Of a stretch of DNA of 36,194 nt, positions 1 to 36,194 are shown piece after piece (positions within the stretch are counted from its first letter, which is position 1; every line of letters starts with the position of its first letter). The notes under the pieces are model-generated. The model was not told the origin of the DNA. It was given only the letters and a program-made list of their open reading frames with translations, and ran no database searches. Location of the stretch: contig JALSIJ010000269.1 in the NCBI GenBank assembly GCA_026981655.1, positions 1 through 36,194 on the forward strand. Direction: 5' to 3'. Source of the DNA: Rhizobiaceae bacterium (GTDB lineage: Bacteria; Pseudomonadota; Alphaproteobacteria; Rhizobiales; Rhizobiaceae). The translations under genes were made by a program, and so were the position numbers.

Positions 1-893
1 GGCTTGATCTGGCACTCATTGCCGGTTCCGGGCCCAATGGTCGCGTGGTCCAAAGTGACATTGTAAACGCACTTGCCAGCGGCACAGGAAAAGCCGCAAC
101 GATCAGCGCGTCCAAGCTTGCGGACAATTCAACCGTAATATTGTCCACGGGCATGGAAGATGATGCTGTACTTAAGCTTTATAATCCAGAACATTATGAG
201 CTTAAAAAGCACGATTCCATGCGCAAGATTATTGCGGAGCGTTTGACTGAAAGTACCCAATCGATTCCATCCTATTTTCTGACGGTGGATTGTGAACTGG
301 ATGCTTTGCTGGCGCTTCGCTCGCAAATGAACGGAGCCGCTCCGATTGGCGAAAACGACAAGCCGGATTATAAAATTTCGGTCAATGATTTTATCGTCAA
401 AGCTATGGCGCTTGCCCTGCAACGCGTACCATTGGCCAATGCCTCATGGATCAGTAGCGCCCGGATATTGCACAAACATTCAGATGTGGGTGTTGCGGTT
501 GCCATTCCTGATGGATTGCTCACCCCGATTGTTCGCCAGGCCGAATTGAAATCGCTTTCAACAATTTCGGCTGAAGTAAAAGACATGGCAGGCCGTGCAC
601 GCAACAAAAAACTAATGCCGGATGAATATCAGGGTGGCTCGACCGCCGTATCCAATCTTGGCATGTTCGGGGTGAAGGAATTTACCTCCATCATTAATCC
701 GCCGCATGCTTCAATTGTTTCTATCGGCGCGGGTGAAAAACGTCCGGTGGTGAAAAATGGAGAGTTGGCAGTGGCAACCGTAATGAGTGCCACATTTGCC
801 TTTGATCACAGGGTCATTGATGGTGCGCTTGGCGCGCAACTGGCTGGCGAATTTAAAAAATATATCGAACAACCGGCGGGAATGTTGGCCTAA
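1..893 (+). CDS. pdhC: Pyruvate dehydrogenase E2, dihydrolipoamide acetyltransferase (C-terminal part, cut by window edge)
   Basis: The reading frame is open from base 3 and enters from outside the window, so only the C-terminal 296 residues are visible. The first residues (LDLALIAGSGPNGRVV, ending near base 50) are the second half of a peripheral subunit-binding domain, which docks E1 and E3. A linker follows, then the CoA-dependent acyltransferase catalytic domain. Its active-site motif DHRVIDG lies near base 805 and supplies the catalytic His and Asp. E2 transfers the acetyl group from lipoyl to CoA in the cytoplasmic pyruvate dehydrogenase complex. The E3 gene lpdA lies downstream on the same strand and lipoyl synthase is nearby, which supports pyruvate rather than 2-oxoglutarate or branched-chain specificity. 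The apparent GTG start at 45 is internal and not the true start. The stop overlaps the opposed gene's stop by four bases. Confidence 0.93.
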   Translation, partial: LDLALIAGSGPNGRVVQSDIVNALASGTGKAATISASKLADNSTVILSTGMEDDAVLKLYNPEHYELKKHDSMRKIIAERLTESTQSIPSYFLTVDCELDALLALRSQMNGAAPIGENDKPDYKISVNDFIVKAMALALQRVPLANASWISSARILHKHSDVGVAVAIPDGLLTPIVRQAELKSLSTISAEVKDMAGRARNKKLMPDEYQGGSTAVSNLGMFGVKEFTSIINPPHASIVSIGAGEKRPVVKNGELAVATVMSATFAFDHRVIDGALGAQLAGEFKKYIEQPAGMLA

Positions 894-1150
894 TTGTCTT
901 TGTTTTGCTCACTTTGCTCGGCGGCGCGTTTTTCTTTTACTGCCTTGAGCATGGCTTTATTGACATCGGAAAAATAGTTAATGGAAAAAACAAACGCTGC
1001 CGCAAATACCGCAATAAATATGGCGCGAGGCACCTGTTTGCTCAAAATGCCGCGAAAGCTACGATAAATGACGACCATTAGAACCAGAAATACCAGCACA
1101 ATGTTTACGGACGAATATCCAAGCTGTTGCAGGGAATCAAAAAATTGCAT
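890..1150 (-). CDS. Small two-helix membrane protein of unknown function
   Basis: This is an 86-residue protein I do not recognise. Residues about 15-31 (VNIVLVFLVLMVVIYRS) and 41-60 (VPRAIFIAVFAAAFVFSINY) are hydrophobic and look like two membrane helices. The tail after them is charged and rich in Lys, Glu and Gln (KEKRAAEQSEQNKDN) and is probably cytoplasmic. The start is supported by a Shine-Dalgarno-like AGGAT about eight bases upstream of the ATG on the minus strand. The gene runs against pdhC and lpdA, and its stop codon overlaps the pdhC stop. It therefore interrupts an otherwise co-directional E2-E3 gene pair. Some Rhizobiales carry a different extra gene at this position. The frame and start look real, but no function can be assigned. 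Confidence 0.6.
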   Translation of the reverse strand: MQFFDSLQQLGYSSVNIVLVFLVLMVVIYRSFRGILSKQVPRAIFIAVFAAAFVFSINYFSDVNKAMLKAVKEKRAAEQSEQNKDN

Positions 1151-1275
1151 GGTTGTAAATCCTAAACTTTATGGAGCGACTTTAGTTCCCTACATGCCCA
1201 TTATGAAAATTCATAGTCTTTAAAGGCGTGAGAAATTGGCACACTCCTTAGCGACCAAATACAGAAGGCAAAAAC

Positions 1276-2715
1276 ATGTCAGATAAATATGACGTAATCA
1301 TTATTGGTGGTGGCCCGGGTGGCTATGTTGCTGCAATTCGCTCGGCCCAACTGGGCTTGAAAACAGCCGTGGTTGAGCGCGAACATCTTGGTGGTATTTG
1401 CTTGAACTGGGGCTGTATTCCGACCAAGGCACTGCTGCGTTCTGCCGAGATTTATGGACATATGGAACATGCGGAAAGTTTTGGCCTGAGCGCTGAAAAA
1501 TTTGATTTTGATATTGGAAAGGTTGTCACCCGCTCGCGCAATGTTTCAGGTCAACTTGCAACGGGTGTTGGATTTCTGCTGAAGAAAAACAAGGTTGATG
1601 TGATTTGGGGGGAAGCCAAAATTTCCAAGCCCGGTGAGGTGGTGGTTACACAATCACAAAAACCGATTGAGCAGCCGCAAAACAAACCACCAAAAACCAC
1701 ACTGGGCGAGGGCACCTATCATGCCTCCAATATTATTGTGGCAACCGGTGCCCGGCCTAGAGTGCTGCCGGGTATTGAGTCGGATGGGAAACTGATCTGG
1801 ACCTATTTTGATGCGATGAAACCAAAGACCATGCCAAATTCTTTGGTGGTAATGGGATCTGGTGCTATTGGCATTGAGTTTGCCTCATTCTATCGCTCAA
1901 TGGGGGCAGAGGTAACAGTGGTTGAATTGATGCCGCAGGTTATGCCGGTTGAAGACAAAGAGATTTCCAAACTCGCTCAAAAACAGCTTGAGAAGGCCGG
2001 GATCAAGTTTCTGCTGGAGGCCAAGGTTACCAAAGTAGAAAAAAGCGCCACGGGCGTATCTACCCAAATAGAATTGAAAGATGGGAGCGTTGAAACCATA
2101 AAATCAGATCGATTAATTTCGGCTGTTGGGGTGGTTGGCAATAGCGAAAATCTGGGGCTTGAGGCACTCGGCGTTGAGATGGATCGCGGTATTGTCAAGA
2201 TTGATGATTATGGTCGCACCAATATTGACGGCATATGTGCCATTGGCGATGTGGCCGGTGCGCCGATGCTAGCCCATAAGGCGGAGCATGAAGGCGTTAT
2301 TTGTGTCGAGAAAATTGCCGGGCAATCGCCGCACCCGATGGACAAACAAATGATACCCGGCTGCACCTATTGCAACCCACAGGTTGCCAGTGTGGGCTTG
2401 ACCGAAGACGCTGCTAAAGCTGCAGGCCACAATGTCAAAATCGGGCGGTTTTCTTTTATCGGCAACGGCAAGGCAATCGCACTTGGTGAGCCTGATGGCA
2501 TGGTAAAAACTGTGTTTGATGAGAAAACCGGGCAGCTGTTAGGCGCGCATATGGTGGGCGCAGAAGTAACCGAGCTTATTCAGGGCTATGTTGTGGCGAT
2601 GAACCTTGAAACCACCGAAGAAGAACTCATTCATACGGTCTTTGCTCATCCGACCTTATCTGAAATGATGCATGAAAGTGTGCTGGACGCCTATGGGCGC
2701 GTCATTCACAAGTGA
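1276..2715 (+). CDS. lpdA: Dihydrolipoamide dehydrogenase (E3)
   Basis: This 479-residue FAD flavoprotein reoxidises dihydrolipoyl groups of 2-oxoacid dehydrogenase complexes, passing electrons to NAD. The N-terminal FAD-binding GGGPGG motif is at residues 11-16. The redox-active disulfide is Cys42/Cys47 in GGICLNWGCIPTK. A second Rossmann motif (MGSGAIGIEFASFYRSMGAE, about residues 193-212) binds NAD. The FAD-closing motif TNIDGICAIGDVAG follows. The C-terminal interface motif carries the catalytic His458 and Glu463 in FAHPTLSEMMHE. An insertion rich in Pro and Gln near residues 123-145 resembles that of the pyruvate-dehydrogenase-linked E3 in Rhizobiales. An AAGG ribosome binding site precedes the ATG. 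Position next to pdhC and lipA marks it as the pyruvate dehydrogenase E3. Confidence 0.95.
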   Translation: MSDKYDVIIIGGGPGGYVAAIRSAQLGLKTAVVEREHLGGICLNWGCIPTKALLRSAEIYGHMEHAESFGLSAEKFDFDIGKVVTRSRNVSGQLATGVGFLLKKNKVDVIWGEAKISKPGEVVVTQSQKPIEQPQNKPPKTTLGEGTYHASNIIVATGARPRVLPGIESDGKLIWTYFDAMKPKTMPNSLVVMGSGAIGIEFASFYRSMGAEVTVVELMPQVMPVEDKEISKLAQKQLEKAGIKFLLEAKVTKVEKSATGVSTQIELKDGSVETIKSDRLISAVGVVGNSENLGLEALGVEMDRGIVKIDDYGRTNIDGICAIGDVAGAPMLAHKAEHEGVICVEKIAGQSPHPMDKQMIPGCTYCNPQVASVGLTEDAAKAAGHNVKIGRFSFIGNGKAIALGEPDGMVKTVFDEKTGQLLGAHMVGAEVTELIQGYVVAMNLETTEEELIHTVFAHPTLSEMMHESVLDAYGRVIHK

Positions 2716-2782
2716 TAAAATATACATAGGCTTGATATTCTGGCGCTATTTATGTTGTGATATTTTGAATGGAGGAATTGTC

Positions 2783-3220
2783 ATGAGATTTGGAATCAGC
2801 AATTTTCTGAAGGCCGGAATGGCTGCACTTGTTTTGAGCGCTGGATCGGTCACGTTTTCCACATCTGCAAATGCTGATTCCTGCTGGAACCATAATGGCT
2901 CTGTCATGCGGCTTGTGGCCCGTGGCAATCAGCGCTGGTTTTATTATGAAGAACCTAAGCAGGTATTGCGCCGTGCGGGCGTTCGCCGCGGCACCCTTTT
3001 GTTTAATGGTCGCAAGAATGGCAATTTCTATTCTGGCACTGCGCGGCGTTATTCTAAATATTGCCCCGGTGATCCGCTGGAATATTATGTGGAAGGGCCG
3101 GTTCGCCGTGATCAGTTGAAGGTTACGGTTGAGGGTAGACGCGAGGTGCAAAGCCAATGCCGGGGAACAGGCCGAAGGGCTTGGGATCGTTTGGTGTTTA
3201 CCTATATGTATAAGTGTTAG
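2783..3220 (+). CDS. Secreted cysteine-containing hypothetical protein
   Basis: This predicted exported protein of 145 residues was not assigned to a family. I chose the ATG at 2783 because GGAGG lies a few bases upstream and the protein then begins with a clean signal peptide: Arg2, Lys10, a hydrophobic core, and the cleavage motif ANA ahead of Asp32. The longer in-frame opening at 2672 would overlap the end of lpdA and is not needed. The mature part has four cysteines, at Cys34, in YSKYC, in SQC and at the C-terminus (YKC), enough for two disulfide bonds in the periplasm. It is very basic and aromatic, with many Arg and Tyr. It lies between lpdA and lipA but has no evident link to lipoate metabolism. 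Confidence 0.72.
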   Translation: MRFGISNFLKAGMAALVLSAGSVTFSTSANADSCWNHNGSVMRLVARGNQRWFYYEEPKQVLRRAGVRRGTLLFNGRKNGNFYSGTARRYSKYCPGDPLEYYVEGPVRRDQLKVTVEGRREVQSQCRGTGRRAWDRLVFTYMYKC

Positions 3221-3265
3221 AATGCGCTATAAGGCATTAAATTCCTGCTGATTTTTGGGCTAATC

Positions 3266-4225
3266 ATGACCACTGTAGTTGATACAATTAATATCGAGAA
3301 TACTGTTCGACCGCGCCACCCTGAAAAGGCAAACCGGCCGGATAATCCTATCCAGCGCAAGCCGGACTGGATCCGCGTTCGCGCGCCGGGTTCACCCGTT
3401 TTTAAGGAAACCCAAAAAATCGTGCGCGAGAATGGACTGGTAACGGTATGCGAGGAGGCCGGTTGCCCGAATATCGGAGAATGCTGGTCGAAAAAACACG
3501 CAACCATGATGATTCTCGGCGATACCTGCACCAGAGCCTGCGCTTTTTGCAATGTGCGTACCGGCAGGCCCGAGCCTGTTGTTGAAGCGGAGGCTGAAAA
3601 TGTTGCCATTGCGGTGGAAAAGCTCGGACTTAATCATGTGGTGATTACTTCCGTGGACCGCGATGATCTGGCCGATGGCGGTGCCCGGCATTTTGCCAAT
3701 GTAATCGCGGCCATTCGTGCTGCATCGCCTGAAACTACGATTGAAGTTTTAACGCCAGACTTTTTGCGCAAAGAGGGCGCTTTGGAAATTGTGGTCGAGG
3801 CCAAGCCTGATGTATTCAACCATAATCTGGAAACTGTGCCATCTAATTATCTGACCGTGCGTCCGGGTGCGCGGTATTTCCATTCCATCCGCATTCTACA
3901 ACGGGTGAAAGAACTGGATCCGACAATGTTCACCAAATCCGGTATTATGGTGGGCTTGGGTGAGGAGCGGAGCGAGGTTTTGCAATTGATGGATGATTTG
4001 CGGGTCGCGGATGTGGATTTTTTGACCATCGGCCAATATTTGCAACCCACCAGTAAGCACCACAAGATTGAGAGATTTGTGCCGCCAGAAGAGTTTAAGT
4101 CCTTTGAAACAAGCGCCTATTCCAAAGGCTTTCTGCTTGTCTCATCCAGCCCGTTGACGCGTTCTTCGCATCATGCGGGCGAGGATTTTGCCAAATTACA
4201 GGCTGCACGAAAAAGGACTGCCTGA
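3266..4225 (+). CDS. lipA: Lipoyl synthase
   Basis: LipA is a radical-SAM enzyme of 319 residues that inserts two sulfur atoms into octanoyl groups on E2 and GcvH proteins. The auxiliary iron-sulfur cluster ligands are Cys62, Cys67 and Cys73 in [12 protein letters not shown]. The radical-SAM cluster is bound by Cys88, Cys92 and Cys95 in CTRACAFC. The C-terminal [11 protein letters not shown] segment provides the Arg-Ser-Ser motif whose Ser coordinates the auxiliary cluster. VEVLTPDF-type and NHNLETVP segments are also typical of the family. Length matches the usual 310-325 residues. The gene sits downstream of pdhC and lpdA, whose complex it modifies. Its stop is only five bases before the next start, so the two are probably co-translated. 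Confidence 0.96.
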
Positions 4226-4230
4226 ATATC

Positions 4231-4692
4231 ATGCCAGCATTTCAGACCTTGCATCCTGTGCATCACAAGCCGCACGACATGTTTGATATTGTCGCGGACA
4301 TTCGAGCCTATCCGGAATTCGTTCCCATGTGTACGGCACTGCTTGTGCGTTCGGAACAGGAACGGCATGGAAAGACTGTCATTATTGCCGATATGAGCAT
4401 TGGTTATAAGCAGATCAGCGAAACCTTTACCAGCCAGGTTGTTCTGGATGAAAATGCGCTGGAAATTAATACCAAATATATTGATGGGCCGTTTAAATAT
4501 TTGCACAATCGTTGGCGGTTTTTAAAGTCTGACATCACCCAGAATGAAGAATATTGTGATGTGGATTTTTCCATCGATTATGAGTTCAAGAACAAGGCGC
4601 TCGGTATGTTGATGGGTGTTATGTTTGAGCGGGCCTTTTCGAGATTTACCACGGCATTCGAAGCCCGCGCCGATGAGAAATACCGGACTTGA
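4231..4692 (+). CDS. COQ10/RatA family START-domain protein (ubiquinone-binding type)
   Basis: This 153-residue protein has the polyketide cyclase/START-like fold seen in mitochondrial COQ10 and bacterial RatA. Recognisable parts are the early FDIVADIRAYPEFVPMC segment, the central INTKYIDGPFKYLHNRWRF strand pair, and the C-terminal helix ALGMLMGVMFERAFSRFTTAFE. Members bind lipophilic molecules such as coenzyme Q and assist respiration. The E. coli member has also been called a ribosome-association toxin, RatA, but in alphaproteobacteria the COQ10-like role is more plausible. It follows lipA by five bases and ends one base from the opposed cinA stop, leaving no room for an intergenic terminator. 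The family is sure; the biochemical role is inferred. Confidence 0.88.
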   Translation: MPAFQTLHPVHHKPHDMFDIVADIRAYPEFVPMCTALLVRSEQERHGKTVIIADMSIGYKQISETFTSQVVLDENALEINTKYIDGPFKYLHNRWRFLKSDITQNEEYCDVDFSIDYEFKNKALGMLMGVMFERAFSRFTTAFEARADEKYRT

Positions 4693-4693
4693 T

Positions 4694-5191
4694 CTAGTTT
4701 GCCGCCGATAGCAGCATTTCAAGTGCTATTTGTACCGTTTTTGAACGTATTTCAGCCCGGCCGATATTGCCAAATTTACATTCGCTAATAGTAATGTCAT
4801 GGCCGGTCTTTTTGACCGCAATATAAACCAGTCCAATCGGCTTTTCTGCCGTTCCGCCGCCGGGGCCTGCAATACCTGTGACCGATACTGCGATCTTTGC
4901 GCCGGATTTTTGCAATACACCTTCGGCCATTTTTTCAGCAACTAAAGGTGAAACCGCACCGGGCGGCCCGTTGGTGATTTCCAAAGGAACGCCCAGCATT
5001 TCGAACTTGGCTTGATTTGAGTAAGTGACATAGCCACGATCGAAAACATCGGAAGAACCGGCAATTTCGGTCAATGCACCAGCGATCAATCCACCGGTGC
5101 AGGATTCCGCAGTTGCGATGGTCAGCTTTGCTTCTCGGCAGGCCTGGAGCACATTAGTTGCCAATTGTTCAATTTTGGCATTCACCATCAT
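4694..5191 (-). CDS. cinA: CinA C-terminal-domain protein, nicotinamide-nucleotide amidohydrolase type
   Basis: This 165-residue protein consists only of the CinA C-terminal (PncC) domain, which deamidates NMN to nicotinate mononucleotide in pyridine nucleotide recycling. Diagnostic segments are TIATAESCTGGLIAGALTEI with the nucleophilic Ser, and VTGIAGPGGGT followed by KPIGLVYIA. The N-terminal molybdopterin-binding COG1058 domain is absent, as in many alphaproteobacterial stand-alone forms. I place the start at the ATG at 5191, one base after the ispDF stop, with the GGGGGC at the end of ispDF acting as ribosome binding site. A second ATG follows at once at 5188. An upstream in-frame extension to 5269 would overlap ispDF and is rejected. 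The tight spacing means the gene is translated from the ispDF message. Confidence 0.9.
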   Translation of the reverse strand: MMVNAKIEQLATNVLQACREAKLTIATAESCTGGLIAGALTEIAGSSDVFDRGYVTYSNQAKFEMLGVPLEITNGPPGAVSPLVAEKMAEGVLQKSGAKIAVSVTGIAGPGGGTAEKPIGLVYIAVKKTGHDITISECKFGNIGRAEIRSKTVQIALEMLLSAAN

Positions 5192-5192
5192 C

Positions 5193-6377
5193 TTAGCCCC
5201 CGAACACCACGGTCGCGGTGGCGATTGCTGCAATGCCTTCCTCTCGTCCGACAAAGCCAAGACGCTCATTGGTAGTGGCTTTTACAGATATGCGGTCAAT
5301 TGAAATATTGGCCATTCGGGCAATTTCGCCTCGCATTTTGTCCCGGTGAGGGCCAATCTTTGGCATTTCGCAAATTAGCGTCGTATCAAGATGGGTAATG
5401 GTGCCACCGCGTCTTTTGACCAACTCTATTGCGTGACGAAAAAACACCTCTGAATCGGCACCTTTCCATTTTGGATCAGAAGGTGGAAAGTGCGAACCAA
5501 TATCACCATCGGCCATTGTGCCCAAAAGTGCATCGGTCAGTGCGTGTAGGCCGACATCCGCATCAGAGTGGCCCATCAGTTTTGCGCTGTGGGGAATATC
5601 CACCCCGCAAAGGCGCACATGGTCGCCCGGCTCAAAAGCGTGAACATCGTAGCCATTGCCAGTGCGCACATCTGGAATGGTGTGAACAGGTGACTTCTCA
5701 GCCATTGCGAAATCCTCCGGTACGGTGAGTTTGATATTATTGGCATCACCTTCTACCAGATGAACCGGAATATTGGCCCATTCAGCAATCGAGGCATCGT
5801 CGGTAAATTCAAAATTTTGTACCCGAGCAGCTTTTTTGTGTGCATCAAGAATTGCCGAATGGAAAAATCCCTGCGGTGTTTGAGCAGCAAAGAGATCATG
5901 CCGTGAGACGGTTTCGAGCACCATATCATTACTGCCGCGTTTGATGGTGTCGGTTATCGGTAACACTGGCAAAGCACCATGATTGGGGACGGTTTTATCA
6001 AGCACGCGAGAAATTAAGTCGGCTGGAACAAAGGGGCGTGCTGCATCATGGATCAAAACCTTGTTAATCGCTTTGCCGTCCAGAACTTTTAGCCCGCACA
6101 ATACAGATGCCTGTCTGCTTGCCCCGCCAATGCAGGGTTTTGCGAGTTTCTTATGATCGTCTACCTGATTTGCGTAAAGTTCCATATCGTCTGCATGAAT
6201 GACCACTTGCACGAGATCTATATCTTTGTGCGCGGTAAATGCTGAAATTGCTTGTTGCAAAACTGACTTCCCATTGATTTGTCGATATTGTTTTGGTCCA
6301 TTGCTTTGGCCCGCGCGTTCACCACGCCCGGCGGCAACAATAATAACGGCATTTATATCTGCTGGTTCGGTATTCAA
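5193..6377 (-). CDS. ispDF: Bifunctional IspD/IspF, MEP-pathway isoprenoid enzyme
   Basis: This fusion protein of about 394 residues catalyses two steps of the MEP pathway: CTP-dependent cytidylation of MEP (IspD) and cyclisation to MEcPP (IspF). The IspD half opens with NAVIIVAAGRGERAG, the nucleotide-binding loop, and includes KVLIHDAARPFV. The IspF half begins at VRTGNGYDVHAFEPGDHV with the Asp-x-His metal site, followed by LMGHSDADVGLHALTDALLG and a C-terminal ISVKATTNERLGF segment. The intermediate IspE is not encoded here. No ATG is available near the N-terminus. I chose the TTG at 6377, giving MNTEPADINAVIIV, because family proteins start a few residues before the loop. The frame is open back to a TTG at 6458, which would add 27 unlikely residues. 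cinA follows one base later. Confidence 0.93.
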   Translation of the reverse strand: MNTEPADINAVIIVAAGRGERAGQSNGPKQYRQINGKSVLQQAISAFTAHKDIDLVQVVIHADDMELYANQVDDHKKLAKPCIGGASRQASVLCGLKVLDGKAINKVLIHDAARPFVPADLISRVLDKTVPNHGALPVLPITDTIKRGSNDMVLETVSRHDLFAAQTPQGFFHSAILDAHKKAARVQNFEFTDDASIAEWANIPVHLVEGDANNIKLTVPEDFAMAEKSPVHTIPDVRTGNGYDVHAFEPGDHVRLCGVDIPHSAKLMGHSDADVGLHALTDALLGTMADGDIGSHFPPSDPKWKGADSEVFFRHAIELVKRRGGTITHLDTTLICEMPKIGPHRDKMRGEIARMANISIDRISVKATTNERLGFVGREEGIAAIATATVVFGG

Positions 6378-6519
6378 CGCATTGCTCGATTTAATGGTGA
6401 CAAAGTGCTGTAAACCACGTCGGCAGTTTAGGTTCAACAGACTTGTGTATCGTCGCAAGCCTGTCTAAATAACGTGCACTATGCAAATTTGCGCATCATT
6501 TAGGCAATCTGTTGAGATT

Positions 6520-7524
6520 ATGACCCCATCCAGCCCGTTCAATATTGGTAATATCGAAATCAGGAACGCGGTTTTCCTGGCGCCCATGTCAGGTATTACC
6601 GATGTTCCATTTCGAAATCTCGCGTGGAAGTTTGGCGCAGGCATGGTGATTTCAGAAATGGTGGCAAGCGAAGCGCTTGTGGGTGGTCATCTGGAAATGG
6701 AACGTAAATCTCAATCTAGTGATTGCCCCACCCATGTGGTGCAACTTTCCGGCCGTCAGGAATATTGGATGGGTGAGGGGGTTCGGGCCGCAGAGGAAGC
6801 GGGCGCAAATATTATTGACATTAATATGGGTTGCCCTTCCAAGCGGGTTACCACCGGTTATTCTGGCTCGGCCTTGATGCGAGATCTTGGTCTGGCGCTC
6901 CGATTGATTGAGGCAACCATCAAAGCAGCCAAGGTGCCGGTGACACTGAAAATGCGGCTTGGCTGGGACCATGACAGCATTAATGCACCTGAACTTGCCA
7001 AAATGGCGCAAGATGCCGGCGTGCAGATGATTACGGTGCATGGGCGCACCCGTTGCCAGTTTTATAAGGGAAATGCCGACTGGGATCTGGTGAAGCGGGT
7101 ACGTGACGCAACGGATCTGCCGCTGGTGGTCAATGGTGATATTCATAATGTTGAAGATGGTAAATCCGCGCTTAGAAAATCAGGTGCCGATGCGATTATG
7201 GTGGGACGCGCTTCATACGGGGCCCCTTGGTTGCCGGGAATGATTGCCGCCCAACTTGCCGGATCGTCATCATTCATTGAACCCGATGGTGCCGGGCTCT
7301 TGGCCGTCGTGCTTGAGCATTATCACGCAATTTTAGATTTTTACGGTGAGGAAACCGGTATTCGACAGGCCCGCAAACACCTTGGCTGGTATTTTGAGCG
7401 ACTTGATTGGTCTGAACTTGATGTGAACTTGCGAAAACAAGCTTTGATTTCAAATGATCCTATGGAGGTCCTGCAGATTATCCAGACCACATTCGGCCAC
7501 CCGCCCGCAAGGAAAGTGGCATGA
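6520..7524 (+). CDS. dusB: tRNA-dihydrouridine synthase, DusB type
   Basis: DusB reduces specific uridines in the tRNA D-loop using FMN and NADPH. The FMN-binding [14 protein letters not shown] segment is at residues 21-34. The catalytic Cys105 sits in [20 protein letters not shown]. The phosphate and FMN contacts [14 protein letters not shown] and [13 protein letters not shown] follow, and a C-terminal helical tRNA-binding domain ends the 334-residue protein. The ATG at 6520 fits family N-termini; an in-frame ATG at 6481 would add 13 residues without homologous character. It is divergent from ispDF. Its stop overlaps the ntrB start in an ATGA arrangement at 7521-7524. This gives translational coupling in the same order (dusB/nifR3-ntrB-ntrC) known from rhizobia and Rhodobacter. 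Confidence 0.94.
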
Positions 7525-8681
7525 GCAATTCCGCAAATAGTTCCCCAAATAATTCTATGGGCGCACGATTGGATAAAGAGGCACTTCCAGCATCGGTAAT
7601 GGTGCTCGATGCCTTGCCACATCCGGTGATTATGGTTAGTGAGGCGAATAATCAAATCCTCTATAATAATGTTGCGGCAGAAGCGTTCTTTCGGGCAGGT
7701 TCTGCCTCTTTGCAACAAAAGACCATTCAGTATTATTTACCCTTTAGCAGCCCTCTATTGGCGTTGATTGAGCAGGTGAGGCGAACTGGATCGCCGGTCA
7801 ATGAATATCGGGTGGATGTATCTTCACCGCGCCTTGGGCAGGAGCAGATTGTCGATTTGCACGTGGCGCCAGTGGTCGAATTGCCCTCTGCCGTGGTCAT
7901 ATTATTTCAAAAACGCACCATTGCTGACAAGATGGACCGTCAACTGACACACCGAAGTGCGGCCCGCACAGTTAGCGGGCTTGCGGCCATGCTGGCGCAT
8001 GAAATCAAGAACCCGCTGGCCGGTATTCGAGGTGCTGCGCAATTGCTGGAAATGTCGGTGAGTGATGATGATCGGGAATTTACCAATCTGATCAAGGATG
8101 AAACCGACCGGATTGTGAAGCTGGTTGATCGGATGGAGGTGTTTTCTGATGAGCGGCCAATTGAGCGTGATCCGGTAAATATCCATTCGGTATTTGAACG
8201 CGTGATTACCAGTGCAAGAAGCGGCTTTGCCCGCGATGTGGAAATCATCGAAAAATATGATCCGTCATTGCCGCCGGTTTTTGCCAATCGCGATCAATTG
8301 ATCCAGATTTTCCTCAATCTGGCGAAAAATTCATGCGAGGCGATGGTGGATGTGGAAAACCCTAAACTAACTTTTACGACCGCGTTTAAATCCGGTGTGC
8401 ATCTCTCCATACCGGGCACAAATCAACGGGTTTCATTGCCACTGGAGTTTTGTGTAAAAGACAATGGTGGCGGTGTGTCCAATGATATGATGGAACATAT
8501 TTTCGACCCCTTCATGACTACCAAAACCAATGGTTCCGGCCTTGGCTTGGCGTTGGTGGCCAAGATTGTTGGTGATCATGGCGGCGTTGTTGAATGCGAA
8601 AGCAAAAAGGGTAGCACCACGTTTCGGGTGTTGTTGCCGGCCTATTATGACAAATCCAATGTAGAATTAAGCGAGAATTGA
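7521..8681 (+). CDS. ntrB: Nitrogen regulation sensor histidine kinase NtrB
   Basis: NtrB is the cytoplasmic kinase and phosphatase that sets NtrC phosphorylation in response to PII signalling. The 386-residue protein has an N-terminal PAS domain (about 25-140), a dimerisation and phosphoacceptor domain with His160 in [13 protein letters not shown], and a HATPase domain. The latter shows the N box [10 protein letters not shown], the G1 box KDNGGGV, the F box FDPFMTTK and the G2 box GSGLGLALV. No membrane segment is present. It is translationally coupled to dusB upstream through ATGA, and ntrC follows with a one-base gap, so the three form one operon. Confidence 0.95.
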
Positions 8682-8682
8682 T

Positions 8683-10152
8683 ATGAGCGATGATAATCAG
8701 CAATATCAGATTTTGGTAGCCGACGACGATTCCGCCATTCGCACGGTATTAAGTCAGGCGCTATCGCGTGCCGGCTATGAGGTTCGGGTGACATCGAATG
8801 CGGCAACGCTTTGGCGATGGATTTCTGCCGGCGATGGTGACTTGGTCATCACCGATGTGATTATGCCGGATGAAAATGCATTTGATATGTTGCCACGGGT
8901 CAAGCGCATTCGGCCGGATCTTCCGGTGCTGGTAATCAGCGCCCAAAACACATTCATGACGGCGATCAAGGCTTCAGAATGTGGGGCCTATGATTATCTG
9001 CCCAAGCCGTTTGATCTGTCTGAATTGCTGGCAACAGTTAAACGGGCCTTGTCTGAGATAAATTCACCCAGTCATACTGTATCGAATGATGAAAACATGG
9101 ATGGCATGCCGCTGGTTGGTCGGTCTCCCGCCATGCAGGATATTTACCGGCTGCTTGCCCGTATGATGCAGACCGACCTTACGGTGTTGGTAAACGGTGA
9201 ATCGGGCACCGGCAAAGAGCTGGTTGCGCGCGCATTGCATGATTATGGAAAGCGCTCCAAGGGGCCGTTTGTGGCGATCAACATGGCGGCCATTCCACGT
9301 GAGTTAATCGAGTCTGAGTTATTTGGTCATGAGAAGGGTGCCTTTACCGGGGCGCAGGCCCGTTCTGCCGGACGTTTTGAGCAGGCCAATCGCGGTACGC
9401 TGTTTCTCGATGAAATTGGTGACATGCCAATGGAAGCGCAAACAAGGTTGTTGCGAGTGTTGCAGCAGGGCGAATATATGACAGTCGGAGGCAGAACGCC
9501 CATACGCACGGATGTCCGCATTGTGGCTGCAACCAATAAAGATTTAAAAGAACTGATAGAAAAAGGATTGTTTCGCGAAGACCTTTTTTACCGTTTGAAT
9601 GTGGTGCCGTTGAGATTACCGCCCTTGCGTGAACGGCCTGAAGATATTCCGGACCTTGTTCGACATTTTTTTGCAGTTGGCGCAACTGAGGGGTTACCCG
9701 CCAAAACTATGGATAATGCAGCACTTGCGCTGATGGCTCGGTATAACTGGCCCGGCAATGTGCGCGAGTTGGAAAATATGGTGCGCCGGTTTTCGGCTCT
9801 TTATTCACAGGAGGTCATCAACGACGAATTGGTCCGGCAGGAATTGGCTGATCAGGGTTCCACCGGCGGTTCCATACGGTCTGGGATACTGCAAAACGTA
9901 GATTTGAAACTGGCTGTTGAGACCTATTTACGTGAGCATTTTGCCAAGTTTGGTGATGATTTACCGCCACCAGGACTTTATCAGCGAATACTCCCTCAGT
10001 TGGAAGAACCTTTGGTGTTAGCGGCTCTTGCCGCAACGCGTGGAAATCAGATTAAAGCGGCTGAATTACTTGGTTTAAATCGCAATACCCTACGTAAAAA
10101 AATTCGTGAACTTGATATTGAAGTGACAAAATCCGCCAGTTCTGCCGGGTAG
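8683..10152 (+). CDS. ntrC: Nitrogen regulation response regulator NtrC (sigma-54 activator)
   Basis: This 489-residue enhancer-binding protein activates sigma-54 promoters of nitrogen-assimilation genes. The receiver domain spans residues 9-125, with phosphoacceptor Asp58 in [11 protein letters not shown] and the conserved Lys in LPKPFDL. The AAA+ domain has Walker A GESGTGKE, the intact sigma-54 contact loop GAFTGA within [12 protein letters not shown], Walker [13 protein letters not shown] and the arginine-finger region [12 protein letters not shown] Fis-type helix-turn-helix at the C-terminus ([24 protein letters not shown]) binds DNA. It is cotranscribed with ntrB. Its intact GAFTGA loop contrasts with ntrX further downstream. 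Confidence 0.96.
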
Positions 10153-10158
10153 CTTATA

Positions 10159-10217
10159 ATTCTGTTGCATTTATGCCACAATTGTGTTGCAACTGAGCAA
10201 CAAAGCAATAACAGAAT
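10159..10217. repeat. Nested inverted repeats between ntrC and ntrY
   Basis: An inner perfect dyad TGTTGC-aactga-GCAACA lies at 10185-10202. An outer dyad pairs ATTCTGTTGC (10159-10168) with GCAATAACAGAAT (10205-10217), whose match is exact apart from a TA insertion. The sequence can fold into one long interrupted hairpin in the ntrC 3' region or serve as a binding site for a dimeric regulator in front of ntrY. No T-run follows, so it is not a standard intrinsic terminator. The function is inferred only from symmetry and position. Confidence 0.45.
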
Positions 10218-10245
10218 CATTTGGTTTACCGGGACCGGCCTATAA

Positions 10246-12534
10246 ATGACAATTCCATCGCCAAAGTATGACGCTTTGTCTTCCGATCCGGAAACCGAAG
10301 GCTCCAACCGGAAAATATTGTTGCAAAGAACCGGTTTTTGGTTGGTGTTTGTAGCGCTGACCTTCGTTTGCATATCATTTGTTATTTTGATGGGATTTAC
10401 GCCCATTATTCCGACAAATACTGTTGTGATTCAGGTGATGGCAATCAATGGAATATTGGTTGCTTCGCTACTGGGCTTTCTCATCAAAGAAATCAGGTAT
10501 CTCTACAATGCCCGACGCAAGGGGAAAGCCGCCGCGCGGTTGCATATTCGTATCGTTGGCTTGTTTGCAATCGTTGCGACATTGCCAGCGATATTTGTGG
10601 CCATTGCCGCCGGTATTACGCTCGACCTTGGTTTGGACAGGTGGTTTGAAGAACGTACCCGGTCTATCGTGGACTCATCAATTAGTGTGGCGCAGGCCTA
10701 TGTGACGGAAAGCGGGCGCGGGCTACAGAATACCACGCTTACCATGGCTGCTCTTCTCGATCGCGGGCGTAGCCTTTACAGTTTGGATAGAACTGGTTTT
10801 AGAAACCTGATGACCCGCCAGGCGCAGGGGCGAGGCCTTACTCTTGCGCAATTATTGCGGCGCGATGGTTCGTTGATATTACAAGCACGCGTTTCAATTG
10901 ATCAACCATTGCCTGATATTCCTGATGATATATTGGCTGCAGCTGAAGATGGAACTCCGGTCTATATTCCTCCAGGCAAAACCAATCTGGTTGGCAGTGT
11001 GGTGCGGTTAAAGGAAATTCCTGCAGCCTACCTCTACACTATCCGAATTATTGACCCGACGGTGATGGGATCGATTAAAAAAATGCAGGAGTTGACGGCT
11101 GACTACAAGAAACTTGAGAATAATCGCTTTTCACTACAGTTGACTTTTGGACTGTTGTATATTGGCCTGTCTTTGATTGTATTATTGTCGGCAATCTGGA
11201 TGGGAATTAGTGTGGCGGACCGACTGGTTTCTCCGATCAGGCGGCTGATTTCGGCAGCTGATGAGGTTAGGGCTGGTAATCTTGAGGTCCAGGTTGAAAC
11301 CTATCAATCTGAAGGTGATTTGCGGTCGCTTGGTAATACATTCAATAATATGACCGCTGAACTTCGTAGCCAGCGTGATGAATTGCTTGAAACCCATGAG
11401 CAAATTGACCAGCGGAGGCGCTTTATTGAGGCTGTACTTTCGGGTGTGTCTTCCGGTGTTATCGGGGTGGATTCAGACGGGATAATTACTGTTGCCAACC
11501 GATCTGCATCGTTCATCATTGGTGAAGATGAAAATGTAGTTGGTAAACCGCTTGGTGATATATTGCCCGAGATTTGTGAAATTTTTCAAACGGCTAAAAA
11601 ATCAGATAAGCGTGAATACCGCGAACAGATTTCATTGATCAGTGATGGACGTGAACGTACTTTGAATGTTCAGGTGACCTTGGAAGAATCAGAAGTACGT
11701 GAGCATTCATTCGTAATTTCAATTGATGATATCACCAATTTAGTGCTGGCCCAACGTAGTTCCGCATGGGCAGACGTTGCTCGGCGAATTGCCCATGAAA
11801 TTAAAAACCCGCTTACTCCAATTCAACTTTCTGCCGAGCGTTTGAAGCGCAAATTTGGCAAAGTAATTGAGAATGATCGGGAAATTTTTGATCAATGTAC
11901 TGATACGATTGTGCGCCAGGTTTCCGATATCGGGCGAATGGTAGACGAGTTTTCTTCATTCGCCAGAATGCCAAAACCAACCATGCAATTGGGTGATCTA
12001 AAAGAGAATATCAAGGAAGCCGTGTTTTTGCAGGAAGTTGCAAACCAGGATATTAATTTTGAGATGGATTTGGGTGAAAAACCGCTTTCCGGATTGTTTG
12101 ATAAGCGCTTGATGTCTCAAGCCTTTACCAACATTGTCAAGAATGCTGCAGAGGCCGTAGAAGCTTTGGATGGCGAACAGGACAAGGGAATTGTGCGGGT
12201 CGTTGGTAAAATAATACAGGGGCAAATAATTATTGATGTCATTGATAATGGCAAAGGCTTGCCAATTGAACAGAGGCAACGTCTGCTCGAACCCTACATG
12301 ACAACTAGGGAAAAAGGCACGGGACTGGGATTGGCGATTGTATCAAAAATTCTCGAAGACCATGATGGGCGTATCGAACTGCTCGATGCACCCGATGTGG
12401 CAACAGGAGGGCAGGGCGCAATGATTCGATTGATATTGCCGGCGGCGAACTCCTCCATTGAAGATGATGCCGGGCAGGGCAAAGGTTCAAAACCGAGTAA
12501 AAACCAGATGAATAAACCGGTTGAAAAGGCTTAA
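10246..12534 (+). CDS. ntrY: Membrane sensor histidine kinase NtrY
   Basis: NtrY is a membrane-bound kinase of the second nitrogen and redox two-component pair in alphaproteobacteria, paired with NtrX. The 762-residue protein begins with three hydrophobic segments (about 28-48, 64-84 and 100-125), a large extracytoplasmic region, and a fourth helix near 300-325. A HAMP region (VADRLVSPIRRLISAADEV), a PAS domain (about 390-500) and a HisKA domain with His517 in [18 protein letters not shown] follow. The HATPase domain includes NIVKNAAEAVEA, DNGKGLP and EKGTGLGLAIV. NtrYX is linked in several species to nitrate, respiration and cell-envelope control; the ligand here cannot be read. It has its own 93-base upstream region with nested dyads, and ntrX starts six bases after it. 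Confidence 0.94.
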   Translation: MTIPSPKYDALSSDPETEGSNRKILLQRTGFWLVFVALTFVCISFVILMGFTPIIPTNTVVIQVMAINGILVASLLGFLIKEIRYLYNARRKGKAAARLHIRIVGLFAIVATLPAIFVAIAAGITLDLGLDRWFEERTRSIVDSSISVAQAYVTESGRGLQNTTLTMAALLDRGRSLYSLDRTGFRNLMTRQAQGRGLTLAQLLRRDGSLILQARVSIDQPLPDIPDDILAAAEDGTPVYIPPGKTNLVGSVVRLKEIPAAYLYTIRIIDPTVMGSIKKMQELTADYKKLENNRFSLQLTFGLLYIGLSLIVLLSAIWMGISVADRLVSPIRRLISAADEVRAGNLEVQVETYQSEGDLRSLGNTFNNMTAELRSQRDELLETHEQIDQRRRFIEAVLSGVSSGVIGVDSDGIITVANRSASFIIGEDENVVGKPLGDILPEICEIFQTAKKSDKREYREQISLISDGRERTLNVQVTLEESEVREHSFVISIDDITNLVLAQRSSAWADVARRIAHEIKNPLTPIQLSAERLKRKFGKVIENDREIFDQCTDTIVRQVSDIGRMVDEFSSFARMPKPTMQLGDLKENIKEAVFLQEVANQDINFEMDLGEKPLSGLFDKRLMSQAFTNIVKNAAEAVEALDGEQDKGIVRVVGKIIQGQIIIDVIDNGKGLPIEQRQRLLEPYMTTREKGTGLGLAIVSKILEDHDGRIELLDAPDVATGGQGAMIRLILPAANSSIEDDAGQGKGSKPSKNQMNKPVEKA

Positions 12535-12540
12535 AACTGT

Positions 12541-13902
12541 ATGGCGTCAGAAATACTGATTATTGATGATGAGGCGGATATTCGTGAATTGGTAGCGGGC
12601 ATTCTTGAGGATGAGGGATATGCCACCCGCACCGCTGGAAATAGTGATGAAGCGCTGGAGGCAATTGCATTCAGGCGGCCATCAATGATATTTCTGGATA
12701 TCTGGATGCAGGGCAGTCGGTTGGATGGATTGGGTCTGCTTGATGTGATCAAGGAAACGCACGAGGATTTGCCGGTGGTTGTAATTTCCGGCCACGGTAA
12801 TATTGAAACTGCCGTTTCGGCTATCAAACGCGGTGCGTATGAGTATATTGAAAAGCCGTTTAAATCGGATCGTCTGATATTGGTTGCTGAGCGAGCATTA
12901 GAAGCTTCATCGCTTCGCCGCCAAATTGAAGATTTAAAAAAACGCAGCTCCGATATGCCCGATTTAATTGGCAGTTCTTTCCCGATGAGCCAGTTACGGC
13001 AAAATATAGAGCGGGTCGCCCCCACCAATAGCCGTATTTTAATCAGCGGCCCTTCCGGTTCGGGCAAGGAAATGGTGGCGCGTGCCATTCATAGCAATTC
13101 GCTTCGATCCTCTGGTCCGTTTGTAGTGATTAATGCGGCGACCATTACGCCTGAAAGTATGGAGACCGAGTTATTTGGGGTTGAAAAACTCGATGGCCAA
13201 AAAGGCAAAGTTGGCGCATTTGAAGAGGCCCACAGCGGTACCCTTTTCTTGGATGAAGTGGCCGATATGCCACGCGATACGCAGGGCAAGATATTGCGAG
13301 TATTGGTCGATCAGTCATTCGTGCGGGTTGGAGGCTCAAACAAGGTTAGCGTGGATGTTCGAATATTGTCGTCGACTGCTAATGATCTTGAAGCGTTGAT
13401 TGAACAGGGCGAGTTTCGCGAAGATTTGTTTCACCGGCTCGCGGTTGTGCCGATACGGGTTCCAAGCCTTGCGGAACGCCGTGAGGATATTGTTGAACTG
13501 GTTGAAGCCTTTATGCAACAAATTGGTAACCAGGCAGGTATCAAGCCCGGTAAGCTGGGGGAAGATTCTCTCGCCATATTGCAGGCTCACGATTGGCCGG
13601 GCAATATCAGACAATTGCGCAATAATATTGAACGGTTGATGATTTTGGCGCGTGATAATGAGAGTGACGTAATTACGGCTGATATGTTGCCCGGCGAAAT
13701 TGGTGAAATGCTGCCCAAGACACCGGGTGAAGGCGATCAAAACATGCTGTCTCTACCTTTAAGGGAAGCGCGTGAGGTATTTGAAAAAGGTTATTTGATC
13801 GCTCAAATTAATCGTTTTGGTGGAAATATCTCGCGTACGGCTGAATTCGTTGGTATGGAACGCTCCGCATTGCACCGGAAACTGAAATCCCTTGGTGTTT
13901 AA
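12541..13902 (+). CDS. ntrX: Response regulator NtrX (NtrC family without GAFTGA loop)
   Basis: This partner regulator of NtrY has 453 residues. The receiver domain carries acidic residues in LIIDDEADIRE, phosphoacceptor Asp53 in IFLDIWMQGS and Lys in YIEKPFKS. The AAA+ domain has Walker A GPSGSGKE and Walker B GTLFLDEVADMP. Where NtrC has GAFTGA, this protein reads ELFGVEKLDGQKGKVGAFEE, so the sigma-54 contact motif is missing. The same absence is known for other alphaproteobacterial NtrX proteins, which act at promoters without needing sigma-54. A C-terminal Fis-like helix-turn-helix (GGNISRTAEFVGMERSALHRKLKSL) binds DNA. The start ATG is six bases after the ntrY stop. Confidence 0.94.
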   Translation: MASEILIIDDEADIRELVAGILEDEGYATRTAGNSDEALEAIAFRRPSMIFLDIWMQGSRLDGLGLLDVIKETHEDLPVVVISGHGNIETAVSAIKRGAYEYIEKPFKSDRLILVAERALEASSLRRQIEDLKKRSSDMPDLIGSSFPMSQLRQNIERVAPTNSRILISGPSGSGKEMVARAIHSNSLRSSGPFVVINAATITPESMETELFGVEKLDGQKGKVGAFEEAHSGTLFLDEVADMPRDTQGKILRVLVDQSFVRVGGSNKVSVDVRILSSTANDLEALIEQGEFREDLFHRLAVVPIRVPSLAERREDIVELVEAFMQQIGNQAGIKPGKLGEDSLAILQAHDWPGNIRQLRNNIERLMILARDNESDVITADMLPGEIGEMLPKTPGEGDQNMLSLPLREAREVFEKGYLIAQINRFGGNISRTAEFVGMERSALHRKLKSLGV

Positions 13903-13966
13903 GGGTTTATTTCGCTAAAGTGGTGTAAACAATGTTCATTGCGCATCCACCACAGGGAAGTTTTTC

Positions 13967-15343
13967 ATGAAAGTTATAATCTGCGGTGCGGGACAGGTTG
14001 GATACGGTATTGCTGAACGGCTGTCTGCCGAGGACAATGATGTAACCGTAATTGATAAATCACCAGAGCTTATTCAGGCAATCCGAGACACGCTGGATGT
14101 GCGCGGATATGTCGGCCACGGAGCTGACCCTGAAGTGCTGGCAGCAGCAGATGCTGATCAGGCTGATATGATTATTGCAGTAACCTTGTATGACGAGGTC
14201 AATATGGTGGCCTGCCAGGTTGCACACTCGCTTTTTAATGTACCGACAAAAGTTGCGCGTATCAGATTGCAGAATTACCTGCTGCCCCATTGGCAGGATC
14301 TGTTTTCACGCGAACATATGCCAATTGACGTGATTATTTCGCCAGAAGTTGAAGTGGGTGAGATGGTTCTAAGGCGTATCGCGCTTCCAGGGGCCACGGA
14401 AGTTGTGCGTTTTGCCGATGATAATGTGGCGATGATTGCGATCGAGTGTGATGAGAATTGCCCGATTGTTGACACACCGCTTTCGCAGTTAACCGAGCTG
14501 TTTCCTGACCTTAAGGCCGTGGTAACCGGAATTTGGCGTGCTGGAAACTTGTTTGTACCACGGTCGTCGGATTCATTATTGGCCGGAGATCTAGCCTATG
14601 TGGTGGCCAGCCGTGATCAGGTGAAGCGTACTCTTGGGATCTTTGGCCATGAGGAGCCTGATGCCAGCCGTATCGTCATAATTGGCGGTGGCAATATCGG
14701 GTTTTATGTTGCTTCTAATATTGAAAAGCGCCAACCTAATGCCCGTGTGAAAATTATCGAACAATCCCGAGAACGGGCGGTCGCTATTGCTGACAAGCTG
14801 GACAAAACGCTTGTGTTGCATGGCGGTGGGTTGGATCAAAACATCATGCTGGAGGCTGGCATTGCAAACGCAGATTTAACCGTCGCGCTTACAAATGATG
14901 ACCAAATCAATATTCTTTCAAGTGTCATGGCCAAGAAGCTTGGATGTAAATCCAATATGGCGCTGTTGAATAATACCAGTTATTACGATTTCACCCGAGC
15001 TATGGGGATTGATACCCATATTAATCCGCGATCTGTTACCATATCCAAGGTATTGCAGCATGTGCGACGCGGTCGGATTAGAAGCGTTCATTCGGTGCAG
15101 AATGGTGCAGCAGAAATGATTGAGGCCGAAGCCCTGCAAACATCTCCACTGGTTGGCATGCCGCTTCGTGATCTTGATTTGCCGGATGGCGTTCGTATTG
15201 GGGCGATATTTCGCAAGGGCGTGGTTATCCAGCCCGACGGAGATACAGTCATTAAATCAAATGACAGGGTGGTTATTTTCTCAGTCGCTGAGATGGTGAA
15301 ACAGGTTGAAACCATGTTCCGCGTCAGCCTGGAATTTTTCTAG
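13967..15343 (+). CDS. trkA: Trk potassium uptake system NAD-binding subunit TrkA
   Basis: TrkA is the cytoplasmic gating ring subunit of Trk/Ktr potassium transporters. The 458-residue protein is a tandem duplication of RCK units. The first Rossmann motif is IICGAGQVGYGIAERL near residue 4 and the second is IIGGGNIGFYVASNI near residue 237. Each is followed by a TrkA_C domain; the last includes MIEAEALQTSPLVGMPLRDLDL. A good ribosome binding site (AGGGAAG) lies six bases before the ATG. The trkH-type channel gene follows after 16 bases. Position directly after ntrX matches the conserved alphaproteobacterial order. Confidence 0.95.
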   Translation: MKVIICGAGQVGYGIAERLSAEDNDVTVIDKSPELIQAIRDTLDVRGYVGHGADPEVLAAADADQADMIIAVTLYDEVNMVACQVAHSLFNVPTKVARIRLQNYLLPHWQDLFSREHMPIDVIISPEVEVGEMVLRRIALPGATEVVRFADDNVAMIAIECDENCPIVDTPLSQLTELFPDLKAVVTGIWRAGNLFVPRSSDSLLAGDLAYVVASRDQVKRTLGIFGHEEPDASRIVIIGGGNIGFYVASNIEKRQPNARVKIIEQSRERAVAIADKLDKTLVLHGGGLDQNIMLEAGIANADLTVALTNDDQINILSSVMAKKLGCKSNMALLNNTSYYDFTRAMGIDTHINPRSVTISKVLQHVRRGRIRSVHSVQNGAAEMIEAEALQTSPLVGMPLRDLDLPDGVRIGAIFRKGVVIQPDGDTVIKSNDRVVIFSVAEMVKQVETMFRVSLEFF

Positions 15344-15359
15344 CAGGGGCGGAACCGTT

Positions 15360-16832
15360 ATGTTGAACGGCGTTTATTATCTGGCAGCCCTTGGCCTGTT
15401 TCTGGCCCTGTCGCTGATTGCCCCGATGCTGGTCGGTTTGTTTGCCGGTGAATTTGACGTGGTCGTTCGGCTTGGTCAATATTTAGTGCTGGGTTCATTC
15501 TTTTGTATCGCAGTTTTGTTTTCTTTGACCGGGCGAAAGCGCGGCGCAGGTAAAATTGGCTCTTATGTTCTGGCCGTTCTAATTTGGGTTGTCACGCCAT
15601 TTTATGTTGCTTTTCCGATGGCCGATATCAGTGGGCTTGGTTATCTGGATGCTGTATTTGAGACGGTTTCTAGCTTGACCACAACAGGTGCCACGGTCGT
15701 GAGGGATATTGACGCTCTTCCCAGGGCGGTGGTTTTTTGGCGCTCCCAGGTGCAATGGATTGGCGGGCTGCTTACCTTGTTGACGATATTGCTGTTTCTT
15801 GCTCCATCCGGTGTCGGTGGTCTGCCGACAATTCACTCTTCCAGTATTTCAAGAGCGGCGGCGTGGAACGATCGTGGTAAAACATTTGTATCTGTTATCA
15901 CTATCACACGGGTTTATCTGGCAACAACATCTGCATGTTTTATCGCGCTGGTTCTTGCCGGCGAAGAACCCTTAAATGCGATGGCACTTGCGATGATGGC
16001 GCTTTCTACAGGTGGAATGTTGCCGCAATCTGGTTCAATTCAAACTATTGTTGGCCAACCGGCCATTTTGATTTTGTCTCTTTTCCTGATCGTTGGTGCC
16101 ACCAGTGTTTTTTGGCAGGGCATGGTTCTAAACTGGCATATAAAGGATCTAAGAAAACACCGGGAAAGCTACAGCATCATTTTGTTGGTAGTCGCTTTAT
16201 CATTGGTAATTGCCGCGTTGTTGTATAATGCCGCTGGTTCTTCTGATGTGCTTTCAGCGAAAGAAGCGTTGATTGAAGGGTTTTTCAATGCCGCTTCTCT
16301 GGTCTCTACGAATGGAATTGAAACGCGCGAGGGCGTGTTTGCACTTTTGCCGATCACATTGGTTGTTTTTATTGTAATTATCGGCGGCGGAACCTTTTCC
16401 ACCGCTGGCGGGTTAAAACATTATAGAATTGGCGGGATGCTGGTTTTGTCCCTGCGTGAAATCCGGCGTTTGATTTATCCCAGTGCAATTGGATCAGAAA
16501 AATTTGGCAGCCAAGCATATGATAGCAATTTATTGCAGGCAATCTGGTCCTATTTCACAGTCGCAATTCTCGCGCTGTGTCTGTTCACTTTTGTTTTGAA
16601 TATGAATGGAATTAGTTTCAATGCGGCTTTAATTGCGGCTCTTTCTGCATTTTCCAACATTGGCCCATTGTATAATTCCGCCTGGTCATCGCAAGCTGGC
16701 GGGGAATGGCCTGCATTTGCTGATTTTTCAAATTTGTCGAAAATTACCATAATGGTGTTGATGGTTTTGGGTCGGATTGAGATTTTGGCGGTGTTGGCTG
16801 TTTTGAATATTAAGTTCTGGTTGCGCCGGTAA
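15360..16832 (+). CDS. trkH: TrkH-family potassium channel subunit
   Basis: This polytopic inner-membrane protein of about 490 residues forms the potassium-translocating pore regulated by TrkA. The four selectivity-filter loops of the SKT superfamily can be read in order: SSLTTTGATVV, LSTGGMLPQSG, VSTNGIETREG and SAFSNIGPLYN. A GGGTFSTAGGLKHYRIGGML segment precedes the last repeat. I place the start at the ATG at 15360, preceded by AGGGGCGG; the frame also opens at 15306 inside trkA, which is unlikely. The gene is 16 bases after trkA and the pair is clearly one unit. The 188 bases between it and hfq hold no evident gene. Confidence 0.92.
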   Translation: MLNGVYYLAALGLFLALSLIAPMLVGLFAGEFDVVVRLGQYLVLGSFFCIAVLFSLTGRKRGAGKIGSYVLAVLIWVVTPFYVAFPMADISGLGYLDAVFETVSSLTTTGATVVRDIDALPRAVVFWRSQVQWIGGLLTLLTILLFLAPSGVGGLPTIHSSSISRAAAWNDRGKTFVSVITITRVYLATTSACFIALVLAGEEPLNAMALAMMALSTGGMLPQSGSIQTIVGQPAILILSLFLIVGATSVFWQGMVLNWHIKDLRKHRESYSIILLVVALSLVIAALLYNAAGSSDVLSAKEALIEGFFNAASLVSTNGIETREGVFALLPITLVVFIVIIGGGTFSTAGGLKHYRIGGMLVLSLREIRRLIYPSAIGSEKFGSQAYDSNLLQAIWSYFTVAILALCLFTFVLNMNGISFNAALIAALSAFSNIGPLYNSAWSSQAGGEWPAFADFSNLSKITIMVLMVLGRIEILAVLAVLNIKFWLRR

Positions 16833-17020
16833 TTAATCCGGTTTTTGGTGCAAATATTCAATTCTTCTACGAATCTTGCTTGCCATAAGGTGCAGAACAT
16901 TCCTATGCTTTATTTATGGGCAATCTTTTCGACATAGTTGAAGGGCGTATTTTGATATTTATTTCGATTGGTGATTGCAAAAAATAATAATAAGCGCGCG
17001 GAAGAACGAGGGCAAAAATA

Positions 17021-17272
17021 ATGGTTGAGCGAACACAAAATTTACAAGATGCGTTTTTAAATCACGTTAGAAAAAATAAAATTTCACTGACTATCTTTTT
17101 GGTAAATGGGGTAAAACTTACCGGAGTCGTTACCTGGTTTGACAATTTTTGCGTATTGTTGCGCCGTGATGGCCATTCGCAACTGGTTTATAAACACGCA
17201 ATTTCTACTATAATGCCAAATGAGCCAATGAATATGTTTGAAGGCGGAGAAACGCCAGCTAAGGAAGACTGA
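17021..17272 (+). CDS. hfq: RNA chaperone Hfq
   Basis: Hfq is a hexameric Sm-like protein that pairs small RNAs with messenger RNAs. The 83-residue sequence begins with [27 protein letters not shown], the Sm1 motif, and contains the Sm2 [10 protein letters not shown] motif whose Tyr-Lys-His contacts uridine-rich RNA 3' ends. [12 protein letters not shown] is also typical. The short acidic tail (GGETPAKED) is normal for alphaproteobacteria. A CGAGGG ribosome binding site lies upstream. hflX begins immediately at the base after the stop codon, so they share a message. Confidence 0.97.
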
Positions 17273-18673
17273 TTGGGCGACTTAACCTCCAGGAAATCCA
17301 ACGAAAAAGGCCCCGCAAAATTTCAGTTGATTGAAGAAGAACTCAAGCGACGTGAAAAAGCTGTCGTAATTGTTCCTGTAATTGCATCGAATGTAAAAAA
17401 AACTGCCCAATCTCCCAATTCTGCGGCTTCAAGAACCAATGAAGCCCGTCTTGAGGAGGCTATTGGTCTTGCAGAGGCGATTAATCTTGAAATTGTTCAT
17501 GCTGATCTGGTGTTTCTTAAAAAGCCAAAGCCATCGACATTGATGGGCTCAGGCAAAGTTGAAGAACTTGCCGGGATAATTGCCTCAAGAGAGGCCGGAC
17601 TGGTTATTATAGATCATCCATTGACACCCGTTCAGCAACAGAAGCTTGAAGAGGCATTTCAAACCAAGGTGCTTGATCGCACTGGTCTTATACTGGAAAT
17701 CTTTGGTGCGCGAGCGCAAACCAAGGAAGGCCGATTGCAGGTTGAGCTGGCGCATTTGAACTATCAAAAAGGCCGGTTGGTAAGAACATGGACCCACCTT
17801 GAACGGCAACGCGGTGGCTTGAGCTTTATCGGTGGCCCGGGTGAAACACAGATCGAATCGGATAGGCGCCAGTTGCAGGAGCGAATTGGGCGGCTTGAAA
17901 ATGAGTTGGCAAAGGTGCGAAAAACCAGGCAGCTGCACCGGAGCCGGCGGCAAAAAGTACCGCATCCGGTTGTTGCTCTCGTCGGCTATACCAATGCCGG
18001 TAAATCCACTCTGTTTAACAAGATAACCAAGGCCAACGTGATGGCCGAAGATCAGTTATTTGCGACACTTGACCCCACTTTACGAAAGATAAATTTACCT
18101 GAGGGAACGCGCGCCATATTTTCAGATACGGTTGGATTCATATCGGACCTGCCCACTCATTTGATCGCCGCATTCAGGGCAACGCTCGAAGAGGTGGTTG
18201 AGGCTGATCTGATTTTGCATGTGAGAGATATTGCGCAGGCAGACAGTGCTGCGCAAGCGAAAGATGTTGACGACATTCTTACCCAATTAGGTATTGAAAC
18301 TGGTGGTAGCGACAAGATTATTGAGGTCTGGAATAAGATTGATCTGATTAAGCATGAGCCGGATGATGCGGCAGGCGATGATCAGGTGAAACCTTCAGAT
18401 TTGCTTCCTGATCCCAACAGCCCAATGCCGATAAAGGTGTCGGCGCTGACAGGTGAGGGGCTTTCATTGTTATTAAGCGAAATTGAATTGCGCCTGTCCA
18501 GCGGCAGTCAGGTTGTTGATTTAAAAATTGATGCTGCAAAAATGAATGTCCTTCCGTGGATATATCAAAACACCCATGTGATTGACCGCATCGACAATGA
18601 TGCCGGTCTGGTCGAGTTAAAGGTGAGAGTTAATTCTCGTTTAAAAGATGAGTTAATTAGAATATCTTATTGA
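17273..18673 (+). CDS. hflX: GTPase HflX (ribosome-associated)
   Basis: HflX is a GTPase that binds 50S or stalled ribosomes and splits them under stress. The 466-residue protein has the N-terminal HflX domain with glycine-rich TLMGSGKVEELAGII, a helical segment with RQRGGLSFIGGPGETQIESDRR, and the G domain. G1 is GYTNAGKST, G3 DTVGFI and G4 NKID; a short C-terminal domain follows. The start is most probably the TTG directly after the hfq stop, because AAGGAAG lies five bases before it and no ATG is near. The TTG start keeps its expression below that of hfq. The 132 bases after the gene contain a short direct repeat and then the mgtE start. Confidence 0.94.
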   Translation: MGDLTSRKSNEKGPAKFQLIEEELKRREKAVVIVPVIASNVKKTAQSPNSAASRTNEARLEEAIGLAEAINLEIVHADLVFLKKPKPSTLMGSGKVEELAGIIASREAGLVIIDHPLTPVQQQKLEEAFQTKVLDRTGLILEIFGARAQTKEGRLQVELAHLNYQKGRLVRTWTHLERQRGGLSFIGGPGETQIESDRRQLQERIGRLENELAKVRKTRQLHRSRRQKVPHPVVALVGYTNAGKSTLFNKITKANVMAEDQLFATLDPTLRKINLPEGTRAIFSDTVGFISDLPTHLIAAFRATLEEVVEADLILHVRDIAQADSAAQAKDVDDILTQLGIETGGSDKIIEVWNKIDLIKHEPDDAAGDDQVKPSDLLPDPNSPMPIKVSALTGEGLSLLLSEIELRLSSGSQVVDLKIDAAKMNVLPWIYQNTHVIDRIDNDAGLVELKVRVNSRLKDELIRISY

Positions 18674-18726
18674 TTTTAAATAATTTAACACCTTACTTCG
18701 CAAACAAGGCTTACTTTTTTCAGGTT

Positions 18727-18751
18727 GAGTTCTTGATGTGGAGTTCTTGAT
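18727..18751. repeat. Direct repeat upstream of mgtE
   Basis: The 11-base word GAGTTCTTGAT occurs twice, at 18727-18737 and 18741-18751, separated by GTG, in the leader region between hflX and mgtE. A 14-base period is not a clear helical repeat. It could be a binding site or a slippage duplication. Confidence 0.4.
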
Positions 18752-18805
18752 CTTGCATTGGTATAACGCGGCAATAACTATCGTATTATTATTCAGGGGA
18801 TTAAA

Positions 18806-20206
18806 TTGGAGCAGCAGCCAGATGAGTCGACAGCCCCAGATCAAGAGCCATTTTACGAAAATGATGGCGCGATTAAAGCGGCGTTTCTGACTGAAATTCT
18901 TGCGGCAATTGAAGCAAGAAATGCTGAATTTATAGCGACAGAGATTGCGCATCTGCACGAGTCTGAACTTGGCGACTTGCTGGAAGCGCTTGATGCTGAA
19001 CAACGTCAGGCGCTGGTTGAACTATCAGGCAAGAGCTTTGATTTAACCTCCTTGACAGAGGTCGACGAGGCCATTCGGCTCGAAATTGTGGATGCAATGC
19101 CGAATGAGCAGATTGCGGAAGCTTTTCGAGATCTGGATTCTGACGATGCCGTCTTCATTCTGGAGGATATGGATGCCTCAGATCAGAAGGAAATTCTATC
19201 GAAAATTCCGATACAGGAACGCGTCGGACTGCAACGGGCGTTGGATTATCCAGAAGATACCGCCGGTCGGCGTATGCAGACAGAATTTATCGCTGTGCCG
19301 CCTTTCTGGTCCGTTGGCCAGACCATCGATCATATGCGTGAAGCAGATGATTTACCTGATCGTTTCAGTGAAATTTTTGCTATTGAGCCGACATTCAAAC
19401 TGGCGGGCACCGTTGAACTCGACAAGCTGTTGCGTTCTAAACGCGATACCCGAATACAAGAGATATTGAGCGAAAACCTTCATCCTATCCCAGCGACCCT
19501 GGATCAGGAAGAAGCTGCTATGGTGTTTGAACGTTATGACCTTTTATCGGCACCAGTGATTGATGAGAATGAGCGTCTGGTCGGTGTATTGACCATTGAT
19601 GATGTTGTTGATGTCATCCACGAAGAGGCCGAGGAAGATATTAAATTGCTTGCCGGTGTGGGGCATGAGGAACTTTCTGATAGTGTTTTTGAAACCGCAA
19701 AGTCTCGATTTGTCTGGCTGTTTGCAAATTTGATTACGGCAATAGTTGCTTCGCTCGTTATTGGATTGTTCGATGCGACGATTGAGCAAATGGTGGCACT
19801 TGCCGTGTTGATGCCGATCGTTGCCTCGATGGGAGGCAATGCGGGTACGCAAACCATGACGGTGGCTGTGAGGGCGCTATCGACCCGAGATATTGATACC
19901 TATAATGCCAAGCGGATTATTCGACGTGAGGTATTTGTCGGTGGGATAAATGGTGTTGTGTTTGCCCTGTTGGTTGGGATAATTGCAACCATTTGGTTCT
20001 CCAATATTCAGTTGGGCGTTATTATTGCAATCGCAATGATCATAAATATGATATTTGCCGCGTTGGCCGGTATCCTAATTCCGCTTAGCCTGCACAGGTT
20101 GGAAATTGATCCGGCAATTGCATCCAGTGTATTCGTGACAACTATTACTGATGTTGTCGGCTTCTTTGCCTTTTTGGGTCTGGCGTCATTTTGGCTGCTG
20201 TCTTAA
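18806..20206 (+). CDS. mgtE: Magnesium transporter MgtE
   Basis: This 466-residue channel-type Mg2+ transporter has the standard layout. There is an N-terminal superhelical MgtE_N domain (about 25-130) rich in acidic residues, then a CBS pair (about 145-275, including DLPDRFSEIFAI and LLSAPVIDENERLVGVLTIDD). Five C-terminal membrane helices begin near residue 300. The pore helices show PIVASMGGNAGTQT and a late TDVVGFFAFLGLA segment with the conserved Asp that binds Mg2+. The start is a TTG preceded by AGGGGA five bases away; no ATG suits the N-domain. It is separate from hflX by 132 bases. No magnesium riboswitch could be recognised in that leader. Confidence 0.94.
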   Translation: MEQQPDESTAPDQEPFYENDGAIKAAFLTEILAAIEARNAEFIATEIAHLHESELGDLLEALDAEQRQALVELSGKSFDLTSLTEVDEAIRLEIVDAMPNEQIAEAFRDLDSDDAVFILEDMDASDQKEILSKIPIQERVGLQRALDYPEDTAGRRMQTEFIAVPPFWSVGQTIDHMREADDLPDRFSEIFAIEPTFKLAGTVELDKLLRSKRDTRIQEILSENLHPIPATLDQEEAAMVFERYDLLSAPVIDENERLVGVLTIDDVVDVIHEEAEEDIKLLAGVGHEELSDSVFETAKSRFVWLFANLITAIVASLVIGLFDATIEQMVALAVLMPIVASMGGNAGTQTMTVAVRALSTRDIDTYNAKRIIRREVFVGGINGVVFALLVGIIATIWFSNIQLGVIIAIAMIINMIFAALAGILIPLSLHRLEIDPAIASSVFVTTITDVVGFFAFLGLASFWLLS

Positions 20207-20262
20207 TATTCGAGCGTTCCAGCGCATACTTAATCCAAATATGCGATTCAAAAGTGTTTTGA

Positions 20263-20279
20263 TTGACTTTTACGTAAAA
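20263..20279 (+). promoter_or_regulatory. Candidate MerR/LiuR-type operator overlapping a -35 box
   Basis: A perfect 12-base palindrome TTTTACGTAAAA (20268-20279) overlaps a consensus-like -35 element TTGACT (20263-20268), 74 bases before the MerR-family gene. The ATAGGG after a 19-base gap, or CAATAG after 17, could serve as -10. MerR-family operators commonly sit within long spacers, and LiuR-type operators known from other proteobacteria contain an ACGTAAA core as I recall. Autoregulation is inferred. Confidence 0.45.
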
Positions 20280-20352
20280 TGAATTCAATAGGGGCGCAGA
20301 ATTGCATTTTTAGATTGCAAGGGAGCCAGTTTAATATCCAACGGGATTACTG

Positions 20353-20739
20353 ATGAGTGAATTTTATACTATTACCGAACTCACCAAGGAATTTGGTATT
20401 TCAACCCGGACCATTCGTTTTTATGAGGACGAGGGCCTGATAAATCCAATACGTCGCGGGCGGACGCGCCTGTTTCGACCGGTTGATCGTGGGCTGCTTA
20501 AACTGATTTTACGCGGCAAGCGCTTGGGTTTTTCCATTGCTGAAATTCGCGAAATCATTGAGATGTACAAAACACCGCCCGGCGAGGCAGGACAAATGCG
20601 GTTGTTGATTAAAAAGGTCAATGAACGCCGCGAAGAGCTTTATCAAAAACGCCTTGATATTGAAGAAACTCTTGCTGAGTTGGATAATGCAGAAGAAGCC
20701 TGCCTTGCTCGTATGGCTGAGCTTGGCGTTTCACAATAG
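20353..20739 (+). CDS. MerR-family regulator, LiuR-like
   Basis: This is a 128-residue MerR-type DNA-binding protein. The winged helix starts with YTITELTKEFGISTRTIRFYEDEGLI, and the second HTH part is GLLKLILRGKRLGFSIAEIREII. It ends with a dimerising coiled coil (KKVNERREELYQKRLDIEETLAELDNAE). It lacks the C-terminal Cys pair of metal-sensing MerR proteins. Sequence style and proximity to an isovaleryl-CoA dehydrogenase gene, three genes away, match the LiuR group that controls leucine and isovalerate degradation. The assignment as LiuR is inferred from context. A palindromic ACGTAAA site overlies its probable promoter. The other leucine-degradation genes (methylcrotonyl-CoA carboxylase, hydratase) are not in the window. 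Confidence 0.82.
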   Translation: MSEFYTITELTKEFGISTRTIRFYEDEGLINPIRRGRTRLFRPVDRGLLKLILRGKRLGFSIAEIREIIEMYKTPPGEAGQMRLLIKKVNERREELYQKRLDIEETLAELDNAEEACLARMAELGVSQ

Positions 20740-20760
20740 CTGAAGGATCAAGTCGCACAC

Positions 20761-20793
20761 TAGAGCGTGTCCTTCTTTGGCGGAATCACTCTA
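20761..20793. repeat. Imperfect palindromic intergenic element
   Basis: Between the convergent MerR and methyltransferase-like genes, TAGAGCGTGTCC (20761-20772) and GGAATCACTCTA (20782-20793) form arms that pair at nine of twelve positions around a nine-base loop. The TAGAG/CTCTA ends resemble small palindromic repeats scattered through Hyphomicrobiales intergenic DNA, as I recall them. Only one copy was seen in the window. Confidence 0.4.
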
Positions 20794-20859
20794 TTTTCTT
20801 TCGCTCACGGCCACTTGAGCTTGAGCTCGGCCTTTGCGGGAGCGATGCATTCGCACCGG

Positions 20860-20874
20860 GCCACTCTTAGTGGC
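20860..20874. terminator. Short hairpin between convergent genes
   Basis: GCCACT-ctt-AGTGGC is a perfect six-base-pair stem with a three-base loop, placed just before the end of the minus-strand methyltransferase-like gene and after the MerR gene. It is symmetrical and could terminate both transcripts, but no clear T-run follows on either strand. It lies in a dyad-rich stretch that also holds TTGAGCTTGAGCTC near 20815-20826. Confidence 0.3.
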
Positions 20875-20904
20875 TTGACTGCTTCTATGTAAACATGAAA
20901 GCGT

Positions 20905-21408
20905 CTAAACCCAGCGACGAACCTTCCTTGTATATTCATTCCATTCTTGTCCGAATTTAGCCTTCAGATGTATTTCCTCACGTTTGATAGCCAATTCTTC
21001 GATGGCAAAAATAGCTATCGCGGCGGTGATAAGCTGCCAGGGATTGGCTGTGGCTAATCCAATTCCGCTTATAATTACAATATCAGCAACATAGATGGGG
21101 TTTCTGGACCAGCGAAAGGGACCTTTTGTTGCAAGATGGCTGGCGGCTTTATTCGGCATGATTGTTGTATCAATGCTCTTGAATGTTATAAATGCCCAGA
21201 CAGCGACGGCCAATGCCAGTATCACCATCAAGACGCCCAACGGCCAAAATGTGGCACTGATACTTGAAATCCAGTCAAGTGGCTCAATTTTTTGTGCAAT
21301 CCAGCCGATGGCGATCGCTGCAAGTGTTATGATTGGAGGCCAGGGAATAGTGTTTGGTTTTTTGCTGTAATCTGCCAATTTCAATCTGCTTTTTGCTGGT
21401 ATTTTCAA
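20905..21408 (-). CDS. Isoprenylcysteine carboxyl methyltransferase-like membrane protein
   Basis: This polytopic protein of up to 167 residues belongs to the ICMT/PEMT-like methyltransferase superfamily. About four hydrophobic segments are visible (near residues 24-40, 54-72, 105-120 and 123-137). The C-terminal catalytic signature reads TKGPFRWSRNPIYVAD, with the typical Arg-Asn-Pro-x-Tyr, followed by EEIHLKAKFGQEWNEYTRKVRRW. These bind S-adenosylmethionine in the family. The substrate of bacterial members is mostly unknown; small lipophilic thiols or phospholipids are possible. The start is uncertain: the frame opens with a TTG at 21408, and other TTG codons follow at codons 9 and 11. It is convergent with the MerR gene and divergent from the GNAT gene. 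Confidence 0.8.
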   Translation of the reverse strand: MKIPAKSRLKLADYSKKPNTIPWPPIITLAAIAIGWIAQKIEPLDWISSISATFWPLGVLMVILALAVAVWAFITFKSIDTTIMPNKAASHLATKGPFRWSRNPIYVADIVIISGIGLATANPWQLITAAIAIFAIEELAIKREEIHLKAKFGQEWNEYTRKVRRWV

Positions 21409-21468
21409 TATCTACAGATACATTGCCTGCAATAAGTATTTGATGTCAAATAACGATTGGATGAGCAG

Positions 21469-21909
21469 ATGGGTATTGAAATTCGACCGCTGGAACCAAA
21501 TGACAAAGACCAATGGTTGGCGCTATGGAGTGGCTATCTTGCTTATTATAAAACTAAAATTTCGGATGAAGTGAGCGAAGTTACCTGGCAACGGATTTTG
21601 GACAAAGAATTTAATATCAATGGGTATTGTGCGGTTGATAAAACTGGGAATTTATTGGGCTTTGTCCATTTTCTCTATCATCCGGTTACATGGTCTAAAG
21701 CCTCACGTTGTTATCTTGAAGATCTGTTCACTTCCACTGATGCACGCGGAAAAGGTGTTGGCAGAGCGCTGATCAATGCCGTTTACGATGCGGCTGATAA
21801 ACATGGTGCGGATCAGGTGTACTGGCTCACCGAGGACTTTAATACCACAGCTCACTTGCTTTATGACAAGGTTGCAAAAAGAACACCTTTCATTAAATAT
21901 GCGCGCTAA
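21469..21909 (+). CDS. GNAT family N-acetyltransferase
   Basis: This 146-residue acetyltransferase has the GNAT fold. It opens with an [18 protein letters not shown] strand-helix. The acetyl-CoA pyrophosphate-binding motif A lies in [21 protein letters not shown], with Arg-Gly-Lys-Gly-Val-Gly-Arg. The following [19 protein letters not shown] segment is the motif B region, with a conserved Tyr near the C-terminus. The substrate cannot be told from sequence; small amines or amino acids are common. I prefer the ATG at 21469, after GGATGAG, over a TTG four codons earlier. It ends 41 bases before the isovaleryl-CoA dehydrogenase start, so the two may be cotranscribed. Confidence 0.87.
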
Positions 21910-21950
21910 ATTACACCAAATTCCAGTCACACCCAACCCGGACCATTCTC

Positions 21951-23123
21951 ATGATTCCCAATGATCTGCCGCAATTGAATTTCAATCTTGGCGAAGACGC
22001 CGATATGCTGCGAGATAGTGTTCGATCATTCTCTCAGGACCGTATCGCGCCACTGGCGGAAAAGATTGACAAGGAAGACTGGTTTCCAATTGAGCTTTGG
22101 CCGGAAATGGGAGCATTGGGTCTGCATGGCATAACAGTCGATGAAAAATGGGGTGGTGCGGGAATGGGTTATCTCGAACATTGCATTGCAATGGAGGAGG
22201 TTTCTCGCGCCTCTGCTTCCGTCGGTCTGTCATATGGCGCACATTCAAACCTTTGCATCAATCAGCTAAGTCGCTGGGGCAATGATGATCAAAAATCGCG
22301 TTATCTTGAACAACTGATTACCGGCGAACACCTTGGCGCTTTGGCGATGAGTGAACCTGATGCCGGTTCTGACGTGGTCTCGATGAAGCTGCGCGCCGAC
22401 AAAAAAGGCGATCATTATGTACTTAATGGTTCAAAATTCTGGATCACCAATGCACCTCAGGCCAATACGCTGATCGTTTACGCAAAAACTGATATGGATG
22501 CCGGATCGCGAGGGATTACCGCATTTCTGGTTGAAAAAGAATTTGCAGGTTTTTCGATTGCACAAAAACTCGATAAATTGGGCATGCGCGGCTCTGAAAC
22601 CGGTGAACTGGTTTTTGAAAATTGCGAAGTGCCAGAGGAAAATATTCTTGGAACTTTGAATGAGGGTGTCAAAGTGCTGATGTCTGGCCTCGATTATGAG
22701 CGCACAGTGCTTGCCGCCGGTCCACTTGGTATTATGCAGGCCTGTATGGATATTGTGCTGCCCTATATTCATGACCGCAAACAATTCGGAAAACCCATTG
22801 GTACATTTCAACTCGTGCAGGGCAAGGTTGCTGATATGTATGTGACGATGAATGCCTGTAAGGCCTATGTATATTCTGTTGCCTCTGCCTGCGACCGCGG
22901 CGAGACCACACGTCAGGATTCTGCCGGTGCAATACTTTACGCCGCAGAAAAGGCCACCCAAACCGCGTTGGATGCTATTCAACTGCTTGGTGGCAATGGA
23001 TATATCAATGATTATCCAACCGGCCGATTGCTGCGTGATGCCAAACTTTACGAGATCGGAGCTGGTACAAGCGAAATCAGGCGCATGTTGATAGGCCGAG
23101 AGCTGTTTGAAAAAAGCAGTTAA
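21951..23123 (+). CDS. ivd: Isovaleryl-CoA dehydrogenase
   Basis: This FAD acyl-CoA dehydrogenase of 390 residues oxidises isovaleryl-CoA to 3-methylcrotonyl-CoA in leucine degradation and passes electrons to ETF. Family landmarks are [18 protein letters not shown] and SKFWITNA (substrate and FAD binding), then [21 protein letters not shown] and [33 protein letters not shown] in separate C-terminal blocks. The segment [13 protein letters not shown] and the unusual catalytic base Glu250 in [16 protein letters not shown] distinguish isovaleryl-CoA dehydrogenase from short-chain relatives, whose base is in the C-terminal region. The nearby MerR regulator fits LiuR control. No strong ribosome binding site is visible at the ATG. 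Other leucine-pathway genes must lie elsewhere. Confidence 0.93.
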
Positions 23124-23180
23124 GTTGATTTGATCGCTCCAGATTAACCGCTAAACTGATTATCATGGTTGGAGCTCGTC

Positions 23181-23333
23181 ATGTGCAATACTGCAAGTGA
23201 TGTCTTTGCATTCGTACCCGGTTTAAAGTCATTCTACAGATCGCCCGACAAGCGGTTTGGTCTGGCGGTCAGTACAGATTTAATGATGGAAAGGATAAAT
23301 TCAGATGTTCATATACTCAGGCAATTTGTTTAA
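23181..23333 (+). CDS. Possible 50-residue leader ORF overlapping the SH3b gene start
   Basis: An ATG at 23181, preceded by GGAG at a good distance of six bases, opens a frame of 50 codons (MCNTASDVFAFVPGLKSFYR and onward) that ends at a TAA inside the next gene, 29 bases after its start. I recognise no family. Its ribosome binding site is better than chance, and the overlap would allow translational coupling. Its short length and lack of any known domain keep this tentative. Confidence 0.25.
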   Translation: MCNTASDVFAFVPGLKSFYRSPDKRFGLAVSTDLMMERINSDVHILRQFV

Positions 23334-23631
23334 AACAGCTTTTTTCGCAGTGATAATTGCAGTCGGTATTGCTGGGCTTTCAAGTCAGGCTGCCAATGCG
23401 GATGGTTATCCAATCAATCAGAATACATATGTTGTTGGCGTAGCATCCTGGGATGTGTTGAATATTCGTAAATGGCCAGCCCCGCGTTCCAGAATAGTTG
23501 GGTCCGTCGATCCTGGAGCTCGGGTATGGGTAGAACGCTGTATAGTAAAACCTCGAGCCACCGACTGGTGCAAAATATCATGGCGGGGCCAATATGGATG
23601 GGTAAATTCCAAGTTTTTGGACATGTATTAA
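23305..23631 (+). CDS. Secreted SH3b-domain protein
   Basis: This is a 108-residue exported protein. The signal peptide has Lys10, a hydrophobic core FFAVIIAVGIAGL and the cleavage motif ANA before Asp33. The mature part is one bacterial SH3 domain: residues about 42-108 run from VVGVASWDVLNIRKWPAPRS through IVGSVDPGARVWVERC to WCKISWRGQYGWVNSKFLDM. The LNIRKWPAPRS turn and GWVNSKFL end are standard for SH3_3 domains. Two cysteines in the domain may form a disulfide. Such small proteins often bind cell-wall peptides or act as periplasmic adaptors. AAAGGA lies nine bases before the ATG. It is a stand-alone gene with 178 bases before the MBOAT gene, where a CGGTT-tttt-AACCG hairpin (near 23672-23687) may weakly terminate it. 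Confidence 0.85.
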   Translation: MFIYSGNLFKTAFFAVIIAVGIAGLSSQAANADGYPINQNTYVVGVASWDVLNIRKWPAPRSRIVGSVDPGARVWVERCIVKPRATDWCKISWRGQYGWVNSKFLDMY

Positions 23632-23809
23632 GTCGTGTAATTTACCAAACTGGCCGGCTGTCTTATATTTCAACGGTTTTTTAACCGCAATTTGGATTTT
23701 CTCTCTAAAGGTCCAAATTTAGATATGCGACAAGCCGAATATTAATCTGAATTTTGCAATTTAGTGTTTTGATCAACCTTCAAACCGAAGGGGACCGGTC
23801 AAAAATACT

Positions 23810-25213
23810 ATGATATTCAGCTCGTTAGATTTCATTATATATTTTCTGCCAGTGGTTTTTACGACCTTTTGGCTTGCGAACCTGTATTCGAAGAAATTAT
23901 CGATACTGGTGCTCTGCGTTTCTTCAATGGCATTTTATGCCTATTGGAAATGGGAATATACGCTGCTTTTTGCCGGTTCGATCCTGATCAACTATTTATG
24001 CTATCGCCTGATTGAAGCCTCCGGCAAGGTTGCCGTTCTAAAAACTGGCATCATCGCAAACTTGTTGCTGATCGCTGTTTATAAATACGCAAATTTTTTC
24101 GTATCCGATGTTGCGCAATATGAGCCCTGGCAACAGTATGTTGAAAACATTATACTGCCGTTGGGCATTAGCTTTTTCACATTCCAGCAGGTTTCATTTC
24201 TTGTTGATAGCTACCGCGAAAAGCAGGAGCGGGTGAGCCTGCTCAACTATTTTGCCTATGTTTCGTTTTTCCCACAGCTTATTGCCGGGCCGATTGTTCG
24301 CCACGATGAGTTTCTTTATCAGCTCAACGAGAAACTTAACCTCAAGGCTAATTTCGTTCGTGGGTTGTTGTTTTTCTCGATTGGTTTGGCGAAGAAGGTG
24401 ATGATTGCCGATACGCTTTCAGCCTATGTTAAACTTGGATATGCAGATCCGACTTTGCTTAGCACACCAGATGCATGGATGCTGTCGCTGCTCTATACAT
24501 TCCAGCTTTATTTTGATTTCTCAGGCTATAGCGATATGGCGATTGGTCTGGCGCTGATGTTTGGCCTGCAATTGCCGCAAAACTTTCATTCGCCTTACAA
24601 GTCCGCCAGCATTCAGGAATTCTGGCAACGCTGGCACATGACCCTGTCTCGCTGGCTGCGCGATTATTTGTATATTCCACTGGGTGGTTCGCGAAATGGC
24701 GAATTGCGCACCTATATGGCCCTGCTGGCGACAATGTTCCTTGGCGGGCTTTGGCATGGGGCAGGGTGGACATTTGTTGTGTGGGGCGCGGCACACGGTG
24801 TGGCTCTTGCAATCAACCGTATGTGGTCGAAAGCTGGTTTTAAATTGCCGATGATCATTGGCTGGATGTTGACATTCTTGTTTGTAGTCAACCTTTGGGT
24901 CGTGTTCAGGGCTGAAAATTTTGGCCTTGCTGCTCAAGTTTATACACAGATGTGGGATGTGGCGACATTGCTTAATCCGCAGAGCTGGGTGCATCAGATA
25001 TTCCAACCCAACCTTTGGCTCGCCCTTGGTGCTTTGGTCATCATCGTGACCGCTATGCCAAATTCGTGGCAGATGGATGCCTGGTATCAAGAAAATCGCA
25101 GCGTTGCCCGTCAGGCTATCGGGTATTTTTCGTTCGGATTGTTTTTCATGTTTTCGGTCAAACGAATGATGGAAGCATCCGCCCCCAGTGAATTTATTTA
25201 TTTTCAGTTTTAG
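23810..25213 (+). CDS. MBOAT-family O-acyltransferase (AlgI/DltB/PatA-like)
   Basis: This polytopic inner-membrane acyltransferase has 467 residues. The N-terminal part has several hydrophobic helices; LPLGISFFTFQQVSFLVDSYR, FFPQLIAGPIVRHDEF and LYTFQLYFDFSGYSDMAIGLALMFG are landmarks of the AlgI-type MBOAT family. QEFWQRWHMTLSRWLRDYLY and the nearly invariant His316 in GGLWHGAGWTF mark the active site. Such enzymes move acyl groups, usually acetyl or D-alanyl, across the membrane onto exported polysaccharide, teichoic acid or peptidoglycan. The adjacent gene, 12 bases downstream, encodes an SGNH-like partner, as in AlgI/AlgJ, PatA/PatB and DltB/DltD systems. No polysaccharide synthase is nearby, so the acceptor is unknown. 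An AGGGGA lies rather far (15 bases) from the ATG. Confidence 0.92.
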   Translation: MIFSSLDFIIYFLPVVFTTFWLANLYSKKLSILVLCVSSMAFYAYWKWEYTLLFAGSILINYLCYRLIEASGKVAVLKTGIIANLLLIAVYKYANFFVSDVAQYEPWQQYVENIILPLGISFFTFQQVSFLVDSYREKQERVSLLNYFAYVSFFPQLIAGPIVRHDEFLYQLNEKLNLKANFVRGLLFFSIGLAKKVMIADTLSAYVKLGYADPTLLSTPDAWMLSLLYTFQLYFDFSGYSDMAIGLALMFGLQLPQNFHSPYKSASIQEFWQRWHMTLSRWLRDYLYIPLGGSRNGELRTYMALLATMFLGGLWHGAGWTFVVWGAAHGVALAINRMWSKAGFKLPMIIGWMLTFLFVVNLWVVFRAENFGLAAQVYTQMWDVATLLNPQSWVHQIFQPNLWLALGALVIIVTAMPNSWQMDAWYQENRSVARQAIGYFSFGLFFMFSVKRMMEASAPSEFIYFQF

Positions 25214-25225
25214 GGAGAGGATATC

Positions 25226-26707
25226 ATGCGGCTTTTTGCTTTTATTACCGGTGTTTTCGCAGCCCTAATGCTGTTTGTTGCCAGCCCATATTTGTTGAAA
25301 GATAATGCTGCCAAGGCATCCTATTGGATACCCAAGGTATTCACTTATCAGGATCAATTGCTGGCCAAGCGCGACAATCGTCCCAAACTGGTGATTATTT
25401 CCGGTTCCAATGGCATTTACGGATTTGATGGCAACTATCTGGAAAAATACACTAATTTTGATGTGGTCAATATGGCTGTTCATATCGGGTTTGACTTGAG
25501 CCTGTATAAAAACCGGTTGGCCGGAAAATTGAAGCGTGGTGATGTGGTCATTGCACCTCTTGAACATGGTCTTTACCGTCGCGAGGAAACAACTGATTTC
25601 CATCAGAAGCAAAATCTTTTGTGGATGCAGCGTTTCTTTGATTATGATACGTGGATTGAGAAGCTTACCTATAATCTCGAAACACCATCTGAGATTTATT
25701 TTGACCTCGCATTGCAGAAAGTTATGGGTAAGAAGCGTGATCTTGCCGGTCTTGCTGCACTTGGTAACGATAGAATTACGGCACCGCGTATAATGCCAAA
25801 ACGTAAACCCTTGCACGTGAGCCTTGCAGACAAGGACGGGTTTTTCAACATTCCACTTGCACCAAGTAAGTCTGTCTTAAAAATTTTTGCCAGGCAAAAG
25901 CGCCCCTATACAGCGCTGCCGGTGAGTGCTGCATCTGGAACCAGTGCAATCGCCAAATTACAGGAATTGAAAGCATCTGTTGAAGCGCAAGGTGCAAAGT
26001 TTTATTTAACCTGGCCGACAATGGCAGAGCTTAAATCTCACTCCCGCTATGACAAGAAACTGGTGAAAAGTTACAAGCGTTTCCAGGCCGCACTAAAAAG
26101 CTCCAATCTGGATATGATCTGCAATCCGGCAAAGCAGTTTATTCCAGCAAAATATTTCAGTGATACGGTTTATCACGTAAATGCCTGGGGTGCGATTGAG
26201 CGATCAATCAATCTTGCACAATGTCTAAAACGTATTGAAGGCAGTGTCTTTCAGATAGCCAATTCGGTAGATCAGCATTCAGTGGAAAATCAATTGTCTA
26301 TTCGCAGCAGTCGTACAAAAATGCTGGCCCCATTTGAGGTGGCATTGCGCGACTTAAATGTTGTGAAAGGCGGGCTTGAGGCCTATTACCGCGATCATGG
26401 GGCCTATCCAAAGTCGAGTGACGATGGCAAGGGGTGGGATGGACCTCGTTCCAAATGGGGAGAGCGCACCAAGGTCTGGATAAAGGATCTCGTACCTGAT
26501 TATATTGATGCATTACCCGTCGATTGGCGCAACTCCAATAGTGTTGATTACCAATATTTATACAAATCGAACGGTAAAGTGTTCAAAATGATGAATCGCA
26601 GGCCACCTGACTGCCAATTGGCAAAGACCATAGTTCCCAAGTTTTCTGACGTATCACGGAATTGCTGGGCTTATGGAATTTATCAGGGCTACGCCAAGAC
26701 CTGGTGA
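25226..26707 (+). CDS. SGNH-like MBOAT partner fused to a pseudopilin-like C-terminal domain
   Basis: This 493-residue protein starts with an N-terminal membrane anchor or signal (residues 4-24), placing the rest in the periplasm. Residues about 53-335 look like an SGNH/DltD/AlgX-type domain: a nucleophile loop LVIISGSNGIYGF with Ser61, and a late SDTVYHVNAWGA with Asp313 and His317 resembling the D...H block. From about residue 372 the sequence changes to one like GspG major pseudopilins after their helix: ALRDLNVVKGGLEAYYRDHG, then AYPKSSDDG, a Trp-rich stretch, LVPDYIDALPVDWRN, and a YQYLYKSNGKVFKMM strand pair. The C-terminal end has Cys residues (PDCQ and RNCW) that may pair. AGGGAGAGG precedes the ATG. 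It is surely coexpressed with the MBOAT gene. The fusion is unusual; the fold assignments are by eye. Confidence 0.75.
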   Translation: MRLFAFITGVFAALMLFVASPYLLKDNAAKASYWIPKVFTYQDQLLAKRDNRPKLVIISGSNGIYGFDGNYLEKYTNFDVVNMAVHIGFDLSLYKNRLAGKLKRGDVVIAPLEHGLYRREETTDFHQKQNLLWMQRFFDYDTWIEKLTYNLETPSEIYFDLALQKVMGKKRDLAGLAALGNDRITAPRIMPKRKPLHVSLADKDGFFNIPLAPSKSVLKIFARQKRPYTALPVSAASGTSAIAKLQELKASVEAQGAKFYLTWPTMAELKSHSRYDKKLVKSYKRFQAALKSSNLDMICNPAKQFIPAKYFSDTVYHVNAWGAIERSINLAQCLKRIEGSVFQIANSVDQHSVENQLSIRSSRTKMLAPFEVALRDLNVVKGGLEAYYRDHGAYPKSSDDGKGWDGPRSKWGERTKVWIKDLVPDYIDALPVDWRNSNSVDYQYLYKSNGKVFKMMNRRPPDCQLAKTIVPKFSDVSRNCWAYGIYQGYAKTW

Positions 26708-26803
26708 CGGAGTCGACCACCAGATTGGCGGGTCAAATGGTAACAGTTACAATCTCACAATTGAGCAATATTAATTGGGCCTGAATGTAAAGGATGCGGT
26801 ATC

Positions 26804-27169
26804 ATGAGAACTTTATCCGAAAAAATTTCGATGCTTGAGATTGGCGGGCGTAAAATTCCTCGCGATGAGGCAGGTTTTTTGATGGAACCAGTCGACTGGG
26901 ATAGGGACGTTGCTAAATTTATTGCAGCTGAAGAAAATATCGAATTGAACAGTGAGCATTGGGATATTATCAAATTTGTTCGCGACAGTTTTGAACGTGA
27001 TGCGATTACACCGGATGCCAGACTTGCCTATCGGTTTGTCGCTGATACATCGGGGTTAGGTCGAAATGAATCCCGTAAACACTTTTATGATTTGTTTCCC
27101 TATGGCTATGTCACACAAACCTGCAGAATAGCTGGAATGCGACAACCGAGAACATGGAGCACTGGGTAG
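26804..27169 (+). CDS. DsrC/TusE-family sulfur relay protein with atypical C-terminus
   Basis: This 121-residue protein matches the DsrC/TusE/DsvC family: GFLMEPVDWDRDVAKFIAAE, then NSEHWDIIKFVRDSFER, DAITPDARLAYRF, and the end motif FYDLFPYGYVTQTCRIAGM. Classical DsrC has two C-terminal cysteines, CysB in the QxCRIAG motif and CysA eleven residues later as the penultimate residue; TusE keeps only CysA. Here CysB is present (Cys107), but the CysA position is Trp118, followed by Ser-Thr-Gly. The frame and stop look clean, so this is not an obvious frameshift. DsrC proteins carry sulfur as persulfides or trisulfides; related proteins lacking CysA are thought to be regulatory. The next gene downstream is xsc, then soeABC, so a role linked to sulfonate-derived sulfite is likely but inferred. 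AAAGGA precedes the ATG. Confidence 0.88.
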   Translation: MRTLSEKISMLEIGGRKIPRDEAGFLMEPVDWDRDVAKFIAAEENIELNSEHWDIIKFVRDSFERDAITPDARLAYRFVADTSGLGRNESRKHFYDLFPYGYVTQTCRIAGMRQPRTWSTG

Positions 27170-27198
27170 TCATTGGCTGATTTGGTGTGGCGAAGATT

Positions 27199-27237
27199 GC
27201 CATGAAAATATCGCGATTGCGACGCCGATATTTTGGC
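27199..27237. terminator. Long AT-rich hairpin after the DsrC-like gene
   Basis: AAAATATCG (27205-27213) and CGATATTTT (27226-27234) form a perfect nine-base-pair stem around a 12-base loop. GCC (27199-27201) and GGC (27235-27237) extend it across a three-base bulge. It lies 30 bases after the stop. The T-rich 3' arm is part of the stem, so it is a weak intrinsic terminator or a regulatory hairpin before xsc. Confidence 0.4.
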
Positions 27238-27298
27238 ACCATACCTGCGGTCAAACTGGTGCTAATATTAAGCCTGAACTAGGTATGTATGGATTCAT

Positions 27299-27327
27299 GT
27301 GTAAATCTGAATTAGCATGATTTACAC
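27299..27327. promoter_or_regulatory. Interrupted palindrome (candidate operator) upstream of xsc
   Basis: GTGTAAATC (27299-27307) and GATTTACAC (27319-27327) are perfect inverted repeats separated by 11 bases, centred about 50 bases before the xsc ATG. Half-site centres are 20 bases apart, near two helical turns, as expected for a dimeric regulator on one DNA face. The regulator is unknown; no taurine-type MocR/GntR regulator gene is in the window. Confidence 0.5.
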
Positions 27328-27362
27328 TTAAATTCTATCTCTAAGTTCAGGATGGTTTTCCC

Positions 27363-29135
27363 ATGAAAATGACCACAGAAGAAGCCTTTGTAAAAGTACT
27401 ACAAATGCATGGTATCGAACATGCATTTGGTATTATTGGTTCGGCGTTCATGCCGATTTCCGACCTTTTTAACAAGGCTGGGATTACGTTTTGGGATGTG
27501 GCTCATGAAACCAATGGTGGTTTGATCTGTGATGGCTATACCCGCTCAACCGGTAAAATGGCGATGGCGATTGCGCAAAACGGGCCGGGGATTACCGGAT
27601 TTGTGACGCCGATTAAAACGGCCTACTGGAACCATACGCCGATGTTGCTGGTAACGCCGCAGGCGGCCAATAAGACCATCGGGCAGGGTGGGTTCCAGGA
27701 AGTTGAGCAAATGGCGCTTTTCCGCGATATGGTTTGTTATCAGGAAGAGGTGCGCGACCCTTCCCGTATGGGCGAGGTGCTCAACCGGGTTATTGAGAAA
27801 GCCATTCGTGGTTCTGCGCCAGCGCAAATCAATGTGCCGCGCGATATGTGGACGCAAGTGATTGATATTGAATTGCCGCAGATTGTGCGGCTGGAGCGTC
27901 CTGCCGGTGGAGCGGAGGCCGTTACTGAAGCCGCGCGGCTGCTTTCTGAGGCTAAATCTCCCGTCATATTGTCGGGTGCTGGCGTTGTTATTGGTGATGC
28001 AATTGATGAATGTGTGGCACTGGCTGAACGGCTGGATGCGCCGGTTTGCAGTGGTTATCAGCATAATGATTCGTTCCCCGGTTCCCATCCACTTGCGGCC
28101 GGGCCATTGGGATATAACGGTTCAAAAGCTGCGATGGAATTGATTGCGCAGGCCGATGTGGTTCTGGCTCTTGGTACAAGGCTCAATCCGTTTTCGACCT
28201 TGCCGGGTTATGGCATTGATTACTGGCCGAAGGACGCAAAAATTATTCAGGTTGATATGAATTCAGACCGCATTGGACTGACCAAAAAAGTAACTGTAGG
28301 CATTTGTGGCGACGCGAAACTGGTAGCCAAAAGCATTTTGGCGCAACTGGCACCTAACGCGGGTGATGCGGGGCGTGAAGATCGCAAGGCGCTCATTCAT
28401 CAGACAAAATCCGCATGGCTGCAAACCCTTGCCAGCATGGACCACGAGGATGATGATCCTGGTACGCATTGGAACGAAAGTTCTCGCGAGCGCGATCCTG
28501 ATCGCATGTCTCCGCGTATGGCTTGGCGTGCTATTCAGGATGGATTGCCGAAGGATGCGATCATTTCCAGCGACATCGGCAATAATTGCGCGATTGGTAA
28601 TGCCTATCCACGTTTTGATGAGGGCCGCAAATATCTGGCTCCGGGTCTGTTTGGCCCGTGCGGATATGGATTTCCGGCAATCATTGGCGCAAAAATTGGC
28701 TGCCCTGATATGCCGGTTGTCGGCTTTGCCGGAGATGGTGCATTTGGGATCTCAATGAATGAGATGACCTCGATTGGCCGCGAGGATTGGCCCGCCGTTA
28801 CAATGGTTATTTTCCGTAATTACCAATGGGGCGCTGAAAAACGAAATACCACCCTTTGGTATGATAATAATTTCATTGGCACCGAACTTGATCCTCACTT
28901 GAGTTATGCCAAAGTCGCAGAGGGTTGTGGGTTGAAAGGTGTCACCGTCAATACGCAAGCTGAATTGACGAGCACATTGGTGCAGGCCTGTGAAGATCAG
29001 GCCAAGGGGGTGACAACTTTTATTGAGGTCATTCTCAATCAGGAGTTGGGCGAACCTTTCCGCCGTGATGCAATGACTGCACCTGTGGAAGTTGCCGGTA
29101 TTGATCCTGCCGATATGCGGCCGCAGAAAGTTTAG
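27363..29135 (+). CDS. xsc: Sulfoacetaldehyde acetyltransferase
   Basis: Xsc is a thiamine-diphosphate enzyme that converts sulfoacetaldehyde plus phosphate to sulfite and acetyl phosphate. It is the key desulfonation step for taurine, isethionate and related C2 sulfonates. The 590-residue protein has the N-terminal Pyr domain with Glu49 in DVAHETNGGLICDGYTRSTG, a central domain (about 190-330), and the PP domain. The Mg-ThDP motif begins at GDG (457-459) and runs to the RNYQWGAEKRN segment. IIGSAFMPISDL near the start and NVPRDMWTQVIDIELPQI are typical of Xsc rather than acetolactate synthase. The usual neighbour pta (phosphate acetyltransferase) is not here. The DsrC-like gene lies upstream and soeABC downstream, the latter able to oxidise the sulfite made. 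An operator-like palindrome precedes it and a strong hairpin follows. Confidence 0.95.
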   Translation: MKMTTEEAFVKVLQMHGIEHAFGIIGSAFMPISDLFNKAGITFWDVAHETNGGLICDGYTRSTGKMAMAIAQNGPGITGFVTPIKTAYWNHTPMLLVTPQAANKTIGQGGFQEVEQMALFRDMVCYQEEVRDPSRMGEVLNRVIEKAIRGSAPAQINVPRDMWTQVIDIELPQIVRLERPAGGAEAVTEAARLLSEAKSPVILSGAGVVIGDAIDECVALAERLDAPVCSGYQHNDSFPGSHPLAAGPLGYNGSKAAMELIAQADVVLALGTRLNPFSTLPGYGIDYWPKDAKIIQVDMNSDRIGLTKKVTVGICGDAKLVAKSILAQLAPNAGDAGREDRKALIHQTKSAWLQTLASMDHEDDDPGTHWNESSRERDPDRMSPRMAWRAIQDGLPKDAIISSDIGNNCAIGNAYPRFDEGRKYLAPGLFGPCGYGFPAIIGAKIGCPDMPVVGFAGDGAFGISMNEMTSIGREDWPAVTMVIFRNYQWGAEKRNTTLWYDNNFIGTELDPHLSYAKVAEGCGLKGVTVNTQAELTSTLVQACEDQAKGVTTFIEVILNQELGEPFRRDAMTAPVEVAGIDPADMRPQKV

Positions 29136-29182
29136 TTGTTCCAGTTCGCAAACAATTGCATCTTAAAATTTGAAATTGCCAA

Positions 29183-29209
29183 CCCCGCTCAAACTTTATT
29201 TGGGCGGGG
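29183..29209 (+). terminator. Intrinsic terminator after xsc
   Basis: An 11-base-pair stem (CCCCGCTCAAA with TTTGGGCGGGG, one T-G pair) closes a five-base CTTTA loop, 47 bases after the xsc stop. It is followed by CTGTTT, a modest T-rich tract. This is the clearest hairpin in the window and should separate the xsc transcript from soeABC. Confidence 0.75.
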
Positions 29210-29643
29210 CTGTTTGCATTGGCAATAATTTTGGTATTTGCGATTCTGTATTTTTCAATATACGGCTAAAAAATCCCGAAAACGCGATAATATTATACGG
29301 GCAGGGCTGCTTTCTGGCTTTATTTCCCGCATCGCCGGTGTTGATGGCAAGGTGGTTTTAATTTGTATATTCAACCTTGTCCGGGCTGTGATTGTGCGCC
29401 GTGCAAGCCTGGTGATGTATCTGTTCCTGTCTTTGATAACATCGCTGTTCTATTACCTTTTCTTCGATCTGATGAGCGAACCGATAGACTGGTGTGTTGT
29501 AAATTCAGGCGTGCCAGCAACTATTAAGTGCTCTTGTTGGGGGTTCAATTTTCTTCATATATCATGAGAAAATCGGTCCAATATGTTTTCTCGTTCTGTT
29601 GATATTTCTCGCAGCAACTGGACTTTTCTGCGTTAACCTGTAA
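29210..29643 (+). pseudogene. Possible decayed small membrane protein gene between xsc and soeA
   Basis: The 536 bases between xsc and soeA hold no intact convincing gene, but hydrophobic stretches appear successively in all three plus frames. Frame 2 gives FALAIILVFAILYFSIYG up to a stop at 29267-29269. Frame 3 continues from there with KKSRKRDNIIRAGLLSGF, then VVLICIFNLVRAVIV and LVMYLFLSLITSLFYYLFF, to about 29523. Frame 1 then gives SALVGGSIFFIYHEKIGP and CFLVLLIFLAATGLFCVNL, ending in a TAA at 29641-29643. Joined, they would make a roughly 140-residue protein with four membrane helices, interrupted by two frameshifts and lacking a good start. I do not recognise the family. Chance hydrophobicity of T-rich DNA is the alternative. 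A single ORF of 109 codons at 29238-29567 covers only the middle piece. Confidence 0.3.
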
Positions 29644-29671
29644 ACATGCGAATAAATGAATAGGATAATGT

Positions 29672-32533
29672 ATGAGCGCGGAACCAATTCTCAATCTTGA
29701 TGAACCTGTCGGGGACGAGGTACGTCAGACCACCTGTTACATGTGTGCCTGTCGCTGTGGAATTAATGTTCACATGCGTGATGGCAAGGTTCGATATATT
29801 GAGGGCAACCGCGATCACCCCATTAATAAGGGTATTTTGTGCGCCAAAGGTTCTGCTGGAATCATGCAGCATTATTCTCCAGCCCGGCTAAAAGCACCGA
29901 TGCTGCGTACCGGGCCACGTGGTTCTGGTGAATATAAGGAAATCACCTGGGAAGAGGCGATGGAGAAGGCCGTCAGTTGGCTGAAACCTCTGCGTGAAAA
30001 ACCTAAAAAACTTGCATTCTTTACCGGGCGCGATCAATCACAATCTTTCACCAGCCTTTGGGCTAAACAATTTGGCACGCCAAATTATGCTGCTCATGGT
30101 GGCTTTTGCTCGGTCAATATGGCGGCTGCCGGCATTTACACCATTGGTGGTGCATTCTGGGAATTTGGTTCACCGGACTGGGACCGAACAAAATTGTTTG
30201 TTATGTTTGGTGTGGCTGAAGACCATGACAGCAATCCGATTAAAGCAGGGCTTGGCAAGATCAAGAAAAATGGCGCGCGGTTTGTATCGGTAAACCCGAT
30301 CCGCACCGGCTATTCTGCCATAGCGGATGACTGGTTGGGTATTCGTCCTGGCACGGATGGTTTGTTGATCATGTCGCTGATTCACGAACTGTTTAAAAAC
30401 CGCAAGATTGATCTCGATTATCTGATCCGTTATTCAAACGCGCCCTGGCTAGTAATTAATGCTCCGGATACCGAGAATCACGGATTGTTCGCCCGCGATA
30501 AGGACGGTAATGAACTGGTTATTGATTCTAAAACCGGCAAAACCGTTTCGCGGCACAAAAAAGGTGTCACAGCAGCTCTAACCGGCAAGATTAAGCTCAA
30601 GGATGGTGCATCGGCACGTCCGGCGCTTGAGTTGATGGCCGAGGAATATCTGAAGGAAGAACACTCGCCAGATGCGGTTGCTGAAACCACTGGAATTGAT
30701 GCTAAAACCATCAAAGGTCTTGCTGCCGAAATTGCTCGCGTTGCCTTTGAGGAAGAAATTGTTATCGAGCAGCCGTGGACGGATATGAAAGGCGAAAAAC
30801 ATGATCGCTTTATTGGTCGCCCGGTTTCTTTCCATGCCATGCGTGGTATTTCTGCCCATTCGAACGGTTTTCAAACCTGCCGTGCCTTGCATGTTTTACA
30901 GGTGCTGATCGGTTCTGTTGACGTGCCGGGTGGATTTAGAAACAAACCACCATATCCAAAACCAGTTTCAGCCCATCCGCGCCCCCATACCTTGATGCAT
31001 CCTTTCTTGCCCGGTCAACCTTTGGCCGGTCCGCATCTGGGTTATCCAACAGGGCCTGAAGATTTGCTGCAGGACGTTGATGGAGTTGCCTGCCGTATCG
31101 ACAAAGCCTTTACTTGGGAAGCGCCGATGGCGGTGCACGGTCAAATGCATATGGTGATTGCCAACGCTCATGCGGGCGATCCCTATAAGATTGATACTTT
31201 GTTTCTTTATATGGCCAATATGGCCTGGAATTCCTCGATGAATACCCGTGGCACAATCGAAATGCTCGAGGACAAGGACCCGGAAACAGGCGAATATAAA
31301 ATTCCCCACATCATTTACTCTGATGCTTATTCGAGTGAAATGGTGGCCTATGCTGATTTGATTTTGCCGGATACGACCTACCTTGAACGGTATGATTGTA
31401 TCTCTTTGCTTGATCGTCCAATTTCCGAACCTGATGCGGTTTGTGATTCCATTCGCTGGCCCGTGGTTGAGCCTGAGCGCGAAGGCCATGAGGGCGTTCG
31501 TGGTTTTCAGTCTGTACTTCTGGATCTTGGCGTTCGGCTTAAACTGGAAGAGTTTGTTGATCTTGATGGCAAGGCAATTTACAAAGACTATGCCGATTAT
31601 ATGATCAACCATTTGCGCCGCCCGGGCGTTGGGCCTTTGGCCGGCTTCCGTGGCAAGGACGGTAAAAGTGAGGGGCGGGGAGACCCTAACCCGGATCAAA
31701 TTGAAGCCTATAAAAAGAACGGCTCATTTTGGAAAAAGAAAATTCCAATGGAAGCGCAATTCTTCAAGCATGCAAACAAGGCCTATCAGGATTTTGCTGT
31801 TGAAATGGGCTTTTTTGATGAGCCATCTCCGGTGGTGTTTCAGCTCTATTCTGAAGAAATGCAGAAATTTCGGCTTGCCGGTATGGGGTTGCGTGAACCG
31901 CAGCCACCGGAACATTTGCGCCAACAGGTGACCGATTGCTTTACACCGCTGCCTAGCTGGTATGAGCCATTTGAAGAAGCCGGGGTTGATAATTCAGAAT
32001 ACCCGCTTCATGCGCTGACACAGCGACCAATGGCTATGTACCATTCATGGGGTTCGCAAAATGCTTGGTTGCGTCAGATTCACACCAAAAATCCGCTCTA
32101 TGTGCCGGGTGCGGTATGTGATGAGCATGACTTGAAAGATGGCGATTGGGCCTGGGTTTCTTCATGGCACGGGAAAATCAAAGTCGAGATTGCCCGTATG
32201 GATGCGGTTAATAACAAAACACTTTGGACATGGAATGCGATCGGAAAACGTGGCGGCGCATGGGCGCTGGATGCTAAAGCACCGGAGGCAACCAAGGGCT
32301 TTTTGCTCAATCATTTGATCAGCGAGTTGTTGCCGCCAAAGGGCGACGGTCGCAGGTGGTCTAATTCAGATCCGATTACCGGTCAGGCATCCTGGTTTGA
32401 TCTTCGCATCAAAATCGAAAAGGCAGAAGAGGGCGGCACGGTCAGCGAACCCCATTTTAAGCCGCAAAAACGCCCCGGTGATAATGAGAAAACGCCAATA
32501 GTATTGAGATTTGGTCAGGAGTGGACGAAATGA
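29672..32533 (+). CDS. soeA: Sulfite dehydrogenase (quinone) molybdopterin subunit SoeA
   Basis: This 953-residue molybdoenzyme belongs to the DMSO reductase superfamily, complex iron-sulfur molybdoenzyme type. The N-terminal [4Fe-4S] ligands are Cys22, Cys25, Cys29 and Cys57, followed by a Lys two residues on (GILCAKG). The likely molybdenum ligand is Cys146 in HGGFCSVNMAAAG. There is no twin-arginine signal peptide, so the subunit faces the cytoplasm, as described for SoeABC of Allochromatium. SoeA would oxidise sulfite to sulfate there. It is followed by a four-cluster ferredoxin subunit and a NrfD/DmsC-type anchor, each overlapping the last by a few bases. The xsc gene just upstream produces sulfite, which makes SoeA far more likely than a thiosulfate or polysulfide reductase or a formate dehydrogenase. 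AGGA lies before the ATG. Confidence 0.88.
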   Translation: MSAEPILNLDEPVGDEVRQTTCYMCACRCGINVHMRDGKVRYIEGNRDHPINKGILCAKGSAGIMQHYSPARLKAPMLRTGPRGSGEYKEITWEEAMEKAVSWLKPLREKPKKLAFFTGRDQSQSFTSLWAKQFGTPNYAAHGGFCSVNMAAAGIYTIGGAFWEFGSPDWDRTKLFVMFGVAEDHDSNPIKAGLGKIKKNGARFVSVNPIRTGYSAIADDWLGIRPGTDGLLIMSLIHELFKNRKIDLDYLIRYSNAPWLVINAPDTENHGLFARDKDGNELVIDSKTGKTVSRHKKGVTAALTGKIKLKDGASARPALELMAEEYLKEEHSPDAVAETTGIDAKTIKGLAAEIARVAFEEEIVIEQPWTDMKGEKHDRFIGRPVSFHAMRGISAHSNGFQTCRALHVLQVLIGSVDVPGGFRNKPPYPKPVSAHPRPHTLMHPFLPGQPLAGPHLGYPTGPEDLLQDVDGVACRIDKAFTWEAPMAVHGQMHMVIANAHAGDPYKIDTLFLYMANMAWNSSMNTRGTIEMLEDKDPETGEYKIPHIIYSDAYSSEMVAYADLILPDTTYLERYDCISLLDRPISEPDAVCDSIRWPVVEPEREGHEGVRGFQSVLLDLGVRLKLEEFVDLDGKAIYKDYADYMINHLRRPGVGPLAGFRGKDGKSEGRGDPNPDQIEAYKKNGSFWKKKIPMEAQFFKHANKAYQDFAVEMGFFDEPSPVVFQLYSEEMQKFRLAGMGLREPQPPEHLRQQVTDCFTPLPSWYEPFEEAGVDNSEYPLHALTQRPMAMYHSWGSQNAWLRQIHTKNPLYVPGAVCDEHDLKDGDWAWVSSWHGKIKVEIARMDAVNNKTLWTWNAIGKRGGAWALDAKAPEATKGFLLNHLISELLPPKGDGRRWSNSDPITGQASWFDLRIKIEKAEEGGTVSEPHFKPQKRPGDNEKTPIVLRFGQEWTK

Positions 32534-33330
32534 CAACACTCCCGCAAAGCACAGACAAAAAACTAGGCCTTGTCATTGATCTCGACACCTGTGTTGGCTG
32601 TCATGCCTGTGTCATTGCCTGCAAGGAATGGAATACCGGCGGATATGGCAGCGCCTTGTCAGACCAGCAACCCTATGGTGCTGAGCCTGAGGGATCGTTC
32701 TTAAACCGTATTCACACATTTGAAATTGTACCCGAAGGCGGCGAGGTGATCGACCAGTCGGCGGATTCTCGCGTGGTTCATTTTCCCAAATCCTGCCTGC
32801 ATTGTGAGGACGCACCCTGCGTTACGGTTTGCCCAACGGGTGCCTCTTACAAGCGCGCGGAAGATGGTATTGTTCTGGTCGATGAAGACAAATGCATGGG
32901 CTGCGGGCTGTGCGCTTGGTCTTGTGCTTACGGCGCGCGCGAAATGGATATTTCTGCCGGCATAATGAAAAAATGTACGCTCTGCGTCGACCGTATTTAC
33001 AATGAGACGATCCCGGAAGTAGACCGTATTCCATCCTGTGTGCGAACCTGTCCGGCCGGTGCCAGACATTTTGGCGATCTTGGCGACCCGCAATCTGATG
33101 TATCAATACTTGTGGCGGAACGCGGCGGGTTTGATCTGATGCCGGAGCAGGGCAACAAGCCAACCAATAAATATTTGCCACCAAGGGAGCGCAAGCCTTT
33201 ATCTGATGCGGTAAACACCGGGTTTGAAGCTGCAAATTCCGATAATGTCGGCGATGCGACTGGATTTTTTGGCTGGATTGATAAGACCCTTTCGAAGGGT
33301 TCCAACAATTCCAAAGTGGGAGAAGAGTAA
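32530..33330 (+). CDS. soeB: Sulfite dehydrogenase iron-sulfur subunit SoeB
   Basis: This 266-residue electron-transfer subunit has four [4Fe-4S] cluster motifs of the DmsB/PsrB/NrfC kind. They are CVGCHACVIACKEWN near residue 21, CLHCEDAPCVTVCPTGAS near 87, CMGCGLCAWSCAYGARE near 119, and CTLCVDRI with CVRTCPAGAR completing the set. It passes electrons from the SoeA molybdenum site to the membrane anchor. The best start is the ATG at 32530, which overlaps the soeA stop as ATGA and has AGGAG about nine bases upstream. The frame is open to a GTG three codons earlier. No export signal is present. Its stop overlaps the soeC start as TAATG. Confidence 0.9.
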   Translation: MTTLPQSTDKKLGLVIDLDTCVGCHACVIACKEWNTGGYGSALSDQQPYGAEPEGSFLNRIHTFEIVPEGGEVIDQSADSRVVHFPKSCLHCEDAPCVTVCPTGASYKRAEDGIVLVDEDKCMGCGLCAWSCAYGAREMDISAGIMKKCTLCVDRIYNETIPEVDRIPSCVRTCPAGARHFGDLGDPQSDVSILVAERGGFDLMPEQGNKPTNKYLPPRERKPLSDAVNTGFEAANSDNVGDATGFFGWIDKTLSKGSNNSKVGEE

Positions 33331-34268
33331 TGCATCCCGCCTATTCAGTGATCTTTTTTACAACATTAACCGGCGCCGGATATGGATTGGCTGCCTTGCT
33401 CGGATTTGGCCTTGCGGACCCGACAATGTTATCGGCTAAACTCGGCTACTTTCTGGCACTTGGTCTGATTACCGTCGGATTGTTATCTTCGACCTTGCAT
33501 CTGGGTAATCCTAAAAATGCAATTCGGGCATTTTCTCAATGGCGTTCAAGCTGGTTGTCGAGGGAAGGGGTGTTGGCAATTGTTACCTTCGTTCCTGTAA
33601 CAATTTTGGCATACACCAATATTTTCATGGATATGCATATTGGCTGGCTGGGTTGGGTATCCGCTGTATTGAGCATGATGACCGTCTACAGCACGTCGAT
33701 GATTTATGCATCTATTAGAACTGTAAACCTGTGGAACACCTGGTTGACCTCGGCCAGCTATCTGCTGTTTTCCAATGCTGGAGGCGCTGTTATTTTGACC
33801 GCTTTGCTGGCGCTGTTTGAAGGCGGTTCCGGTGATATGCCCAAAATTGCCATTGTTGCTTTGGTTGTCGCATGGATTGCCAAATGGTTTTGGAACAAAC
33901 GTCAAAGTGAAGGCTATGGCGGTTCAACTATGGCAACGGCTACCGGGCTTGGCCATCTTGGAAAAGTTAGATTATTGGAGCGCCCGCATGCAATGGAAAA
34001 CTATCTGACCCGTGAAATGGGTTTTCGCGTGGCGCGTAAACATGCGGCAAAATTGTGGAATATTGCGGTGCTTATGGGGCTGTTGGTGCCAGCCGTCATG
34101 CTCGCAATTGCCTTTGGATTGCAAGGGTCGACCACAGCAATTTTGCTTTCTGTTATTGCCGTAATTACACATATGATTGGTATGCTGGTCGAACGCTGGT
34201 TGTTCTTTGCTACGGCAAAACACGCAGTATCTCTGTACTATGGCGATACGGCTTTAGACGTTAAATAA
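33330..34268 (+). CDS. soeC: Membrane anchor subunit SoeC (DmsC/NrfD-like)
   Basis: This 312-residue polytopic protein resembles the DmsC anchor of DMSO reductase. About eight hydrophobic helices can be seen, for example YSVIFFTTLTGAGYGLAALL, LGYFLALGLITVGLLSSTLH, EGVLAIVTFVPVTILAY and AVITHMIGMLVERWLFFATA. The segment HLGNPKNAIRAFSQWRSSWLSREG is the characteristic loop of DmsC-type anchors. It anchors SoeAB to the cytoplasmic side of the membrane and passes electrons to quinone. It overlaps the soeB stop codon, so the three subunits are coupled in translation. No clear intrinsic terminator is seen in the 101 bases after it. Confidence 0.9.
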   Translation: MHPAYSVIFFTTLTGAGYGLAALLGFGLADPTMLSAKLGYFLALGLITVGLLSSTLHLGNPKNAIRAFSQWRSSWLSREGVLAIVTFVPVTILAYTNIFMDMHIGWLGWVSAVLSMMTVYSTSMIYASIRTVNLWNTWLTSASYLLFSNAGGAVILTALLALFEGGSGDMPKIAIVALVVAWIAKWFWNKRQSEGYGGSTMATATGLGHLGKVRLLERPHAMENYLTREMGFRVARKHAAKLWNIAVLMGLLVPAVMLAIAFGLQGSTTAILLSVIAVITHMIGMLVERWLFFATAKHAVSLYYGDTALDVK

Positions 34269-34339
34269 TTGATACCACCTATTGAGTTCAGAATGTCTGC
34301 GTTATTTCGTGAATTATCCCACTTCGTTGGTTAAGCTAT

Positions 34340-34359
34340 CCATTCATTTTGATGAATGG
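34340..34359 (+). promoter_or_regulatory. Hairpin overlapping the ribosome binding site of the Gfo/Idh/MocA gene
   Basis: CCATTCAT-tttg-ATGAATGG is a perfect eight-base-pair stem with a four-base loop, ending ten bases before the ATG at 34370. The likely ribosome binding site GGAG (34358-34361) has its first two bases inside the 3' arm, so folding could lower translation. Alternatively it ends the soeC transcript, although no T-run follows. Confidence 0.45.
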
Positions 34360-34369
34360 AGATGGTTAG

Positions 34370-35368
34370 ATGTTGCGATGGGGAATTTTATCGACGGCTA
34401 ATATTGGAATTGAGCAGGTTATTCCTGCTATTCTGAATTCTGACAATGGTATTATTTCTGCTATCGCCAGCCGCGACCAGGCTAAGGCCGAAAAACTAGC
34501 ACAACGCTTTAACATTCAGCATTGGTTTGGCAGTTATGAGGCCATGCTAGCAAGCGATCTCATTGATGCAGTTTATATACCGCTGCCAACTTCAATGCAT
34601 GTCGATTGGACGATCAAAGCAGCGAATGCCGGCAAGCATGTATTGTGTGAAAAGCCTATATCGCTCCATGCTGATCAAATAGACGCGATCATGGAGGCGA
34701 GGGACCGTAACAAAGTTCTGATCTCTGAAGCCTTTATGGTGACGTATCATCCGCAATGGCACAAAGTGCGTTCACTAATTGCCGAAGGGGCTATCGGCAC
34801 TTTGAAACGCGTTCAGGCGGCGTTTACCTACCATAATACAGATGCTGAAAATATGCGTAACATATTGGAATTGGGCGGTGGTGCTTTGCCGGATATTGGC
34901 GTTTATCCAACCGTTGTGACGCGCTTTGTCACCGGAAAAGAGCCAGTGCAAGTATCCGCAAAGGTAGAACACGATGCCACGTTTAAAACAGACAATTATG
35001 CATCATGCCGGGCTGATTTTGGCGCGTTTGAAATGACTATGTATGTATCGACCCAGATGGCGTTGCGACAGGAAATTTCATTTCATGGTGACGAAGGCTG
35101 GATCGAAGTGGCCGCACCATTCAATGCCGGCCTTTATGATGCTGATTTCATCACTTTATACAATGAAGACCATAGCCAGGCACAATTGTTCAAATTTCCC
35201 GGCGTTAATCAGTACACGCTGCAAGCTGAAGCATTTGTACGTGCCGTAGCAAGTTCTGACCTTATGGGCGCAGAAGAAATCTTTACGCTTGAAAGTTCGA
35301 AGAACAATCAAAAATTGATAGACGCAATCTATCGGGCCGGAGATAGCGGTCAGTGGGAGGCGGTTTAA
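34370..35368 (+). CDS. Gfo/Idh/MocA-family NAD(P)-dependent oxidoreductase
   Basis: This 332-residue dehydrogenase has an N-terminal Rossmann domain beginning LRWGILSTANIGIEQVIPAI. The family motif HVLCEKPISL carries the catalytic-site Lys. The C-terminal alpha/beta domain includes ELGGGALPDIGVYPTVVTRFV, where Asp and Tyr fall near the substrate site. Members oxidise or reduce sugars, inositols and related polyols; the ILSTANIG start and GVYP motif resemble the D-xylose 1-dehydrogenase and dimeric dihydrodiol dehydrogenase group. The substrate cannot be fixed. It does not obviously belong with soeABC, from which it is separated by 101 bases that include a hairpin. The tRNA-Thr gene is encoded on the other strand 23 bases after it. 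Confidence 0.88.
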   Translation: MLRWGILSTANIGIEQVIPAILNSDNGIISAIASRDQAKAEKLAQRFNIQHWFGSYEAMLASDLIDAVYIPLPTSMHVDWTIKAANAGKHVLCEKPISLHADQIDAIMEARDRNKVLISEAFMVTYHPQWHKVRSLIAEGAIGTLKRVQAAFTYHNTDAENMRNILELGGGALPDIGVYPTVVTRFVTGKEPVQVSAKVEHDATFKTDNYASCRADFGAFEMTMYVSTQMALRQEISFHGDEGWIEVAAPFNAGLYDADFITLYNEDHSQAQLFKFPGVNQYTLQAEAFVRAVASSDLMGAEEIFTLESSKNNQKLIDAIYRAGDSGQWEAV

Positions 35369-35391
35369 TGTTTTCTGTTATAAGAAGAAAA

Positions 35392-35467
35392 TGGTGCCGC
35401 TTAGGTGATTTGAACACCTGACCTCCGCATTACGAATGCGATGCTCTACCAACTGAGCTAAAGCGGC
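35392..35467 (-). tRNA. tRNA-Thr (anticodon CGT)
   Basis: Read on the minus strand, the acceptor stem GCCGCTT pairs with AAGCGGC, followed by discriminator A and an encoded CCA. The D arm contains AGCTCAGTTGGTAGAGC. The anticodon stem TCGCA/TGCGG encloses loop TTCGTAA with anticodon CGT, reading ACG threonine codons. The T arm is AGGTGTTCAAATCACCT. Length is 76 bases, and all stems pair apart from a wobble at the top of the anticodon stem. The sequence after the CCA on the minus strand begins TTTTCTTCTT, a T-rich stretch suited to termination. Confidence 0.97.
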
Positions 35468-35536
35468 AACTCTTATAATGGGTAGCGCTGGCTGCTATGA
35501 TTCGTCAATATTTATCCCGATTGTATATAGCGCGCT

Positions 35537-35974
35537 CTATGTTGACTTAGCCTGGCTTTTCAAAAGTTGCACAGAGATAATTTTCCAATCTCCATTATCC
35601 TGCTTTTGCAATGAATATAGTGCTACCCATTCTTTGCCTTTTGGGCCGGCAATCAGCACTTCGTGGTGAATTTTTTCACCGTCCGAACGGCTACGGCCAA
35701 ACGCCCAGTTTTTTGCGCTGTAGATTGGATTGTAGCCGCGTTTGACCATGCGGATGAAGTTATCAACATCGCGGAAGAACACCTGCATGGATGGTGATGC
35801 ATAGGAGAACGCTTTCTTGTGCGCACCTTGATGGAATGCCTTGATCTGACTTTCGACAACCAGTTGGCTGTCATCCAACTTGTCGGTTTCGCTTTGGGCT
35901 AATATTGGGTTGATGTTGGCTATGAGGCCAATTACCAAACCAAATGCAATTATTGCGAAGTTTTGATTATCCAT
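35537..35974 (-). CDS. Secreted DUF4864-domain protein
   Basis: This exported protein of 145 residues begins with a signal peptide (hydrophobic FAIIAFGLVIGLIANINPI, cleavage likely after ILA near residue 26). The mature part matches DUF4864 as I know it: VESQIKAFHQGAHKKAFSYASPSM, then FFRDVDNFIRMVKRGYNPIY, and a strand-rich end IHHEVLIAGPKGKEWVALYSLQKQDNGDWKI. The fold resembles an NTF2-like or SnoaL-like cone, but the function is unknown. The gene stands alone upstream of tRNA-Thr on the same strand, with its stop about 70 bases before the tRNA. The 220 bases beyond its start to the window edge contain no clear gene. Confidence 0.82.
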   Translation of the reverse strand: MDNQNFAIIAFGLVIGLIANINPILAQSETDKLDDSQLVVESQIKAFHQGAHKKAFSYASPSMQVFFRDVDNFIRMVKRGYNPIYSAKNWAFGRSRSDGEKIHHEVLIAGPKGKEWVALYSLQKQDNGDWKIISVQLLKSQAKST

Positions 35975-36194
35975 AATTTATCCAATCGCGGTCAAACTAA
36001 TTGAATTCAAGCCTAACAGCAATTTTGACAATCTGGGTAACCATTCAGCATTGGACATCAAATTATTGAGATTGAGATGGCTGGCAGCGTCGTTTAATCT
36101 ACAGTGCAGCTTGAATTGATAAAATTGTATCTATCTCATAGATGCTGGGTAAACCACGGTATTGCGGGCTTTCTTGTGTATTTTAGTTCCATAA

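Follow-up and report, generated by a model that had tools for sequence, protein, structure and literature searches.

Sulfoacetaldehyde acetyltransferase (Xsc) cleaves sulfoacetaldehyde to acetyl phosphate and sulfite, and SoeABC oxidises sulfite to sulfate with transfer of the electrons to quinone. The xsc gene of Ruegeria pomeroyi DSS-3 is presumably SPO3561. In the same strain soeCBA (SPO3557-3559), pta (SPO3560) and tauR (SPO3562) are given in one locus-tag run; the excerpted passage, which covers re-annotated genes only, names no DsrC-family gene (PMC4334477). The TauR regulons of alphaproteobacteria comprise xsc, pta and tauE, and in some Rhodobacterales also bisC-dmsC-hybA, according to an excerpt of PMC5320631. 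These last three genes presumably correspond to soeABC.

Members of the DsrC/TusE family are distinguished by the cysteines of their C-terminal arm, and DsrC relatives of the RspA type are defined by the absence of the arm cysteines. DsrC of A. vinosum is persulfurated exclusively at Cys111, a residue described as strictly conserved in DsrC, and its upstream arm cysteine goes with DsrAB (excerpt of PMC3397948). A survey of phage-encoded DsrC-type proteins counted 23 with both cysteine motifs, 112 with the second only, one with the first only and five with neither (excerpt of PMC8190135), and the dsrC_1 proteins of SUP05 phages are said to be without the second C-terminal cysteine (excerpt of PMC4164917).

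The window analysed here, a stretch of 36,194 nucleotides, corresponds to contig C269 in a genome of 3.43 Mb, and carries the following features.

25226..26707, + strand: gene of a 493-aa protein directly upstream, the boundary marker outside the unit; no Pfam or NCBIfam match
26804..27169, + strand: DsrC-family paralog, 121 aa; PF04358 98.5 bits; sole cysteine C107; without the penultimate CysA
27122..27166, + strand: C-terminal arm of the DsrC-like protein, from C107 to the end; C-X10-W, as against C-X10-C in canonical DsrC (alignments of 20 members; 74 distinct family sequences)
27170..27362, + strand: xsc leader; a weakly similar leader lies directly after the 493-aa gene in congener G132, where the DsrC gene is absent
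27363..29135, + strand: xsc, sulfoacetaldehyde acetyltransferase; TIGR03457 968 bits, cut-off 676.4
about 29210-29634, + strand: decayed gene of a TauE/SafE-type sulfite exporter; N-terminal half missing, frame broken (tblastn)
29672..32533, + strand: soeA, molybdopterin/Fe4S4 subunit; molybdopterin and Fe4S4 domains
32521..33330, + strand: soeB, 4Fe-4S ferredoxin-type subunit; Fer4_11
33330..34268, + strand: soeC, DmsC-type membrane anchor; PF04976 56.8 bits

The five genes from the DsrC-like gene to soeC lie on the + strand in the order and at the positions given in the preliminary description of this DNA, and all five are uninterrupted in the list of open reading frames. The product of xsc scores well above the curated cut-off of its family model, and the gene is the only clear copy in the genome, the next match being 27% identical. 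The SoeABC assignment is based on a molybdopterin/Fe4S4 subunit devoid of an export signal, a ferredoxin subunit and a DmsC-type anchor encoded in that order; the NCBIfam matches to the reading frames of the window included no model for SoeA, so that the Soe names derive from the domains and the order of the genes. Inspection of the SoeA N-terminus by eye revealed no twin-arginine signal, and the subunit is therefore probably cytoplasmic. As compared to congener G034, dN/dS values of 0.048, 0.022, 0.013, 0.039 and 0.060 were obtained for the DsrC-like protein, Xsc, SoeA, SoeB and SoeC, respectively, which shows all five genes to be under purifying selection. The locus resembles that of R. pomeroyi in encoding Xsc and SoeABC together, with sulfite both made and oxidised in the cytoplasm, but differs from it in that the R. 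pomeroyi run includes pta and tauR, neither of which was seen in the window. A Pfam scan covered nine reading frames of the window, and reading of the frame lists by eye showed no pta, taurine transport or aminotransferase gene, in agreement with the earlier description. When the whole genome was searched for pta-like sequences, a 307-aa frame 38% identical to the pta adjoining xsc in a relative and a 142-aa frame with 48% identity across 139 aa were obtained, along with two long frames (783 and 774 aa), which were read as malic enzymes; none of these hits was assigned as pta.

The 536-bp gap between xsc and soeA, left without comment in the preliminary description, contains the remains of a TauE/SafE-type gene. 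Congener G132 carries an intact counterpart of 271 aa in the same gap (PF01925, 78.4 bits), and this protein aligns with the gap of the window in different frames, with 48% identity over 97 aa and 43% over 42 aa (tblastn). A similar decay is seen in congener G034, in which the gene, as in the window, has lost its N-terminal half and has a disrupted frame. Since the exporter has decayed in this lineage, SoeABC would be the sole system for sulfite disposal left at the locus.

The DsrC-like protein matches PF04358 (cut-off 24.9) and TIGR03342 (85.4 bits, cut-off 53.5). Its AlphaFold model (pLDDT 82.7) has A. vinosum DsrC (PDB 1yx3) as the best PDB match, with a TMq of 0.79, and a match to 1yx3 is found at the sequence level too. 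The likeness to A. vinosum DsrC extends over the fold, the FPYG and CxIAG motifs of the arm and the upstream arm cysteine, C107 being in register with Cys100 (compared with PDB 1yx3 and an excerpt of PMC3397948). However, W118 occupies the place of Cys111, the penultimate residue that takes up persulfide from DsrEFH (excerpt of PMC3397948); the arm ends in a W-S-T-G tail, and the gene lies outside a dsr operon. With CysA lost, the CysA-CysB bridge of the arm presumably cannot form.

TusE likewise belongs to the DsrC/TusE family and has a single cysteine, but that cysteine is the penultimate CysA, whereas the window protein has a tryptophan in this register and retains the cysteine that TusE has lost. 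With C107 kept and the Cys111 register filled by tryptophan, the protein is therefore the reverse of TusE, and it scores 67 bits against the 191 of the PRK11508 TusE model. It is not of the RspA type either, as one arm cysteine is present, which is also the case in 24 of the 26 sequences with this arm. The viral dsrC_1 group, likened here by description only, possibly shares the same cysteine pattern, so that the pattern may not be unique to this group; unlike the window protein, these proteins also lack a 7-8 residue insertion, and they come from viruses of SUP05 bacteria (excerpt of PMC4164917). By its residue pattern, then, the one-cysteine group fits the definition of neither DsrC nor TusE, and it is hereby brought to notice. 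Among the titles and abstract openings listed for the open-licence literature, no report of a DsrC gene beside xsc was found, nor one of a one-cysteine DsrC group beyond PMC8190135 and PMC4164917. An origin of the DsrC-like gene from a mobile element was also considered and set aside, as searches of plasmid and phage proteins yielded distant relatives with no more than 36.8% identity, which bore the name TusE if their gene was annotated, and no relative was confirmed in a scan of viral contigs.

The distribution of the one-cysteine group was followed in 20 genomes, made up of the window and 19 loci from a scan of named genomes. Rhodobium orientis DSM 11290 and Sinisalibacter aestuarii B-399 are among the carriers of the group, the latter with no xsc found. 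The C-terminal arm is nearly invariant across them: the arm cysteine is kept in 19 of the 20 proteins, and the CysA register holds tryptophan in 19 and phenylalanine in one. Among 74 distinct sequences of the DsrC family, 26 have this arm (two of them without the cysteine), 17 are canonical, 5 are TusE-like, 13 end in RKGGY and have no arm cysteine, and 13 are of other kinds. The 26 arm-bearing sequences form one branch, although with support of 91/96, below the starred threshold of the tool; the deep order of the tree is unsure because of long branches. A decaying or neutral paralog devoid of function, as might be supposed from the many different loci at which the group is found and from the absence of CysA, is highly improbable in view of the near-invariant arm and of a dN/dS of only 0.048 between two species.

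The one-cysteine group tracks the reverse-Dsr system. A dsrA match above the family cut-off is present in 18 of the 20 genomes with the group; of the other two, G158 has one contig with both a canonical DsrC and a dsrB-type match, and a second on which a dsrA scrap of 27 residues is left, while G156, whose assembly may be incomplete, has no dsrA match of note. Among 151 genomes of the host family, DsrC of any kind was found in six, and the canonical copy is always beside dsr genes, as read from the open reading frames in five genomes and, in the case of G025, from the presence of dsrA on the contig concerned in the same assembly (G166). The one-cysteine paralog occurs in five of these six, G065 being the exception. 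The genome under study itself has a dsr operon on contig C185, together with a canonical DsrC of its own that ends in C-X10-C-V. Curated models were passed by DsrA (572 bits), DsrB (498.6), DsrK (580.4) and DsrO (313.3), and by the products of dsrEFH (TusD/DsrE 161.9, TusC/DsrF 110.2 and TusB/DsrH 102.8 bits). DsrM, DsrJ and DsrP matched their own models best, at scores below the cut-offs (149.8/300, 57.3/100 and 65.4/350, respectively), and DsrL was named from its position and NAD(P)-binding family. The earlier remark that dsrAB and tusBCD are missing nearby thus holds for the frame lists of the window, as read by eye, and for the window alone; at the level of the genome it fails, since C185 bears the dsr operon and its dsrEFH products pass the TusBCD models. 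TusE acts together with TusBCD and MnmA, and the one TusBCD-type set found in this genome is that dsrEFH.

The linkage of the paralog with xsc and soe was then compared over the 20 genomes, with thresholds of E 1e-90 or better for xsc and 1e-60 or better for soeA. At these thresholds xsc is present in 16 and soeA in 15 of the genomes. Of the 16 with xsc, 2 have it on the contig of the paralog, and of the 15 with soeA likewise 2; both cases of either kind are the genome of the window and its congener G151; as contigs are short in some genomes, a near but broken linkage can be missed in these counts. Within the flanks of the 19 named loci (15 scanned, the other four taken as loci read from open reading frames), xsc or soe was found at one, L064, which belongs to that same congener; at L074 there is just a 21% match to SoeA, and this is to a TorA-type enzyme. 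In a third congener, G132, the 493-aa gene is directly followed by xsc with no DsrC gene between them, and the DsrC paralog, 57% identical to that of the window, lies on another contig. Downstream of xsc G132 has TauE and then soeABC, a step from xsc to TauE-soeABC that is pieced together, as xsc is split over two contigs.

These observations bear directly on the proposal of the preliminary description that the DsrC-like protein serves the sulfonate pathway as a partner that binds sulfur or as a sensor, for example by holding sulfite on its lone cysteine or by signalling it to the locus. That description itself named an equally frequent occurrence of the gene away from xsc or soe as evidence against the proposal, and the group was found far more often away from these genes than beside them, the paralog being next to xsc and soe only in two congeners. 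In those two species the genes are adjacent and co-oriented. In the window just 193 bp separate the DsrC-like gene from xsc downstream of it, with both on one strand; no terminator-like site was found on the + strand of this gap, and given also the purifying selection on the genes, co-transcription of the DsrC-like gene and xsc is possible in this lineage. That 16 of the 20 genomes also contain xsc is likewise in line with a role in sulfonate utilisation. Nevertheless, the paralog is off the contig of xsc in 14 of the 16 genomes having both, four of the 20 have no xsc match, and the unit of G132 is without it, so that a partner or sensor role in the sulfonate pathway is quite unlikely. The tempting link of a DsrC to sulfonate breakdown is thus unsupported and can be removed: a reverse-Dsr operon is present in the genome, and the DsrC-xsc neighbourhood is local to two species.

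A survey of the 151 family genomes at E 1e-200 or better gave 42 with xsc, 67 with soeA and 35 with both. All six DsrC-bearing genomes have xsc, as compared to 36 of the 145 others (Fisher p 3.5e-4, kinship ignored), an excess that is no independent proof because the genomes are related. Since xsc is commoner in the DsrC-bearing genomes, some link at the level of the pathways may exist, and a metabolic link in the whole cell through a common sulfite pool and SoeABC is plausible.

The union of xsc with soe is also found apart from DsrC. Nine family genomes carry xsc and soeA within 15 kb on one contig, and six of the nine have no DsrC match at all, which further argues against a sulfonate partner. 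In G082, a DsrC-free member of another genus of the family, the order is TauR-xsc-TauE-soeABC, and two Hyphomicrobiaceae have soe genes after xsc-pta, namely soeABC in G160 and, in G159, soeA and a portion of soeB where the contig ends; the stretches read around these genes contained no match to DsrC. The route from Xsc to SoeABC put forward earlier is borne out by the family matches, by the recurrence in other genomes of xsc together with soe and either tauE or pta, and by what excerpts of PMC4334477 and PMC5320631 report. The genes of SoeABC are also met with near dsr: soeA and dsr genes are no more than about 20 kb apart in G163, G166 and G162, soeABC being near the reverse-Dsr genes in G163 and on the dsr contig in G162, while in G025/G166 soeABC is near reverse-Dsr genes with tusA, a DsrE-family gene and a cysteine-free relative of DsrC. 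A sponge symbiont is reported to have soeABC and reverse-Dsr in one genome (excerpt of PMC12625764). Lying now near dsr and now beside xsc, soeABC possibly encodes a sulfite oxidase shared by both pathways.

We consider it likely that xsc-soeABC is a standard unit of desulfonation and sulfite oxidation, and that the DsrC-like gene is a one-cysteine paralog linked to reverse-Dsr and not a conserved part of the unit. Xsc would split sulfoacetaldehyde in the cytoplasm to acetyl phosphate and sulfite, and SoeABC would oxidise the latter to sulfate and pass the electrons to the quinone pool. As soeABC is found near dsr genes in relatives, the same complex probably also completes the oxidation of sulfur by the reverse-Dsr system encoded elsewhere in the genome. 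The DsrC-like gene may have arrived between the 493-aa gene and xsc in this lineage, or the sister species may have lost it from this position. Its product is most likely an accessory or regulatory partner of the reverse-Dsr proteins and would work in trans.

An all-against-all comparison of the reading frames near 26 loci of the group gave no neighbour family common to all. The recognisable families that recur, pairs of near relatives apart, are mainly of the nitric-oxide type, namely Rrf2/NsrR-like regulators, globins, hemerythrins, NnrS, a cytochrome d1-type protein and NapC. Within 6 kb such markers occur at 9 of the 26 loci (7 of the 20 genomes), as compared to 0 of 57 control loci, in 257 and 595 kb of searched sequence, respectively, though the markers were chosen post hoc, after the loci had been viewed. 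Loci of the remaining DsrC types, along with those of xsc, soe and dsr, served as controls and came for the most part from the same genomes; queries from the genome of the locus itself were left out of the counts, and molybdoenzymes were not counted. The proximity is a lead only. It is possible, though doubtful, that the one-cysteine group belongs to a regulon of nitric-oxide or nitrosative stress, or of anaerobic respiration, in reverse-Dsr bacteria, in which case nitric oxide or persulfide would act on the cysteine and the window copy would have moved away from such surroundings; this would be a refinement compatible with the reading preferred above. In its favour, NsrR is the best NCBIfam model for both Rrf2 neighbours that were scanned, but at 122 of 182 bits the scores are below the curated cut-off. 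Three of the nine marker loci are copies in one genome (G167), no marker of this type is near the DsrC locus of the window, and FNR/NNR-type boxes were found upstream at 3 of 20 loci, where about one is expected. Rather unlikely is the further proposition that the group, with its C-X10-W-S-T-G arm, couples sulfur oxidation to nitric-oxide or nitrate respiration, such that the protein, once its lone cysteine is modified by nitric oxide or persulfide, would bind DsrAB/DsrEFH or DNA and so damp the pathway, and the window copy would extend this control to sulfite oxidation in one genus.

Molybdoenzymes, which were matched at 5 of the 26 loci, were also tried as characteristic neighbours of the group and rejected. 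Once queries from the genome of the locus itself and from that of the congener had been removed, one locus, L074, was left, as compared to 13 of the 57 controls, most of which are soe loci.

Three features lie around and within the window's cluster of DsrC-like gene, xsc and soeABC:

23810-26707, upstream of xsc: MBOAT acyltransferase gene, then the gene of a 493-aa protein
29210-29634, between xsc and soeA: decayed TauE/SafE-type sulfite exporter gene
35392-35467, - strand, just past the cluster: tRNA-Thr (CGT) gene

The 493-aa protein has no match in Pfam or NCBIfam. All three congeners seen keep its gene paired with the MBOAT gene upstream of xsc, whether or not a DsrC gene is there too. 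The exporter gene has an intact counterpart (L060, 5338-6153) in G132, a congener without a DsrC gene before xsc.

Rrf2/NsrR-like, globin, hemerythrin, NnrS or NapC genes, markers picked post hoc, were found near 9 of the 26 loci of the one-cysteine DsrC group (L115, L117, L118, L069, L075, L076, L079, L074 and L071), with a cytochrome d1-type gene at L075. The reverse-Dsr alphaproteobacterial genomes behind the group's loci L064-L082 each hold 1 to 8 DsrC-family matches of several arm types, among them one ending RKGGY, without arm cysteine, and another with PGGP...QG.

In the dsr neighbourhoods of L029 (4183-11545) and L238, soeABC lies close to tusA, a DsrE-family gene and a CobB/CobQ-like (dsrN-type) gene, and L029 additionally carries a cysteine-free DsrC relative. 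Genome G157 displays three xsc matches, one full-length and two partial, on three contigs (L167, L177 and L179).
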